Both the position numbers and the translations under genes were made by a program. Shown here in pieces: positions 1-64,000 of a DNA stretch of 64,000 bases (its first letter is position 1; each line of letters opens with the position of its first letter). This DNA comes from Alphaproteobacteria bacterium (lineage in GTDB: Bacteria > Pseudomonadota > Alphaproteobacteria > Micavibrionales > Micavibrionaceae), in the NCBI GenBank assembly GCA_030427385.1, contig JAUHWR010000001.1, positions 1,240,001 through 1,304,000 on the forward strand, in the 5' to 3' direction. The notes under the pieces were generated by a model, which worked only from the letters and a program-made list of their open reading frames with translations, did no database searches and was not told the DNA's origin.

Positions 1-261
1 CTCTCCTATAAAATAACTGTCTATAAGCCGGACGTCGTTGATGATGTATGCGATTTAATCAGTCATCTCTCCGATACAGTAACAAACCTTGAGAGTATTA
101 TCGATCAGGAAAACCTTCGCAGAGAGAGCTTCTATATTCAGCCCGGCGAACAGGTGTTTGTATGCAATGATAAAATCCTTCGCCAACTTAATGAAAATAC
201 CTGCGCCTTATTCATGTGCCGCTGGGATTATACGATCAGCCATATAGAAACGATTAAATAA
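1..261 (+). CDS. Hypothetical protein, 3' end only
   Basis: The frame is open from the first base of the window to the TAA at 259-261, giving the last 86 residues of a protein whose start lies outside. The visible part is acidic, with a helical N-terminal stretch (VDDVCDLISHLSDTV) and a mixed C-terminus containing three cysteines (VCND, TCALF, MCRW). There is no membrane segment or signal in view. I do not recognise the family. It converges on the tRNA-Arg gene, 16 bases downstream. The frame choice is supported by the absence of internal stops and by amino-acid-like composition. Confidence 0.6.
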   Translation, partial: LSYKITVYKPDVVDDVCDLISHLSDTVTNLESIIDQENLRRESFYIQPGEQVFVCNDKILRQLNENTCALFMCRWDYTISHIETIK

Positions 262-277
262 ATATAACTAGAAAATA

Positions 278-354
278 TGGCGATCCCGACAGGACTCGAA
301 CCTGTAACCCTCTGCTTAGAAGGCAGATGCTCTATCCAATTGAGCTACGGGACC
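278..354 (-). tRNA. tRNA-Arg (anticodon TCT)
   Basis: On the minus strand a full 77-nt cloverleaf can be folded. The acceptor stem GGTCCCG pairs with CGGGATC (one G-T pair), the anticodon stem TCTGC/GCAGA encloses loop CTTCTAA with anticodon TCT, and the T-arm contains GGTTCGAGTCC. The 3' CCA is encoded (plus-strand tgg at 278-280). Confidence 0.97.
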
Positions 355-402
355 ACAGGTTACGAAAATACTTAGGTTCAGGCCTGGAGTAAAGTTTTTT
401 CT

Positions 403-699
403 TTAATCTTCAGGGGGAAAGTAGCGAAAATTATCACCGTAATTTCTGGGGCGAATGCGTTTTTTTGATCCCTCTTTTAAATCATACGGTAAATTATTTT
501 CTTCTGCGAAGTGAATCGCCTCCTGCTCAGTGTCAAAAATCAATCTGACCTGATTATTTGTATCGGCGCTGGCGCTCCACCCCATTAAAGGTTCCGGACG
601 CCGTGCAGATTCGCGCTCATACTCCAATATCCACTGCCCGACTTTACCGCGGCCGGATTGCATTGCATTTTTTGAGGTCTTGTATATTTTTACATTCAT
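403..699 (-). CDS. NDUFS4-like complex I accessory subunit (ETC complex I conserved region)
   Basis: This 98-residue protein matches the family of the mitochondrial 18 kDa complex I subunit NDUFS4, which sits on the NADH-oxidising arm and helps assembly and stability. Family landmarks are the opening (VKIYKTSKNAMQSGRGK), the central GWSASADTNNQVRL segment, the FDTEQEAIHFAEEN helix and the C-terminal RPRNYGDNFRY block. The length is typical of alphaproteobacterial members, which lack the mitochondrial presequence. It is encoded alone, away from any nuo operon in this window, 8 bp downstream of the nrsF-like gene. Family assignment is from recognition; the role in this cell is inferred from the family. 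Confidence 0.85.
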   Translation of the reverse strand: MNVKIYKTSKNAMQSGRGKVGQWILEYERESARRPEPLMGWSASADTNNQVRLIFDTEQEAIHFAEENNLPYDLKEGSKKRIRPRNYGDNFRYFPPED

Positions 700-707
700 A
701 ATTTATC

Positions 708-1340
708 CTACCAATGATATAGCCGCCGGGCAATAAGCCCCAGAAGCAAACCTACAAAAATAAAAGGCAAAATGTGATAAACACACATATGCCCGACATC
801 ATCACTGCCGCATGTTAGGCGCAAGCCCATATATCCAATGCCGCCCGCCGCAATCATATTCATCGTTGCCCCCATAATCGGCGCGGTGGGCGCCCCCTGT
901 TTCATCATCCAGATCATCAATAAAACAGGCACCATACCCATCAAAATTGCATCTATGATGCATGTGTGAAATACAAAATTATCCAGAGAAATACCATGTG
1001 AGAGAAAATCATTACCCAAAATACAAAGTGCAATGAATAAAATAATATAAGGCACATAAAGTACGTGTTTCTTGCCGGCACCTTCAGGTATAGACAGCCA
1101 CGCCGAAGAATAAATAGCGCTAGCGGATAAAATAAGAATAAAGACAAGCTCGCCTACAAATACAGTCTCCATCAATTTCTGATGTAAATCCATACGAAAT
1201 CCGGCGATAGATGCCACAAATAATACGCTAAATAGCCCAGAAAAGAACCAAATTACAGAACGCAAAACAGGTGACACCATTGGCTTTACCGGCGTCAGAT
1301 CATCTTCTAACTTACTAATCAGGTCGTTAATATCATTCAT
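708..1340 (-). CDS. nrsF: NrsF-family (DUF1109) membrane anti-sigma factor
   Basis: The 210-residue protein has a short cytoplasmic N-terminus (about 1-28, DINDLISKLEDDLTPV) followed by six hydrophobic segments near 29-47, 60-80, 93-112, 123-146, 154-172 and 186-205. This is the layout of NrsF, which holds an ECF sigma factor at the membrane until stress releases it. Two cysteines, C127 (HTCIID) and C177 (LTCGSD), are 50 residues apart. In Caulobacter NrsF two conserved cysteines with this kind of spacing are reported to be needed for sensing heavy metals. The gene lies 10 bp downstream of the ECF sigma gene, as expected for a sigma/anti-sigma pair. Confidence 0.85.
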   Translation of the reverse strand: MNDINDLISKLEDDLTPVKPMVSPVLRSVIWFFSGLFSVLFVASIAGFRMDLHQKLMETVFVGELVFILILSASAIYSSAWLSIPEGAGKKHVLYVPYIILFIALCILGNDFLSHGISLDNFVFHTCIIDAILMGMVPVLLMIWMMKQGAPTAPIMGATMNMIAAGGIGYMGLRLTCGSDDVGHMCVYHILPFIFVGLLLGLIARRLYHW

Positions 1341-1350
1341 GACTATACAT

Positions 1351-1893
1351 TTAATTAAGGTTTTCTCTTAGTTTTTCCATGGTGCGGTGCGCAGATACCT
1401 TTACAGCGGTTTCGCTCATATCCATTTTTTCGGCAACTTCCTTTGCCGAATACCCTTCTATTTTTATCATTTTGAAAACCATTTGTTGTTTCTTTGGAAA
1501 CGTCAATAAAGCTCTCTCTATATTTTTATATTCGCTCATATCCTCCGGAGTAGTTACATCCGATTTTAGATTAATCTGTTCTTCAACAGGAACGCTAGCA
1601 TTGCCTTTACGAGCATAATACTTTCTCAAATAATCTGTTTTGCGATAATGAATGATAGCATTCAACCACGGCAAGAATGCACGATCCGGCGCATAAGTTT
1701 TTAATGATTTATGAATTGAAATCAAAACTTCCTGTGTAATATCATCCGCCCATTCTGGATTGGCTAGTTTAGGAATAAGGCTCTTTTGTATAAAAGGTAG
1801 AATAGATTTAAGAAGCTTTGAATAAGCCGCCTTATCACCCTGCTGGGAAGCAATGGCCAGATTTTTCCATTCATCTTCAGGTACCTGTAACAC
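1351..1893 (-). CDS. sigF: ECF RNA polymerase sigma factor, SigF-like
   Basis: This 180-residue protein has a sigma-70 region 2 (about residues 25-90, WADDITQEVLISIHKSL then FLPWLNAIIHYRKTDYLR) and a region 4 helix-turn-helix (about 130-178, YSAKEVAEKMDMSETAVKV). There is no region 1.1 or region 3, so it is an ECF sigma factor. Its partner is the NrsF-like protein 10 bp downstream, which places it in the SigF group of alphaproteobacteria. The start is a GTG at 1893: an in-frame TAG lies six codons upstream and no ATG or TTG falls between. No clear Shine-Dalgarno precedes it, so translation may be weak or the message near-leaderless. Confidence 0.88.
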   Translation of the reverse strand: MLQVPEDEWKNLAIASQQGDKAAYSKLLKSILPFIQKSLIPKLANPEWADDITQEVLISIHKSLKTYAPDRAFLPWLNAIIHYRKTDYLRKYYARKGNASVPVEEQINLKSDVTTPEDMSEYKNIERALLTFPKKQQMVFKMIKIEGYSAKEVAEKMDMSETAVKVSAHRTMEKLRENLN

Positions 1894-1945
1894 GGAAGAA
1901 CTATAATTTGGATACTACTTTAAAGCTAGATAATTTAGAAAAAAA

Positions 1946-2022
1946 TGGTCGGAGTGAGAGGATTCGAACCTCCGACCCTCTGCTCCCAAAGCAGATGCGC
2001 TACCAGGCTGCGCTACACTCCG
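1946..2022 (-). tRNA. tRNA-Pro (anticodon TGG)
   Basis: The minus strand folds into a 77-nt tRNA. The acceptor stem CGGAGTG pairs with CACTCCG, the anticodon arm is TCTGC-TTTGGGA-GCAGA with anticodon TGG, the T-arm contains GGTTCGAATCC, and the discriminator A is followed by an encoded CCA (plus-strand tgg at 1946-1948). Confidence 0.97.
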
Positions 2023-2078
2023 ACATTTAATGATGTATCTTTAGTCATCTTGAACTGAAAAATCAAGCGCTTTTCGTA

Positions 2079-2576
2079 TTATAATCCCGGAAAAATAACC
2101 TGATCCCCCGGATCAATTCCCATACTTGCCGCTGTTCCTAAATTTAATTCAATGGCAGCCTTAGCCGGTCCGGCTGAAGAAACACCGGTCTCATCCAATG
2201 GCTTACCTTCTTCAATGTTTAAAATAACACCTTTTTCATCTAAAAAAATTATATCCAACCCCAAAAGTGTATTACGCATCCAGAAAGATAACGGCTTTGT
2301 TTCAGGGAATATAAAAATCATTCCATGATCTGGCGCTATGTGCTCACGAAACATAAATCCTTTAGCGAGGGATTCTTCGGTTTTGGCGACCTCGACCTGA
2401 AAATAAATCTCACGTCCGTCATGGGTTTGTATTTTTAAAGGATGGCGAACATAACCATCATCAACGGATACTAATTCTGCTTCTTTAACATTGGTATCTT
2501 CTCCGCTTTCAGAACAAGACTGTAAAGGGAGAAGAACACCAATAGTAATAAAAACTACCCAAAGAAGACGAACCAT
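2079..2576 (-). CDS. DUF192 lipoprotein
   Basis: The 165-residue product starts with a lipoprotein signal ending in the lipobox LQSC (C21), so it should be a membrane-anchored periplasmic lipoprotein. Residues about 45-160 form a DUF192 domain, recognised by KGFMFRE, GMIFIFPE, SFWMRNTLLGLDIIFLD and the GPAKAAIELNLG block. The biochemical role of DUF192 proteins is not established. The gene start overlaps the end of the antiporter gene by 22 bp in the same direction, so the two are probably translated from one message. Confidence 0.85.
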   Translation of the reverse strand: MVRLLWVVFITIGVLLPLQSCSESGEDTNVKEAELVSVDDGYVRHPLKIQTHDGREIYFQVEVAKTEESLAKGFMFREHIAPDHGMIFIFPETKPLSFWMRNTLLGLDIIFLDEKGVILNIEEGKPLDETGVSSAGPAKAAIELNLGTAASMGIDPGDQVIFPGL

Positions 2577-3907
2577 ACATAAACCGTACTAATTGCAATT
2601 GTCAAAAGCATTAACGGGAAAGCCAGTGCCATGAATTTTAAGAAGGGGATTCTCTGACCTGCTCTTTCCGCAAAGCTTGCTACCATAACATTGGCACTCG
2701 CCCCGATCAATGACCCATTACCGCCAAGACATGCCCCCAAAGATAATGACCACCATAAAGGCTCAATGGCTGCCTCCCCGCCCATTTCAGCGCCCATAGA
2801 TTTAATCATCGGAATCATTGTTGCAACAAAAGGAATATTATCAACAATTGCGGATAGTATGGCAGAAGACCATAAAATCAAATACCCTGTTGTTGCCATA
2901 TCACCGCCAGTCCAACTCAACATTTTTTGGGCAAGCATTTCAAGTAATCCGGTATGTTCAACGCCGTAGACTAATATAAACAAGCCCATGAAGAAGAAAA
3001 TAGTTTCCCATTCAACCTCTTTGAACCCCTCTTGAACCTTATGTGACTGATCTTCTGCATTCATTTTATAGATATCGAGTAACATAAGGAATGCCGCCCC
3101 TGTCAGGGCAACCGTTCCCGGCTCCAAGCCATAACCGTGACCCACTATGAACCCAAAAAGAACCAATGATAATGTCAAAAATGACTTAATTAAAAGTGGC
3201 GTATCAGTGAGAGCTTCATAAGGGTCATAATTTAATAAATGCTCACGTGCCTTGTCGGTTGTGACAAATTTTCTGCCCCACATAAAATCAAAGATAACAA
3301 GCAACACCACCATATTAATAAGAGATGCAGGCCCCACATTATAAACAAAATCCATAAATCCAAAGCCAACGGCTGACCCGATCAATATATTTGGCGGATC
3401 ACCAATCAACGTTGCCGTACCACCGATATTGGAGAAGAAGATCAGCGCAAATAGAAATGGATAAGCTGGTAATTTTAACTGCTCAGTAAGTAATAATGTA
3501 ATCGGAACGACCAATAACACGGTTGTAACATTATCCAATAATGCAGAGAAAACAGCAGTAATCAGTGAGAGAACGATCAATAGTAATCGCGGATTACCTT
3601 TTACCAACTTAGCCGATAAAATGGCGACGAACTGAAATATACCGGTCCTTTTTGTGATCGCTACAATAACCATCATACCCGTCAATAGGAAAATAGTATT
3701 AAAATCAATCCCCTGTATCATAAGCTCGTGATTAAGAACGCCGGTAAATGCTAACGCGCCCGCTCCTAAAAGGGATATAACTGCCCTGTTTATTTTTTCA
3801 GAAATTATAAACCCATAGGCAACAACTAATATCGATGTCGCCACGATCATTGGATTTAAGCCAAAAATGACCTCGGTTGCGTGATGTACTGTTTCTTCAG
3901 GAAGCAT
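2555..3907 (-). CDS. NhaD/ArsB-type sodium:proton antiporter
   Basis: This 450-residue integral membrane protein belongs to the ion transporter superfamily branch that includes NhaD and ArsB-like carriers. It has about a dozen hydrophobic segments and the family hallmarks LLDNVTTVLLVVP, IGGTATLIGDPPNILIG and, in the second repeat, SAIVDNIPFVATMIP and GANVMVA-like sequence. NhaD members exchange Na+ (or Li+) for protons and protect against alkaline or saline stress. The CBS-domain gene lies 29 bp upstream and the DUF192 gene overlaps its 3' end by 22 bp, giving a three-gene unit. Ion specificity cannot be decided from sequence, and an arsenite or carboxylate carrier is less likely. Confidence 0.82.
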   Translation of the reverse strand: MLPEETVHHATEVIFGLNPMIVATSILVVAYGFIISEKINRAVISLLGAGALAFTGVLNHELMIQGIDFNTIFLLTGMMVIVAITKRTGIFQFVAILSAKLVKGNPRLLLIVLSLITAVFSALLDNVTTVLLVVPITLLLTEQLKLPAYPFLFALIFFSNIGGTATLIGDPPNILIGSAVGFGFMDFVYNVGPASLINMVVLLVIFDFMWGRKFVTTDKAREHLLNYDPYEALTDTPLLIKSFLTLSLVLFGFIVGHGYGLEPGTVALTGAAFLMLLDIYKMNAEDQSHKVQEGFKEVEWETIFFFMGLFILVYGVEHTGLLEMLAQKMLSWTGGDMATTGYLILWSSAILSAIVDNIPFVATMIPMIKSMGAEMGGEAAIEPLWWSLSLGACLGGNGSLIGASANVMVASFAERAGQRIPFLKFMALAFPLMLLTIAISTVYVWFVFFG

Positions 3908-3936
3908 ATTATTGATTATCCCTTGTTTTTCTTTAA

Positions 3937-4422
3937 TTATTCTTCGTTATCTTTTGGTGTTAGAGCGGCTATTCTTTGCTCTAAATCTCTTGTCGCTGAT
4001 TGCTCGGAAACTATCCCGACAAATATGCCGGTATCTTCTTCTATAATTGGAACCGGACTGCCATACTTAACCATAATGCGAATAATTTCCCACAAGGCCG
4101 TACTAGGATGAGCTACCGTTACATCTTTTTCCATGGTCTCTGCGACTGTTTGCAGTTGCTCCTTTTGTAAACGCTTTGCAATGCCTGTACTTGCGCCGAC
4201 CACGAAGCCTAGTTTTTGTAAACCATCTTCCATTTTTGCCACAGCAGGGAGAAGGTTCTTTAGCATTACGGAGAGGCTAAACACGCCTACTAATCTGCCG
4301 TCTTTATCTATAACAGGCATCGCCCTGACATCTTTTTCATGGATAAATTTTAAGGCATCAGCGACTTTTAAATCCGGTGATAAAGTATAAACATCTTTTA
4401 TAATTGCACTATCGCAGGGCAT
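3937..4422 (-). CDS. CBS-domain protein, likely regulator of the adjacent antiporter
   Basis: The 161-residue soluble protein contains two CBS motifs: the first at about 5-65 (DVYTLSPDLKVADALKFIHE, RAMPVIDKDGRLVGVFS) and the second at about 95-150 (MEKDVTVAHPSTALWEIIRIM, VPIIEEDTGIFVGIVS). A linker helix joins them. Paired CBS motifs usually bind adenine nucleotides and gate an attached or partner protein. Nothing else is fused to it. It precedes the antiporter gene by 29 bp on the same strand, so control of ion exchange by nucleotide level is a reasonable inference, but it has not been shown. Confidence 0.8.
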   Translation of the reverse strand: MPCDSAIIKDVYTLSPDLKVADALKFIHEKDVRAMPVIDKDGRLVGVFSLSVMLKNLLPAVAKMEDGLQKLGFVVGASTGIAKRLQKEQLQTVAETMEKDVTVAHPSTALWEIIRIMVKYGSPVPIIEEDTGIFVGIVSEQSATRDLEQRIAALTPKDNEE

Positions 4423-4515
4423 AGAAACCTCTTTCCGTTATTAATATTGAAATTCAATGCAGGAAAGGTATTACGCCCCTGTTTTAAAAAAAGCAAGCTT
4501 CGTTTAAATAATTTT

Positions 4516-5328
4516 TTAAGGTGTCACTGATTTAAGAAATTGGATAACTGCTCGGTCAAAACCATATTCATAAACTTGCATATGTCTACCACCCTCCAAG
4601 GTTTCCATAGATTTAGACGGCGGCGCGGCATCATATAGTTCCCTGGCGTCCTCATATGGAATAACGTCATCATCTTTACTATGAACCACCAGAAGTGGCA
4701 TTTTTATATTTTTAATACGCGATAAATTATCAAATTTATCGTTCATTAAAAAAGTGATGGGATAAAAAGGATATTTCCTTTGTGCAAGAGCCGTTAGGCT
4801 TTTATAAGGCGTGTGAAGAATAAGTGCCTTTGCCTCATAACGCGTTGCCATTTCAACGGCAACACCGCTTCCCAATGATTCACCATAAAAAACCAACTGA
4901 TCCGCTTTAATATTTAGCGGACCCAAAGCTGCACTTACCCAAGCTTCGCCGTCTATATAAAAATTTCTCTCTGTTGGTTTTCCCTCATTGCCCGCATATC
5001 CGCGATATCCCGCAAGAATAACGCCATACCCTTTTTTTGTATAATAATTAGCCCAATATACCCTGCTGGCATAATCCTGCCCATTTCCGTGGAACCATAA
5101 AAATGTTTCTTTATCTTGTTGTTGTGCTGGGAAATACCATCCACGTAGCCTCAGACCATCTTTCGTATTAACTATAACGGTCTCATACCCTTTGGCATCA
5201 AGACCATACTCAGAAAAAGTGGGTATATTATGAGTGGGAAAATAGATAAAACTTCTTTGAAAAAAGACTAAAAAAACCAAAAAAGCAAAGTAGCTAAATA
5301 CTATAAAAATCAATATTTTCTTGAGCAT
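4516..5328 (-). CDS. Membrane-anchored alpha/beta hydrolase (ABHD13/BEM46-like)
   Basis: The 270-residue protein starts with one hydrophobic anchor (about 3-24), followed by an alpha/beta hydrolase fold. The oxyanion segment is WFHGNGQ, the nucleophile elbow GESLGSG has S151, the acidic residue lies in VHSKDDDVIP (about D219), and the histidine is H248 in GGRHMQ. This set and the N-terminal FIYFPTH motif match the BEM46/ABHD13 group, whose substrates are unknown in bacteria. It sits 5 bp downstream of msbA on the same strand and is probably co-transcribed, so an envelope-lipid role is possible. Confidence 0.83.
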   Translation of the reverse strand: MLKKILIFIVFSYFAFLVFLVFFQRSFIYFPTHNIPTFSEYGLDAKGYETVIVNTKDGLRLRGWYFPAQQQDKETFLWFHGNGQDYASRVYWANYYTKKGYGVILAGYRGYAGNEGKPTERNFYIDGEAWVSAALGPLNIKADQLVFYGESLGSGVAVEMATRYEAKALILHTPYKSLTALAQRKYPFYPITFLMNDKFDNLSRIKNIKMPLLVVHSKDDDVIPYEDARELYDAAPPSKSMETLEGGRHMQVYEYGFDRAVIQFLKSVTP

Positions 5329-5333
5329 TATTT

Positions 5334-7100
5334 CTAATCCTCTAATAACTTAACCATGTGAGCATATGCGCCCTCTCGTTTTAAAAGCTGCTCATGTGTG
5401 CCCTCTTCAATTACCGCGCCTTGCCCTAAAACTATTATTTTGTGAGCATGCTGAACAGTGGAAAGCCTATGAGCAATGACAATCGTAGTGCGCCCTTTTT
5501 CAAATTCGGATAATGCCCGCTGAATCGCCAACTCCGCTTCCCCATCCAAAGCCGACGTTGCCTCGTCTAACAATAACAAAGGTGCATTTCGCAATATGGC
5601 ACGAGCGATTGAAATTCGTTGCTTTTGTCCACCCGAAATTTTTGTTCCATCTTCACCTAAAATAGTTTGATATCCTAGCGGTAATTTTTGAATGAATTCA
5701 TGCGCAGACGCCATTTTTGCTGCCCTAATAATTTCATCTTCCGAGGCATTATTTCGTCCATACGCAATATTATCCAAGACTGTTTCATTGAAAATTGTTA
5801 CGTCCTGAGATACCAGAGCCGTATTATTACGCAATAAGCGCAAGTCATAGTGAGTCAGATTAGTTCCATCCAACTCAATTGAACCAGACTCAATATCATA
5901 AAAGCGTAATATCAAATTAAACAGCGTTGATTTCCCCGCGCCACTGGCGCCGATAATTGCCGTAACCTTTCCGGCCTCAGCTGTGAAAGTTAAATTATTT
6001 AAAACAGGCGTCTGATCAGCATCATAATTGAATGACACATCTTTGAACCTTATTTGCGGCGCTGATTTTGCCGGAACCTTAGTGCCATTGGCCTTGACTA
6101 CAACCTCTTGATCCAACATCTCAAAGACACGTTCAGCTGCGCCCAAACCCATTTGATAATTATTATTAAGCTTTGCCAGCTTTTTCATTGGCTCATAAGC
6201 CAAAGTAAATGCCGTAATAAATGAAATCAAGACACCCGGTGTAATGCTGCCATCTGCTACCTGACTACCGCCATAAAGGATAATACCAAACACCACCAGT
6301 CCGATAATAATTTCATTTACCGGCGTAGACAGATTTCCAACTCGCACTGCTTTAACCATCAAGCTTCTAACTTTTTCAATATTTATTCGCGCGCGCTCAC
6401 GTTCATATTCTTCCTGTCCATAAGCCTTTACCAAACGAATGCCTTGCAAAATTTGTGATAGACGCGATGTTAAGCTACCCATTTCATTTTGGATATTCTT
6501 TGAAATACGCCGCAGCCTTTTCCCAACCCATAAGACAAATAGAACGGCAATAGGCAATGCCGTGAAGGCGGCGGATGCCAAACGCCAATCCTGCATAAAC
6601 ATGACAATGATCAAAAGAATTAGAGTTGTCAGGCTTTTGCCAAATCCGGTCATGGTTTCTGTAATGGCGGCGCGAATCATTTGGACGTCATTCATCACAC
6701 GCGATAACAGCCCGCTGCTGGTTTGTTCTTGATGAAAGGATAAATCAAGATCAATAAACTTTGAAAATAGGTCTTTTTGTAAATCTCCGATAATCCATTC
6801 GCCAACACGACTCATCATGACGGTATGAAAATATGTGGCAAGCCCCCGAATAATAAAGGCTCCGGCCATCATACTCGCCACAGAAAACAACATCTCTCTT
6901 TTCTTTGCATAAAGCACATCATCTAAAACAGGCTGTACCAATTTTGCAAATGCGGCTGTCATACCCGCAGCAATCAACATAAAAAACACCGCAACGGCAA
7001 TTGTTGCCAAATAAGGCTTAATGTACCTACGAATTAAACGAATGGTTAAAGATTTAGTTTTATATGCGGTGCGCGTATCTGGCATATGGCTTTTTACCAT
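5334..7100 (-). CDS. msbA: MsbA-like lipid A/phospholipid flippase (ABC half-transporter)
   Basis: This 588-residue fused half-transporter has an ABC type-1 transmembrane domain (about 30-320, six helices) followed by a nucleotide-binding domain. In the latter I see Walker A GASGAGKST, the Q-loop in LVSQDV, signature SGGQKQR, Walker B LLLLDEATSALD and the switch histidine in IAHRLS. MsbA flips lipid A core or phospholipids across the inner membrane. The length and domain order fit. Substrate assignment is by similarity only, and other lipid or drug exporters of this type look alike. It is followed by the hydrolase gene after 5 bp and preceded by the HAD phosphatase gene. Confidence 0.85.
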   Translation of the reverse strand: MVKSHMPDTRTAYKTKSLTIRLIRRYIKPYLATIAVAVFFMLIAAGMTAAFAKLVQPVLDDVLYAKKREMLFSVASMMAGAFIIRGLATYFHTVMMSRVGEWIIGDLQKDLFSKFIDLDLSFHQEQTSSGLLSRVMNDVQMIRAAITETMTGFGKSLTTLILLIIVMFMQDWRLASAAFTALPIAVLFVLWVGKRLRRISKNIQNEMGSLTSRLSQILQGIRLVKAYGQEEYERERARINIEKVRSLMVKAVRVGNLSTPVNEIIIGLVVFGIILYGGSQVADGSITPGVLISFITAFTLAYEPMKKLAKLNNNYQMGLGAAERVFEMLDQEVVVKANGTKVPAKSAPQIRFKDVSFNYDADQTPVLNNLTFTAEAGKVTAIIGASGAGKSTLFNLILRFYDIESGSIELDGTNLTHYDLRLLRNNTALVSQDVTIFNETVLDNIAYGRNNASEDEIIRAAKMASAHEFIQKLPLGYQTILGEDGTKISGGQKQRISIARAILRNAPLLLLDEATSALDGEAELAIQRALSEFEKGRTTIVIAHRLSTVQHAHKIIVLGQGAVIEEGTHEQLLKREGAYAHMVKLLED

Positions 7101-7159
7101 GAAGGTTTAAAGAGGCGAAGTTAATTATGAGGCAGCATGAAAAGACACAAAGTCTATCT

Positions 7160-8200
7160 TCATGATTTACTAGTGCGCGGAGTTGGCTTTTTACGGATTT
7201 TTACTTTTTTGTCTTTACTCTCGTCACTCTCTTTTTCTGCAGATTTCTTATCTTCTAATGGTTTTTTGCGAACATGTTTTTTATGAACTTTGTGCTTGCG
7301 ATCCGGTAAAGCCTTACCCCATTCAAAATGATCTACAAGATAGCGTGGGCGAATATGGTTATAATGCGTTATTAATACGTCCAAAGTCCGATCCACTTCA
7401 GCCGGGCCATTACAATTTTTAAAAACACCCGCATGCATTCCTGTCTTTACCAAGCATGTATCGATATTAACATAGTGAGCCCCCATGATATCATGCGCCA
7501 TTGTGTCACCGATCATCACAGTTTGCGCCGGATAAATATCATGTTTTTGTAATAATTGAACACAATGCTTAAATATAGGCGCATGCGGTTTTCCGATATA
7601 TTGGATAACACCGCCGAAATCTTCGAACGTCTTTGATATCATGCCGGGCCCCATAAGATAGCTTGCGCCTAGAAGAGCATGCGAATCTGGGTTTGTGCAT
7701 ATTGCTTTTAATCCCTTACGTACAGCCTCCTTAAGAATTGGCGTATAATCCTGTATTGAAGAAAATTTGGGGTCCGATCCAGCGATAAGCAGAAAGCTCG
7801 CCTCTGATATATTATCGGTCATTTCAATATCAGTGCCTTCAAAAATACTATTTGCTTCCTTGTGACCAAAAACAAAACATTTTTTTCCGTATCCCTTAAA
7901 GAGGCCTTCTGATTGATTAGTAATTTCATTGCGGATTAATTCTCCGGATGTCACAACGTAATTGCATAGATCCTTTGATAATCCCATTTTTTTCAAGATT
8001 TTTATGTTTTCATCGCCGGTCGCGGCAGAATTGGAAAGAATAATAATCTTTTTCCCGCGTCCTTTTAATTGCTCCAGACATTCCAACACCCCATCATAAA
8101 GCTTTTGCCCATCGTGCAAAACACCCCATTGATCAATGATAAACCCCATATATGTATCCGAGATATCGGATATTCCCTGACAGAATTTTGTTGTAGCCAT
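7160..8200 (-). CDS. HAD-superfamily class IIA hydrolase (TIGR01459-like) with basic C-terminal tail
   Basis: The 346-residue protein has a HAD class IIA phosphatase core (about 15-285). Motif I is DQWGVLHDG, motif II is ILSNSAA, and the C-terminal motif is MIGDTMAHDIMGA. Relatives in alphaproteobacteria form the TIGR01459 group of unknown substrate; the nearest characterised proteins are NagD and p-nitrophenylphosphatases. The last 47 residues or so (from about 300) are an alternating Lys/Arg/Glu tail rich in KK pairs, which is not part of the fold and may bind nucleic acid or membrane. The ATG at 8200 is followed directly by conserved sequence. Confidence 0.8.
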   Translation of the reverse strand: MATTKFCQGISDISDTYMGFIIDQWGVLHDGQKLYDGVLECLEQLKGRGKKIIILSNSAATGDENIKILKKMGLSKDLCNYVVTSGELIRNEITNQSEGLFKGYGKKCFVFGHKEANSIFEGTDIEMTDNISEASFLLIAGSDPKFSSIQDYTPILKEAVRKGLKAICTNPDSHALLGASYLMGPGMISKTFEDFGGVIQYIGKPHAPIFKHCVQLLQKHDIYPAQTVMIGDTMAHDIMGAHYVNIDTCLVKTGMHAGVFKNCNGPAEVDRTLDVLITHYNHIRPRYLVDHFEWGKALPDRKHKVHKKHVRKKPLEDKKSAEKESDESKDKKVKIRKKPTPRTSKS

Positions 8201-8289
8201 TTGTTTTATTAAATTCCTTTAGACATATGATATTGAAGAATAACTTAAAAAAATCAATAAAGGATTACTAAAAAGTACAATAAAATCAA

Positions 8290-11112
8290 TTAAACGATAT
8301 TTGTAACGTCTTTTAGACCACTTATTCGACATAAAATCCGATATAGTTTTGCAATATCACTAAACCGGATCACTTCAATCATAATTCCGTTCTGTTGTTT
8401 TAATTGAATATCTTGATACACTTTTTCAAATTGTTTTATGTAACGCTGGGCGTATGTGCGTAATTCATGATCCTTTTTATATTTATTTGCCAGGGCTGCA
8501 TAGGGAATATTTTTCTCTATATTCTGTAAATGGCGCATAAATACTGTGATATCACCTTCATTAAAGGCTCTCCACATCCGCTCGGAAATGCCATTATCAA
8601 TTGCCCGCGTTAAATCAACTGTTAAAGAATAGATGCTCTCTAAAAGATAACGTGAAGAAGATATAAATCCATCCTGCTCCTGCGTTGTCATCATTTCTTT
8701 TAAATCGTAACTTGTTTTCTGCATCGTTTTGGACAAATCTTCGATCTCGCCCTTTTGTTTTACAACATTTGTCGAAACCAGCTCATAACGATCTATAATA
8801 CCTGCAGATATTTTAAAAATATCCTTTGACTCATTTTCTATTTTCTCACGAACTTCATTAATTTTTAATGTTAAATTTGCAGAAGTCTTCCCTATAGCAG
8901 ACATATTTTGTGTCAGCAGCTTACTAGATTCTAATATTCGATGAGTACTGTCCCCGGCATTTTGCGCCAGTAGGGTCGATTGTTTTTTTAATTCATCCGT
9001 ATAGGCGCCGGATACTTTCAAAATATTATCCATTTGCTCTTTTAAGTATGTATGACCGCCCATGAAAGATTTCTCAATTGCCCGCATATCCTTTAATTCG
9101 CTTGTCGTGCGCTGTAATAGCTCTTTGGATGAATAAGTAATCCTCTCTACAAAGGCTCCCGCTTGCTCTAGTCTGCTTTCTGCAGCTTTTTGCAATGCTT
9201 CGGTTTGAAGTTCAGTATGGGTCATAGATTCGCTTATTTTCGCAACAACCTCTTCTGACGTATCCGCGGCTTGTCGCGCAACTTCATCCAAATCAGATGA
9301 AGCGCCTTTAATACTGCTCAGAACATTTCCCACGATTTCTGTTAGCTCATAACCATGGTGTTCAAAAGACTTTTGTGCTTGCTGAATTTGCTTTTCAGAT
9401 TGCCCCGTCACATCCTTAATTAATTTTGCGGATTCATGGAAAGAATCATTCACACGCTCCAGTTTAACAAGGATAGCGTCGCTTTCATCACCTATGCTCA
9501 TTACATCGTTAATAACAGCCCTTACTCCGCTGGCGCTATTCTGGGTTTTGGAAACCAGATCATCACTAATTTTATCAAGACGAGACAGCTCATCGTTAAT
9601 TTGATGACCAAATGAACGTAATGTTGAAATTGACCCGCTTGAAACCCCTTCCATCTCTTTACAGTTTACTTTAATATCATTTGATATATTACTGATTAAA
9701 TTATGAGATCTAATCGCCTCGCCACTAATTTCTTGAATGTTTTTTTGCATATCATGTGACATCGAGTTTAGGCACTCCATGGTCGAAGAAATTTGCGTCA
9801 TCATGTCTTTGTGTTGTTTGACGAAATTTTGCTGAAGCTGCTGTGTTTCCGCAGAAACCTGACCGGATAATGACGAAACATCTTGAACCTGCCGCTTTAA
9901 ATTCGATGCCGTTTCTTCAGCGCGATCAAGAATTTTAACGCCGAACTGCTCCAGAGAAGAGATGCGGCTCTCTATTAATACCTCTAAATTATTCGTGCGA
10001 TGATCACTCTCGACAAAAATACCCTGCAATTTTGAACCAATTTGATCAAATAATGCCCCCTGCTCCGATATTTTTTGAGCGCCCTCCTCCAAATTATTCA
10101 GAACTCGCTCAGAAATATCCTCTACATAGTTTAATTGAACGGATAATCCGTCTCCAATACGCGAAAGATCTGCGCCAAATTCGTTAGTAACGCTTGATAG
10201 TTGTTCGGTTTGCGCTGATAAACGGCTTTCAACATCATCCATGCGCGACAATGAATGATCATTTTTGGCGGCAACTTCCTTACTCGCGGCTTCAAGGCGG
10301 CGTGATATTGCCTTTGTTCTCTCCAACAATCCGTGGCTAGACCTTGTAATATCCTCAAAGCGCTGAGAAATATTATCCGACAGAGATGATAGATTAGCGG
10401 ATTTATCAAGCAAGTTTTTTGTGATTGCATCGGCCTTTTGATCAACCGCATCCATAACCGCATTCAAAGCCTTTATATCTTTTTGTAACCCCAGCCTTGC
10501 CTCATTAATTGTGCGCATGGCAGCTTGAGAGCTGACTTTAAATTCCCTGGCTTGACCGCTGAGCATGGCAATATCGCTTGTAATTTTGTCAGATTGCGCA
10601 TCGGGCGGGAATAAAATTGTGTTTAACTCCTCCTTTAACAATGCGGAATATGTCTCTATATCTTTGCGCCGTTGATAGTGACTAAATACAACCCATAACA
10701 GCGCAACAGGCGTCAGAAAAATGGATAAATATGACCCGATATTTGAAATAACCGATTCAGAAAGCGTTAAACCTTGATTTGAGAATAAAAAATAAGCTAA
10801 ACAGCCGCCAATCCAGAATATACTTAGCGTTGCAAATATGCCCATGAGGCTTTTTATAGAATATAGGGGCGGCTGATCCGCTATATGTGTTTTTTTATCA
10901 TCATTTGCGCTATTTGTTTCTTGCAGAATTTTCAGCGTGCTTAAGTTACCATTGGAACGAATATGAAATTTTGGGGTGGGTGATATTGGCCTTAGATTTA
11001 GATTGCGAACTTTTTTATTTAAATCATCAATGCGGCTCATACCTGATGACACATCCCCTGTGCCAGCTGTATCTTTTTGAACTTTTGCCTCGATCGAGGA
11101 AACCTTAATCAT
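8290..11112 (-). CDS. Large bitopic coiled-coil membrane protein, TipN-like architecture
   Basis: From the ATG at 11112 the product is about 940 residues. A basic, disordered N-terminus (1-88) is followed by two membrane segments (about 89-110, LMGIFATLSIFWIGGC, and 126-145, YLSIFLTPVALLWVV). Then come some 670 residues of heptad-patterned, Ser/Gln/Glu-rich coiled coil (about 150-820) and a compact C-terminal region (about 845-940). No chemoreceptor signalling tip or HAMP domain is seen. Two N-terminal membrane helices plus a long cytoplasmic coiled coil is the layout of the alphaproteobacterial polarity factor TipN, but homology is not established. The start is uncertain: an in-frame ATG at 11178 and a TTG at 11214 lie upstream without clear ribosome binding sites. 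Confidence 0.7.
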   Translation of the reverse strand: MIKVSSIEAKVQKDTAGTGDVSSGMSRIDDLNKKVRNLNLRPISPTPKFHIRSNGNLSTLKILQETNSANDDKKTHIADQPPLYSIKSLMGIFATLSIFWIGGCLAYFLFSNQGLTLSESVISNIGSYLSIFLTPVALLWVVFSHYQRRKDIETYSALLKEELNTILFPPDAQSDKITSDIAMLSGQAREFKVSSQAAMRTINEARLGLQKDIKALNAVMDAVDQKADAITKNLLDKSANLSSLSDNISQRFEDITRSSHGLLERTKAISRRLEAASKEVAAKNDHSLSRMDDVESRLSAQTEQLSSVTNEFGADLSRIGDGLSVQLNYVEDISERVLNNLEEGAQKISEQGALFDQIGSKLQGIFVESDHRTNNLEVLIESRISSLEQFGVKILDRAEETASNLKRQVQDVSSLSGQVSAETQQLQQNFVKQHKDMMTQISSTMECLNSMSHDMQKNIQEISGEAIRSHNLISNISNDIKVNCKEMEGVSSGSISTLRSFGHQINDELSRLDKISDDLVSKTQNSASGVRAVINDVMSIGDESDAILVKLERVNDSFHESAKLIKDVTGQSEKQIQQAQKSFEHHGYELTEIVGNVLSSIKGASSDLDEVARQAADTSEEVVAKISESMTHTELQTEALQKAAESRLEQAGAFVERITYSSKELLQRTTSELKDMRAIEKSFMGGHTYLKEQMDNILKVSGAYTDELKKQSTLLAQNAGDSTHRILESSKLLTQNMSAIGKTSANLTLKINEVREKIENESKDIFKISAGIIDRYELVSTNVVKQKGEIEDLSKTMQKTSYDLKEMMTTQEQDGFISSSRYLLESIYSLTVDLTRAIDNGISERMWRAFNEGDITVFMRHLQNIEKNIPYAALANKYKKDHELRTYAQRYIKQFEKVYQDIQLKQQNGIMIEVIRFSDIAKLYRILCRISGLKDVTNIV

Positions 11113-11255
11113 AAATGATCCCAAAGAGTTATATGGATTTGATGAAAGATCCAAAGAAGCACAGCGCCGCACTTCCATCAATAGGCGTAAAAATGTGTTT
11201 TGGTAACACCACAAGCGAATCAGGGATTTAGCACTCTAAAAAACTGGGGATAACT

Positions 11256-12719
11256 TTAGATACTTTTACGATTACGCCAATAAGCCTTTAAATCTTTACG
11301 AATTTCAGGTGCCAAAATCAGCAAACCTATGATATTGGGGATGCCCATTGCAAAAATCATCGCATCTGAAAAATTAATCACATGCCCCAAATCCGCTGAC
11401 GATCCAATGATAACAAACAAACAGAAGATAAGACGATAAATGATTTTAACTAAATCGCTTTCTCCGGTTAGATAGGTTAAACATTTTTCACCGATATACG
11501 CCCATGTAATCATTGTGGAATACGCAAATAACAAGACAACCAAAGCCAGAATATAAGGGGCGAACGACAATCCAGTCTCCAGCGCGCTTGATGTCATGGC
11601 AACGCCCATTTCACCTTCATAGCCATGATGCACACCGGAAATGACAATGACCAATGCCGTCATAGTGCAGACAATAACCGTATCAATAAACGGCCCTAAC
11701 ATGCCCACAAATCCCTGTGATGCCGGCTCATCCGTTTTTGTTGGTGCCTGAACAATTGCGGCGGAACCAAGTCCCGCCTCATTTGAGAAACTGGCGCGCT
11801 GTACCCCGACTAACATTGCCCCCAATATTCCACCAAAAGCGGATTGGGTATCAAACGCCAGTGTAAATATCTCCATGAAAGCGGCGGGGATATTGTGCCA
11901 ATTGACGATGATGACAAACAGACACGTACCCATATATAATACACCCATTGCGGGTACAATTTTTGCCGCAGCGCCCGCGATAGATTTTAATCCACCTATA
12001 ATGACAATACCCACCGCAATTGCGAGTATTAAACCAAATAACCAGCCGTAATCGCTCCAAAAGCTTATGCCGTTCTCATCCATCGTCACATTGACTAACT
12101 GCTGATAGGATTGATTGGCCTGAAACATGTTTCCACCGCCAAATGCACCCCCAATGCCGCAAATGGCAAAGAAACCCGCAAAGAAAATCCCCAAAGGGGC
12201 TAGCCCGATCTTGGCAAAAGCGGCCTTTAAATAATACATAGGTCCGCCTGAAAACGTTTCGGGATGTTCAGGGTCATTTTGAATGCGATATTTAACCCCC
12301 AACATGACCTCTGCAAACTTTGAAGACATCCCCAAAAGCCCCATCATCACCATCCAAAAGACTGCGCCCGGCCCGCCGAGAGAAATAGCAACGGCAACCC
12401 CCGCTATATTGCCAAGCCCCACAGCACCGGACAAAGATGCGGATAATGCCTGAAACTTGGAAATTTCCCCCGCATCACTTTCATGGTCACATTTGCCGCG
12501 AATTTGATCAATCGCATGCTTAAAGCCGCGCAAATTAATAAAATTCAAATATATGGTAAAAAACAACGCCGCACCGGCCAGCAAAACTAAAATGAGCTTT
12601 ACACTGAGAGCGTCATCCCCCGCGCCTAGCGGCACCGAATAAAAAATAATATCTGATAAGAAGGTGGCAAAAGGCTCAAATAAGTTATTTATCGTCTGGT
12701 CTATAGATATGGATGTCAT
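11256..12719 (-). CDS. Sodium:alanine/glycine symporter (AGCS family)
   Basis: The 487-residue membrane protein matches the alanine/glycine:cation symporter family, which imports small neutral amino acids with Na+. Landmarks are SLSGAVGLGNIAGVAVAISLGGPGAVFW, with the GxGNIAG substrate/sodium motif at about 97-110, GGPMYYL, and the segment RASFSNEAGLGSAAIVQA. About eleven hydrophobic helices are visible and the length is normal. It stands alone: the coiled-coil gene follows on the same strand and a divergent gene starts 93 bp upstream. No glycine-riboswitch-sized leader is present. (The first motif is quoted as two overlapping parts; key residues are G-N-I-A-G.). Confidence 0.9.
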   Translation of the reverse strand: MTSISIDQTINNLFEPFATFLSDIIFYSVPLGAGDDALSVKLILVLLAGAALFFTIYLNFINLRGFKHAIDQIRGKCDHESDAGEISKFQALSASLSGAVGLGNIAGVAVAISLGGPGAVFWMVMMGLLGMSSKFAEVMLGVKYRIQNDPEHPETFSGGPMYYLKAAFAKIGLAPLGIFFAGFFAICGIGGAFGGGNMFQANQSYQQLVNVTMDENGISFWSDYGWLFGLILAIAVGIVIIGGLKSIAGAAAKIVPAMGVLYMGTCLFVIIVNWHNIPAAFMEIFTLAFDTQSAFGGILGAMLVGVQRASFSNEAGLGSAAIVQAPTKTDEPASQGFVGMLGPFIDTVIVCTMTALVIVISGVHHGYEGEMGVAMTSSALETGLSFAPYILALVVLLFAYSTMITWAYIGEKCLTYLTGESDLVKIIYRLIFCLFVIIGSSADLGHVINFSDAMIFAMGIPNIIGLLILAPEIRKDLKAYWRNRKSI

Positions 12720-12773
12720 ATAAAAACCTTAAGAGAATTTTATTGCGTAAGAAACAAAAAACTTGAAACCATC

Positions 12774-12810
12774 CACACCTTGCTGTTAGTTGTTTTGACA
12801 TAAAGGTGTG
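12774..12810 (+). promoter_or_regulatory. Inverted repeat overlapping the ribosome binding site
   Basis: CACACCTT (12774-12781) and AAGGTGTG (12803-12810) are perfect 8-bp complements separated by 21 nt. The right arm contains the AAGG Shine-Dalgarno of the gene starting at ATG 12813. In RNA the stem would hide that site; in DNA it could be an operator. Either use is inference. Confidence 0.45.
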
Positions 12811-12812
12811 AT

Positions 12813-13652
12813 ATGAAAATTTTTAACAAAAATGATATTCGGCTGTACGTACGAGGCTTTTGCAAAGATGGCGATTTAGATATGCGTTATCTCTTACAAG
12901 ATTGTCTTGAAAACCCGTTACGCTTTCACCTTGATTGTCTGGAGGAAATAACGTCTCTGGATATTTTTCCGAATGGCAGGGTCAAACATAAATTTAACCA
13001 AAGATCCGAGCCTTGGTTCAAATTCACTCCTTCTGAAGATCTTGATTTTAAAGTACAAAGAATTGCCGACTGGATTTCAGAATTTTTAGACTTTGCCGGC
13101 AATCAATATAATGGCGGCATTCGTATGGATGCCAGAGCAAAGGCAAAAGCCATAAAAAGTATTGAAGAAGCTCTTCGCAAAACTAATCAACGATTTCTTA
13201 ATGAAGACGAATATGAAGCCGCATATCATAAAAGAATTATAAGAAAAGATGAACAAGAAGGAGACATTGAGCATATCTCTGAATTACATGCCAGATGTCA
13301 TTTATACCGAATTGTCACACCGCGCGGCGCCGATATTGCCGGAAGAAAAGCAAAAAACTGCCTCGGTGACAGTCAAATGCCTGACGGGAGTGTTCCTGTG
13401 CGCATATTAGTAAAAAATCCTGAAAATGATCAATTTTACACCGCGCGTGATCCCGACGGTAAATCACTTTTTACAATTGGTGTACATATACCGCATGGAA
13501 AAATCTGGGCACATGGAAATGGGAGAGGGTTCCCATCTCCTCCCGTTCCTGATCACGCATATCATTTACTTGAGCAAGCCGTTGATATTATTCATGAACG
13601 CTTACCACAGTTAAGGCATAATCGCCCCTATGGTACCCAACCTAGTTTGTAG
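12813..13652 (+). CDS. Uncharacterised protein with PcfJ-like C-terminal motif
   Basis: The 279-residue soluble protein is mostly charged and helical up to about residue 150. The C-terminal part has a run of conserved-looking motifs: GRKAKNCLGDS (N182, C183, G185), VPVRILVKNP, DPDGKSLFTIGVHI and HGKIWAHGNGRG. That order resembles the PcfJ-like family of plasmid and phage proteins (a cysteine-glycine motif, then an isoleucine-arginine strand, then an aromatic/N-G segment). The match is by eye and weak, and the family itself has no defined biochemistry. It is a single gene, divergent from the symporter, and a hairpin covers its AAGG ribosome binding site. Confidence 0.6.
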   Translation: MKIFNKNDIRLYVRGFCKDGDLDMRYLLQDCLENPLRFHLDCLEEITSLDIFPNGRVKHKFNQRSEPWFKFTPSEDLDFKVQRIADWISEFLDFAGNQYNGGIRMDARAKAKAIKSIEEALRKTNQRFLNEDEYEAAYHKRIIRKDEQEGDIEHISELHARCHLYRIVTPRGADIAGRKAKNCLGDSQMPDGSVPVRILVKNPENDQFYTARDPDGKSLFTIGVHIPHGKIWAHGNGRGFPSPPVPDHAYHLLEQAVDIIHERLPQLRHNRPYGTQPSL

Positions 13653-13654
13653 GA

Positions 13655-14134
13655 CTATTGATCGCAGACGGGGTGTGAGACCGGATGCGTTTCATAGAAT
13701 GTCGTTGCCCATTTAACAATTTGGGCATTATCCATTCGCCCCGCCTTACCAATCCGTTCGGTATAACGGGAGCAGAAAACATCAGGGCGCATTTTTGCGG
13801 CGTTTTCTGAGATTTTATTGGCGAGATTTGTCCGCAGATCATTCAGTGCTTTTTCTGGCTTAGCGACACCTGTCCGCACAAAATAATTTAAGAGACGGCT
13901 TTCATATTTTTGAAATAATGCCTCATGCTCCGTGGTAAATTCACGATATTGCGCATAATAATTTTTTTCACCGGGCGGGGTCATATGCTGGCAATTCAAA
14001 CCAATCACCATTAATTCGCTATGAATACGAATGCCTTGCTCGGCCTCCGCCTCAGATATGGAATAACATGACTTTGCCTGCACCGGCGTGGCGACTAATA
14101 ACAAGGCACTACACATCCCTAAAAAACGTTTCAT
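13655..14134 (-). CDS. Secreted protein of unknown function
   Basis: The 159-residue product has a Sec signal peptide (KRFLGMCSALLLVATPVQA, cleavage after about residue 20). The mature part is mainly helical with four cysteines (SCYSI, LNCQH, FCSRY, VCDQ) that could form two disulfides. The block ALFQKYESRLLNYFVRTG and the Cys pairs resemble small periplasmic proteins annotated only as hypothetical in alphaproteobacteria. It converges on the PcfJ-like gene with 2 bp between stops, and lies 43 bp downstream of the hydroxyacid dehydrogenase gene. No function can be assigned. Confidence 0.65.
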   Translation of the reverse strand: MKRFLGMCSALLLVATPVQAKSCYSISEAEAEQGIRIHSELMVIGLNCQHMTPPGEKNYYAQYREFTTEHEALFQKYESRLLNYFVRTGVAKPEKALNDLRTNLANKISENAAKMRPDVFCSRYTERIGKAGRMDNAQIVKWATTFYETHPVSHPVCDQ

Positions 14135-14177
14135 TCTTCTTTTTTCCTTTGGAATTTATTTTTTCAATTTATCAAAT

Positions 14178-15125
14178 TTAGGCGATCCGTGTCAAAGTTT
14201 CACCGCTTTCAAACCATTTTTTTATATTTTCAACAACTAAATGCGCCATCTCCATTCTGGTTTCAATTGTTGCCGTGCCCATATGGGGCAATAACACAAC
14301 ATTATCCATAGTTTTTAAAGCATCCGGCACATGCGGTTCATTTGCAAAAACATCTAAACCTGCCCCTGCAATCGCCCTATTACGAAGCGCTATCAAAAGA
14401 TCTTCTTCATTAACCACGCTACCGCGAGAGACATTAATTAAAAATCCGCGCTTTCCTAAAGCCTCAAGAACATCAAGATCAATCAGCCCTTTTGTTTCAG
14501 GAGTTGCGGCGCATGATAAAATAAGAAAATCAGATACTTGTGACAATTCTCTTAGATTAGAAATGAACTCATATGGAACATCTTTGGGTGCACGCCCAGT
14601 ATATTTAATCTGACATCCAAACGCCTCGGCACGTTTAGCAATAGCCTGACCAATACGACCAAGACCGACAATACCCAAAGTTTTACCCCCCAAACGATGC
14701 CCCAAACCAATATCGCCCTCACTCGCCCATTTTCCGATGCGAACATAGGCATCAGCCTCAACAAAACGGCGCGCAACATTTAATAACAAAGCGATCGCGG
14801 TATCTGCTGTGTCATTAGTCACCAAATCCGGCGTATTGCAAACGATCACACCCCTGGCTTTTGCGGCTGTGAGATCAATATGATCAAACCCCACACCATT
14901 ACTCGAAATAATTTCAAGATTAGGCAGGTTTTCAATGAGGTTTTTAGAAATTTTCTGTCCCGGATGGCATATAATACCAACCGCATTCGAACTATGTTGT
15001 TGTATCGCCTGATCGGGATCACGCTCTTGATAAAGCTTTAGAACTTGAAAATTCTTTTCTAAAGAAGATAGATTATCCGGCTTTAAACCATCCAAACTAC
15101 TAAAGGCCAAAATCGTTTTTGTCAT
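14178..15125 (-). CDS. D-2-hydroxyacid dehydrogenase (glyoxylate/hydroxypyruvate reductase type)
   Basis: The 315-residue protein has the two-domain D-isomer-specific 2-hydroxyacid dehydrogenase layout. The NAD(P)-binding motif is GLGRIGQAIAKRAEAFG, followed after about 20 residues by TGRAP, which suggests NADPH preference because an Arg replaces the usual Asp. The catalytic set is Arg in VSRGSVVNEEDL, Glu in FANEP and His in LLPHMGTAT. It reduces 2-keto acids such as glyoxylate or hydroxypyruvate, and the exact substrate is not decidable. It is transcribed divergently from miaB, with 86 bp between the starts. Confidence 0.85.
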   Translation of the reverse strand: MTKTILAFSSLDGLKPDNLSSLEKNFQVLKLYQERDPDQAIQQHSSNAVGIICHPGQKISKNLIENLPNLEIISSNGVGFDHIDLTAAKARGVIVCNTPDLVTNDTADTAIALLLNVARRFVEADAYVRIGKWASEGDIGLGHRLGGKTLGIVGLGRIGQAIAKRAEAFGCQIKYTGRAPKDVPYEFISNLRELSQVSDFLILSCAATPETKGLIDLDVLEALGKRGFLINVSRGSVVNEEDLLIALRNRAIAGAGLDVFANEPHVPDALKTMDNVVLLPHMGTATIETRMEMAHLVVENIKKWFESGETLTRIA

Positions 15126-15174
15126 ACGATGATTTGTAAATTTTAATTATGAGCAGGTCAATCATTAAGAAGAA

Positions 15175-15203
15175 TTGATTTTTTACACAAAAATCATTAC
15201 AAC
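15175..15203 (+). promoter_or_regulatory. Possible sigma-70 promoter of miaB
   Basis: TTGATT (15175-15180), a 17-bp spacer and TACAAC (15198-15203) lie just upstream of the miaB ATG at 15212. Transcription would begin at or within a couple of bases of the start codon, and no Shine-Dalgarno is present. This fits a leaderless message. The -10 match is weak. Confidence 0.3.
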
Positions 15204-15211
15204 CCTATGCA

Positions 15212-16588
15212 ATGGGACAAGCAAATAAAAAACTATTTATAAAAACGTGGGGCTGTCAGATGAATGTCTATGACAGTCGGCGCATGGCGGACGTTTTGCG
15301 CCCGCTTGGATATGCGGAGGTTGATGGCCCTGAAGACGCGGACATGATCATCATGAATACCTGTCACATACGCGAGAAAGCAACGGATAAAGTATTCTCA
15401 GAAATTGGGCGCCTAAAAGAGCACAAAAAAGCCAAAGAGGCCAATGGTGGCAAAATGCTGATGGCCGTTGCCGGATGCGTTGCGCAAGCCGAAGGTGAAC
15501 TGATTTTGCAACGCGCTCCAGATATTGACATGGTGTTCGGCCCACAGACTTATCATCAATTACCGGAAATGGTTTTAAAAGCGACCGGCATGATGGGACG
15601 TCCACGCATTGTAAATACCGACTTTCCCCCAGAGAGCAAATTTGATTTGTTACCTGAGGAAAATGCCTCACAAGGCATGAGCGCGTACCTCTCCATTCAG
15701 GAAGGTTGTGATAAGTTTTGTACATTTTGCGTGGTTCCTTATACACGCGGCGCCGAATTTTCGCGCCCCTTACGCGCCATTATTGATGAAGCAAAGCAAC
15801 TCGCGCAAAATGGGGCAAAAGAAATTACCCTTTTGGGTCAAAACGTTAATGCTTACCATGGCATGGGTCACAATGGGTCACAGGCCGATTTAACCGACGT
15901 CATTGACGCAGTCGCGCTAATCCCTGAAATCGAACGTATCCGTTACTCAACATCCCACCCCAGAGATATGGATGAACGCTTAATTGACGCGCATGGTAAT
16001 ATCGAAAAATTAATGCCGTTTCTACATCTGCCTGTGCAAAGCGGGTCAGACAAAATCCTAAAAACCATGAACCGCAAACACGGACGCGATCTATTTTTTG
16101 ATATTATCGAAAAATTACGCGTTAAGCGCCCTGACATTGTATTTTCATCTGATTTTATTGTTGGCTTTCCCGGGGAGACAGATCAAGATCACGCCGATAC
16201 TATGGATTTGATCCGCCGCACCAAATTTGCATCTGCCTATTCTTTTAAATACTCAGCGCGCCCCGGAACGCCTGCAGCAAATATGCAAGGATTGGTTCGT
16301 GAAGACGTCAAGAATGAACGGCTACAGGAGTTGCAAGCCCTTATTAATGAACAACAATATGAGTTCAACAAAAGTTGCATGGATCGGGTCATGCCGGTTC
16401 TTTTTGATCGAATTGGTTATAAAGATGGCCAAATCCTTGGGCGCAGCCCGTTCTTTCAATCAGTTAGTGTTACCGCGCCGCAGCGATTATTAGGACAAAT
16501 TATAGATGTAAAAATCAACCGCGCCTCCCCGAATGCATTAAGCGGAGAAGTTGTTTTGGTAGAAGATATATACGAGGCGGCAGAGTAA
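15212..16588 (+). CDS. miaB: tRNA-2-methylthio-N6-dimethylallyladenosine synthase MiaB
   Basis: The 458-residue radical-SAM methylthiotransferase adds the 2-methylthio group to i6A37 of tRNAs reading UNN codons. The N-terminal UPF0004 domain carries three cluster cysteines (C15, C51, C89). The radical SAM motif is C166-x3-C170-x2-C173 (GCDKFCTFC), and a TRAM domain ends the protein (about 390-455). Length and motifs are complete. It opens the plus-strand block miaB-phoH-ybeY-corC-lnt typical of alphaproteobacteria, and phoH follows after 49 bp. Confidence 0.97.
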   Translation: MGQANKKLFIKTWGCQMNVYDSRRMADVLRPLGYAEVDGPEDADMIIMNTCHIREKATDKVFSEIGRLKEHKKAKEANGGKMLMAVAGCVAQAEGELILQRAPDIDMVFGPQTYHQLPEMVLKATGMMGRPRIVNTDFPPESKFDLLPEENASQGMSAYLSIQEGCDKFCTFCVVPYTRGAEFSRPLRAIIDEAKQLAQNGAKEITLLGQNVNAYHGMGHNGSQADLTDVIDAVALIPEIERIRYSTSHPRDMDERLIDAHGNIEKLMPFLHLPVQSGSDKILKTMNRKHGRDLFFDIIEKLRVKRPDIVFSSDFIVGFPGETDQDHADTMDLIRRTKFASAYSFKYSARPGTPAANMQGLVREDVKNERLQELQALINEQQYEFNKSCMDRVMPVLFDRIGYKDGQILGRSPFFQSVSVTAPQRLLGQIIDVKINRASPNALSGEVVLVEDIYEAAE

Positions 16589-16637
16589 ATAATAAATCTT
16601 TAATATTCTTTTAAAACTTTATGCTAAACTTTTAATA

Positions 16638-17609
16638 ATGACCAAACAGAAAACACAGACGCACTCCGTCAAATATGATAATAACCTTTATCTTTCCCAA
16701 CTTTGCGGCCCGCGGAATGATCACATTAAAAAGCTGGAAAAGCTGCTCGATGTTCAAATTGCGATTAAAGGGAATCAATTGGATATTACCGGTCACAAGA
16801 ATGATGTCGCCAGCGCAACCCAAATTTTAGATGCCCTTTGGGTGAAGTTGGAAAATGGCGATAATATTGAAATGGCGGATGTTGAAGCCGCCATCCGCTT
16901 CATGAACGGTACAGAAACTGGAGATGGAAATCAGCAAACTTATTCTGATGATAAAAGCTTTATTAAAACGAAGAAAAAAACCATTGAACCACGCTCTCCG
17001 TTGCAAGCGGAATATATTCAATCCATGCGTGATTATGAAATGATTTTTGGTCTGGGCCCCGCGGGGACAGGTAAAACATATCTTGCGGTTGCGATGGGTA
17101 TTGAAATGTACCTGAATGGTGAAGTTGAACGTTTGATTTTTACACGTCCGGCTGTAGAAGCAGGAGAAAATCTTGGCTTCCTGCCTGGTGATATGAAGGA
17201 AAAGGTTGACCCGTATTTACGCCCGATTTATGACGCACTTCATGATATGATGCCACTTGATAAAGTTGATATTAAGTTAGAAAACGGTGATTTAGAAGTC
17301 GCCCCCCTTGCGTTTATGCGCGGGCGCACACTGCGGAATGCCTTTGTCATTTTGGATGAAGCACAAAATACGACTCCTGCACAAATGAAAATGTTTCTAA
17401 CGCGAATGGGCGAAGGATCACACGTGGTCGTCACCGGCGATCCCACGCAAACAGATCTTCCCAAACATCAAACTTCCGGCCTGACCGAAGCGATGGCTTA
17501 TTTAAGAGATGTTAACGAAATTAAGTTTATCATGTTCAGTGAAAAGGACGTTGTCCGCCATCACCTAGTTGCAAAGATTATTGAAGCTTATGAACACAGA
17601 AAAACCTGA
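16638..17609 (+). CDS. phoH: PhoH-like ATPase
   Basis: The 323-residue protein has an N-terminal KH-like segment (about 15-75) and a PhoH P-loop ATPase domain. Walker A is GPAGTGKTYLAVA and Walker B is FVILDEAQNTT. Family motifs FTRPAVEAGENLGFLPGD and VVTGDPTQTDLP are intact. In most proteobacteria it is paired with ybeY and linked to 16S rRNA maturation or stress; its precise activity is not settled. Its end overlaps the ybeY start region by 20 bp (taking ATG 17590 for ybeY), which suggests translational coupling. Confidence 0.95.
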   Translation: MTKQKTQTHSVKYDNNLYLSQLCGPRNDHIKKLEKLLDVQIAIKGNQLDITGHKNDVASATQILDALWVKLENGDNIEMADVEAAIRFMNGTETGDGNQQTYSDDKSFIKTKKKTIEPRSPLQAEYIQSMRDYEMIFGLGPAGTGKTYLAVAMGIEMYLNGEVERLIFTRPAVEAGENLGFLPGDMKEKVDPYLRPIYDALHDMMPLDKVDIKLENGDLEVAPLAFMRGRTLRNAFVILDEAQNTTPAQMKMFLTRMGEGSHVVVTGDPTQTDLPKHQTSGLTEAMAYLRDVNEIKFIMFSEKDVVRHHLVAKIIEAYEHRKT

Positions 17610-18108
17610 TCCTGATCTTTCTAACGAACGCACTTTTTCCGTTGATATACAGATAAATGATAGTGCTTGGGAAGGGCTAGATTTTCATGTGGAAGATCTG
17701 GCTGAAATCGCCGTACGTGAAACGTTATTTTGCACCCAATTTTCGAAAGAAAATGGCTGCGAAATCAGCATTATGCTTGCTAATAATGATTTGGTTCAAA
17801 CTTTGAACCGGGAATATCGCGGGCAAGATAAACCCACGAATGTTCTTTCTTTTGAAACAGAAGAAACGGGCCCTCATGCCCCATTGGGTGATATTATTCT
17901 GGCTTTGGAAACATTACTAAAAGAAGCCGAAGAACAATTAAAATCTCCCAAGGAACACTTCATACACTTAATTGTCCATGGAACATTGCATTTATTAGGT
18001 CATGATCATGAAGATCCCGAAGAAGCGGAAAACATGGAAAGTTTAGAAATTTGGGTTTTACAGCGTTTAGGCATAAAAAACCCCTATCTTGGGCAACAAC
18101 TCTTGTGA
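17590..18108 (+). CDS. ybeY: Endoribonuclease YbeY (rRNA maturation)
   Basis: This 172-residue metal-dependent RNase acts in 16S rRNA 3'-end processing and ribosome quality control. The zinc motif HGTLHLLGHDH is intact (H-x3-H-x5-H), preceded by the PTNVLSFETEE and LGDIILALE blocks of the family. I chose ATG 17590 rather than the in-frame TTG at 17569, because homology-like sequence starts late and ATG is preferred. The gene then overlaps phoH by 20 bp, and corC begins 15 bp after it. Confidence 0.95.
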   Translation: MNTEKPDPDLSNERTFSVDIQINDSAWEGLDFHVEDLAEIAVRETLFCTQFSKENGCEISIMLANNDLVQTLNREYRGQDKPTNVLSFETEETGPHAPLGDIILALETLLKEAEEQLKSPKEHFIHLIVHGTLHLLGHDHEDPEEAENMESLEIWVLQRLGIKNPYLGQQLL

Positions 18109-18123
18109 TAAAATAAAGGTAAT

Positions 18124-19062
18124 ATGTCGAAATCATCAATGGATGCGCAAACTGCGCCAGAAACGGACCCTCCGTCGGGTAAAAAAGCCCCCTCTTCGCC
18201 TCACAAACAGCCGGAAAATTCTTCCGTGCCGTTTACATGGATTAAAAGCTTAATGCAAACCAAAGCGCAACCCAATGAAACCTCTCTTAGAGAGGCTTTA
18301 GAAGAAGTTATTGAGGAATATGAGGATCGTCCCTCCCATCACATTGCCGCGCATGAACGGCTTTTAATTACCAATATTTTAAAACTACGCGATATGACCG
18401 TGACAGATGTTATGGTGCCACGCGCAGATATCATTGCTATTCCGCTGGATACAACTCAAAAAAAGCTATTCGCACTTTTATCTGAGCGCCAATTTAGCCG
18501 TTTGCCTGTCTATCGCGAAGATTTGGATGATATTATTGGAACAATTCACATTAAAGATATCATGGCGGAGCTCGCTAAAGGACAGCAGGATTTAAAGTTA
18601 AAAGACCTTATTCGCTCCGTCCCTATTGTTTCGCCGTCAATGCCGGTTCTTGATTTAATGCTTCAAATGCAGCAAAGCACGAAACACATGGCATTAGTCG
18701 TTGATGAATATGGCGGGATTGATGGTCTAGTCACCATTGGAGATCTGGTTGAAAGTATCGTTGGCGAAATTGACGATGAATTTCAAAATGAAATACAACC
18801 AAGCCTTATTAAAAATGCAGATGGCAGCATCACAGTTGATGCACGTTATGATTTGGAAGAGTTTGAAGATGAGTTTGGGCAAATTGTTAACGAGGAAGAG
18901 CGCGAAGATGTGGATACTCTGGGCGGGCTTGTTTTTTACATTGCCGGACGAATTCCTGCTCGCGGCGAGATTTTAGAACATGAAGAAAGTGGTATAAAAT
19001 TTGAAATACTGGATGCAGACCCACGCAGAGTTAACCGATTAAAAATAAAAATGAAACAGTAA
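18124..19062 (+). CDS. corC: CorC/HlyC-type CBS-domain protein
   Basis: The 312-residue soluble protein has a disordered Pro/Ser-rich N-terminus (1-50), two CBS domains (about 90-215, MVPRADIIAIP to LVVDEYGGIDGLVTIGDL) and a C-terminal transporter-associated (CorC_HlyC) domain (about 225-310). The DUF21 membrane domain of the longer relatives is absent, as is usual for the copy next to ybeY and lnt. It is classed with magnesium/cobalt efflux proteins, though its real role is debated and envelope integrity has been proposed. It lies 15 bp after ybeY. Confidence 0.9.
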   Translation: MSKSSMDAQTAPETDPPSGKKAPSSPHKQPENSSVPFTWIKSLMQTKAQPNETSLREALEEVIEEYEDRPSHHIAAHERLLITNILKLRDMTVTDVMVPRADIIAIPLDTTQKKLFALLSERQFSRLPVYREDLDDIIGTIHIKDIMAELAKGQQDLKLKDLIRSVPIVSPSMPVLDLMLQMQQSTKHMALVVDEYGGIDGLVTIGDLVESIVGEIDDEFQNEIQPSLIKNADGSITVDARYDLEEFEDEFGQIVNEEEREDVDTLGGLVFYIAGRIPARGEILEHEESGIKFEILDADPRRVNRLKIKMKQ

Positions 19063-19126
19063 TTTTCTGTCTTTATTACAAGACATCACCTTGCTTAATG
19101 ATGCGTGATAGCTTAGTAATACACAT

Positions 19127-19726
19127 ATGACGCGCACAATTTTATCTTTTTTCTCGATAGGCTTTGTAACATTTGCATTATTAAGTCAAACGGCATCATC
19201 ACAAGCAAAGCCGGAAATAAAGAATTATGGCCTTATTGATCCTCCGATCTGCAAGACACAAACTGGCGAAATCATTAAACATTATCCGGGAACAAGCGAA
19301 CAAATCGTTCAATTTGGCGGATTTCTTGCAGCCGCCGGCGATTTTGAAGTCGGCAAAAACGGCGGCATCGTAAATGAAGATCGCATATATTACGATGAAA
19401 CTAATATGCCTTATTTACCTCCGCTCCTACAAAGCTTTTTGTTTCATCATGAGTGCGCGCATATTACCTTATCTCACTTGGAGATCCCACCCGTTGAACG
19501 TCAGAGTTTATATTGGAAGACCGAGCAAAGTGCAGATTGTGCGGCCTTTAAAGAGATTAAGAATGAAAGCACTGATTTTGAGAATGATGCAAATATCATC
19601 CTTACCAATTTTGCATTCATAGCTAATGAAATTATGAAGTCGTCCCCGGGCAATGAGGAAAGTAGAGCTAAATTTATCTCAAAGCGCGTTGAAAATATGC
19701 AATCTTGCCCTGCATTTAAAAACTAA
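19127..19726 (+). CDS. Secreted putative zinc metalloprotease (HExxH...ExxAD)
   Basis: The 199-residue protein has a Sec signal peptide (about 1-27, hydrophobic core ILSFFSIGFVTFALL). The mature domain contains H108-E109-C-A-H112 (FHHECAHI), followed 21 residues later by EQSADCAAF, with E133 and D137 placed like the third ligand and support residue of gluzincin peptidases. That pattern supports a zinc hydrolase or protease fold; the family has no characterised member I can name. It is inserted between corC and lnt, which are usually adjacent, 64 bp after the first and 36 bp before the lnt ATG, so it is probably in the same transcript. Confidence 0.68.
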   Translation: MTRTILSFFSIGFVTFALLSQTASSQAKPEIKNYGLIDPPICKTQTGEIIKHYPGTSEQIVQFGGFLAAAGDFEVGKNGGIVNEDRIYYDETNMPYLPPLLQSFLFHHECAHITLSHLEIPPVERQSLYWKTEQSADCAAFKEIKNESTDFENDANIILTNFAFIANEIMKSSPGNEESRAKFISKRVENMQSCPAFKN

Positions 19727-19762
19727 TTTTTTTTAATAAGATTGCATGCTAAAAGGGCAGAT

Positions 19763-21298
19763 ATGTTTACAGCTCTCACTTATGCATGTTTAAGCTTTCT
19801 ATGCGGCGCGATCTTGCATCTGGCGATGGCGCCTTATAATTTTGCTTTTTTATTATTCATCTGCCTCCCCATACTTTATTATATTTTGCAGCGTGCGGAG
19901 CGTAAGCGCATAAAATTTCTTTATACTTGGTTGTTTTCATTCGGATATTTTATATTCGGATTAAGCTGGATCTCCAATGCACTTCTGGTTCCGGGAAATG
20001 AAGATTTTTATTGGGCGTATCCTTTGGCGTTGGGCGGACTCCCGGCTGTCCTTGCATTGTTTCCTGCTTTCTTTGTGACCTTTATTACCAGCCGTTTTGA
20101 TTTAGAACATATCAGTGGATGGTGGGCGTTTGTTGTTGCATTATCCTTGAGTGAGCTTGCCAGAGGATTTTTATTTACGGGCTTCCCTTGGAATAATTTT
20201 GCCTATACATGGATATCCGTTTTACCTATAGCCCAAATGGCTTCTATAGGCGGCCTTTATTTCCTAACGATCCTAACGATATTTTGGGCTTCTGTTCCCG
20301 CTCTTATTCTTATGCATAAGCGCAATAATGCCGTCATTATTACACTACTGGGAGTAATCATAACCGCATCTATGTCATATTATTGGGGCTATCAACGTAT
20401 TAAAACCGAGCCGATATATGGCACAAATGAAATTATGTTGCATCTGGTGCAGCCAAATATTGTCCAAGATCAAAAATGGGCCTCTGGTAAGATGGAGCAG
20501 CACTTTGATACACTGACCACCCTTTCGCAAAAATCTTTAAATGATAACAATGCAAATATAAATGTTATTATATGGCCTGAAACTGCATCCGTGCGCTCTA
20601 TTCTATTTAGGCCTGAAAATAAAGCCGCTCTACAAGGGCTGCTTCCTTCTACAGCAAATAATTATTTGGTGACCGGCCTACTTCATGCATCTAAAAATAA
20701 CGATGGAGGGCGCGATTACTTTAATAGCGTGACTGTCTTTGGAACTGATTTAAAGATTATTGGCAATTATGATAAAAGTCATCTAGTTCCATTTGGCGAA
20801 TATATTCCATTTCAAAAATTTATTCCGATAACGCCGGTTGCCAATTTCTCAGGATTTCAGACAGGTCCGGGGCCGCAAACCATTCCAATTACTAATACAT
20901 TATCGATCAGCCCCTTGATTTGCTATGAGGTTATTTTCCCGGGGCGCAGCATAGATAATAGTATTAAACAGAAGCCTAAACTGATTATAAATGTAACAAA
21001 TGATGCATGGTATGGTGATAGCTCCGGCCCCAGACAGCATTTGGTGCAAGCGCAATTTAGGGCGATTGAAACGGGCATCCCCCTCGCACGGGTTGCTAAT
21101 ACAGGTATTTCCGCATTAATCTCCCCTTTAGGTACCCCCATGCTCACAATTTCTTATGGACAAAAAACAGCAAAATCTCACCCGCTTATACTTCCTTTGC
21201 AGAATGAAACCTATTTTGCGAGATTCAACCATAAAATTATGATGGTATTATTGAGCTTGATTTGTTTAGCACTATATCTTTACAAGAAGAATAGCTAA
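19763..21298 (+). CDS. lnt: Apolipoprotein N-acyltransferase Lnt
   Basis: The 511-residue inner-membrane enzyme adds the third acyl chain to lipoproteins. The first 215 or so residues hold about seven hydrophobic helices, and the rest is a nitrilase-like domain. The catalytic glutamate is in IIWPETAS, the lysine in NYDKSHLVPFGEY and the cysteine in SPLICYEVIFP; the NVTNDAWYGDSSGP block is conserved. I start at ATG 19763, which has AAAAGGG five bases upstream, instead of the in-frame TTG at 19742. Its presence agrees with the DUF192 lipoprotein in the window. Confidence 0.95.
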   Translation: MFTALTYACLSFLCGAILHLAMAPYNFAFLLFICLPILYYILQRAERKRIKFLYTWLFSFGYFIFGLSWISNALLVPGNEDFYWAYPLALGGLPAVLALFPAFFVTFITSRFDLEHISGWWAFVVALSLSELARGFLFTGFPWNNFAYTWISVLPIAQMASIGGLYFLTILTIFWASVPALILMHKRNNAVIITLLGVIITASMSYYWGYQRIKTEPIYGTNEIMLHLVQPNIVQDQKWASGKMEQHFDTLTTLSQKSLNDNNANINVIIWPETASVRSILFRPENKAALQGLLPSTANNYLVTGLLHASKNNDGGRDYFNSVTVFGTDLKIIGNYDKSHLVPFGEYIPFQKFIPITPVANFSGFQTGPGPQTIPITNTLSISPLICYEVIFPGRSIDNSIKQKPKLIINVTNDAWYGDSSGPRQHLVQAQFRAIETGIPLARVANTGISALISPLGTPMLTISYGQKTAKSHPLILPLQNETYFARFNHKIMMVLLSLICLALYLYKKNS

Positions 21299-21420
21299 CT
21301 AATTATGTGAATAATACCAAAGATACAAATATATATACTTATTTTTTTGAATTTAGGATTTATTTATTCTGAAAAATAAACTATACATACTATTATACTA
21401 CGTTGATGTAAAAGAGAAAT

Positions 21421-21876
21421 ATGAAGAAAACAATGAAAACAAAAGGCCGCGTTGAAGATTACGATAAAGAAATTGGCATACGATTGCGTGCACTTAGGAA
21501 ATTACATAACTTCACACAAGAAGCGCTTTCTCAGCAATTAGATATTACATTTCAACAAGTTCAAAAATATGAACAAGGTACAAACCGTATAAGTGCCGGC
21601 AAAATTAAACAGATTATTGATGTATTCAAAATTCCTTCATCATATTTCTTCGAAGATAATCAAAAAGCTAAAAAAATAGGATTTTCAGAAAATAATCAGG
21701 AGCCTTTTGAAGGCGAGAAAAAAGCGAGCCTACCTAAAGAGGATATTTTTCAAAGCACTGAAACCATTAACCTTTTAAAAGCATATTATAGTGTAAGCGA
21801 CGCAAAAACGCGTAAAGGCATGTTTAAAATGATCAAGACCTATGCTGACAACATCAAAAACGTTCAAAAAAGCTGA
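21421..21876 (+). CDS. XRE-family helix-turn-helix regulator
   Basis: The 151-residue protein carries an N-terminal lambda-repressor-type HTH (about 18-75: IGIRLRALRKLHNFTQEAL, then DITFQQVQKYEQGTNRISAGK) and a C-terminal helical extension of about 75 residues without a ligand domain I recognise. Proteins of this size and motif (FQQVQKYE.G.NR) are common, poorly characterised regulators in alphaproteobacteria. A 122-bp AT-rich region precedes it, containing TATTATACT-like sequence but no convincing -35. metK follows after 58 bp on the same strand, so it may influence metK, although this is only positional. Confidence 0.88.
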   Translation: MKKTMKTKGRVEDYDKEIGIRLRALRKLHNFTQEALSQQLDITFQQVQKYEQGTNRISAGKIKQIIDVFKIPSSYFFEDNQKAKKIGFSENNQEPFEGEKKASLPKEDIFQSTETINLLKAYYSVSDAKTRKGMFKMIKTYADNIKNVQKS

Positions 21877-21904
21877 TTGCAGTCAAACCCTATATATGTA
21901 GAAT
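21877..21904 (+). promoter_or_regulatory. Possible metK promoter
   Basis: TTGCAG (21877-21882), a 16-bp spacer and TAGAAT (21899-21904) lie 30 bp upstream of the metK ATG. The -10 matches in five of six positions and the -35 in three. I see no SAM-binding riboswitch in this 58-bp gap. Confidence 0.3.
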
Positions 21905-21934
21905 GTAGCCAAACTAGAACAGGCTTATACTACT

Positions 21935-23110
21935 ATGACGCTTTTATCCGATTATCTTTTTACGAGCGAGTCCGTGTCCGAAGGACATCCCGATAAATTA
22001 TGCGATCAAATATCTGATGCGTTGCTTGATCATTATATTGAGATTGATCCGGAAGTCAGAGCCGCCATTGAAACCACGGCAACAACCGATTATGTCGGTT
22101 TGATCGGTGAGATACGTTGTACTCAGGATGTCTCACACGATAAAATCAAAGAGATCGTACGCAGAAAAATTAAAGATATCGGATATGCTCAGGACGGCTT
22201 CCATTGGGAAAATGTTGACATCGACGTTCGCCTTCATAAGCAATCCTCTGATATTGCCGTCGGCGTTGATTCCGCATCTGATAAAGAAGAAGGAGCGGGA
22301 GATCAGGGGATCATGTTTGGACATGCTTGTGATGAAACCGAACATCTTATGCCTGCCGCTATTCATTACTCTCATAAAATATTAAAGAGCCTTTCCGATG
22401 CGCGTCACGATGGAACGCTTTCGCAACTGGGGCCAGATGCAAAGTCACAAGTAACCTTAGTTTACAAAGATGGAAAACCGGTGAAAGCGCATTCTGTTGT
22501 GGTTTCATCACAACATGTTGATGGTCTCTCACAACAAGACGTAAGGGAAATTATAAAACCTTATATCGAAAAAACACTGCCCAATGGATGGATGTGTACG
22601 AATGATGAATTATATATTAACCCCACTGGTCGCTTTGTTATCGGAGGCCCGGTAGGTGATGCAGGGCTGACAGGACGTAAAATTATTGTTGATACTTATG
22701 GGGGCTCCGCCCCACATGGCGGCGGCGCATTTTCCGGTAAAGATCCAACAAAAGTGGACCGCTCGGCGGCCTATGTTTCACGTTATCTTGCAAAAAATAT
22801 TGTTGGCGCCGGACTTGCGAGCAAATGCACAATTCAGCTCTCCTATGCTATCGGTGTATCAAAACCATTATCACTATATGTGAACACACATGAAACTGGG
22901 ACAGCGTCTGAACAAGATATTGCCAAAGCCATTACGAACCTCATTGATTTAAGTCCAAAGGGCATTCGTAAACATTTGCAATTAAACCGTCCCATTTATG
23001 AGCGGACAGCGGCTTACGGCCATTTTGGTCGCGCCCCGGAAAGTGATGGTGGTTTTTCTTGGGAAAATCTGGATTTAATCGAAGAGTTAAAACAAGAAAT
23101 TGGCCGATAA
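21935..23110 (+). CDS. metK: S-adenosylmethionine synthase
   Basis: This 391-residue enzyme makes SAM from methionine and ATP. The three-domain MetK pattern is complete: [21 protein letters not shown] at the N-terminus, [12 protein letters not shown] (methionine loop), the P-loop-like [19 protein letters not shown] (K and D residues contact phosphate), and the C-terminal TAAYGHFGR. The product supports the SAM-dependent enzymes encoded nearby (MiaB, TrmB, RsmA, TrmL, LipA). Its stop overlaps the TTG start of trmB by 11 bp. Confidence 0.97.
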
Positions 23111-23810
23111 CACCAAACATCCCAAGCGCCGTCTTTATGGACGTAAATTAAGCCGACCGCTAACCGCGGAGCGTCAGGATGCAATTGATTCTATCCTGCC
23201 TAAACTCTCCTTTCCTACAGATATATTCGAAAAAGAGACGGCGGTGCCCCCAGCATCGTATTTTTCAAAATCCTATAAGCAATATATATGTGAAATTGGC
23301 TTTGGTGATGGTGATCATTTAGCCGGATTAATGAAACAACACCCTGACATAGGCTTTATAGGCGCAGAACCTTTCATTAATGGTATGTCCGCATTTTTAA
23401 CACAAATGAAAGATGAAGGCTTATCCTCAGATCAGGTCAGACTTTGGATGGATGATGGTATAAAATTATTGGAGAAGTTTGAGCAGAACTCTCTTGATGG
23501 TTTATACGTTTTAAATCCCGATCCTTGGCCAAAAGTAAGGCACCATAAGCGGAGAATTATAAATCAAGAACACCTTGATTTATTTGCATATTTGCTGAAA
23601 CCCGGCGCACCGCTGATTATGACTACAGACGTAGATGATCTTGCAGAATGGATGGTTACACAAGCGTCAAATCATCCTGATTTTGCTTGGACAGCAAAAT
23701 CCAGCAATGACTGGACTAAGCCGCCGCCTAATTGGATAGAGACAAAGTATGAAGCCAAAGGTAAGAGCGCGGGGCGCAAGCAGACCTATTTGATTTTTGA
23801 ACGCAATTAA
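23100..23810 (+). CDS. trmB: tRNA (guanine-N7-)-methyltransferase TrmB
   Basis: The 236-residue SAM-dependent enzyme forms m7G46 in tRNA. Motifs are [14 protein letters not shown] (SAM binding), [14 protein letters not shown], and the catalytic/tRNA-binding [17 protein letters not shown]. The terminal [12 protein letters not shown] block is also present. The start is TTG at 23100, inside the end of metK (11-bp overlap), because the conserved [10 protein letters not shown] segment begins soon after and no ATG precedes it. The stop overlaps the convergent hfq stop by 4 bp. Confidence 0.93.
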
Positions 23811-24076
23811 TCTTCATCGGCATCTTCGTTTTCGTGCTCCCCTGCACCGGGGATGTCTTCACGGAAACTGATGGGACCATTTGGCATAATTGTCGATATA
23901 GCATGCTTATAAACAAGCTGCGCATGAGTTTCACGTCTAAGTAAAATACTAAAATTATCGAACCAGGTCACAACACCTTGAAGTTTTACGCCGTTTACCA
24001 AAAAAACCGTCACAGTTTTCTTATCTTTTCTTATTTTATTCAGAAATAGGTCCTGAATATTTTGTTTTTCCGACAT
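23807..24076 (-). CDS. hfq: RNA chaperone Hfq
   Basis: The 89-residue protein has the Sm fold. [29 protein letters not shown] contains the distal-face and proximal-face residues, and the Sm2 motif is [10 protein letters not shown] (shown in shortened form; the YKH triad is intact). A short acidic tail (HENEDADED) ends it, as in other alphaproteobacteria. It pairs small RNAs with targets. trkA lies 107 bp upstream on the same strand; the intervening region holds a hairpin and a possible promoter. Its stop overlaps trmB by 4 bp. (Motif quoted in two parts; key residues Q9-like, F, and the YKH motif.). Confidence 0.96.
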
Positions 24077-24126
24077 AATTATTTTCTCTTTTATTTATGA
24101 TTTAACAAGATTTATGCGACTTTGGG

Positions 24127-24147
24127 ACAAAGTGCAAGCTACTTTGT
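24127..24147 (-). promoter_or_regulatory. 7-bp hairpin/operator-like repeat in the trkA-hfq gap
   Basis: ACAAAGT (7 bp) and its complement flank a 7-nt loop. The loop contains TTGCAC in the minus-strand reading, which with TAAATC 17 bp further could be an hfq promoter. No T-run follows on either strand, so it is not a typical terminator. Confidence 0.3.
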
Positions 24148-24183
24148 GAAATAAAATTACATTAGAATTCTCTGATTAAAGAC

Positions 24184-25560
24184 CTAAAGTAGATCAAATT
24201 TAAATGAAAACAGATTCTCCACATATGATACGGTGTTATGCGTTGCAAAGAATACAACAATGTCATCCGCTTTTATAATTGTATGCTTATCCGGAAGTAT
24301 AATATCATCGTCCCGCATAATTAAACTAATGACCACACCCGGCGGTAAATGTAATTTTTCAATAGGAACATTAATGATTTGGCATGATTCGGACGCCCTT
24401 ACTTCAATTACTTCTGCGAACCCATCTTTGATTGAATGTGTCGCATTTATTCTTCCCCTACGTACATACTTCATAATTTTAGATGCCGTGATCTGGCGCG
24501 GGGATACAATTGCATTAATATTAAGCGCGCCCGTTAAGGACGTGTAAATTTCTTTATTTACCAGTGTAATAGTACGCGCATCGCTTCGCTCTTTAACCAA
24601 AAGAGAACTTAAAATATTAACCTCATCATCATTGGTCACAGCGATGACCGTATCAATATTTTCAATCCCTGCTTCTTCCAGAATACGTTTGTCGAGAGCA
24701 TCACCATGAAGAATCATATCATCCGGGAATTGCTCGCTAATCTCTTGTGCTCTAGCAGAACTATATTCGATTACGCGAAGATCTAGGCGCTTATTATGCG
24801 CCTTCAACATGGTACATAGCTGAATGCCGATATTACCACCGCCGATAACTAACACCCTTCCGGCTTCATTTTCATCATGTCCGAACGTGCTTAACGCTCT
24901 TTGAATATGCTCTTTACGAACAATAAAAGTAACCTCATCCCCTTCAAAGAACTGATTATCAACATCCGGAAAAATGTTTTTTCCGGCACGGGATATTAAT
25001 AAAATTCTAGCATCTATATCCGGAAATAGGCTTAAGAGTTGCTTTAAAGGAGTGTGCAGTATAGGGCAGTTTTTATCGCATATAACGCTTAAACAATAAG
25101 CCTCGCCACCTAACAAGGATATTGTATTCGTTGTGCCCGGCGTTTTAAGGCGTTCCATTATATTATTAGCCACCTCTTTTTCCGGCGAAATGATGACGTC
25201 AATCGGCATGTGTGCGCGGCTAAATAGATTGGACCAAGCCGGATCCAAATAGGTTAATTGGCGAACTCTTGCGATTTTTTTTGGGATATTAAACAAAGAA
25301 TGAGCAATCTGACATGCAACCATATTGACCTCATCATAATGGGTCACAGCAACAATCATATCTGCATCTTCAGCACCGGCAGCCTTTAAAACCTCTGGGT
25401 TAGAACCATGCCCCACAATGCCGTTGACATCCAGTTCATCATTAATTCTGGCAATTAAATCACTTTTAAGATCAATGACTGTTACATCATTATGTTCTTT
25501 TGCGAGATATGAGGCGATATTATAACCAACCTGCCCCGCTCCACATATAATCGTCCGCAT
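24184..25560 (-). CDS. trkA: Potassium uptake regulatory subunit TrkA
   Basis: The 458-residue cytoplasmic protein is a tandem of two RCK units: Rossmann NAD-binding domain (GAGQVGYNIASYLAKE, about 6-21), TrkA-C (about 135-220), second Rossmann (VIGGGNIGIQLCTML, about 232-246) and second TrkA-C (about 370-455). It gates the Trk K+ channel in response to NAD(H) or nucleotides; no trkH/G gene is in this window. Its ATG shares one base with the ntrX stop (TAATG), so translation is probably coupled in the ntrY-ntrX-trkA operon usual for alphaproteobacteria. Confidence 0.95.
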   Translation of the reverse strand: MRTIICGAGQVGYNIASYLAKEHNDVTVIDLKSDLIARINDELDVNGIVGHGSNPEVLKAAGAEDADMIVAVTHYDEVNMVACQIAHSLFNIPKKIARVRQLTYLDPAWSNLFSRAHMPIDVIISPEKEVANNIMERLKTPGTTNTISLLGGEAYCLSVICDKNCPILHTPLKQLLSLFPDIDARILLISRAGKNIFPDVDNQFFEGDEVTFIVRKEHIQRALSTFGHDENEAGRVLVIGGGNIGIQLCTMLKAHNKRLDLRVIEYSSARAQEISEQFPDDMILHGDALDKRILEEAGIENIDTVIAVTNDDEVNILSSLLVKERSDARTITLVNKEIYTSLTGALNINAIVSPRQITASKIMKYVRRGRINATHSIKDGFAEVIEVRASESCQIINVPIEKLHLPPGVVISLIMRDDDIILPDKHTIIKADDIVVFFATHNTVSYVENLFSFKFDLL

Positions 25561-27008
25561 TATCTTGCCTGTCGTTGAGAAGAAATTTCAATATACTCAC
25601 TCTGCTCTTCATTCGCATTGTGAACCTGAAGCAATTTAAGTTTTCTATGTAAAGCCGAGCGCTCCATTCCTACAAACTTTGCGGTTTTTGAGATGTTACC
25701 ATCAAATTTTTTAATTTGGGAAAGTAAGTAATATCGCTCAAACTCCTCCCGCGCCTCACGTAACGGCTTAGACATAATTTCAGGTAGATTATGAAACGTA
25801 TTTTTTGTATTTGAATTGGCCTTATTCTTATGCAACTGCCCTAAATTTGGCGGCAAATATTCAATACAAATACGCTCAGTTTGTGCGCCGCTCATGATCA
25901 TCATCCATTCAACAGCATTTTTAAGTTGGCGAATATTACCGCCCCATTCATAGGATAGTAATGCATCTGTTAATTTAGGCGTGAATGTCTTGGCTGATAG
26001 TCCGGATTCTTTTTCTATATCTTTTGCAAATACTTGAATCAAAGCCGGTAAATCTTGAATCCTATCCTTTAAACAAGGCATATGTAGTGGCACCACGTTT
26101 AAACGATAATAAAGATCTTTCCTGAATTTTTCTTTTTTAATCAAATCTTCAAGATTTCGATTTGTGGATGCCAAGAAGCGAATATCTACTTGAATTGGGT
26201 TTGTGCCCCCGACGCGCGTAAACGTTTGCTCCTGTAGAACCCTTAAGATCTTACCTTGTGTTTCTAAAGGCATGTCAGAAATCTCATCTAACAACAACGT
26301 CCCGCCATTAGCTCGCTCTAAAAGGCCATACCCTACTTCGCCATCATGTTCAGTGCCGAATAATTCGTGCTCTATATGGTCTGGATGCATAATGGCACAA
26401 TTGAGAATAAACAGTTTTTTATTTGCGCGCGCAGAGTTTTTATGAATAAGCCTAGCCACAGTTTCTTTACCGGTACCAGGCTCTCCTGTAATCAATACGC
26501 GGCTATTTGTTGGTGATACACGGTCAATTAATTGTTTAATGGCTTGAATGGCAGGTGACTTTCCGGTTAAAGAAATATCAGCCTTATGGCCGGCAATGGC
26601 CTTAAGTGTGATATTTTCTTTACGCAAAGCAGCGGTCTCTAATGCGCGTTGAATCATTAATACAAGACGATCCGATTTAAACGGTTTTTCTATAAAATCA
26701 TAAGCTCCTAATTTAATAGAAGACACTGCTGTTTCAATTGTCCCATGCCCACTAATCATAATAATGGGAAGGTCAGGATGTTTTTTACGAATAGATTTCA
26801 GGATCTCAATTCCGTCTTGCTCACTATTTTGAAGCCAGATATCTAAAACCATTAAATCCGGAAGCTGACCTTCAAAATAATTATATACTTCCGTCGAGTT
26901 TTTTGCAGATGCTGTTTTATAACCATCATCTTGAAGAATTCCTTGGATTAAAGCTCTTATATCAGCTTCATCATCAACAATCAGTATCTTGGCTTCTTTT
27001 TCATTCAT
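25560..27008 (-). CDS. ntrX: Nitrogen/envelope response regulator NtrX
   Basis: The 482-residue protein has a receiver domain (1-120, acceptor D56 in VLDIWLQ), an AAA+ domain (about 145-385, Walker A GEPGTGKET, Walker B GGTLLLDEI) and a Fis-type HTH (about 430-470, GNISKTAKFVGMERSALHRKLK). The sigma-54 contacting GAFTGA loop is missing: after HELFGTEHDGEVGYG the chain runs straight into LLERANGG. NtrX regulators of alphaproteobacteria act with NtrY in nitrogen, redox and envelope control. It overlaps ntrY by 8 bp and trkA by 1 bp. Confidence 0.95.
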   Translation of the reverse strand: MNEKEAKILIVDDEADIRALIQGILQDDGYKTASAKNSTEVYNYFEGQLPDLMVLDIWLQNSEQDGIEILKSIRKKHPDLPIIMISGHGTIETAVSSIKLGAYDFIEKPFKSDRLVLMIQRALETAALRKENITLKAIAGHKADISLTGKSPAIQAIKQLIDRVSPTNSRVLITGEPGTGKETVARLIHKNSARANKKLFILNCAIMHPDHIEHELFGTEHDGEVGYGLLERANGGTLLLDEISDMPLETQGKILRVLQEQTFTRVGGTNPIQVDIRFLASTNRNLEDLIKKEKFRKDLYYRLNVVPLHMPCLKDRIQDLPALIQVFAKDIEKESGLSAKTFTPKLTDALLSYEWGGNIRQLKNAVEWMMIMSGAQTERICIEYLPPNLGQLHKNKANSNTKNTFHNLPEIMSKPLREAREEFERYYLLSQIKKFDGNISKTAKFVGMERSALHRKLKLLQVHNANEEQSEYIEISSQRQAR

Positions 27009-29322
27009 TTATGTTAACTGCTTTCTTGAAATATTTTTCTTCCTCATTATCCACCTGTTTTGCCATTTTATAGTCTTGCAATGGAAATTGAAGTCCAATA
27101 ATCGCACCAGATAATAGCTTATGATGCCCCCACAAAACAGCCTGGTGGGGAGGTGCAACAATTAACTGACCTTTATGATCTTCCATAATTTTTTTAACGA
27201 TCGCAAGCCCCAACCCGGTACCCTTACGTTTAAATGTAACATAAGGTTCCGTTAATTTCGTCATATTGATACCATCCGGAAGCCCCATCCCATTATCATT
27301 AACCAGAATATTCAAATGTTGGTCTTGCTTGTAAATCCATATAATTAAATGTCCCTTATGTGTATCACCATGAGCCTCCTCTATAGAATCGATCGCATTC
27401 TGAATTAGATTTGTAACCGCTTGTCGGACTTGGCTTGAGTCGCATAATATTTTCATGTCTTCTTGCATTGTGTCGGGGTGTATTTCCACCTCAAACTTTA
27501 TCTTAGCCGAGCTTTGCTCATGGAGAAACAAAGCCTCTCTTACCATAATTTCCACATTTTCTTCTTCTAAAACAGGTTCAGGCATACGTGCAAAAGAAGA
27601 GAATTCATTCACCATACGGCCAATATCACCAACCTGACGTATAATGGTTTCAATGCATTGATTAAAGATTTCCGGATTATCTGTAATTTGCGCTCCATAC
27701 TTGCGTCTTAGCCTCTCCGCAGATAGCTGAATTGGGGTCAGCGGATTTTTAATTTCATGGGCAATACGACGCGCTACATCGGACCATGCGGCTTTTCTTT
27801 GAGCGGATTGCAGTTCCGTAATATCATCAAATGTAATAACCGCTCGAATATCATCATCACCTATTAACTCAAATGCCATCCTTACCAATAAATTCAATCT
27901 ATGACCCGCGGCATTGGTGTAGGGCAACTCGTACTGGGAAATTTTATGCGGCTTTTCTAAGGCGGTTTCGATTAAATCAGAAAGGCCGGGAATCACATCG
28001 CCAGCAGATCTTCCCACTAAATCTTTCTCATTACGCTCTGCCTCACCAGAAAAAAGTAAGATTGCTGGTTGATTTGCAATTGTAATCAAACCATTTGCAT
28101 CAACGCCCATTACACCGACAGAAACACCGGCAAGTATCGCTTCGGTAAATCTCCGTCTATGATCCATTTGCCTATTAGCACTGATAAGCTCATCTCTTTG
28201 GGTCGCTATTTGATCTGTCATACGGTTAAAGGCACGCGCCAAATAATCCAATTCATCAAGATTTTCAAACTCAGGAACGCGCACAGTTAAATCACCACTG
28301 CGAACGCGCTCTGCGGCTCCAATCAGAGCCGTAACAGGGTCAGTCATATGTCTTGCCAAAACCATTCCTGCCCATGCGGCGGCTAGTAATAATACCATAG
28401 CAACCACTATGAAGATCATCAGTGATCTGATTTGCAAATGTGAATAATTCCCTTGTAATTCCTCATAATGCTCGGCCGCCGCGCGGGTCAAATTAACCCG
28501 TGAAAGAACCATAGGATCAGCAATACGTGCCACATATAGATATGAATTATCAAAACCTTGAAGTTCCACTAAGGCGCGAACCCGATCCTCATTTGGCGCT
28601 GTCATCAAGACAACTTTTCCGCGTTCCGCTTCTTTTAGAACATCTTCTGGAGATAAATTAACGGGTAACCCTTCGGGCCCTGCCTGCGCAAAAATATTTT
28701 GCCCCTTGTTAAAAACCACTGCTTCAGAAAAATTACGAAACTGGACTTGTGTTTTAATATAACGCTCAAAACCGACGGGATTAGCCTTTAATTTTTCTGC
28801 ATTTTTATTTAGATCCTCAGCCATTGCCAGAATATCAGCGCGAATAACCTCCTGATGCTCATCTAAATAAGCCTCAGCCACAGCACGCGACTCAGTCACG
28901 GCTGTTCTCACGCGCTCACTGAACCATGTTTGTATGCCATAATGGAAGAAAAAGGCGGAGAAAATTGTCATGATAATTGCGGGGATCGCGGCTAACACAC
29001 AGAAGATCAGAACAAGCCTAGTCTGTAGACGGCTACCGGCTACACCTTTACGACGATTTGCAAGAAGCCCCATTACGCGATAAGCCGTTACAGATGCAAG
29101 TAATAACAGAATGATCAAATCAATATTTAATAACCAGATAATCAAATTTGAATTATTTTCAATTGGCAAAATCTCAGTCATTGCCGCATAAGTAGCGCCA
29201 GCAAAAATGACCGCCATAAGAATTAAAAAAAATGCACAAAGCCTCTCCCATGAAGCTTTCTCAGATGATTTTGGCGTCTTCATACGCATTGAATATTTGC
29301 TTGGTCTCGCCAAAAAATTCAT
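27001..29322 (-). CDS. ntrY: Sensor histidine kinase NtrY
   Basis: The 773-residue kinase has about three N-terminal membrane helices (28-50, 62-82, 100-127), a periplasmic sensor part (130-298), a fourth helix (300-322), HAMP (325-378), PAS (395-500), a HisKA domain with phospho-acceptor H522 (RRIAHEIKNPLTPIQ) and an HATPase domain (NDNGMGLPDG, GTGLGLAIVKKI). It phosphorylates NtrX. All elements are intact. The ntrBC genes that often precede ntrYX in alphaproteobacteria are absent; ispDF is divergent instead, with its ATG 98 bp away. Confidence 0.95.
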   Translation of the reverse strand: MNFLARPSKYSMRMKTPKSSEKASWERLCAFFLILMAVIFAGATYAAMTEILPIENNSNLIIWLLNIDLIILLLLASVTAYRVMGLLANRRKGVAGSRLQTRLVLIFCVLAAIPAIIMTIFSAFFFHYGIQTWFSERVRTAVTESRAVAEAYLDEHQEVIRADILAMAEDLNKNAEKLKANPVGFERYIKTQVQFRNFSEAVVFNKGQNIFAQAGPEGLPVNLSPEDVLKEAERGKVVLMTAPNEDRVRALVELQGFDNSYLYVARIADPMVLSRVNLTRAAAEHYEELQGNYSHLQIRSLMIFIVVAMVLLLAAAWAGMVLARHMTDPVTALIGAAERVRSGDLTVRVPEFENLDELDYLARAFNRMTDQIATQRDELISANRQMDHRRRFTEAILAGVSVGVMGVDANGLITIANQPAILLFSGEAERNEKDLVGRSAGDVIPGLSDLIETALEKPHKISQYELPYTNAAGHRLNLLVRMAFELIGDDDIRAVITFDDITELQSAQRKAAWSDVARRIAHEIKNPLTPIQLSAERLRRKYGAQITDNPEIFNQCIETIIRQVGDIGRMVNEFSSFARMPEPVLEEENVEIMVREALFLHEQSSAKIKFEVEIHPDTMQEDMKILCDSSQVRQAVTNLIQNAIDSIEEAHGDTHKGHLIIWIYKQDQHLNILVNDNGMGLPDGINMTKLTEPYVTFKRKGTGLGLAIVKKIMEDHKGQLIVAPPHQAVLWGHHKLLSGAIIGLQFPLQDYKMAKQVDNEEEKYFKKAVNINE

Positions 29323-29420
29323 AACGTGCCTTCAAAGAAGTGTTGAATTTATGTCACACTCTCTATATTGCGATTATTTTACTTTTTTGCAAGAGTGAGT
29401 TGTGTCAAATTCAAACTTAT

Positions 29421-30611
29421 ATGCAGAAAAATCAGTTCTTTAGTGTTTTATTGCTTGCCGCCGGATCTGCAAATCGATTTGGCGCAGATATACCAAAGCA
29501 ATATCAGGATTTGTGTGGGAAGCCTGTAATACGTCATGCAATTGATGCTTTTTTATCCTACCCGCTATGTAAAACATTGCAGGTTGTTATTAATCAAGAA
29601 CATTCTGAACTCTATAGGAAAGCAATTGGTAACTTAACTTTACCCGTCCCGATATTTGGGGGAACATCTCGCAAAAAAAGCTGCTATAGCGGATTGAAAA
29701 GTATTGAGAAAACGATGCAAAATAATGTCATTTTGGTTCATGATGCTGCGCGTCCCTTTATTTCCCATGCGGATATAAATCATCTTTTAACGGGTCTTGA
29801 GACGGAAAGCTCTGTTACACTTGGAAAACCTGTATCTGAAACTCTGCGCCGCGCCAATACAGATCATATACTAACAGAAAAAATAGATCGTACTCATTGT
29901 TGGGCATTACAAACGCCGCAAGGATTTAAATTTAGAGATCTGATTAACGCTCACGAAAAATATCTATCTGATGACGATTTTACCGATGATTGCGGTGTTA
30001 TGGAGGCAAATGGGCACCAAACAAAGGTAATTAGGTGCAGCGGGCCAAATATAAAAATTACATTTCCTGAAGATTTAATGGAGGCCGAAAAAATTATGTC
30101 ACAACAAAAAATTACCGTAATAGGACAAGGCTTTGATGTTCATGCTTTTGGAAATGATGTTGTGAACAATATTCGATTGGGGGGCATTGATGTGCCTTAT
30201 TCTCGAAATTTAATGGCTCATTCCGACGGAGATGTTGTGTTGCATACTTTAACAGATGCGCTCCTAGGGGCAGTCGGCGAAGGTGATATTGGGCTTCATT
30301 TTCCGCCTTCGGATCCACAATGGAAGAATAAAGATAGTGCGTTCTTTTTAAATGCCGCTCATGACATCTTAAAAAGCCGTCAGGCAGATATTCATAATAT
30401 CGATATCACCATAATATGCGAAGAGCCAAAATTAACCCCTGTGCGAGAATCGATGCGCGAAAAAATCGCCCATCTGTTAGGCGCTAATAAGCAAATAATT
30501 AACATAAAGGCCACCACAACAGAGAAATTGGGCTTTACAGGACGCGGTGAAGGCATTGCTTGTCAAGCTGTGGTGTCCGCAAGTATAGTGAGAAAACATG
30601 ACAACGCTTAA
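29421..30611 (+). CDS. ispDF: Bifunctional IspD/IspF isoprenoid enzyme
   Basis: The 396-residue fusion joins 2-C-methylerythritol 4-phosphate cytidylyltransferase (about 1-225; LLAAGSANRFGADIPKQY, HDAARPFIS) with MEcPP synthase (about 230-390; GFDVHAFG with the metal ligands D and H, AHSDGDVVLH, ATTTEKLGFTGRGEGI). It supplies two steps of the MEP pathway, and the fusion is common in alphaproteobacteria. I start at ATG 29421, because the 27 residues encoded upstream do not look like the family and 29421 begins just before the IspD core. pgpA overlaps its end by 14 bp. Confidence 0.95.
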   Translation: MQKNQFFSVLLLAAGSANRFGADIPKQYQDLCGKPVIRHAIDAFLSYPLCKTLQVVINQEHSELYRKAIGNLTLPVPIFGGTSRKKSCYSGLKSIEKTMQNNVILVHDAARPFISHADINHLLTGLETESSVTLGKPVSETLRRANTDHILTEKIDRTHCWALQTPQGFKFRDLINAHEKYLSDDDFTDDCGVMEANGHQTKVIRCSGPNIKITFPEDLMEAEKIMSQQKITVIGQGFDVHAFGNDVVNNIRLGGIDVPYSRNLMAHSDGDVVLHTLTDALLGAVGEGDIGLHFPPSDPQWKNKDSAFFLNAAHDILKSRQADIHNIDITIICEEPKLTPVRESMREKIAHLLGANKQIINIKATTTEKLGFTGRGEGIACQAVVSASIVRKHDNA

Positions 30612-31122
30612 TAATATTATTGCCACGTGGTTTTATTTGGGACGCATCTCTAAGGCCCCCGGTACATGGGGCAGCATTGGCGGCGGTATATTTATTTATA
30701 TGCTGTTCTTTTACTGGCACGACATATTTGGACAAAATATTACGCCGCTTCAGTATCTTTGTTTTACAGTGGCTCTTTTTTTAATTGGTATTTTGGCTGC
30801 GGATAAATTCGATAAAGATCACAAGACCCATGATTCAAAAATGATCGTGATTGACGAAGTCGTTGGCATGATGATCACCATTGCCCCGCTTGTTTGGGTC
30901 TTTCAAAATTCAGAGACTTCATTATTCTTTTCCGGTTGGCAACAACCTATTATTGCATTCGTACTCTTTAGATTCTTTGATATTTTAAAACCATGGCCGA
31001 TCGGCGCCATTGATCGAAAAATAAAAGGCGGCTTGGGCGTTATGATAGATGATGTTATAGCGGGCATTTTCGCCGCAATAGGGTTCATCGCGATAGGATA
31101 TATGTATCATGTCGCTTTCTGA
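30598..31122 (+). CDS. pgpA: Phosphatidylglycerophosphatase A
   Basis: The 174-residue membrane enzyme removes phosphate from phosphatidylglycerophosphate to give phosphatidylglycerol. Family signatures are GRISKAPGTWGS near the N-terminus, KMIVIDEVVGMMI (acidic active-site residues) and FRFFDILKPWPIGAIDRKI with GGLGVMIDDVIAGI. About four hydrophobic segments are present. It overlaps ispDF by 14 bp and cinA by 14 bp, so the three form a tight operon. Confidence 0.94.
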   Translation: MTTLNNIIATWFYLGRISKAPGTWGSIGGGIFIYMLFFYWHDIFGQNITPLQYLCFTVALFLIGILAADKFDKDHKTHDSKMIVIDEVVGMMITIAPLVWVFQNSETSLFFSGWQQPIIAFVLFRFFDILKPWPIGAIDRKIKGGLGVMIDDVIAGIFAAIGFIAIGYMYHVAF

Positions 31123-31609
31123 TCTGGTTAAAAACGTCTCCCAAGAACTCCTCACACATAACATAAAGTTGGTTACCGCCGAATCATGTACAGGCGGTCA
31201 AATTGCAAAACTGATAACTGATTTAGCAGGCTCATCAGCTATATTTGAGCGCGGCTATATAACTTATTCAAACCAAGCCAAAATAGATTTGTTAGCTGTA
31301 TCACAGACAACCTTAGACAAATATGGCGCCGTTAGCGCCCAAACCGCAGAAGAGATGGCACAAGGCGCACTTGTTGACTCGCAATCACATATTGCTCTGA
31401 GTGTCACAGGGATAGCTGGGCCTGGCGGCGGTAGTGAGGAAAAGCCCGTAGGGCTTGTATATATAGGCATTGCATATAAGGGTCACGTGAGTTCATATGA
31501 GTGTCATTTTAACGGCACAAGAGAAAATATTAGAGACCAAACATCACATAAGGCATTAGAAATAATTCAAGCTATACTTAAAAACAGTGCCTCAAAGCAA
31601 GACAAATAA
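31109..31609 (+). CDS. pncC: CinA-family nicotinamide-nucleotide amidohydrolase (PncC)
   Basis: The 166-residue protein is the stand-alone C-terminal domain of CinA, which deamidates nicotinamide mononucleotide in NAD recycling. Motifs are TAESCTGGQIAK (nucleophile region), GYITYSNQAKIDLL, GAVSAQTAEEMAQG and VTGIAGPGGGSEEKPVGLVYIG. The N-terminal competence domain is absent, as usual. Its start overlaps pgpA by 14 bp, and its stop is 1 bp from the stop of the convergent ratA-like gene. Confidence 0.93.
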   Translation: MSLSDLVKNVSQELLTHNIKLVTAESCTGGQIAKLITDLAGSSAIFERGYITYSNQAKIDLLAVSQTTLDKYGAVSAQTAEEMAQGALVDSQSHIALSVTGIAGPGGGSEEKPVGLVYIGIAYKGHVSSYECHFNGTRENIRDQTSHKALEIIQAILKNSASKQDK

Positions 31610-31610
31610 C

Positions 31611-32051
31611 TCATTCATTTGCATATAATTCATAGGCTCTTTTCTCAAATGCGCTCACCATGCGCTTTACCACTTCATTGAAAAATACATTGACCAAACT
31701 TTGAAATACAAAATGATTGAACTCAAATTCAACTGAAAAATCAATACGACAATGCCCGTTAGGTTCAGAAATGAACCTCCATTCATTAGTTAGATGCTTA
31801 AGAGGCCCCTCGAGATATTCAATGGTAATCGAATGGGGACGATCCAGAATAACTTTTGAAGAAAAACGCTCTCGGAACATTTTGTACCCAATCACCAGAT
31901 CTGCATAAAATATGTTCTCTCCATCCCACTTATTAATACGACTACCAAGGCACCATGGAGCAAATTCTTTATACTGATCGACTGCCGCCACCAAATCAAA
32001 CATTTGTTCAGGCGTATAGGGCAGTATTTTTTGTTCAAAGTGGGACGGCAT
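31611..32051 (-). CDS. COQ10/RatA-family START-domain protein
   Basis: The 146-residue protein has a polyketide-cyclase/START fold: YTPEQMFDLVAAVDQYKEFAPWC, then SRINKW, ADLVIGYKMFRERFSSKV and the C-terminal helix FFNEVVKRMVSAFEKRA. In alphaproteobacteria and mitochondria such proteins (COQ10) bind ubiquinone and support respiration; the E. coli homologue RatA was described as a toxin. Next to lipA and the pdh locus, a respiratory role is the better reading. It lies 69 bp downstream of lipA on the same strand. (First motif quoted in part: key residues Y-x-F-x-P-W.). Confidence 0.85.
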   Translation of the reverse strand: MPSHFEQKILPYTPEQMFDLVAAVDQYKEFAPWCLGSRINKWDGENIFYADLVIGYKMFRERFSSKVILDRPHSITIEYLEGPLKHLTNEWRFISEPNGHCRIDFSVEFEFNHFVFQSLVNVFFNEVVKRMVSAFEKRAYELYANE

Positions 32052-32120
32052 TTAAAGAATCAATTCAATTAGATATATAGTCATATACATTTTTATACCT
32101 AAGCGCCTCGTGATAAAAGC

Positions 32121-33080
32121 CTATTCTGCGGCGATGACTTTCGCCTCTCTCGCTGCTTTTAATTTGGCAAAGTCTTCACCGGCATGGTGCGATGAACGGG
32201 TCAGGGGAGATGCAGAGACCATCAAAAATCCCTTACCCCAAGCCATCTTTTCTAGCTCCTTAAATTCATCAGGTGTCCAGAACCGGTCCAGCGGTGCATG
32301 TTTTGGGGTTGGCTGTAAATATTGCCCAATCGTTATAAAATCAATTCCTGCGGCGCGCATGTCATCCATTACTTGCGTAACTTCTGCCATTGTTTCACCC
32401 AGCCCAACCATCAAACCTGATTTAGTAAATTGGGTGGGGTCTTTTTCTTTGACACGTTCCAAAAGACGAAGTGATCTGAAATATCTTGCCCCTGGGCGAA
32501 CCGTTGGATATAGACGCGGCACTGTTTCCAAATTATGGTTAAAAACATCCGGTTGCGCCGCAATGACCCTGTCAATTGAGGTCATATCTCCCTTAAAGTC
32601 GCCGGGAAGAATTTCAATAGTTGTATCCGGCGATTTAAAACGTATCGCCTTAATCGTTTTCTCAAAATGTTCCGCGCCGCCATCTTTTAAGTCATCTCTG
32701 TCAACTGATGTAATCACGACATGCTTTAAGGCCATTTGCATGACGGCAACGCCTACACGTAATGGCTCCATTGCATCCAATGCATCCGGCTTTCCCGTCG
32801 CCACATTACAAAAGGAGCATGCGCGTGTGCATACTTCGCCCATAATCATAAAGGTTGCATGCTGTTTATTCCAACATTCACCGATATTCGGACAACCGGC
32901 CTCTTCACAGACCGTTGTCAGCTTTTGTTTTTTAACAATGTTTCTAGTCTCTTCATAAACTTTGCCTTGTGGGGCACGCACCTTGATCCAGTCCGGCTTT
33001 TTACCCATCGGACGATCCGGATTCTTTTGTTTTTCACGATGCCGCTTAGAGCGATCCAGAAGATCTGAGTTGTAAGTCAT
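32121..33080 (-). CDS. lipA: Lipoyl synthase LipA
   Basis: The 319-residue radical-SAM enzyme inserts two sulfurs into octanoyl groups on lipoyl domains. The auxiliary cluster cysteines are C58, C63 and C69 ([14 protein letters not shown]). The SAM cluster motif is C84-x3-C88-x2-C91 (CTRACSFC), and the conserved serine region near the C-terminus is [10 protein letters not shown]. It serves the lipoyl domains of PdhB and PdhC encoded upstream. Its start overlaps the stop of the small membrane-protein gene by 4 bp (ATGA). Confidence 0.97.
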
Positions 33081-33463
33081 GATTTGCGCTTATTTGCTAC
33101 TTTCTGCTCTTCTTCTGCTTCTTTAACACGGCTTTGATATTCGCCGTAATAATTTTTTACCATCTCTTTTAAACCAGAAGTTACATCTTTCGTATATTCC
33201 AAATTATCTTTTGTAGACTCGCTCAATGTTTTATCAGGATCATCGCTCCCTAGCTTCCAGTAATACAAGAAAACACCCGCCACAATACAAAGCACAGCGA
33301 TCAGAAATAAATATCCCGTCAATTTTGTCAAAAAGCCGACCATAAAATCCAAAGGATGCGAAGAAGAAAATAAAGCAATCAAAATCAGCACAACGAATAA
33401 CGCTATAAAGCATAAAGCGGCTGTCATGTTGTCTGAATTTTTTGTTGTTTTATTTTCTGCCAT
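33077..33463 (-). CDS. Small membrane protein of unknown function
   Basis: The 128-residue product has two membrane helices (about 14-35 and 44-68) and a charged C-terminal region (70-128) rich in Lys/Glu, ending KRKS, likely helical and cytoplasmic. No family is recognised. It sits between lpdA (44 bp upstream) and lipA (4-bp overlap), so it is translated together with lipoate synthesis. A role as anchor or assembly factor is possible only by position. Confidence 0.7.
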
Positions 33464-33507
33464 AATGGAACCTTTAATGCTACTTATACAAAAAAACTAT
33501 AACTTAA

Positions 33508-34896
33508 TCAAAAATGAATTGCACGCCCATAGGCATCGAGCACGGATTCATGCATCATTTCAGATAATGTTGGGTGGGGGAAAATGGTATGCATGTAATC
33601 TTGCTCCACTAATTCTGCCGTTTTGCCAATGACATAACCTTGGATTAATTCTGTTACTTCCGCCCCAATCATATGTGCGCCCAAAAGTTCGCCGGTTTTT
33701 TCATCAAAAATAGTCTTCACTAGACCCTCCGCTTCACCAAGCGCAATCGCTTTACCATTTCCGATAAAGGGGAAGCGCCCCACCTTAACTTTATGCCCTG
33801 CTTCTATCGCTTTGGCTTCCGTTAAGCCAACACTGGCAACTTGCGGATGACAATAGGTGCAACCCGGAATATTTGACTTTATCATCGGATGAACGTCTTT
33901 TTGTCCCGTCAACTTCTCTACGCAGATAATCGCCTCATGTGATGCTTTATGCGCCAGCCATGGCGCACCAGTGACATCACCAATCGCATATACACCCTTC
34001 TCTGCTGTTTCCATCCATTCATTGGTTACGACATGTCCACGATCAGTTTTCACCTTTGTTGCTTCGAGACCAATATTTTCTGTATTGCCAACAATGCCCA
34101 CCGCCATGATCACACGATCAAATGTTTGCTGCTCTACTTTACCATTAATCTCTATATGAGCGGTTACGTTTGATTTTGTCTTATCCAGTTTTTTAACCAT
34201 CGCTTTTGTTATGATTTTCATTCCCTGCTTCTCAAAAGCTTTATGTGCCAGCTTTGAAATTTCTTCATCTTCAACAGGCAGAACACGATCCATAACCTCT
34301 ACTACCGTCACATCAGCGCCCATCGTTTTATAAAAACTAGCAAATTCAATACCAATTGCACCCGAGCCAACAACCAATAGTTTTTTCGGCATTGTCTTAG
34401 GGGTCATTGCATCGCGATATGTCACAACTAAATCGCCATCCGGCTCCAATCCCGGTAGCACACGCGCGCGCGCGCCTGTGGCAATAATAATATGCTTTGC
34501 GGAAAGCTCTTCCTTTTCATTGACAGAAACCATGCCTTTCCCAAGCAACTTAGCCTCTCCATCAAAAACGGTGACTTTATTTTTTTTCATGAGATGCTTA
34601 ATACCGCCGGAAAGTTGTGATGCTACACCGCGGGAGCGCTCAACAACTTTTTGCAAATCAAATTCAACGCCGCTACATTTTAAACCAAACTCTTCTGCGC
34701 GGTGCATCAAATGATAAATCTCAGATGTCCGTATAAGCGCCTTCGTTGGAATGCACCCCCAATTTAAACAAATACCCCCTAAATTTTCACGCTCAACAAG
34801 CGCAACTTTCATTTTTAATTGCGCGGCGCGAATTGCCGCCACATATCCACCGGGGCCGCCGCCGATTACAATTACGTCAAAATTTTGTGAAGTCAT
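33508..34896 (-). CDS. lpdA: Dihydrolipoyl dehydrogenase (E3)
   Basis: The 462-residue flavoprotein reoxidises dihydrolipoyl groups with NAD+. The FAD motif is GGGPGGYVAAIRAAQ, the redox disulfide is GICLNWGCIPTKAL, the NAD motif is GSGAIGIEFASF, and the catalytic dyad lies in FPHPTLSEMMHE. I start at ATG 34896: an AAGGA site lies 7-8 bases upstream, inside the 13-bp gap after the C39-like gene, whereas the in-frame codon at 34953 would overlap that gene. It is the E3 of the pdh cluster. Confidence 0.96.
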   Translation of the reverse strand: MTSQNFDVIVIGGGPGGYVAAIRAAQLKMKVALVERENLGGICLNWGCIPTKALIRTSEIYHLMHRAEEFGLKCSGVEFDLQKVVERSRGVASQLSGGIKHLMKKNKVTVFDGEAKLLGKGMVSVNEKEELSAKHIIIATGARARVLPGLEPDGDLVVTYRDAMTPKTMPKKLLVVGSGAIGIEFASFYKTMGADVTVVEVMDRVLPVEDEEISKLAHKAFEKQGMKIITKAMVKKLDKTKSNVTAHIEINGKVEQQTFDRVIMAVGIVGNTENIGLEATKVKTDRGHVVTNEWMETAEKGVYAIGDVTGAPWLAHKASHEAIICVEKLTGQKDVHPMIKSNIPGCTYCHPQVASVGLTEAKAIEAGHKVKVGRFPFIGNGKAIALGEAEGLVKTIFDEKTGELLGAHMIGAEVTELIQGYVIGKTAELVEQDYMHTIFPHPTLSEMMHESVLDAYGRAIHF

Positions 34897-34909
34897 ATTT
34901 TTGTCCTTA

Positions 34910-35596
34910 CTATTTTTTAAAAGCGATAATTTCGCCTGTTTCACCTTTTTCATTCATTTGAATAGCTTTGTTAAAGTAATCCCATTCAATCAATATATTG
35001 GGTTTTTGGAATTGTGGTTCATTAATACCGCCAGGGTCGTGTGCCATGACACCTTCATCATTATAACCATATACCAAAATAGAATGCGGCCAAAAACCGC
35101 GTTTACTGTCAACATACATACATTGATCGACCCATGTGTAAATAAGATAACCTTGATCTAGCAATGCCTTATATTCTTCAGTTGAATAACTTCCCTGATG
35201 AAGTTTTAATTTATCCAAATTATCGATCAACAGCTTTGCATCTGCCATAACCTGCGGCACATCTGACATTTCGATATTTAATTTAGCATGTTCAGGACTA
35301 AATTTTTCATAATTATAACTTTCAAAATCCTCAAGTATTTGCTGATAGTCCAATGGGTCATATATAATCGTATCATATCCCATTTTGGCGGTTTCTACAT
35401 AGAGACGCATATTCCAAGTGACAACACCTTCTCTGTGACCACTAAGCTCATCAAGCTCATTCCAAGTCCATGTTTTATTTGGCTCAAAAAATTCATAACC
35501 CATGCGAATAGCAGCCTGCGCACAATGTGTATCGGTCGGGCTTTTATAGAATGGAACGTTTGGGTAATTATTTATGGTAGAATTTGCCTTTATCAC
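34910..35596 (-). CDS. C39-like papain-fold protein inside the pdh operon
   Basis: The 228-residue soluble protein has a cysteine-peptidase layout: C25 in DTHCAQAAIRMGYEFF, H171 in WPHSILVYGY and D187 in MAHDPGG. This order and the HSILVYGY..N..GV.AHDPG pattern match peptidase C39-like and BtrH-like folds. There is no signal peptide or transporter, so it is not a bacteriocin-leader exporter; cleavage or acyl transfer inside the cell are both possible. The start is a GTG at 35596, directly after the NIPSNAP stop, with AGGAAGG just upstream. It is an unusual passenger between pdhC and lpdA. Confidence 0.72.
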   Translation of the reverse strand: MIKANSTINNYPNVPFYKSPTDTHCAQAAIRMGYEFFEPNKTWTWNELDELSGHREGVVTWNMRLYVETAKMGYDTIIYDPLDYQQILEDFESYNYEKFSPEHAKLNIEMSDVPQVMADAKLLIDNLDKLKLHQGSYSTEEYKALLDQGYLIYTWVDQCMYVDSKRGFWPHSILVYGYNDEGVMAHDPGGINEPQFQKPNILIEWDYFNKAIQMNEKGETGEIIAFKK

Positions 35597-35896
35597 CTAG
35601 CCTACCTTCCTAATCAATTTCGTCTCTTGTGAAACGAGGAACCCTTCGGTTGCTTTAAGATAGGTTGGCCAATCTGGGTCGGCGTCTCGCGCTTTGCGTT
35701 TTGATTCGTAATCAGCGTAATCATCATACTTCCACATATGCGTCAGCTGGTTTTGCGGCCCAACCTCTGTCAGAAAGATACCAAGCTCTTCTCCAAAATA
35801 CTTGCGATTAATCGGGACGCATTGCGCCATGAAAATCTGCATATATTTCGGCGTTAAGCGGGGGATGATATTATATGTTCTGTGATCGATAATCAT
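35597..35896 (-). CDS. NIPSNAP-family protein
   Basis: The 99-residue protein is a single ferredoxin-like alpha/beta barrel domain of the NIPSNAP type. It opens with DHRTYNIIPRLTPKYM, the hallmark LTHMWKYDDYADYESKRKA is in the middle, and DPDWPTYLKA follows. The function of bacterial NIPSNAP proteins is not established; some relatives degrade or bind reactive small molecules. It starts 4 bp after orf91 and its stop touches the C39-like gene, so three passengers are translated in series after pdhC. Confidence 0.82.
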   Translation of the reverse strand: MIIDHRTYNIIPRLTPKYMQIFMAQCVPINRKYFGEELGIFLTEVGPQNQLTHMWKYDDYADYESKRKARDADPDWPTYLKATEGFLVSQETKLIRKVG

Positions 35897-35900
35897 TTTT

Positions 35901-36176
35901 TTATCCTAATTGTAACTTGTCATTTTCTATATAGACTGCCGGATAAGTCCCATTTACTAAGCCTCTTAATATTGCTTTTACCTGATCACATCCTTCCTGA
36001 GAGCTTTCCACCACTGTTCGGGCAGTATATCCGTCCAGCCCGGCCCACACGCCATCTAAAAATCGCTCTCTATGTTCTTCTGTGGCATATTTCAAGTTCA
36101 ATAAAGTATTAATTTCCGCATAGCGTCCCTCTACCCTGGATGTATCAAAAGAATTTCCTTCTGTCTCTTGCATCAT
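35901..36176 (-). CDS. Hypothetical 91-residue protein (orf91)
   Basis: This small acidic protein has no signal peptide or membrane segment and one cysteine (EGCDQVKAIL). The middle (YATEEHRERFLDGVWAGLDG) is probably helical. I do not recognise a family. The ATG shares one base with the pdhC stop (TGATG), a strong sign of translational coupling to the E2 gene, and the NIPSNAP gene follows after 4 bp. Its reality is supported by this packing and by absence of a better frame in the interval. Confidence 0.62.
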   Translation of the reverse strand: MMQETEGNSFDTSRVEGRYAEINTLLNLKYATEEHRERFLDGVWAGLDGYTARTVVESSQEGCDQVKAILRGLVNGTYPAVYIENDKLQLG

Positions 36177-37459
36177 CAGGCCACCATTAAGATCGGGTTT
36201 TCAATTAAACGTTTAAATACTTGTAGGAACTCCGCGCCAACTGCGCCGTCAACTGATCTATGATCTGTAGAAAGCGTAACAGTCATGAATGTGCCGATCG
36301 CCACCGCGCCATTTTTTACATACGGTTTTTCCTTACCTGCCCCAACCGCCAGAATACAACTTTGCGGCGGATTGATAATTGCGGAGAACGTATCAATGCC
36401 AAACATTCCAAGATTAGAAATAGAGAACGTGCCGCCCTGAAACTCTTCCGGTTTCAATTTACCTTCGCGCGCTTTTCCTGCGAGTTCTTTCATTTCAGTT
36501 GAAATTTCGCGCAATGATTTAGTCTCGGCTTTTTTGATAATGGGTGTAATCAAACCACTTTCCGTTGCCACCGCAATTGAAACATCACTGTGTTTAAATT
36601 GCAAAATCGCATCTTCTGTCCAGGCGACGTTTGCCGCCGGATATTTTTGCAAGGCTTCTGCCACGGCTTTAATTACAAAATCATTTACAGACAGCTTATA
36701 AGCTCCGCCTGCCTCGCCATTAACAGATGCACGTGCCTGTAACAAATTATCCAACTGACATTCCACACTCAGATAAAAATGTGGTACCGTTTGCTTGGAT
36801 TCTAATAAACGTTTTGCGATAACTTTGCGCATACCTGTGTTTTTAAGCGGTTCATATTCCATGCCATACGCATCTGCCAGAGCCCGCGCATCAACACCAC
36901 TCGCCATTGACGGCGAAGATGAACTTAACGACGTGCCGCTTTTCATGGCTTTTTCAACATCGGCCTTTACAACGCGTCCGTTTGGACCGCTGCCGCTCAC
37001 TTGAGATAAATTTACATTATTTTGATTGGCAATCCGCTTTGCCAAAGGAGACGCAACAATGCGACCATTTGAGAATGACGCATTTTGTGGCATAGGTGAA
37101 GAAGACGAGGAAGCTTTATTCACAGCCGTCTCTGCAGGCTTATCTTTCATATCTTGTTTGGGCGCACCATCATTGGCACCTTGCTTTAAAAATCCGTCTA
37201 ATGCGCTGGCATCCTCGTCTTCTTCCAGAAGCACCGCGATCATCTCATTTACAGGCACATTTTCAGTGCCGGCAGGAATTACAATTTTTGCTAAAACCCC
37301 CTCTTCCACCGCTTCCACTTCCATCGTGGCTTTATCAGTTTCAATCTCTGCAATTACATCGCCCGGCGCAACGGCGTCACCCTCACTTTTAACCCATTTG
37401 GCAAGTGTGCCTTCCGTCATCGTCGGAGACAAAGCTGGCATAGTTATCTTAATTGGCAT
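36176..37459 (-). CDS. pdhC: Pyruvate dehydrogenase E2 (dihydrolipoamide acetyltransferase)
   Basis: The 427-residue E2 has one lipoyl domain (about 1-78, lipoyl-lysine in [13 protein letters not shown]), a Pro/Ser linker, an E3-binding domain (about 130-168, VASPLAKRIANQNNVNL) and a catalytic acetyltransferase core (about 200-427) with the active-site histidine in STDHRSVDGAVGAEF. It forms the core of the complex with PdhA, PdhB and LpdA. An AAGGAAA ribosome site precedes the ATG. The orf91 start is fused to its stop. Confidence 0.97.
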   Translation of the reverse strand: MPIKITMPALSPTMTEGTLAKWVKSEGDAVAPGDVIAEIETDKATMEVEAVEEGVLAKIVIPAGTENVPVNEMIAVLLEEDEDASALDGFLKQGANDGAPKQDMKDKPAETAVNKASSSSSPMPQNASFSNGRIVASPLAKRIANQNNVNLSQVSGSGPNGRVVKADVEKAMKSGTSLSSSSPSMASGVDARALADAYGMEYEPLKNTGMRKVIAKRLLESKQTVPHFYLSVECQLDNLLQARASVNGEAGGAYKLSVNDFVIKAVAEALQKYPAANVAWTEDAILQFKHSDVSIAVATESGLITPIIKKAETKSLREISTEMKELAGKAREGKLKPEEFQGGTFSISNLGMFGIDTFSAIINPPQSCILAVGAGKEKPYVKNGAVAIGTFMTVTLSTDHRSVDGAVGAEFLQVFKRLIENPILMVA

Positions 37460-37541
37460 AATATTTTTCCTTGACGTTAAAAGCTATAATTTGTTATCGC
37501 ATTAGTAAATATAAAAATAAAGGGGAAGGGTGTTATTCTTT

Positions 37542-38099
37542 ATGAATCCTAGAAAATTAGAAAAAGCGCTAAAAAAAAAAGCGGAAAAATTACGTAGAAA
37601 AAGAGAGAATGAAAGAGGTGCGCAACCAACACAGACACCCAAGCCTAATGTAACTCTTGTTCCAGCCAATGCGTCCCGATTTATACCAAAAAGCCCTAAG
37701 AAGGCAAATGATGAAGCAGACATAAAAACCGCTTCAAGCCCCTTTGACTCTGCTGCTGATAATAAGCCTAGATATATTGAACGAAACCTTTTTTCCCGCT
37801 TTGCAAAACATGAATTAGAAGCAGAGACAATTAATCCAGAGACATTTCGAGCACTTTGTGCCACCGCGATTGCATTCGGGGGAATATCTACGCAAGATAT
37901 GGTCATTGAATATGGCGATGTCATACCACGGGATGTTGATAGATCAACGGAGCTATGGCCATTGCCATCGCCGAATATTATGCGCAACATCATGGAAAAA
38001 TTTTCAACTTTCACTGAAGATCAATTTACCGGTAGCAAACTTCCTTGGCGGCACGCACGATCTCGTCAATTTGAGGCAGAGCCAACGCTTCAAGATTAG
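37542..38099 (+). CDS. Hypothetical basic protein encoded against the pdh operon
   Basis: From ATG 37542 (GGGGAAGGG about 12 bases upstream) the product is 185 residues. The N-terminus is strongly basic and helical ([20 protein letters not shown]), then a Pro/Ala linker, then a more ordered part ([37 protein letters not shown]). No family is recognised. It fills the space between pdhB and pdhC on the opposite strand and overlaps the pdhB 3' end by 74 bp. The minus-strand frame over the same bases is serine-rich and lacks protein character, so the plus frame is preferred. Nucleic-acid or ribosome binding is possible from its charge. Confidence 0.62.
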
Positions 38100-39456
38100 A
38101 CGCATAAGGCAGGGGCACATCCGCCGCGTGAACCCGCACAACCGGCGCATCCATGTGATCAAATCCATGCTCCATACATAACGCCGCAATCTCTGCCCCA
38201 ATACCGGCAAAGGGCCAGCCCTCTTCAACGGTGACAATGCGATTGGTTTTCTTTAAGGATTCCAAAATCGTCCACCGATCCAGCGGACGAATGGTACGCA
38301 GGTTAATGACTTCCGCATCAATTCCCTGCTCCGCCAAATTCTCTGCTGCTTCCAATGATTTTCCAACCATAATAGAGAAGGCTACAATCGTCACATCACT
38401 GCCCTCTTTCTCAACTTTAGCGCGGCCGATCGGGATAATATAATCTTCATCCTTTGGCGCTTCAAACGTTTGACCATAGATCATCTCATTCTCTAAAACC
38501 AATACCGGATTCGGGTCACGGATTGCTGCTTTTAGTAATCCTTTTGCATCTGCGCTGTTCCAAGGCGCAACAACTTTTAAGCCCGGTACATGGGCATACC
38601 AACTAGCATAGCACTGCGAATGCTGCGCGCCTACGCGTGATGCCGCGCCATTTGGTCCGCGGAACACAATCGGGCATCCTAATTGCCCCCCTGCCATATA
38701 TAATGTTTTTGCCGCGGAATTGATGATGTGATCAATGGCCTGCATGGCAAAATTGAAGGTCATGAATTCAACAATTGGCTTCAAACCGTTCATCGCGGCG
38801 CCCACCGCCATGCCCGCAAAACCATGCTCCGTGATTGGTGTGTCAATGACACGCTTTGCACCAAACTCATCCAACAAGCCCTGCGTTACTTTATAGGCTC
38901 CTTGGTATTCCGCGACTTCCTCACCCAAAACATGAACCAGATCATCGCGGCGCATTTCTTCCGCCATTGCATCACGCAGCGCCTCACGCACTGTACATTC
39001 ATAGGTCTCATCCATAAATACAGCTTCATCAAACTTTGGTGGCTCAATCACAGCACCTTGCGCGTAAAGAATATCTCGATTTTCAATATCCGCGCCTGCT
39101 GCCTGTGTTGCCGTAGAATTGGAAGAGGTATAGGCGACATCCGGCTCACTTTGAGATTCATCTATAGAAGGCGTAATCGGCGCGGCAGACACATCAATAT
39201 CATCAGCACTTTCACCTTCTTCCAGTAAAACAGCGATAGGCGTGTTAACCGCAATATTTTCGGCTCCTTCCGCAATCAATAATTTTCCTAGCTTCCCCTC
39301 ATCGGCCGCTTCGACTTCCATGGTGGCCTTATCAGTTTCAATCTCTGCAATCACATCACCGGGGTTCACCATGTCCCCCTCCTTCTTAATCCATTTGGCA
39401 AGTGTGCCTTCGGTCATTGTGGGTGACAGGGCGGGCATAAGGACGTTAATTGGCAT
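38026..39456 (-). CDS. pdhB: Pyruvate dehydrogenase E1 beta with N-terminal lipoyl domain
   Basis: The 476-residue protein joins a lipoyl domain (about 1-78, lipoyl-lysine in [14 protein letters not shown]) through an acidic linker (80-145) to the E1-beta transketolase domain (about 150-476; [47 protein letters not shown]). It oxidatively decarboxylates pyruvate with PdhA. The extra lipoyl domain on E1-beta is typical of alphaproteobacteria. Its 3' end overlaps the plus-strand hypothetical gene by 74 bp. The RidA-like gene lies 33 bp upstream. Confidence 0.96.
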
Positions 39457-39489
39457 TTGTTAATTTCTCGCTTTTAGAATTCTGAATTT

Positions 39490-39846
39490 TTACTTTTTCG
39501 CCGCAACTACCGCGACTTCTACATGAAAGTCAGGTGCAACAAGGGTGGATTGAACGCATGCGCGCACAGGAGCATGACCCTCAGGGATCCATTTATCCCA
39601 AATCGCATTAAATTCTTCAAGTTGCGACGCAGCATCGGATAACCAAACTGAGGCTGATAACATATGTTCCTTATCACTTCCAACCTCACTTAAGTAAGTT
39701 TCAATTGCATTTAAGATTTCCGTCGTTTGATCAGTAATTGACCCCCCGCGATTTTTCCATGCCACCTGTCCCGCGATATAAACCGTATCACCATGAACCA
39801 CAATTTGGCTCATCCGCTCATTTGTATGAAATCTTTGTATTGTCAT
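39490..39846 (-). CDS. RidA/YjgF-family protein in the pdh operon
   Basis: The 118-residue protein has the YjgF/YER057c/UK114 fold: MSQIVVHGDTVYIAGQVAW near the start, then ILNAIETYLSEVGSDKEHML and the C-terminal GHAPVRACVQSTLVAPDFHVEV. R93 in VRAC corresponds to the arginine that RidA uses to hydrolyse 2-aminoacrylate, but the sequence is closer to the divergent group annotated simply as RidA family. It lies between pdhA (55 bp) and pdhB (33 bp), so removal of reactive enamines or keto compounds near pyruvate metabolism is a plausible role. Confidence 0.82.
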   Translation of the reverse strand: MTIQRFHTNERMSQIVVHGDTVYIAGQVAWKNRGGSITDQTTEILNAIETYLSEVGSDKEHMLSASVWLSDAASQLEEFNAIWDKWIPEGHAPVRACVQSTLVAPDFHVEVAVVAAKK

Positions 39847-39901
39847 GTTTTTATCTTTTTTTATGATGATTTAATAAATGATGTATTTGAAAAGAAAATT
39901 A

Positions 39902-40954
39902 TTATTCGACCTCAATCAAAACATCTGTCCACAACTCACTCTCATCGGGCAATGGCGAATCTTTTGCGAACTCTTCGGTTTCTTTAATTATGGCTTTGAT
40001 TTCTTTATCAATTGGCTTGATGTCTTTTTCTTCGGACATGTCTTTTTCTTCGATCATAAAGCGCTTAACCTTATCAATCGGGTCTCGCTCTTCTTTCCAG
40101 CTGCTAACCTCTTCTTTGGTGCGGTAATTCGCAGGATCAGACATAGAGTGGCCGCGATAGCGGTATGTCATAAATTCCAGAATATAGGGCCCCTTGCCTT
40201 CGCGGACATGATCAAGAGCCTGTTTAGCGGCGCGTTGTACTTCAAAGATATCCTGCCCGTCGACTTGCTCACCCGGAATGCCGAAACCTTCCCCGCGCTT
40301 ATATAGCTCTCCCGCCGCGTGACGCGTGGTGGACGTCCCCATCGCATATTTGTTATTTTCAATTACATATAAAATCGGCAATTTCCAAAGTGATGCCATA
40401 TTATAGCATTCATAGACCTGCCCCTGATTAGAGCCGCCATCACCGTTATAAACAATCGCAACGCCGCCATCTTCTTTGTATTTATGGGCAAATCCAAGCC
40501 CCGTACCAATAGATGCAGACGCACCGACAATTCCGTGCCCCCCAAAGAAACGCTTTTCCTTTGAGAACATATGCATCGAGCCGCCCTTACCGCGGGAATA
40601 ACCGTCAATACGTCCCGTTAATTCCGCCATAACCATGCGCGGATCCATATCACATGCCAACATATGCGCGTGATCTCGGTATGTAGTAACAACACTGTCT
40701 TTATCCTGATCTTGTACTGCGGTTATACCAGTCACGACTGCTTCCTGCCCAATATAAAGGTGGCAGAAGCCGCCAATTAAGCCCATGCCATATAGTTGCG
40801 CCGCCTTTTCTTCAAAACGACGGATTAATAACATGTTACGGTAAAATTGAATTAGTTCATCTTTAGATGGATTTGGCTTTGAATTAGAAATTGCACGCAA
40901 TTCGGGTTTCCTCTCTGTTTTTTGAGCCTTTTGGGCTTTTTCAGTTTGAGCCAT
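39902..40954 (-). CDS. pdhA: Pyruvate dehydrogenase E1 alpha
   Basis: The 350-residue thiamine-diphosphate enzyme has the TPP motif GDGGSNQGQVYECYNMASLW ending near NNKYAMGT, and the regulatory-loop region RYRGHSMSDPANYRTKEE. The first 25 or so residues are Lys/Gln-rich and disordered. It is the first gene of the pdh locus, with a well-matched promoter about 34 bp upstream and a palindrome upstream of that. Length and motifs are normal. Confidence 0.97.
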   Translation of the reverse strand: MAQTEKAQKAQKTERKPELRAISNSKPNPSKDELIQFYRNMLLIRRFEEKAAQLYGMGLIGGFCHLYIGQEAVVTGITAVQDQDKDSVVTTYRDHAHMLACDMDPRMVMAELTGRIDGYSRGKGGSMHMFSKEKRFFGGHGIVGASASIGTGLGFAHKYKEDGGVAIVYNGDGGSNQGQVYECYNMASLWKLPILYVIENNKYAMGTSTTRHAAGELYKRGEGFGIPGEQVDGQDIFEVQRAAKQALDHVREGKGPYILEFMTYRYRGHSMSDPANYRTKEEVSSWKEERDPIDKVKRFMIEEKDMSEEKDIKPIDKEIKAIIKETEEFAKDSPLPDESELWTDVLIEVE

Positions 40955-40987
40955 AAGAATCCTTATCGTTTCGTTATTCTTACAGGG

Positions 40988-41016
40988 TATATAGTCTTTT
41001 TGAAGGCCTTTGCCAA
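40988..41016 (-). promoter_or_regulatory. Sigma-70 promoter of the pdh operon
   Basis: On the minus strand TTGGCA (41011-41016) is followed after exactly 17 bp by TATATA (40988-40993). Transcription would start near 40981, leaving a 5' leader of about 27 bases before the pdhA ATG at 40954. This is the best-matched promoter I see in the window. Confidence 0.6.
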
Positions 41017-41030
41017 CACAAAAAACACGT

Positions 41031-41049
41031 TATGTTGCAACGCAACATA
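41031..41049 (-). promoter_or_regulatory. Perfect palindrome upstream of the pdh promoter (operator candidate)
   Basis: TATGTTGC-AAC-GCAACATA is a perfect 8-bp inverted repeat with a 3-base centre. Its near edge lies 15 bp upstream of the -35 hexamer, about 50-70 bp before the predicted transcription start, a position more typical of an activator than a repressor. The bound regulator is unknown. Confidence 0.55.
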
Positions 41050-41107
41050 TTGATTTTGTTTAATAAATTGATTTTAAAGGAAAAAGGTTAAAGCTTAAAA
41101 AATAAAA

Positions 41108-41416
41108 TTATTCTTCAATGACAATAATTTCATTCTCTTCAACATACCCCAGCATTGTACGCGCACGCTCCTTGAGTAAATCCGCATCTAGCGTTTCCGG
41201 GCGAAGCTTTACAACTTTATCAGTCATTAGCCTCTCTCTTTCCTGCAATACAGCTAAATCCGCGGAAAGCTTGATATTTTCTGATTTTACTGCCTGAAGA
41301 TAGGGGTAGCTTCTTGGTCCATAAAATAAATGATAAGTAAAATAAAGGCACAGGATCATTCCAAACAGCAACAGCCTGTTTTCCTTCAAATCGAACTCTG
41401 AAAAAAATGATCTCAT
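41108..41416 (-). CDS. ftsB: Septum formation initiator FtsB/DivIC family
   Basis: The 102-residue bitopic protein has a short cytoplasmic N-terminus, one membrane helix (about 15-35, LLLFGMILCLYFTYHLFYG) and a periplasmic coiled coil (about 40-75, ENIKLSADLAVLQERERLM) ending in the conserved E-R-x-R-x-x-L-G-Y-V block (KERARTMLGYVEENE). It belongs to the divisome FtsQLB complex. It lies upstream of pdhA, 153 bp away, and downstream of yqgE by 53 bp; eno-ftsB proximity is a common alphaproteobacterial and enterobacterial arrangement. Confidence 0.9.
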   Translation of the reverse strand: MRSFFSEFDLKENRLLLFGMILCLYFTYHLFYGPRSYPYLQAVKSENIKLSADLAVLQERERLMTDKVVKLRPETLDADLLKERARTMLGYVEENEIIVIEE

Positions 41417-41469
41417 ACTTAATAGAGAATCATAGATGATTCGGTCTCGTCAAGAGTTATCCACAAAAA

Positions 41470-42075
41470 TCATATTTTTTGATCTATATAATGGTCAGGG
41501 GCGCGTTGTTGCTTAAGGCGATACCACATATCAGACATATCTTCCTGTTCAAACATCGTCTCTGCCGGCGCTTCAATAATTGTCCATGTTCCACGGAGCA
41601 ATTCAATTTCCAACTGCAATGGCCCCCACCCGGAGTACCCAAGAAAAACTTGGCTTTGTGGATAGCTCTCTACGCTGTTAATAACATCCGCGACAGACAT
41701 GTCTTGTGCCCTGTTATCTTCAATAATCACATCTTTAGATAGTTCGGAATAAAAGGCATAGGCTTTATGCGGAAAATCAACAGGCCCACCCATTTTAAGA
41801 AGAGGAAAATCTTTCGGTAATTGCAAATCCGGATTAAGCTGCACTAGCTTTTCACTATCCAAAGGCTTGTTAACAATCACCCCAAAAGCACCAAAAATTG
41901 AATGATGGGAAATATAGATTACGCTTTCACCAAATGGCTCACCACGTATCTTTTCGGACGCAATTAAAAACCGTCCCTGTTGCCCTGGGTAATAAGACGT
42001 CCCAATCGTCGGCAACGCAATCAAAAACGCCGCAAGCAGAAGATAGACTTTTGCAATATACGGCGTTTTTTTCAC
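41470..42075 (-). CDS. YqgE/AlgH-family protein with N-terminal hydrophobic segment
   Basis: The 201-residue product has the YqgE (UPF0301) fold: GRFLIASEKIRGEPFGESVIY (quoted in part; FLIAS and SVIYISHH are the landmarks), GAFGVIVNKPL, MGGPVD and FLGYSGWGPLQLEIE. Before this core there is a hydrophobic leader of about 25 residues (VYLLLAAFLIALPTIG) that looks like a signal peptide or anchor, which YqgE proteins normally lack. The start is GTG at 42075, three bases after the eno stop, with AAGGCGG inside the eno end. The function of YqgE is unknown. Confidence 0.82.
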   Translation of the reverse strand: MKKTPYIAKVYLLLAAFLIALPTIGTSYYPGQQGRFLIASEKIRGEPFGESVIYISHHSIFGAFGVIVNKPLDSEKLVQLNPDLQLPKDFPLLKMGGPVDFPHKAYAFYSELSKDVIIEDNRAQDMSVADVINSVESYPQSQVFLGYSGWGPLQLEIELLRGTWTIIEAPAETMFEQEDMSDMWYRLKQQRAPDHYIDQKI

Positions 42076-42078
42076 AGC

Positions 42079-43452
<1,374 letters not shown>

Positions 43453-43506
43453 TCAAGTATGATATCAAAACTTGAAAACCGCGCACGCTTCTTTATATAT
43501 ATCACT

Positions 43507-43905
43507 ATGGAAGATATCTCTACGCAGCATGGGAAGATTGAAATTTTAGATAGAAAGCCGGAAGGCTTTTCCCAAATTGATCAATTAGAAGCACTGGCGC
43601 ATATGCTGGATAATGCGTTTGTAATCCCCGGAACCAACATCCGCTTTGGCGTTGATTCTTTAATTGGGCTTATCCCCGTTTTGGGCGACACCATCAGCTT
43701 AGCGATTTCAGCCTTTATCATGTCTTACGCAAAGCAAATCAATCTGCCCAAACATAAAATATGGCACATGCGCTTTAATGTGTTTATTGACTGGTTGATC
43801 GGGATCATTCCCTTTGTCGGGGATGCCTTTGACATTGGTTGGAAAGCCAACCGTAGAAATGTTAAGATTATGCGCGATCACATTGAAAAAGAAAATGTTA
43901 TTTAA
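43507..43905 (+). CDS. DUF4112 protein
   Basis: From ATG 43507 the product is 132 residues. The DUF4112 signature is clear: LDNAFVIPGTNIRFGVDSLIGLIPVLGDTIS in the middle (landmarks GIRFG-like NIRFG and GLIPVLGD), then MRFNVFIDWLIGIIPFVGDAFDIGWKANRRN (landmark IPFVGDAFD). Two to three membrane-associated hydrophobic stretches are present. The family has no known function. It is divergent from eno and precedes the UPF0173 hydrolase gene by 12 bp. An in-frame ATG at 43459 gives 16 extra residues that do not look like the family. Confidence 0.85.
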   Translation: MEDISTQHGKIEILDRKPEGFSQIDQLEALAHMLDNAFVIPGTNIRFGVDSLIGLIPVLGDTISLAISAFIMSYAKQINLPKHKIWHMRFNVFIDWLIGIIPFVGDAFDIGWKANRRNVKIMRDHIEKENVI

Positions 43906-43917
43906 AGGATAATACCT

Positions 43918-44619
43918 ATGACTAACCTGACTTATTACGGTCAATCATGCTTTTTAATTGAGCATGATGGCATAAATATTCTGCTCGACCCCTTTATCAG
44001 CGGCAACGAGCTGGCAGAGCACATTGATATAGACACTATTCCCGCCGATTTCATCTTACTTTCTCACGGGCATCAGGATCATATTTTAGACGCCGAACCC
44101 ATCGCCAAGCGCACCAGCGCAAAGATCATTTCCACATTCGAAATTGTAAATTGGTTTGCGTCAAAAGGAATTGAACATGCACATGCCATGAACCATGGGG
44201 GTGCATATAATTTTGAGTTTGGCTGTGTAAAAGTTGTAACGGCAGTGCATAGCTCATCACTTCCTGATGGTAGTTACGGCGGAAATCCATGTGGATTTGT
44301 GATCTCTTTAAAGAACGGCCCTACATTGTATTACTCAGGTGATACAGCGCTGACTTATGATATGAAATTAATCGGCGATCAATATGATTTAGATCTTGCC
44401 CTCCTATGTTTGGGCGATAATTTTACAATGGGCATAGAGGATGCCTTACGAGCCGCAGAGTTTAGCGGGGCACATCGTATCATTGGCATGCACTTTGACA
44501 CTTTTCCACCAATTAAAATCGATCATGACGCCGCTATTTCCACCTTTAAAAATGCAGGTCGTGATCTGAGCTTAATGAAAATAGGCGAGAGCAAAGACAT
44601 TACATATCAGACGGAGTAG
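43918..44619 (+). CDS. UPF0173 metal-dependent hydrolase (metallo-beta-lactamase fold)
   Basis: The 233-residue protein has the MBL-fold metal motif LSHGHQDHILD, with further ligands in MNHGG, YSGDTAL and the C-terminal IGMHFDTFPPI. The opening YGQSCFLIEHDGINILLDPFI is typical of UPF0173 (YtkL-like) hydrolases, which have no known substrate. It follows DUF4112 by 12 bp and converges on msrA with a 20-bp overlap of the two 3' ends. Confidence 0.88.
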   Translation: MTNLTYYGQSCFLIEHDGINILLDPFISGNELAEHIDIDTIPADFILLSHGHQDHILDAEPIAKRTSAKIISTFEIVNWFASKGIEHAHAMNHGGAYNFEFGCVKVVTAVHSSSLPDGSYGGNPCGFVISLKNGPTLYYSGDTALTYDMKLIGDQYDLDLALLCLGDNFTMGIEDALRAAEFSGAHRIIGMHFDTFPPIKIDHDAAISTFKNAGRDLSLMKIGESKDITYQTE

Positions 44620-45199
44620 CGAAAATGTCTTTTACCTGCTCTAATCGCTGATCACGCCCGCAATTCCATCGGTAAAATTTATATTTCAAAGCATTCTTCT
44701 TATAATAATCCTGATGATAGTCTTCGGCTGGATAAAATGTATCGGCATCTATTATTGGTGTGACAATTTTTTGCGAAGTTCGTTTTTGAACATCCCGCAA
44801 GGATCTTTGCGCCGTATCTTTTTGCGAGTCATCTAAAGGGAATATAGCCGCCAAATATGATGTCCCCTTATCACAAAATTGCCCTTTCGCATCGAATGGA
44901 TCATGATTACTCCAAAATACATCTAATAAATCACTATAAGATACGATAGACGGGTCATATGTGATCTTTACCGCCTCATAGTGCCCCGGATGATTTTGAT
45001 AGGTCGGATCGGAATTCTGACCGCCGGTATAGCCTGACACGACATCAGACACGCCCTTAACATGTTCAAAATCTTTTTCAACACACCAAAAACATCCTGC
45101 GGCAAAAATCGCTGTCTTAGGCTCTGAATTTTGCGCTTCTGCCTGCCCTGCGAAAATACCGCCCATGGCAACCAATAGCCCGTAAATAAAATACTTCAT
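44600..45199 (-). CDS. msrA: Peptide methionine sulfoxide reductase MsrA, exported form
   Basis: The 199-residue enzyme repairs methionine S-sulfoxide. The active-site motif GCFWCVE gives C36 as nucleophile with C39 nearby, followed by VVSGYTGGQ, HYEAVKITYDP and a WSNHDPFDAKGQ block. A Sec signal peptide (about 1-22, YFIYGLLVAMGGIFAGQAEA) indicates periplasmic location, where it would repair oxidised envelope proteins. The 3' end overlaps the UPF0173 gene by 20 bp; hisN-like is divergent 59 bp away. Confidence 0.94.
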   Translation of the reverse strand: MKYFIYGLLVAMGGIFAGQAEAQNSEPKTAIFAAGCFWCVEKDFEHVKGVSDVVSGYTGGQNSDPTYQNHPGHYEAVKITYDPSIVSYSDLLDVFWSNHDPFDAKGQFCDKGTSYLAAIFPLDDSQKDTAQRSLRDVQKRTSQKIVTPIIDADTFYPAEDYHQDYYKKNALKYKFYRWNCGRDQRLEQVKDIFATPSDM

Positions 45200-45258
45200 T
45201 AGATCCGCTCTTTCTTTTATATAAATAGTATTCGCATAAGAGATGAAAAGATTACACC

Positions 45259-46026
45259 ATGGAAGAATTCAAGAAAATCACGATGGAGATGACGCAAGCG
45301 GCGGGTATTATCGCACGCAAATACTACCGCACCGGCTTTGATATCGATCACAAAAGCGATCTTAGCCCCGTTACAATCGCCGACCGCGAGATTGAACATG
45401 CTTTAAGAGACATTATTGAAAAAGCGCGCCCTGAAGATGGTTTCTTAGGGGAGGAGCATGGCACTAAGGCATCAAAAAATGGGCTTATGTGGGTCGTTGA
45501 TCCTATAGATGGCACAAAATCATTCATTAGCGGACGCCCATCATTTGGTACATTGATCGGTCTCTGGGAGGGGGACACCCCATTAATGGGAGCAATATAT
45601 CAGCCCATAACTGAGGAATTATGGCTTGGTGTAAAAAATCAAGAAACCACCTTAAACACCAGAAATATAAAAACAAATGCCTCTTCGGATAAACAAAAAA
45701 TACGGATTGGCAGCACCTCACCATCACAATTCAAGCATACCCCTGAACTCTTGAGCGCCCTTCAGGAGGAGGCCGATTTTTTTGTATGGGGCGGCGATTG
45801 CTATCTCTATGGCATGTTGGCATTTGGTGGATTAGATGTAGTCATAGAAAGCGGGCTTGCGACATATGACTATGCCGCCATTCCCTCCATTGTCATGGGC
45901 GCAAATGGCACCGCTAGCGACTGGAATGGTAACGCCATGACTCTCAATTCCGAAGGTGACTTCCTATGCTGTGCCAATGAAAAGGTGCAGGCACAAATCA
46001 TTGATCTGATTGATCAACATAAATAG
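45259..46026 (+). CDS. hisN: Inositol monophosphatase-family phosphatase, histidinol-phosphatase type
   Basis: The 255-residue Mg-dependent phosphatase has the IMPase motifs: GFLGEEHG (metal-binding Glu), VDPIDGTKSFISG (Asp-Pro-Ile-Asp) and the C-terminal Asp region TYDYAAI. The KSFISGRPSFGTLIGL sequence resembles HisN-type histidinol-phosphatases, which complete histidine biosynthesis in bacteria lacking HisB phosphatase. Other IMPase substrates cannot be excluded. Its 3' end overlaps the lytic transglycosylase gene by 29 bp. Confidence 0.82.
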   Translation: MEEFKKITMEMTQAAGIIARKYYRTGFDIDHKSDLSPVTIADREIEHALRDIIEKARPEDGFLGEEHGTKASKNGLMWVVDPIDGTKSFISGRPSFGTLIGLWEGDTPLMGAIYQPITEELWLGVKNQETTLNTRNIKTNASSDKQKIRIGSTSPSQFKHTPELLSALQEEADFFVWGGDCYLYGMLAFGGLDVVIESGLATYDYAAIPSIVMGANGTASDWNGNAMTLNSEGDFLCCANEKVQAQIIDLIDQHK

Positions 46027-47794
46027 GCCACTTCCCCTCAGCAACAGCATCAAGAGACGGCGTTTTTCTGCCAAATTGATTTTGATACATCCAGTAATTG
46101 GTCATGACCCGCTCTATGAATGCGCGCGTCTCTGCAACCGGAATTGTTTCAATAAATAGAAGGGGATCATTAATACTCTTAAGATTTGACTTCCAGCGAC
46201 GCAAGTTTCCAGGCCCGGCATTCCAGGCAATCATAAGATCGAACAAGTTACGATTTGGGACATAACGCTTAAAAAGCTCATGGACATATTTCTGACCGGC
46301 ATTCACGTTAAAATCAGGATCATACAAAGCGCTATCACCGCCCGCTCCTTCAAAAACATCATCACCCAGTATTCCACGTGCCGTAGATGGCAACATTTGC
46401 ATTAATCCAGAAGCGCCGCTTAGGTTGCCTGCGCGTGGATTAAAACGCGATTCTTGGCGAATGATTGCATGTAATAAGGCAGGGTCAACCCTATGATCTA
46501 TATCGCCTTGCCAACGTATCTGCGGATATTGAGCCGCCAATGGCACGTCATCCTCTTTATTAAGAAGCAAGTAGGATGCGCTGCGCCATGCCATTCCAGC
46601 AGCCTTAATTTGCAATGCCAAGGGAATGATTGCACGGCGCACGTCGACATCGCTAGATTTTTCAACAAATCGCAACTCTCCCTCCGCATCTTTATAGCGC
46701 CCTAATGCAGCCAAAGAAAAGGCGCGTGCGGCCGCAGGATCCCTTAGCAGAATAATCTTCTGACTTTGCGTTAAAGAATCAACATGCCATTCAAACGGTA
46801 GGGAGCGACTGAGCGCGCGCAGCGCAATTAAACCATAGAATGTACGCGGCTCCGACGCAGCGCGGTTGAGCCACAAGCTAACGGCCTGAAAATCACCCAT
46901 TCGCATATGGGCACGCGATGCCCAAAAGGCGGCGCCAGATCGCGTCCATGCATTCGTATATTCCGAACCAGCTGCCACCTCAAAATAACGCGCCGAATCG
47001 CTAAAACGCCCCATTCTCCAAGCGCTTAACCCCGCCACCCATGCAGATAACGGAGCCTTAGCGCCAGATCGCCCTACGGAGCGCTCCGCAAGAATAAACG
47101 CCTTATCGAAATAACCTTCATGCATGTAACTTGCAGCTATGCGCCCACGCAAACGATCATAGTCCAAAGCAGATAAATGTGCGCGCTTTTCATTTAATAA
47201 AGCCATTGCTTGCGTTGGACGCTCCTCCCTGATCTTACTGCGAATATCAACGAAAAGCCCATCAAAAGCAGCAACCTGAGACTCAGTGCGATCATCACCA
47301 TCCTCATAAAGCGCCTTTGAACGCCTGGTTATATCGATATAACGATGTGTAATTTTGACGGTTTTCGGCGATGTTAAGGCAGAAGTATCCCCGTCAGCCT
47401 TTGCAAGAGCCAAAGAATAAATCCGGCCCGCACCGGCATGATCGGCATAAGATGCCATCCATGAGCTTAATTCAGAATAAGTCGAATTATAAGCAGGATG
47501 CAAATAACGATCACGCATCACATATCCTAACAAAAGCCTGTCCTCTAAAGTTTTAATAATAATATCGGCAGTGTCCCATTTCGCCTCCTTTTGGAAGGCA
47601 AAAATCTCTGCATATTTCAAAAGCTCTTTTTCTGACATTTCTTCCTGCACAGACGGAATCGGCTTTTTTTCTGGCTTCAACGGCGGCTGAAACTTCAAAA
47701 GTTTGTTTGTTAAATCTTCCTGCGACAATGCTGAGGACGGAGCAAAAATCCCCACCATTAGATATACCAATAAAAAAAAACCGTAATTACGCAT
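45998..47794 (-). CDS. Soluble lytic murein transglycosylase (Slt-like)
   Basis: The 598-residue periplasmic protein has a signal peptide (about 1-24), a long all-helical superhelical region (about 40-415, repeated A-x-x-Y/L pairs) and a C-terminal SLT catalytic domain (about 430-580). The catalytic glutamate is in IIRQESRFNPRAG, followed by SGLMQMLPSTA and the AWNAGPGNL block. It cleaves peptidoglycan glycan strands to 1,6-anhydro products. Length fits Slt70-like enzymes. The end overlaps the hisN-like gene by 29 bp; the UDG gene lies 31 bp upstream. Confidence 0.93.
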   Translation of the reverse strand: MRNYGFFLLVYLMVGIFAPSSALSQEDLTNKLLKFQPPLKPEKKPIPSVQEEMSEKELLKYAEIFAFQKEAKWDTADIIIKTLEDRLLLGYVMRDRYLHPAYNSTYSELSSWMASYADHAGAGRIYSLALAKADGDTSALTSPKTVKITHRYIDITRRSKALYEDGDDRTESQVAAFDGLFVDIRSKIREERPTQAMALLNEKRAHLSALDYDRLRGRIAASYMHEGYFDKAFILAERSVGRSGAKAPLSAWVAGLSAWRMGRFSDSARYFEVAAGSEYTNAWTRSGAAFWASRAHMRMGDFQAVSLWLNRAASEPRTFYGLIALRALSRSLPFEWHVDSLTQSQKIILLRDPAAARAFSLAALGRYKDAEGELRFVEKSSDVDVRRAIIPLALQIKAAGMAWRSASYLLLNKEDDVPLAAQYPQIRWQGDIDHRVDPALLHAIIRQESRFNPRAGNLSGASGLMQMLPSTARGILGDDVFEGAGGDSALYDPDFNVNAGQKYVHELFKRYVPNRNLFDLMIAWNAGPGNLRRWKSNLKSINDPLLFIETIPVAETRAFIERVMTNYWMYQNQFGRKTPSLDAVAEGKWPIYVDQSDQ

Positions 47795-47825
47795 GAAATT
47801 TTATAATCTATTAGAATGACTTTAT

Positions 47826-48665
47826 CTAGCAAGCCTCAAGATGTTGATGTAATCGCAATATATCTTGCCACACTCTGGCCTTTTGAGACGGTACAGAAAT
47901 TAAATTAGACGGATGATACGTGACAATCGCAGGAATTGATTTTTTTTCATTAAGGGTCTGCGGCACATAGCTATGAACAGTCCCGCGCAACTTTGAAATG
48001 CTATTTTTGCTATACAGTAAAGCTTGAGCCGTAACGCCGCCGCATAAAATTAATATATCGGGATTAATAAGCGCAATATGCTTTTCGATAAAAGGTAGAG
48101 AGATATCAATCTCTTGGGGCGTTGGCGTTCGATTTCCCGGCGGACGCCAGTTTAATATATTCGATAGATAAACTGCCTTCTCCGGCGCATCGGCATTACG
48201 ACTCAATTGAACACAGCTTAAAATTTTATCTAATAACCTCCCATTCTCACCCGAAAATGGTAACCCCGCTCTATCATCATCCCCGCCGGGAGCATCACCA
48301 ATAATCATGATTTTTGCACACGCATCCCCATCTGAAAACACAAAATTCATTGCCGTTTTCTTAATATCTAAACCGTTAAAATTTTTAATTATATCAGATA
48401 ACTGGTCAATGTTTTTAACCTCAGATATAAGCTGAACAGCTTGTTCCTTAAACTGCTGTGACCCTGCGATAGATATAGAGGCTTCATCCTCATTATGCGG
48501 CGCGCTCTGCCCTGATTGTTTTTCTTCTTGAGGTGCCGCGTCCATGATTAATGGCTTCATAGAGCGATCCTTAACAGGCAGCTCCTCAAATGCCTCATCC
48601 GCGCCATGATCCAAATGCCATTCAATAGCGGCAAGCGCGGCGATATGTTCTATATTTTGCATCAA
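47826..48665 (-). CDS. Uracil-DNA glycosylase, family 4-like, without the usual Fe-S cysteines
   Basis: The 279-residue protein has about 90 variable N-terminal residues, then the family 4 UDG core: MIIGDAPGGDDDRAGLPFSG (water-activating region), YLSNILNWRPPGNRTPTP and the closing motif VTYHPSNLI. It removes uracil from DNA in base excision repair. Family 4 enzymes normally bind a 4Fe-4S cluster through four cysteines; here the corresponding places read NGLDIKK, NWRPP and DISLPF with no cysteine. The gene lies 31 bp upstream of slt on the same strand. Confidence 0.85.
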   Translation of the reverse strand: MMQNIEHIAALAAIEWHLDHGADEAFEELPVKDRSMKPLIMDAAPQEEKQSGQSAPHNEDEASISIAGSQQFKEQAVQLISEVKNIDQLSDIIKNFNGLDIKKTAMNFVFSDGDACAKIMIIGDAPGGDDDRAGLPFSGENGRLLDKILSCVQLSRNADAPEKAVYLSNILNWRPPGNRTPTPQEIDISLPFIEKHIALINPDILILCGGVTAQALLYSKNSISKLRGTVHSYVPQTLNEKKSIPAIVTYHPSNLISVPSQKARVWQDILRLHQHLEAC

Positions 48666-48754
48666 TGCAACTTTTTTTCATTTCAGTTCTTAGGATTTTA
48701 ACAAATTTAAGCTAAATTGAATAAGAAACAAAGAAATAAAAAAGAGACCTTTCC

Positions 48755-50389
48755 ATGTACGACCCCATTCGAAGCGACCGTGAAGCCATGCATTATGATG
48801 TAGTTATTGTTGGTGCGGGCCCTGCCGGCTTATCTTGCGCGATTCGTTTGAAACAACTAAAACCGGATTTATCTGTTTGCATCCTTGAAAAGGGATCAGA
48901 AGTTGGAGCACATTTACTATCCGGCGCGGCATTTGAAACACGCGCATTGGATGAGCTTATTCCCGATTGGAAAGAAAAAGGAGCGCCCGTAACTATCGAG
49001 GCAAAAGATGATCATTTTATATTTATGACATCAAAGAAATCATTTCGCCTTCCCACGCCGCCCCAAATGAAAAATCATGGCAATTATATCATCTCCTTAG
49101 GGGAGCTTTGTCGCTGGCTGGCGGAGCAAGCCGAAGCTCTAGAGGTTGAAATTTTCTCAGGATTTGCCGCCGCCGAAATTCTTTATAATCAAGATAAAGC
49201 CGTAATAGGCGTGGCAACCGGGGATATGGGCATTAACAAAAATGGTGAAAAGACCGATGCCTTCGAGCCAGGCGTGGAGCTCCATGCCAAACAAACTATT
49301 TTTGCAGAAGGATGCCATGGTTCTTTAACTAAGGCGCTGATTGAAACTTATAACTTGCGTGATCATTCGGATCCTCAAACCTATGCCCTTGGTGTGAAAG
49401 AGATTTGGGAAATAAAAAAAGAAAACCATAGATCAGGGAAAATTTTGCACTCTATCGGTTGGCCTATGGACAATAAAACCTATGGTGGATCATGGCTGTA
49501 TCATTGGCGCGAAAACATGGTGTCAATCGGTTATGTTACAGCACTGGACTATAAAAATCCTTATCTATCACCTTATGAGGAAATGCAACGTTTTAAATTA
49601 CATCCTGATATTAGTAAAATCCTGGAGGGCGGCAAACGAATTTCCTATGGAGCAAGGGCCCTTGTGGAGGGAGGCTTGCAATCTCTGCCAAGGTTAACCT
49701 TCCCGGGGGGGCTTTTAATTGGCGACACAGCAGGCTTCTTAAATGTAGCTAAAATCAAAGGCAACCACACTGCCATGAAAACAGGTATGCTTGCTGCCGA
49801 TACTTTGGCTTCACGCTTAGATATTAAGACGGATTACGGGTTGGAATTTCACCAATATGAAGAACGTTTTAAAAAGTCCTGGGTTTATAAGGAATTATAT
49901 AAAGTTCGCAATATCCGCCCAGGTTTTCAAAAAGGCTTATGGTTTGGATTGCTCCACGCTGCTTTTCAGACGTTAGGCGGATGGATGCTTCCTTACACAT
50001 TAAAAAATCATGCCGATTATTCCCAAACAGGAAAAGCGGCGGATTATGAGCCTATCACCTATCCAAAACCGGACGGTAAACTGACATTTGATCGCCTTAC
50101 CAGTGTACAATTAACGAATACATTTCATAGCGAAGACCAGCCTTCTCATCTAAAGTTACGTGATGCGGATATACCTGTTGCTGTAAATTTACCTGATTTT
50201 GCCGGACCTTCCACACGTTATTGCCCAGCCGCAGTTTACGAATTTGTAGAAGAAGGCGAAGAAACAAAATTCGTCATAAACGCCCAGAATTGTATACACT
50301 GTAAGACATGCGATATTAAAGATCCGAGCCAAAATATTATCTGGACGGTTCCCGAAGGCGGTGGCGGCCCTAAATATGGTAGTATGTAA
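48755..50389 (+). CDS. Electron transfer flavoprotein-ubiquinone oxidoreductase
   Basis: The 544-residue flavoprotein passes electrons from ETF (fatty and amino acid oxidation) to ubiquinone. The FAD motif is VIVGAGPAGLSCAIRL, a ubiquinone/membrane-binding region lies around 250-320, and the 4Fe-4S domain at the C-terminus has RYCPAAVYEF and NCIHCKTCDIKDPSQN with four cysteines. The ending GGGGPKYGSM is typical of ETF-QO. No etfAB genes are in this window. It is divergent from the UDG gene (89 bp) and followed by the TPR gene after 43 bp. Confidence 0.96.
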   Translation: MYDPIRSDREAMHYDVVIVGAGPAGLSCAIRLKQLKPDLSVCILEKGSEVGAHLLSGAAFETRALDELIPDWKEKGAPVTIEAKDDHFIFMTSKKSFRLPTPPQMKNHGNYIISLGELCRWLAEQAEALEVEIFSGFAAAEILYNQDKAVIGVATGDMGINKNGEKTDAFEPGVELHAKQTIFAEGCHGSLTKALIETYNLRDHSDPQTYALGVKEIWEIKKENHRSGKILHSIGWPMDNKTYGGSWLYHWRENMVSIGYVTALDYKNPYLSPYEEMQRFKLHPDISKILEGGKRISYGARALVEGGLQSLPRLTFPGGLLIGDTAGFLNVAKIKGNHTAMKTGMLAADTLASRLDIKTDYGLEFHQYEERFKKSWVYKELYKVRNIRPGFQKGLWFGLLHAAFQTLGGWMLPYTLKNHADYSQTGKAADYEPITYPKPDGKLTFDRLTSVQLTNTFHSEDQPSHLKLRDADIPVAVNLPDFAGPSTRYCPAAVYEFVEEGEETKFVINAQNCIHCKTCDIKDPSQNIIWTVPEGGGGPKYGSM

Positions 50390-50432
50390 TTTATTTAATT
50401 TGAGAATTTAAAAACGAAAAGTTAGACCCGAT

Positions 50433-52199
50433 ATGAAATTAATCCACCTGCTAAGCGCTTCTACCTTATTATTTTCAAATATGGCTTATGCTTCTGAAAT
50501 TCCTTTTCCTGAGCAAAAGACACTGCAAAAAGTTGTTGTTAGCACCCCGCAAAAAAAAGTTCTTTTCAATGCCATTGGGCCACGACCTGGGTTTGCGGGA
50601 TATTATCTGGCGGCGCGCCACGCTCAAGCGGAACAGGATTGGTTAAATGCTAATCACTATTTTGATATCGTCTCCAGAAAGGACCCTTCTAACACCGATA
50701 TGCATCGCCGCACTATGGTTTTGGCAATGGGATCTGGCGATCTGGAACTAGCGGCAGAATATGCATCTAACATCCTAAATGTAAATTCCGATGACGCACT
50801 TGCTAGCCTTTTTGTGAGTGCGAAAAACTTCAAAAACAAAGAATATAAGGAGTCCCTTCAAAAATTAAGTTCCATGTCCGATGGCGGTATGGCGGATTTT
50901 ACAACGCCTATTCTCTATAGCTGGACAAAAGCCGCGCTTGGGCAATTCGATATTTCCGAATTAAAGAAACAGCCTCTTGATGCCTTTCACGCCGCGCTAA
51001 TTTCCAAAATGATGAAACAAAAAGCTGAGGGACTTTCATTTCTAAATGACGTTGCCGCACGCCAAAATGATGTTCCCTCCCTCAAACTTGCCGATGCGTT
51101 TTTGGTATTAGGCGAGCATAAAACTGCCAAGGAAATGTATCTTCGCCTGGCTGCTGAACAAACTAATTATGGGTTAAAGGAGCGCCTCACTTATATCAAA
51201 GAAGGAAAACAGTCACAAAAACCTTTATTTTTAAAGCCCTTATCTGTCAATGACGGGATCGCAACCGCCTATATAGATATGGCTAAGATTCTGTACGCGC
51301 AAGATAGCGGAGATAGCGCGCGTATCTTTGCCAATATTGGACTCAGTATATCGCCAAATATTGAAGATGGACACATCCTACTCGCAAGCCTGTATACTGA
51401 AACAGGGCAATTTCAGGAAGCCATAGATCAATATCGCCAGGTAAGTCCGTATAGTAGATACGCCATTGAAATACAGCTAAAGATCGCCGAAATCCAAGAG
51501 AGTCTGGATGAAAAAGAAGCTGCCATAAATGAACTAAGTGCCTTAAATGAGAAAAAACCTGCCCGTGATCTGTTAATACAAATTGCAGACATTCAAAGAC
51601 GCGATGGAAAATACCAAGAAGCGATCAGCCATTACAATGATGTAATTGGCTCCTTCAGCGCGAAAGTACCCGATGATTATTGGTTCTTATATTACGTACG
51701 GGGCATGAGCTTTGAGCGCCTCGGTGATTGGGCGAAAGCGGAAAAAGATTTTGAAGCCGCGCTTTCTTATCAACCAAATGATCCATTTGTTCTAAATTAC
51801 CTTGCTTATGGATGGGTCGAGAGAAATAAAAATTTACAAAAATCCTTGGAATATTTGGAAAAAGCCGTCTCACGCAGACCGGCAGATGGGCATATTCGAG
51901 ATTCCTTAGGCTGGACATATTACAAACTGGGTCAATATCATGAGGCGATTGAGCCCTTAGAAAGGGCAATTAGTTACCTACCCTATGACCCCATCGTAAA
52001 TGAACATTTAGGTGATGCCTATTGGCAAGTAGGAAGGCAACGCGAAGCGTTATTTCAATGGCAACGCGCGCTTAATCACATCGAAGACGCCGATCAGGAA
52101 ATTGAAATGTCTAGATTACAAGATAAATTAGCGACAGGTCTTCCGATTGAAGAAAAGGTGGTTGCGGCTGAAATTAAAAACGCGCCATTGAGCCCATAA
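50433..52199 (+). CDS. Secreted tetratricopeptide-repeat protein
   Basis: The 588-residue product has a signal peptide (about 1-20, LLSASTLLFSNMAYA) and then helical repeats across nearly the whole chain. TPR units are clear near 290-345 (DGHILLASLYTETGQFQEAI), 380-410, 425-460 (ERLGDWAKAEKDFEAALSY) and 465-550 (YLEKAVSRRPADGHIRDSL, AIEPLERAISYLPYDP). Alphaproteobacterial proteins of this size and layout are periplasmic or outer-membrane-associated TPR proteins of unknown partner. The cysQ-like gene follows after 1 bp, so both may be in one transcript. Confidence 0.87.
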   Translation: MKLIHLLSASTLLFSNMAYASEIPFPEQKTLQKVVVSTPQKKVLFNAIGPRPGFAGYYLAARHAQAEQDWLNANHYFDIVSRKDPSNTDMHRRTMVLAMGSGDLELAAEYASNILNVNSDDALASLFVSAKNFKNKEYKESLQKLSSMSDGGMADFTTPILYSWTKAALGQFDISELKKQPLDAFHAALISKMMKQKAEGLSFLNDVAARQNDVPSLKLADAFLVLGEHKTAKEMYLRLAAEQTNYGLKERLTYIKEGKQSQKPLFLKPLSVNDGIATAYIDMAKILYAQDSGDSARIFANIGLSISPNIEDGHILLASLYTETGQFQEAIDQYRQVSPYSRYAIEIQLKIAEIQESLDEKEAAINELSALNEKKPARDLLIQIADIQRRDGKYQEAISHYNDVIGSFSAKVPDDYWFLYYVRGMSFERLGDWAKAEKDFEAALSYQPNDPFVLNYLAYGWVERNKNLQKSLEYLEKAVSRRPADGHIRDSLGWTYYKLGQYHEAIEPLERAISYLPYDPIVNEHLGDAYWQVGRQREALFQWQRALNHIEDADQEIEMSRLQDKLATGLPIEEKVVAAEIKNAPLSP

Positions 52200-52200
52200 C

Positions 52201-53034
52201 ATGTCAAGCAAGCTCTTAGAGTATCCCAAAGCCCTTTGTAACAGGTTGCGTCAAATCATTATTGAAGCGGGTGAGATAACACTCGACTATTATGAGGACC
52301 CCGGATGCATTCTTAACCAAAAAGCTGATGGCTCTTTTCTTACTATCGCCGATCAAAAATCCGAGATATTCATCAAATCAGCACTTAAAGATTTATTTCC
52401 GGATATTCCGTTTATTGGTGAAGAAAGCCTTGCGGAAGGAACATGTGATCCCTTCACTCAATCCGATCATTTCTGGCTGGTTGATCCACTTGACGGGACG
52501 AAAGAATTTATAGCGGGCAGCCCGGAATATAGCGTGAATATAGCCTTAATATATAAAGGCGCCCCGCATATCGGTTTAGTTTATGCGCCTTATAATGAAG
52601 ATTTATATGCGGGATATGGACCAAATACTGCCTTTAAGTGGCGCGGCGATACAAAAACGGAAAAACACATTCATGTGCGCGATATGCCCAAAAACGGATT
52701 AACAGTTATGGTCAGTAAGTACGAAAACTCCGATAAACAGATGAATGATTTTCTACAAAATTTTAAAATAAATAAAGTGATCCGCCGGGGAAGTTCATTA
52801 AAAATATGCGCCATTGCCGCCGGAAAGGCCGATCTATATCCTCGATTTGCGCCTATTTTTGAATGGGATATAGCCGCCGCCCATGCCATTTTAAATAGTG
52901 CCGGTGGTCAGATTAAAAACGCAATAACGGGTCATGACCTCACCTATGGCCATAACGTGAGTGAAAGATGGGAGGCGCCCAGTTTTATAGCGAGTGGATT
53001 TCCGTTTAACCCAGTTGACGAGATATCTGAATAA
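52201..53034 (+). CDS. cysQ: 3'(2'),5'-bisphosphate nucleotidase (CysQ-like)
   Basis: The 277-residue IMPase-superfamily phosphatase has FIGEESLAEG (metal Glu), LVDPLDGTKEFIAGSPEYSV (the DP-L-DGT and EF signatures of CysQ) and EWDIAAAHAIL (third Asp). CysQ hydrolyses 3'-phosphoadenosine 5'-phosphate from sulfate assimilation. It starts one base after the TPR gene and its 3' end overlaps rsmA by 29 bp. The EFIAGSPEYSVN signature favours CysQ over inositol phosphatase; the hisN-like paralogue lies 6 kb away. Confidence 0.9.
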   Translation: MSSKLLEYPKALCNRLRQIIIEAGEITLDYYEDPGCILNQKADGSFLTIADQKSEIFIKSALKDLFPDIPFIGEESLAEGTCDPFTQSDHFWLVDPLDGTKEFIAGSPEYSVNIALIYKGAPHIGLVYAPYNEDLYAGYGPNTAFKWRGDTKTEKHIHVRDMPKNGLTVMVSKYENSDKQMNDFLQNFKINKVIRRGSSLKICAIAAGKADLYPRFAPIFEWDIAAAHAILNSAGGQIKNAITGHDLTYGHNVSERWEAPSFIASGFPFNPVDEISE

Positions 53035-53854
53035 AATCATCGACTGATAAATCTTCGGCGCGTTTTGTTCCGTCAATTTTAGCGGCCTCTAACTCACTTT
53101 GATAATTTTTTAAAGATGAGCGTATCATTTTGCGTCTTTGGTTAAATGCTGCCGCTGTGACCTGTTCCATTTTACTAAAGGAAGGTACATTCGCGCTCAG
53201 CTTTTTAGGCTGAAACAACACAATTGAAGACGTCACTTTCGGCGGCGGCACGAAAGCGCTTGGAGGCAGATCAAAGGCTATGGATACATCACATAACCAT
53301 TGGGACATGATAGATAGCCTGCCATACGCTTTAGTATTAGGCGTTGCGATAATTCTCTCCGCGACTTCCTTTTGAAACATTAAAATCATGAGATCATAAT
53401 TCATCTTATCTTCACAAATCTGTTTAAGCCAGCCAATCAAAAGGGGTGTTGCAATATTATAAGGCAAATTCGCAATAATCATGCGCGGCGTTTTCGGCTC
53501 AATCTGGGTCACATCACAACGCAAAGCATCATTATTATGCAACGTTAAAGCACCATTACTTGCTTCAACAAGGCTCTGCAAGGCCTCTATTGCACGCCGA
53601 TCATACTCAATCGCATGAAGAGTTTTTGGTTGTGCCTGCAAAATACTGCGCGTTAAACCTCCCGGTCCCGGCCCTATCTCAATCACATGGTGTTTAGATA
53701 TATCACCTGCTACGCGCACTATTTTATCTGTCAGATTCTGATCCAGAATAAAATTTTGACCCAAAGATTTTTCAGCTCTAAGCCCAAATTGATTAATAAT
53801 GTCCCGCAGGGGAGGAAGGCTAGAGAGTTTATCCACGGCTTTCAATAAACGCAT
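53006..53854 (-). CDS. rsmA: 16S rRNA dimethyladenosine transferase RsmA (KsgA)
   Basis: The 282-residue SAM-dependent enzyme dimethylates A1518 and A1519 of 16S rRNA. The entry motif is EKSLGQNFILDQNL, the SAM motif is VIEIGPGPGGLTRSIL, the catalytic motif is IIANLPYNIATPLL, and the C-terminal RRKMIRSSLK is intact. In many proteobacteria it follows surA-pdxA; here a SurA-like gene directly overlaps its start by 26 bp and pdxA is absent. Its 3' end overlaps cysQ by 29 bp. Confidence 0.96.
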   Translation of the reverse strand: MRLLKAVDKLSSLPPLRDIINQFGLRAEKSLGQNFILDQNLTDKIVRVAGDISKHHVIEIGPGPGGLTRSILQAQPKTLHAIEYDRRAIEALQSLVEASNGALTLHNNDALRCDVTQIEPKTPRMIIANLPYNIATPLLIGWLKQICEDKMNYDLMILMFQKEVAERIIATPNTKAYGRLSIMSQWLCDVSIAFDLPPSAFVPPPKVTSSIVLFQPKKLSANVPSFSKMEQVTAAAFNQRRKMIRSSLKNYQSELEAAKIDGTKRAEDLSVDDFIQISRQLG

Positions 53855-54452
53855 CCGCCTTTAAATCAATCAGCGCCCGCGCCTGAAGACGCCCCAATCG
53901 TTCATTGCCTATTTTATTAAGAACTTGATCACGTGTTGGCATGTTACCTTTAAAATCAGGATTATCCTTTAAACGCGCCAATTCCGCATCAACGTCATAA
54001 TCACTGATATTAATTTGCGGGCGCAATTCTTTCTGAACGTATTTACCCCATGCAATTTCAGATCTGATTTGATTCTCTAAGGTCGATTTAGGGATACCTT
54101 GTGATTGAAGGATATTTTGAAATTGTTCTGCCGAAAAATTATTCTGCTGTGCAATGCGGGAAACCCCTTCTTGAATTTCCTGCGGTGTCACTTCTATCTT
54201 CTCTTTTTGAGCCACATCTAATTTTAATGCTTCTTCTATGAGCATATTTTCAATCTGCGGAAGTAATTTTTGTCGTGTTTCTGCCTGATCCGGAATGCCG
54301 GAAGACGACATGATTAACTTCATGCGCTCCTTAACCTGAAGATCGGAAATCATGCGATCATTTACAACCAAAGAAATACCCATTTCAACCGCCGCCGCCG
54401 GAAGCACAAGCAGATTAAAAATCGTGATAAATAGTATAAAGAACTTTTGCAT
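53829..54452 (-). CDS. Minimal SurA-like periplasmic chaperone without PPIase domains
   Basis: The 207-residue protein has a signal peptide (about 1-21) and a SurA N-terminal chaperone domain (about 22-165: VVNDRMISDLQVKERMKL, then SAEQFQNILQSQGIPKSTL and EIAWGKYVQKELRPQINIS). It ends with the helix that normally closes SurA (NERLGRLQARALIDLKADAFIE). Both parvulin prolyl-isomerase domains, about 200 residues in E. coli SurA, are missing between the two parts. The locus (upstream of rsmA) is the normal surA position. It should escort outer-membrane proteins through the periplasm as a pure chaperone. Confidence 0.8.
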   Translation of the reverse strand: MQKFFILFITIFNLLVLPAAAVEMGISLVVNDRMISDLQVKERMKLIMSSSGIPDQAETRQKLLPQIENMLIEEALKLDVAQKEKIEVTPQEIQEGVSRIAQQNNFSAEQFQNILQSQGIPKSTLENQIRSEIAWGKYVQKELRPQINISDYDVDAELARLKDNPDFKGNMPTRDQVLNKIGNERLGRLQARALIDLKADAFIESRG

Positions 54453-54464
54453 ATTATTTATATA

Positions 54465-55415
54465 TCATGCCATTTTTTTATATGCAAACACTCCGCCCGG
54501 TCGGTATCTTTCCAAATATCTTGGCAATATCAAATCCATTGCTGTCGGATGAATGTTCAAATCTCGAAGCCCAAGCGCCCCTGCATTCATAACATTATCT
54601 GTTCTAAGGCTTTTAATTTGATCCGTAGTCAAGGGAGGATTTGGTAATATTTTCATAAAAAACGCCTGCATTTTTGCCAAAGGTAGCGGTATTTTTACCA
54701 ACATGCGCTGTTTTTTTGTCTCTCTGATTAATATTTCATATATATCTTTAAAGGTCACAGTATCCGGCCCGCATAATTCAAAAATGTGTCCTTGTGCCTC
54801 TTTGTGAGATATTGCCTGCATAACGGCTTGTGCAACATCGCCAACATATACCGGTTGAAATTTAGTTTTTCCGCCTTCGATTAATGGTAAAAAAGGCATG
54901 ATATTCATCATTTTTGCAAATTTATTGAAGAACGAATCATCCTCTCCAAAGACGATTGAGGGGCGCATGATTGTCACCTGCGGACAAATTTGAAGAACTT
55001 CCTGCTCACCCGCCAATTTCGTATGGGCGTATTTAGAGTCCCCCCGCTCACATGCCAATGCCGAGATATGGACAAAATTTTCAATTTTTTCTTTTTTGCA
55101 AGCACTCGCGATCATTTTCGGAATGTCAACATGTGCATGGTGAAAACCGTCTTTGCTTTTTTCAAATAAAATTCCGATGGTATTTACAACAATATCCGTG
55201 TTTTTTACAATATTACAGATCGTCTCTTGTTTATAATCACACATAACAGGGACGATTTGCCCCACACTTCCCGCGGGCTTTAGAAAATAAGCCTGTTCCG
55301 GTATGCGTGTCACCACTTTGACGCGTGCACCGCGCGCCGCTAAATCGCATACAATCTGACGTCCGATAAACCCCGTCCCACCGAAAACAACGGCAATTTT
55401 GTTTTTATAATTCAT
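54465..55415 (-). CDS. NDUFA9-like atypical short-chain dehydrogenase
   Basis: The 316-residue protein (from ATG 55415) has a Rossmann motif VVFGGTGFIGRQIVCDLAARG, quoted by its key glycines G-G-T-G-F-I-G, then VNTIGILFEK, HISALACERGDSKYAHTKLAGEQ (shortened landmark: YAHTK) and IMRPSIVFGEDDSFFN. This pattern matches the complex I subunit NDUFA9 family of alphaproteobacteria and mitochondria, which bind NADPH and help complex I assembly. Other SDR epimerases look similar. An in-frame ATG 36 bases upstream gives 12 extra residues without family character. Confidence 0.82.
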   Translation of the reverse strand: MNYKNKIAVVFGGTGFIGRQIVCDLAARGARVKVVTRIPEQAYFLKPAGSVGQIVPVMCDYKQETICNIVKNTDIVVNTIGILFEKSKDGFHHAHVDIPKMIASACKKEKIENFVHISALACERGDSKYAHTKLAGEQEVLQICPQVTIMRPSIVFGEDDSFFNKFAKMMNIMPFLPLIEGGKTKFQPVYVGDVAQAVMQAISHKEAQGHIFELCGPDTVTFKDIYEILIRETKKQRMLVKIPLPLAKMQAFFMKILPNPPLTTDQIKSLRTDNVMNAGALGLRDLNIHPTAMDLILPRYLERYRPGGVFAYKKMA

Positions 55416-55435
55416 ATTTGAAAAGTTAAGAGGTC

Positions 55436-55463
55436 TTGTGTTATTCTTCAAGATAAATATAAT
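55436..55463 (+). promoter_or_regulatory. Promoter of the exported protein gene at 55481
   Basis: TTGTGT (55436-55441), a 16-bp spacer and a perfect TATAAT (55458-55463) end 17 bp before the ATG at 55481. Transcription would begin around 55470, giving a leader of only about 10 bases. Confidence 0.45.
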
Positions 55464-55480
55464 TTACATATGAGATTATT

Positions 55481-56005
55481 ATGTCAGATAAAATAATAGC
55501 TTTTACTACAGCAGCAACGGTAATGATGGGGACTCATACTTTCGCACAGGACACCCCGCCCGCAACATGCACAATAGATGAGGACAACGTCATGCATGTC
55601 ACCGTTAATGAAGGTGATTTCGCGGGACAAGATATTGAGATTCCTTTAAGTAAGGGAATTACAGAGCCCCGTATTGTAAAAATTGGCGATGAAGAATTTG
55701 CACTAAATTCAGTTTCAGATCCTCTTAATGCACTTATAGAAGAATCAGAAGGATACGGAACGGTTGCGGATACTGTTAACCTTTCTAATAAAGGCTTGTT
55801 TTTGGATACCCCTGATTTATTCAAATTCACGGCAACAGGGTGGGACAAGTTTCTAGGAATAGGTATAGAAGACCCAGACTTGGCCCTCTCAATTCAATTT
55901 ACGACAACCGTCAACGGACAACTTGAGAATGCAGATGACTATGAGGTAATTCTATGTGATGGAAACGGTGAAAAGTCTTTAGAATATAATTTACCCATAA
56001 ATTAA
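55481..56005 (+). CDS. Exported acidic protein of unknown function
   Basis: The 174-residue product has a signal peptide (about 1-22, AFTTAATVMMGTHTFAQ). The mature part is strongly acidic and beta-rich in appearance (HVTVNEGDFAGQDIEIPLS, LALSIQFTTTVNGQLENADD), with two cysteines (ATCTI, ILCDG) that could form one disulfide. No family is recognised. It is monocistronic with its own promoter, divergent from the NDUFA9-like gene, and its 3' end overlaps the uvrD stop by 4 bp. Confidence 0.65.
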   Translation: MSDKIIAFTTAATVMMGTHTFAQDTPPATCTIDEDNVMHVTVNEGDFAGQDIEIPLSKGITEPRIVKIGDEEFALNSVSDPLNALIEESEGYGTVADTVNLSNKGLFLDTPDLFKFTATGWDKFLGIGIEDPDLALSIQFTTTVNGQLENADDYEVILCDGNGEKSLEYNLPIN

Positions 56006-58236
56006 ACCTTCTCCACAAACGAATCCATAATGCGCTTGTGCCCATGTTCTTCGAATTCGATGTCTAGCTTACGCCCGTCGCTGTGAATGACGCGTCCTTC
56101 TCCGAAACTTTCATGAAAAACCCGATCGCCCGCCTGATACGTTACGCGGCTGGTTCGCTCCTTGGAGGAAAAGGATTTTCCTGTTGATGATGGCATGACG
56201 CGGAAACGATCCTTTGGATTCACATCCGGCTTTGAAGAAAATCCGCTGCTATCCCAATGTGATGTTCTGCCCGACCCATACATACCGCTCTCTGTTTCGG
56301 TTTCGATATGATCTTGCGGCAATTCATCCACAAAGCGCGAAGGGATAGAGTTAATCCAATTACCATACATGCGCCGATTCGCCGCAAAGGAGATATAGGC
56401 TTTTTCTCGTGCGCGCGTAATTCCGACATAAGCAAGACGGCGTTCCTCCTCCAATCCTTTCAAGCCGTTTTCATCCATGGAACGCTGCGATGGGAAAAGC
56501 CCCTCCTCCCATCCTGGAAGAAATACAACGGGGAATTCCAATCCCTTTGCGCCATGCAGAGTCATAATTGTGACCTGATCTGCGTTTTTATTATCCTGAT
56601 TTTCCATGACCAGCGCGACATGTTCAAGAAATTCTCCAAAATTCTCGAAATCCGCCATTGATGATACAAGCTCTTTTAGATTTTCAACGCGTCCTGCGGC
56701 GTCTGGCGATTTATCCATCTGCCACATTTCAAGATAACCCGATTCATCCAAAATCATACTTGCCAGTTCGGTATGATGCATTTTTGAAAGATGATCACGC
56801 CAACGTTCAAAATCATCAATTAATTTCATCAAATTGCCGCGCGCCTTCCCCTTAATATGATCCGTTTGGGTTAAGTCGCGAATCGCCTCATAGAGGCTAA
56901 AGTTGTGAGTGCGTGCATGCGCATATAACTTTTGTATTGTACCGCCGCCAATTCCCCGCTTTGGCGTATTAACAATACGCTCCAAAGCCAAATCATCTTG
57001 CGGCGATGTGACCACGCGAAAATAAGCAAGCGCGTCCCTGATCTCCATTCGCTCATAAAAGCGCGGGCCGCCAATGACCCGATATGACACACCAAGTTGG
57101 ATAAAACGCTCCTCAAACTCGCGAGTTTGAAAGCCGGCGCGTATTAACACTGCAATGTCATTTAAGCTTCTTTTTTTAATCTGTAATTGTTCAATTTCTT
57201 CGGCAACCCATCGCGCCTCGGCCTGGCCATCCCATAACCCTCGTACAATAATTTTATCGCCGTCGCCTGCAGCGGAAAATAATGTTTTGCCTAGACGCCC
57301 CTCATTATTGGCAATCACAGCATTTGCCGCCGAAAGAATTGTGTTTGTACTACGGTAATTTTGCTCCAAACGAATAATCTTGGCATCGTTAAAATCTTTT
57401 TCAAACCGCAGAATGTTTTCCACCTCCGCCCCTCGCCAGCCATAGATTGATTGATCATCATCGCCAACACAGCAAATATTACCAAAGCCTTGCGCCAGTA
57501 AACGTAGCCATAGGTACTGCGCCACGTTCGTATCCTGATATTCATCAACCATAATATACTTAAACCGGCGGTGATAATCCTCTAGAATATCCTTATTTTG
57601 CGGGTTTTTCAGGATGGTAATCATATGAAGAAGCAAATCACCAAAATCGCAAGCATTAATAGTTTTCAAACGCGCCTGATAGGAATGATAAAGAGCGTGA
57701 AGTTTACCCTCTGCCGCATCGCCTGCATCATCGGCCTTCACATCCGACGGCATCAAGCCCTGATCTTTCCAGCGATCAATGCGTCCGATCATCGCCTTTG
57801 CGGGCCATTTTTTATGATCAATATGATTGGCTTCCATTAATTGCTTCATTAATCGCACTTGGTCATCGGGATCAATGATCGTAAAATTAGATTGTAACCC
57901 GACCCGATCCGCGCAACGACGCAGCATACGCGCCGCCAAGGAATGGAATGTTCCAAGCCACATCCCTTCCACCGATTGCCCCAACAATCCCGCTACGCGA
58001 TGCCGCATCTCCTGCGCAGCCTTATTGGTAAAAGTTACAGATAATACCTGCCCCGGATAGGCACGCCCAGTTTGTAAGATATAGGCCAGACGTGTTGTGA
58101 GAACCCGCGTTTTCCCTGTGCCGGCACCTGCAAGAACAAGAAGCGGGCCGTCCGTCGTTAATACAGCCTGACGCTGACCGTCATTTAGCCCGTTAAAATA
58201 TGGAGGATCACAATGATTTACTTCGATGATAGACAT
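56002..58236 (-). CDS. uvrD: UvrD/PcrA-type DNA helicase
   Basis: The 744-residue superfamily 1A helicase has Walker A AGAGTGKTRVL, motif Ia TFTNKAA, motif II VDEYQDTN, motif III DDDQSIYGWRGA, motif IV LEQNYRST, motif V TLHGAKGLEF and motif VI YVGITRAR. It unwinds DNA with 3'-5' polarity in mismatch and excision repair and removes RecA. The C-terminal 100 residues carry a short tudor-like tail (GDRVFHESFGEGRVI). Length is within the family range. It converges on the exported-protein gene with a 4-bp overlap. Confidence 0.96.
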   Translation of the reverse strand: MSIIEVNHCDPPYFNGLNDGQRQAVLTTDGPLLVLAGAGTGKTRVLTTRLAYILQTGRAYPGQVLSVTFTNKAAQEMRHRVAGLLGQSVEGMWLGTFHSLAARMLRRCADRVGLQSNFTIIDPDDQVRLMKQLMEANHIDHKKWPAKAMIGRIDRWKDQGLMPSDVKADDAGDAAEGKLHALYHSYQARLKTINACDFGDLLLHMITILKNPQNKDILEDYHRRFKYIMVDEYQDTNVAQYLWLRLLAQGFGNICCVGDDDQSIYGWRGAEVENILRFEKDFNDAKIIRLEQNYRSTNTILSAANAVIANNEGRLGKTLFSAAGDGDKIIVRGLWDGQAEARWVAEEIEQLQIKKRSLNDIAVLIRAGFQTREFEERFIQLGVSYRVIGGPRFYERMEIRDALAYFRVVTSPQDDLALERIVNTPKRGIGGGTIQKLYAHARTHNFSLYEAIRDLTQTDHIKGKARGNLMKLIDDFERWRDHLSKMHHTELASMILDESGYLEMWQMDKSPDAAGRVENLKELVSSMADFENFGEFLEHVALVMENQDNKNADQVTIMTLHGAKGLEFPVVFLPGWEEGLFPSQRSMDENGLKGLEEERRLAYVGITRAREKAYISFAANRRMYGNWINSIPSRFVDELPQDHIETETESGMYGSGRTSHWDSSGFSSKPDVNPKDRFRVMPSSTGKSFSSKERTSRVTYQAGDRVFHESFGEGRVIHSDGRKLDIEFEEHGHKRIMDSFVEKV

Positions 58237-58314
58237 TCTAATGCTTTAACACGGAGACAAAAAAAATCGAAGAAAAAGCTTTTAAAGATCCATCGAAGCT
58301 GTCAATAGAATTTA

Positions 58315-58743
58315 ATGGAATGTGTTTTTTGCAAGATTATAAATAAAGAGTTACCCGCAAGTATTGTCTATGAAGATCACAGATGTATCGCTTTTATGGA
58401 TATATCTCCTGTAAATATTGGACAATGTCTTGTTATACCTAAAGAGCATATTGATCATTTTACCGATATAAACGATAACTTAGCCGCCCATATCATGGTA
58501 ATAGGTCAAAAGATTGGGCGCAAAATAATGAAGGTTTTGAAGCCGGAGCGTATTGGATTTGTTGTGCATGGTTATGGTGTATTTCATGCACATTTAGTGG
58601 TCGTACCGCAGCACAATGAAAATGATATTACATCAATTAAAATGCTTGAGGTGGTAGATGGAAAAATCCATCCCAACTTTAAATTACTTCAAACTAGAAG
58701 TAGAAAAGAATTAGATAATACAGCTGAAGCTATTAAAATCTAA
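58315..58743 (+). CDS. HIT-domain protein with altered histidine triad
   Basis: The 142-residue protein is a Hint-like HIT protein: CVFCKIINKELPASIVYEDH with zinc cysteines C3 and C6, AFMDISPVNIGQCLVIPKEH, then the triad region GYGVFHAHLVVVP. The normal motif is H-x-H-x-H; here it reads H91-A-H93-L-V95, so the third histidine is valine. HIT proteins hydrolyse nucleoside phosphoramidates or related bonds using the middle histidine, which is kept. Activity may be reduced or shifted. The gene is single, divergent from uvrD, and converges on petC with 7 bp between stops. Confidence 0.85.
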   Translation: MECVFCKIINKELPASIVYEDHRCIAFMDISPVNIGQCLVIPKEHIDHFTDINDNLAAHIMVIGQKIGRKIMKVLKPERIGFVVHGYGVFHAHLVVVPQHNENDITSIKMLEVVDGKIHPNFKLLQTRSRKELDNTAEAIKI

Positions 58744-58750
58744 TAACCAC

Positions 58751-59524
58751 TCAATGCTCAACATCCTTCCAGATCTTTTTCTTCGCCATAAAAAAGACCA
58801 AGCAGAAGAAGAATAAGAAGATCATGGCACGCATTCCTATATTTTTACGTGCTTCCATATGCGGGTCGGCAGCATATTTCAGGAACTCAGTAACGTCTTT
58901 AGCATACTGTTTAACTGTTTCTGGTGAGCCATCAGGATATGCTACAATACCGTCAGATAATGGCGCCGCCATTGAGATCACGTGACCAGCCATGTATTTA
59001 TTATAATATTGACCTGGTGCAAGCTCCGTATGTTCGGGCGCATCCACATACCCTTCCGCCAATAAAGCATAGATATAATCCGCGCCGTGATGACGTGCAT
59101 TCACAAGCAAGGACATATCAGGCGGAAATGCGCCATTATTCGATGCTTTTGCCGCTTGGGGATTTGCAAATGGGGCAGGAAAGCGATCTGCGGGACGGCC
59201 AGGACGATCAAACATTTCGCCTTGATCATTTGGCCCGTCCGTAATTGTGAATTCAGAAGCAATCGCTTTAATTTGACTTTCATCATAACCAAGACCATCC
59301 AAATTACGAAAAGCAACACGCTTTAAAGAATGGCATGCCGCGCAGACATTTTTATAAACCAAAAATCCGCGCTGTAGAGCTGCTTTATCATACATGCCAC
59401 GCGGCCCATCAAAATGCCAATGTTGATGGGGGGGCTCCACGGCGCCTTCCGCGGCAAATGTGGGTGTTGCAGAGACGTTGAGCGCGCAAATAGCAAGAGC
59501 GGTTAGTGTTAATTTTTTGATCAT
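58751..59524 (-). CDS. petC: Cytochrome c1 of the bc1 complex
   Basis: The 257-residue protein has a signal peptide (about 1-25), a covalent haem site C61-A-A-C64-H65 (CAACHS), conserved PPDMSLLVNARHHG and an axial-methionine region (SMAAPLSDG), and a C-terminal membrane anchor (about 228-250, MIFLFFFCLVFFMAKKK). It carries electrons from the Rieske protein to a soluble cytochrome c. Its start overlaps the petB stop by 4 bp (ATGA). Confidence 0.96.
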   Translation of the reverse strand: MIKKLTLTALAICALNVSATPTFAAEGAVEPPHQHWHFDGPRGMYDKAALQRGFLVYKNVCAACHSLKRVAFRNLDGLGYDESQIKAIASEFTITDGPNDQGEMFDRPGRPADRFPAPFANPQAAKASNNGAFPPDMSLLVNARHHGADYIYALLAEGYVDAPEHTELAPGQYYNKYMAGHVISMAAPLSDGIVAYPDGSPETVKQYAKDVTEFLKYAADPHMEARKNIGMRAMIFLFFFCLVFFMAKKKIWKDVEH

Positions 59525-60846
59525 GCCGCAGCAGCTCCCTTTGCTGATTTCTTAGATTTGTTTTTCTCCAATACCGCTTCACTGATGCTATTCGGCAATG
59601 GTTTTGCTTTTTCAATTTTGGTCAGGATAGGCAAAATGACGAGGAAAAAAGCAAAGTAATAAACCGTACTAAATTGCCCGATCAGGTAAGCCGGAATACC
59701 AAGAATAGTTGCATCCGCCGTTAACGCCCCAAGGTAACCAAGCAAGACAACATTTGCCGCCCAAAGTAAGAAAAACTTTTGAAATAAGGGGCGGTAGCGC
59801 GCACTGCGAACTGGGTGGCGATCCAACCACGGTAAGACAAACAGGATAGCGATTGACCCAATCATCGCCAGAACACCACCAAGCTTGGCTGAGATACCGA
59901 CCCATTCAAAGACAATCAGTGGCGTGAATAATCCTTCATAAATAACGGATTTCAATATCGCATAGAAAGGAAGGAAGTACCATTCCGGCACGATATGCGG
60001 CGGTGTCACCAATGGGTCATATTCAACAAAATGATCCGCATGGGTCAACATAAGTGGTGCATAAAACACCAAATAAGCATATACGATCAGGAATACGCCC
60101 ATACCGAAAATGTCTTTCGTGGTATAATATGGGTGGAACGGAACCGTGTCTTGTGGGCCCTTTGGTTCAATACCAGTCGGGTTATTTGACCCAGTCATGT
60201 GAAGTGCCACAATATGCAAGAACACCACGCCAACAATCACAAACGGTAACAAAAAGTGCAGTACAAAGAACCGGTTCACCGTTGCATTACTAACGGTATA
60301 ATCCCCCAAAAGAAGATTTAAAATGCTCTCCCCAGCGACAGGAATTGCCGTAAATAGGTTTGTGATAACGGTTGCAGCCCAACCGCCCATTTGTGACATG
60401 GTCATTGAATATCCCATGAACGCGGTTGCCATCATAAGTAAGAAAATCACAACGCCCAAAATCCAAAGTAATTCGCGTGGATTTTTATAAGATCCATAGT
60501 ACATGCCGCGATAAATATGAATATATACGGCAATGAAGAACATGGATGCGCCGTTCATATGAATATATCGCAACATCCACCCCCAGTTCACATCGCGCAT
60601 AATGCGTTCAATCGAGGAAAATGCCCCTTCGGAGCTCGGCATAAAATGCATCGCCAAAAATAATCCGGACGCAATCATAGTAATCAGCATAAAAAACGCC
60701 AAAGCACCAAAATTCCAGAAATAATTGAAGTTTTTAGGAGTCGGAAATACCCCATACTCATTTTTCATCATGGTAAAGAGAGGAAGACGAACATCAATCC
60801 AATCAATTACCTTATTGTCAAATGCAACTCTTTTGCCACCGGCCAT
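59521..60846 (-). CDS. petB: Cytochrome b of the bc1 complex
   Basis: The 441-residue integral protein has about eight membrane helices and the two b-haems. Haem-ligand histidines lie in the helices with FLAMHFMP and YIHMNGASMFF, and in HFLLPFVIVGVVFLHIVALH. The Qo-site PEWYFLPFYAILKS (PEWY) motif is intact. The C-terminal extension after about residue 415 is Lys/Ala-rich. It oxidises ubiquinol together with the Rieske protein. It lies 4 bp after petA and overlaps petC by 4 bp. Confidence 0.97.
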   Translation of the reverse strand: MAGGKRVAFDNKVIDWIDVRLPLFTMMKNEYGVFPTPKNFNYFWNFGALAFFMLITMIASGLFLAMHFMPSSEGAFSSIERIMRDVNWGWMLRYIHMNGASMFFIAVYIHIYRGMYYGSYKNPRELLWILGVVIFLLMMATAFMGYSMTMSQMGGWAATVITNLFTAIPVAGESILNLLLGDYTVSNATVNRFFVLHFLLPFVIVGVVFLHIVALHMTGSNNPTGIEPKGPQDTVPFHPYYTTKDIFGMGVFLIVYAYLVFYAPLMLTHADHFVEYDPLVTPPHIVPEWYFLPFYAILKSVIYEGLFTPLIVFEWVGISAKLGGVLAMIGSIAILFVLPWLDRHPVRSARYRPLFQKFFLLWAANVVLLGYLGALTADATILGIPAYLIGQFSTVYYFAFFLVILPILTKIEKAKPLPNSISEAVLEKNKSKKSAKGAAAA

Positions 60847-60850
60847 AATT

Positions 60851-61396
60851 TTATCCTATTCTTATTAGAGTATCGCTCACGAATTCATATCCGGGAACGA
60901 ATAGATTCTTTGGTGCGGGGCCCTTACGGATACGTCCCGATGTATCATAATGAGATCCGTGACAAGGGCAGAACCATCCCCCGAAATCACCATGTTGATC
61001 CGTTGGCTTTTGTCCAGAAGGAACACAGCCAAGGTGAGTACAAATTCCAACCATCACCAGCCATTCATCTTTCTGAACACGGTCAGCATCTGTTTGAGGA
61101 TCTCTCAATTCAGTCACATCAACCTCTTTGGCGGCTTCAATTTCTTTTGCTGTACGGCGGCGTATAAAAACCGGCTTACCGCGCCACATTGCTGTAATGG
61201 ACTGCCCAACCTCAATCGGTGATAAATCCACCTCGGTTGACGCCATGGCACGCGCATCCGCACCGGGATTCATCGAACTGATAAATGGCCAGGCAACAGA
61301 GCCAGCCCCGACAGCACCGAACATTCCGGCCGTTAAATATAAGAAGTCTCGGCGACCTTCGCCCGCTTCGTTTTTTGTATCATTAGATGAGGTCAT
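60851..61396 (-). CDS. petA: Rieske iron-sulfur subunit of the bc1 complex
   Basis: The 181-residue protein has a twin-arginine type leader ([19 protein letters not shown]) that serves as a single N-terminal anchor. The 2Fe-2S domain has C119-T-H121-L-G-C124 and C143-P-C145-H146-G: C119, H121, C143 and H146 bind the cluster, and C124 and C145 form the disulfide. It accepts the first electron from ubiquinol. It is the first gene of petABC. Confidence 0.97.
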
Positions 61397-61420
61397 GTAT
61401 TTTCAATTTTTAGTTAACCT

Positions 61421-61450
61421 AGTATGACGTTGATATAATAGATTTATCAA
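61421..61450 (-). promoter_or_regulatory. Possible promoter of petABC
   Basis: On the minus strand TTGATA (61445-61450) and CATACT (61421-61426) are 18 bp apart, 25 bp upstream of the petA ATG. On the plus strand a perfect TATAAT (61434-61439) lies 64 bp upstream of trmL, but lacks a good -35. The divergent control regions therefore overlap. Confidence 0.35.
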
Positions 61451-61503
61451 GCATGCACTATAAGTTTTTTTAAAAAATCTTTCAATATAAGGAATAAAAA
61501 AAT

Positions 61504-61953
61504 CTGACATTACACTTAGCGCTTTATCAGCCTGACATTCCGCAAAATGTTGGGGCCGCGATTCGGCTCACCGCTTGCCTAGATTTCACCCTTCATATCA
61601 TCGAGCCTTGCGCGTTTCCGTGGAAAGAAAGTGAGTTTCGCCGCACCGCCATGGATTACAGTAAGTTGAGTCGTATGGAAAGACACACGTCATGGACGAC
61701 ATTCAAAGACAAAACAACAGATCAAAGAAAAATCCTCATGACCACGAAGGGCGCAACGCCGCTATATGATTTTAAATTTCAACCCAATGATATTTTATTG
61801 ATGGGGCGCGAAAGCGCCGGCGTTCCGGAAGACGTCCATAATACAGTAGATGCCCGCATTTATATTCCCATGCACGGCACGGCAAGATCCTTAAATATCG
61901 TCAATGCCGCCGCGATTGCGTGCGGAGAGGCGATGCGGCAAGTGGATTTATAG
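61504..61953 (+). CDS. trmL: tRNA (cytidine(34)-2'-O)-methyltransferase TrmL, apparent CTG start
   Basis: The 149-residue SPOUT methyltransferase modifies the wobble base of tRNA-Leu. Conserved sequence starts almost at once (LALYQPDIPQNVGAAIRLTA), followed by PCAFPWKESEFRRTAMDY, DILLMGRESAGVPEDV and SLNIVNAAAIACGEAM. The frame has a TAA at 61495-61497, and between it and the conserved block there is no ATG, GTG or TTG. CTG at 61504 has AAGGA ten bases upstream and gives the expected N-terminus. Starting at the ATG 61651 would delete the first third of the fold. The stop lies 1 bp from the convergent orf119 stop. Confidence 0.85.
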   Translation: MTLHLALYQPDIPQNVGAAIRLTACLDFTLHIIEPCAFPWKESEFRRTAMDYSKLSRMERHTSWTTFKDKTTDQRKILMTTKGATPLYDFKFQPNDILLMGRESAGVPEDVHNTVDARIYIPMHGTARSLNIVNAAAIACGEAMRQVDL

Positions 61954-61954
61954 A

Positions 61955-62314
61955 TTAAGAAAGATAAGGATTTGGTCCTGGATGAGTAATAGGCTTAAGA
62001 TTATTAAGTAAGTCACGACATGCAATCGCTTCATTAACACTCACGGCACCCACGGAAACAAGCCCACTCAAGACATATTCTATAGCATCAAAATCTGAAC
62101 CATCCAATTCCACTGTTGCTGACTCCCAACGCTGTAGATCTCCCACGCTCAGGCCCTGTAATTCTGGCGTAGATAATATAACATCTGCTAATTTATCCCC
62201 TGCCACTTCACGAATACCCGTAAACGCCTGTGCGAATGCTCTTGCATCGGTGGTTGCGTCCCAACGTGCTCTAAATTTAGGTGTTATCGACAAACCTTCT
62301 GAAAATTCAGTCAT
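61955..62314 (-). CDS. Hypothetical 119-residue protein (orf119)
   Basis: This is a soluble, acidic protein without signal or membrane segment. The sequence alternates helices (DARAFAQAFTGIREVAGDKLADVI, quoted by its landmarks FAQAF and KLADVI; then GLSVGDLQRWESAT and DAIEYVLSGLVSVGAVSVNEAIACRDLL) and ends in a Pro-rich tail (THPGPNPYLS). I recognise no family. It stands between convergent trmL (1 bp) and divergent gloA (68 bp between starts), so it is probably transcribed on its own. Composition and an AGGAGATAT-like site just upstream of the ATG support it as a real gene. Confidence 0.65.
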   Translation of the reverse strand: MTEFSEGLSITPKFRARWDATTDARAFAQAFTGIREVAGDKLADVILSTPELQGLSVGDLQRWESATVELDGSDFDAIEYVLSGLVSVGAVSVNEAIACRDLLNNLKPITHPGPNPYLS

Positions 62315-62382
62315 TGATATATCTCCTCTACTTTTTTATACATTTAAAGACGACGCTACTAATAAAAAAGGAATATATCAAT

Positions 62383-62841
62383 ATGCATTATCTTCACACC
62401 ATGGTTCGCATTCGCAGTATCGACGAATCACTTCATTTTTACTGTGGACTGCTAGGATTGGAGGAGCAATACCGCATAGAAAATGAAAAAGGGCGATTTA
62501 CCCTGATTTTTCTGCGTGCGCCCGGTGATAAAAACAGCGCCGAAGCCACCAAATCCCCCCTGCTTGAACTCACCTATAATTGGCCCAAAGAAAATGATAA
62601 AGACGAAGAATATAGCGTAGAAGGACGCGGTTTCGGTCATTTGGCGTATCGCGTTGATAATATTTATGATCTCTGCCAAAAACTAATGGACTCAGGAGTA
62701 ACGATAAACCGTCCACCACGAGACGGACATATGGCTTTTATTAAATCACCTGATGGCATATCTATCGAGCTTATTCAAAAAGATGGCTCTCTTCCTGTTC
62801 AGGAACCATGGGCATCCATGAAGAATAGCGGAAGCTGGTAA
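62383..62841 (+). CDS. gloA: Lactoylglutathione lyase (glyoxalase I)
   Basis: The 152-residue VOC-fold protein matches glyoxalase I, which converts the methylglyoxal-glutathione adduct to lactoylglutathione. Metal-ligand regions are LHTMVRI (first His), LLELTYNW (Glu), GFGHLAYRV (second His) and GISIELIQ (second Glu). The C-terminal EPWASMKNSGSW is typical of alphaproteobacterial members. I start at ATG 62383 with AAGGA ten bases upstream; the codons back to 62281 overlap orf119 and lack family character. Its stop is 1 bp from the convergent acyltransferase stop. Confidence 0.85.
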   Translation: MHYLHTMVRIRSIDESLHFYCGLLGLEEQYRIENEKGRFTLIFLRAPGDKNSAEATKSPLLELTYNWPKENDKDEEYSVEGRGFGHLAYRVDNIYDLCQKLMDSGVTINRPPRDGHMAFIKSPDGISIELIQKDGSLPVQEPWASMKNSGSW

Positions 62842-62842
62842 T

Positions 62843-63724
62843 CTATTTTTCTTTGCTTTTTGAGTTGAGATCAATCCTATAGGCCGCCTTTGGCGGCGGT
62901 AAGGTTTCCATGCCGCCTAGTTTGTAAGTCATTGTTCTTAATTCATGACAAAGCTCTGCCCTGCTTTTTATGTGAGCAAATTTTTCATACGCAATAGCAT
63001 CACCAATGCGCACCCCAATAGTCCAACCTATTTTATCAGCAAGCTCTTTAAAAAACATTGCCAGCCTTAATGTTGGGGAAAAAAGACTGACTATTTGAAA
63101 TAAACGACTATTTTGTCCCTCAAAAAAAATTGGAACTATAGTTGCTTGAGAAGATTGCACCAGCCCTCCAATAAAAGTCTGCCACTCAGTGTCCTGCGCG
63201 ACCTTATCTTTCCAAGTCGGAATTGTGGACACGCCGCCAGCTGGAAATACCGCTATGGATCCGCCATTCTTAAGTATTTCACGCGCCGCCTTTCGAGTCG
63301 CAAGATTGGTTTTCAAAGCTTGCTCTGTACCGGAAAAATCAATTTCCAAAAGATTATCCTTAGTGGCATCCACTCGGCATAATACAGAATTGGTTAATAC
63401 CTTATAGTCCTCACGTACTTTTGCCATCATCATATTGATGATTAGGCCATCCAACACCCCATAAGGATGGTTGGCGACCACAACTAAAGGACCAGTTTTA
63501 GGTATTTCCTCTAATTTCTTACGATTATAATCTATCGTAAGATCTAACTTGCGAAGCGCCGCATCCCAAAAGGTTTCATGATCACGACGATTTTCTTGTT
63601 CATATTCATTATAGAGTCGCCAAATCTTCCACTTTCCGGTCATGCGTTCAATAAACATAATCATGCATTTCTGTATGTAATTATGATCATCAGATGCATA
63701 AGTGAATGATTTTTTATCTATCAT
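62843..63724 (-). CDS. Lysophospholipid acyltransferase-family protein
   Basis: The 293-residue protein has the PlsC-like acyltransferase fold. The catalytic motif is VANHPYGVLDG (His and Asp), motif III-like AVFPAGGVST follows about 80 residues later, and PIFFEGQNSR is the last motif. The HPYGVLDG spacing places it with the OlsA/putative-hemolysin branch rather than with typical PlsC (HxxxxD). It may acylate lysophosphatidic acid or a lyso-ornithine lipid. No OlsB partner is in the window. There is no obvious N-terminal anchor. Confidence 0.82.
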   Translation of the reverse strand: MIDKKSFTYASDDHNYIQKCMIMFIERMTGKWKIWRLYNEYEQENRRDHETFWDAALRKLDLTIDYNRKKLEEIPKTGPLVVVANHPYGVLDGLIINMMMAKVREDYKVLTNSVLCRVDATKDNLLEIDFSGTEQALKTNLATRKAAREILKNGGSIAVFPAGGVSTIPTWKDKVAQDTEWQTFIGGLVQSSQATIVPIFFEGQNSRLFQIVSLFSPTLRLAMFFKELADKIGWTIGVRIGDAIAYEKFAHIKSRAELCHELRTMTYKLGGMETLPPPKAAYRIDLNSKSKEK

Positions 63725-63784
63725 ATTCCTATTATATCTTAATTCACGAACTTTCTACAAAACTCATATAGACAGGTTAGTTGA

Positions 63785-64000
63785 TCAGTGCGCTAATAAT
63801 AAAAAGCCGCCATTTATACAGAATAAAACAGTGGCAAGAAGCAAAATACGGCAAGATTTTTTCTTTTTACCGTCACATGGCTCGTGAACGCATCCGGTGT
63901 TATGGCAATCGATATATTCACTTATAATATGCAATGTCCACCCTAAGAATAAGACAACTCCTGAAAAAATCATGATTGGAAGCTCATAGACGTGGAGAAC
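63785..64000 (-). CDS. Small two-helix membrane protein, 5' end outside the window
   Basis: The minus-strand frame is open from the window edge to TGA at 63785-63787, giving at least 72 residues. Two membrane helices (IFSGVVLFLGWTLHIIS and ILLLATVLFCINGGFLLLA) flank a short Cys/His-rich, then Lys-rich loop (DCHNTGCVHEPCDGKKKKSC). The ATG at 63973 has no ribosome binding site and the preceding residues (VLHVYELP) look coding, so the true start is probably beyond 64000. I do not know a function; the C-H-x3-C-x-H-x2-C cluster could bind metal or form disulfides. Confidence 0.65.
   Translation of the reverse strand, partial: VLHVYELPIMIFSGVVLFLGWTLHIISEYIDCHNTGCVHEPCDGKKKKSCRILLLATVLFCINGGFLLLAH

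Follow-up and report, generated by a model that had tools for sequence, protein, structure and literature searches.

Near the right end of the window, by which we mean the whole 64,000-nucleotide stretch of a Micavibrionaceae genome analyzed here, a trmL gene (61504–61953, + strand; 149 residues and the stop codon TAG, identified by Pfam, NCBIfam and PDB matches and counted from the start proposed below) lies divergently from the gene for the Rieske subunit of the cytochrome bc1 complex (60851–61396, − strand; Pfam UCR_Fe-S_N and Rieske). The Rieske subunit gene likewise adjoins trmL on a contig of the congener, the one genome (G001, contig CAKZKV010000212.1) that together with our own makes up the two-genome genus set. 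The trmL reading frame runs uninterrupted from 61498 up to its TAG (61951–61953) and is bounded on its 5′ side by an in-frame TAA (61495–61497, +), which stands two codons before the CTG at 61504–61506 (+) that we propose as the start codon. The codons 3′ of this TAA read AAA AAT CTG (61504) ACA TTA CAC TTA GCG CTT TAT CAG CCT GAC ATT CCG, and a putative Shine–Dalgarno sequence, TAAGGA (61488–61493, +), precedes the CTG by 10 nt, a spacing of 7 nt if counted from the end that a complete TAAGGAGGT would have. Farther upstream are a predicted frame of six codons, ATG to TAA, in register with trmL (61453–61473, +), and an extended −10-like site, TGATATAAT (61431–61439, +; exact TGNTATAAT), which is a weak candidate for the trmL promoter. 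Within the gene, the first in-frame ATG encodes Met50 (61651–61653, +).

The identity of the product is supported at several levels. Read from the CTG, it matches the Pfam family SpoU_methylase (PF00588) over residues 3–140 with 116.3 bits, against a cut-off of 29.7, and the TrmL structure 1j85 in the PDB with an E value of 4.7e-30. Its best NCBIfam model is that of TrmL (TIGR00185), whose equivalog cut-off of 190.6 exceeds the 121.4 bits obtained; because each of six relatives from the Alphaproteobacteria that were scored, among them the congener, likewise matches this model below 190.6 (116.2–138.6 bits), the shortfall is a property of the protein in this clade and is not caused by the start codon. 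Judged by homology, the enzyme would have the exact activity of TrmL and would methylate position 34 of tRNA. Asn35, Arg41, Glu124, Ser150 and Asn152 of TrmH are named as essential, with Arg41 catalytic, in PMC5372735; the window protein contains N15, R21, E103, S129 and N131, whose spacings of 6, 26 and 2 equal those of the TrmH residues in our own mapping, and Asn15 and Arg21 would by this spacing correspond to Asn35 and Arg41. The gene is the single strong match in its genome (2,190,495 bases in three contigs, rated 100% complete, with 2.13 Mb in one contig) and has no internal stop. An exact-pattern search of viral contigs returned no copy of the locus, and a plasmid search none beyond a 58-base piece in Tistrella.

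The first-pass annotation had placed the conserved TrmL N-terminus directly after the in-frame TAA, with the CTG as its only plausible initiator, and had warned that a standard start search would settle on ATG 61651 and lose 49 residues; reading of the sequence and its frame bears out each of these points. The first in-frame ATG, GTG or TTG past the TAA is indeed ATG 61651. Five in-frame near-cognate codons precede it (CTG 61504, ATT 61537, ATT 61561, ATC 61597 and ATC 61600), among which CTG 61504 is the only one between the TAA and the QPDIPQN motif. The upstream in-frame ATG at 61453 is separated from trmL by two stop codons, TAA 61471 and TAA 61495, and the + strand contains no ATG, GTG or TTG in any frame between 61454 and 61546; a nearby start therefore cannot be restored by one miscounted base in the poly-A tract. 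We considered whether slippage in this tract might hide a normal start and rejected the idea as unlikely, since ATG 61453 could be reached only with two compensating changes around the two TAAs.

What precedes the CTG is a longer Shine–Dalgarno match than is usual in this genome. The AAGGA that had been pointed out ten bases upstream is present at 61489–61493 and extends to the six-nucleotide TAAGGA, which is complementary to the anti-Shine–Dalgarno end GGATCACCTCCTT found in the same genome in one copy and a 16S-like context; a longer pattern with GGCT ahead of GGATCACCTCCTT had no match there. TAAGGA exceeds the match at any of 42 hand-picked genes of the window, 26 of which have none of at least 4 nt, with 4 nt in 10 and 5 nt in 6. 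Across 464 kb of the genome, matches of at least 6 nt precede 17 of 365 chosen starts and none of at least 4 nt precedes 235, figures that become 39 and 51 of 365, respectively, on a more generous count that lets each gene use the best among as many as 15 candidate starts. A 6-nt match is thus uncommon but not rare in this genome. It accompanies 12 of the 1421 CTG trinucleotides on both strands of the window, CTG 61504 included, and is reached by 0.425% of 20,000 shuffles of the intergenic region. The predicted RNA fold pairs most of the element (unpaired probabilities of 0.94, 0.35, 0.21, 0.09, 0.06 and 0.24 for its six bases), through a weak hairpin of UCUUU with AAGGA that does no better than shuffled sequences (z of 0.23, 1.02 and −0.16). 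We therefore rejected a regulatory hairpin over the Shine–Dalgarno sequence, its predicted stability being no greater than that of the shuffles, and still count the pairing against efficient initiation. As for the promoter, no convincing one emerged, which likewise counts against the CTG start; the −10-like site at 61431 is compatible with chance: the motif matches five times in the window against 4.79 expected, it arises in 342 of 20,000 shuffles of the AT-rich intergenic region, and a sigma-70 scan gave no + strand site in the region upstream of trmL.

Could translation instead begin at ATG 61651, the first standard codon in frame, or at one of the internal near-cognate codons, to yield a shortened protein? 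Such a protein, begun at 61651, still matches SpoU_methylase, at 71.6 bits. No Shine–Dalgarno match of at least 4 nt precedes this ATG, however, and the missing segment would take with it Asn15 and Arg21, equivalent by spacing to TrmH Asn35 and the catalytic Arg41. It is moreover the best conserved part of trmL: codons 2–49 retain 43 of 48 residues of the congener (pN 0.086, pS 0.95, the latter saturated), compared with 64 of 98 for codons 50–147 (pN 0.246, pS 0.70), figures that span the time since the two lineages split, most of it possibly before the ATG was lost. As none of the distinct relatives surveyed (including the best 80 of 584 candidates, see below) relies on a late start like 61651 either, we regard this scenario as very improbable. 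It counts against the CTG start, on the other hand, that the 49 codons ahead of Met50 have only a weak coding signal, with a dicodon score of +4.8. In a dicodon screen, itself a weak instrument, 14 candidates emerged from 432 open reading frames, and the stretch in trmL is the longest of them, at 51 codons, but ranks seventh by score; when single codons were used to look through 464 kb for extended coding runs ahead of the first start, no candidate appeared and trmL was missed as well.

Comparison with relatives places the CTG in an evolutionary frame. The congener trmL, 73% identical to that of the window, begins ATG TCT CTT CAT CTT GCC where the window has CTG ACA TTA CAC TTA GCG, so that its ATG aligns exactly with the proposed start. 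We further surveyed 130 loci, namely 50 from relatives, our own included, and the best 80 of 584 genome–contig candidates, which reduce to 118 when loci identical over the first 420 aligned bases are counted once; two fragmentary matches (G052 and G031) were left out. Among the matches listed, the named relatives comprise Micavibrio sp. together with further metagenome assemblies from the Alphaproteobacteria. When a standard start was sought from codon −14 to codon +4 in this survey, with its best 80 of 584, an ATG was found near the N-terminus in 107 of the 118 loci and only GTG or TTG in another 10, the window being the one locus with neither. Between the congener ATG and these 117 standard starts, no non-standard codon is seen to be kept among relatives. 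The first-pass annotation had taken an ATG at or near 61504 in relatives as evidence against a CTG start; that ATG is found in the congener, precisely at the aligned codon, so that the objection holds in part. It shows the CTG to be confined either to this lineage or to this assembly, and mutation and error must still be weighed.

An error of assembly or base calling, with a standard start in the true genome and the CTG a product of one wrong or missing base, draws on several of these observations. The congener ATG is preceded by a C, such that a single lost or changed base yields CTG; a long A run adjoins the site; and the other 117 of 118 distinct loci (again including the best 80 of 584) have a standard start. 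Against it, no upstream start lies within reach of a frame slip without two compensating changes, the assembly is long and complete (2.13 Mb in one contig, 100%), and the error must by chance have struck the start of a gene whose Shine–Dalgarno match is among the longer ones (17 of 365). Nor is another start lost elsewhere in the window: of 51 genes set against their congener counterparts, 50 have a standard start, trmL being the sole exception. This comparison began with 62 pairs, nine of them unscored because of a contig edge or a late alignment start, and of the 53 scored, two rows that represent antisense frames (16638–16823 and 48796–48990) were set aside; it is a lenient one, since an ATG, GTG or TTG was accepted as far as 14 codons beyond the point where the alignment begins. 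The 50 standard starts argue against general damage to start codons, and on the same count we rejected a genome-wide habit of non-standard starts. Taking both sides together, we consider an error unlikely.

The same window holds a separate feature that the congener keeps in similar form. Upstream of a DivIC-family gene (41108–41416, − strand), at 41427–41465, there is a palindrome, GAATCATNNATGATTC, with two GANTC sites, occurring once in the window against 0.00 expected, and also TGTGGATAA, for which 0.57 occurrences are expected in the window. These features resemble, respectively, paired methylation sites of the CcrM type and a DnaA box.

If the CTG is real, it may have arisen by recent mutation and largely shut trmL off, leaving too little protein and a gene at the beginning of its decay. 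CUG initiates poorly: PMC11497404 gives it 0.024% of bacterial starts and 0.86% of the yield of AUG, from which it follows that trmL expression could be negligible, and also that one genuine CTG start in a genome of this size would be unsurprising. TrmL is dispensable in Escherichia coli, a disruptant strain of which is described in PMC5372735, and the CTG is not common to the congener. The frame is otherwise intact, however: neither a stop codon nor a frameshift interrupts it, every motif residue is kept, and it is headed by a strong Shine–Dalgarno sequence. Over the whole gene, pN (0.194) is far below pS (0.78, saturated) relative to the congener. We hold silencing to be somewhat less likely even than an assembly error.

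The reading that we favor, with a probability of roughly 0.6, is that trmL is an intact gene with a genuine, weak and lineage-specific start at CTG 61504. It is favored because a 6-nt Shine–Dalgarno match stands before this codon where most sampled starts have none of at least 4 nt, because the gene is single-copy and free of internal stops, with its motif residues and N-terminus conserved, and because no other near-cognate codon precedes the motif. The apparent non-standard start of infC in this genome, described below, also speaks for it. The earlier suggestion had offered a choice between a CTG start and a mutation or sequencing error; these observations tilt it toward the former, with the latter two keeping the smaller share. 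Mechanistically, the 30S subunit would be placed by TAAGGA, at good spacing and within an A-rich leader, whereupon the initiator tRNA, despite weak pairing of its CAU anticodon at the first position of CUG, would begin the full-length, 149-residue TrmL with fMet. From the sequence, we infer use of this codon at a low rate, with initiation probably far below that at an ATG. The ancestral codon would have been the ATG that the congener retains, turned into CTG in this lineage either by substitution or by a short deletion joining the preceding C to TG. In the MAFFT alignment a gap of two bases falls immediately ahead of the TG in the start codon, and the sequences upstream of trmL align poorly between the window and the congener; the data do not decide between the two possible origins.

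The initiator tRNA of this genome has a CAU anticodon and an anticodon stem of A29-U41, G30-C40 and G31-C39. At this gene (G000:C1:467746-467777), A29-U41 replaces the first of three conserved G-C pairs. The corresponding AGGCTCATAACCT arm occurs in all 16 matching genomes, our own included, among 38 searched with a pattern that allowed G-C there; the remaining 22 of the 38, the congener included, gave no match whatever. We rejected a changed initiator tRNA as the cause of the CTG: A29-U41 is found in all 16 matching genomes, and as a trait of the clade it cannot explain a single gene.

The surroundings of the tRNA gene are of separate interest. A 39-base exact copy of its 3′ end lies 10.93 kb away on the same strand (region G000:C1:456800-467800; L204 1300-12268), and the span between them encodes a tyrosine integrase (PF00589 and an arm domain), a DnaG-like protein with a CHC2 zinc finger, an HNH protein and an AAA_25 ATPase, together with a 1174-residue KAP NTPase with weak PADLOC matches to PifA and QatA. 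The arrangement resembles that of an island which has inserted at the gene for the initiator tRNA and which may carry defense genes.

Another possibility is that the CTG is a regulated start repressed by IF3, by analogy with infC and Streptomyces sigR, such that the TrmL level would follow IF3 activity. IF3 represses non-standard starts, the GTC of sigR being a documented case (PMC5472188), and infC of our own genome seems to start at ATC behind a strong Shine–Dalgarno sequence. That gene (L132, G000:C1:56837) has no standard codon at its usual N-terminus; its start is likely the ATC after TTTAGGAG, and the next ATG follows eight codons later without a Shine–Dalgarno sequence. Conserved regulation is nonetheless not seen for trmL, the congener having ATG, unlike sigR with GTC in 32 of 34 species (PMC5472188). 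IF3 control has no support from conservation because the single genus relative has ATG, and we judge it improbable; it overlaps the CTG start favored above, being the same start with an added function. A broader version, in which the CTG is a selected translational brake, with low trmL expression tied to IF3 and wobble 2′-O-methylation of tRNA-Leu following the state of the initiation machinery, is speculative and likewise improbable; as part of it, start-codon discrimination may also differ in this clade by way of an initiator stem with A29-U41 rather than G-C.

The case is a clean one: gene-finding software that accepts just ATG, GTG and TTG would begin 49 residues late and cost a conserved enzyme its catalytic N-terminus. 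If the CTG is confirmed, trmL would offer a natural chromosomal CTG start with a close ATG ancestor, in which the cost of the CTG and its offset by the Shine–Dalgarno sequence are directly testable; it would change little in the knowledge of TrmL itself.

Several known systems frame the case. At the protein level, the closest is Haemophilus influenzae HI0766 (TrmL/YibK tRNA (cytidine(34)-2′-O)-methyltransferase, PDB 1j85), whose residues 2–148 align with residues 3–147 of the window protein and whose motif residues are kept; the two differ in the start codon, and the window protein has one extra residue before the position aligned with Met1 of HI0766. Among the literature matches listed, none concerns a CTG start in trmL. 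The rare CUG starts treated in PMC11497404 share with trmL a CTG in start position, an ordinary initiator tRNA and a low expected yield; they come from in vitro complexes or from frequencies in the references of that paper, whereas the trmL CTG start is proposed from sequence and comparison. infC, which starts with ATT in E. coli and ATC in Streptomyces (PMC5472188) and seemingly with ATC in our own genome, similarly encodes a conserved protein whose true start is not ATG, GTG or TTG and is served by a good Shine–Dalgarno sequence; its starts are autoregulated and widely shared, in contrast to the trmL CTG, which is absent from the congener and 117 other distinct loci (including the best 80 of 584). 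sigR of Streptomyces likewise combines a non-standard start, GTC, with a strong Shine–Dalgarno sequence and was missed by gene finders (PMC5472188), and there the codon recurs in those 32 of 34 species with a regulatory role, whereas the trmL CTG is known from one genome. CTG is thus a rare but known kind of bacterial start, to which trmL would add one more example.
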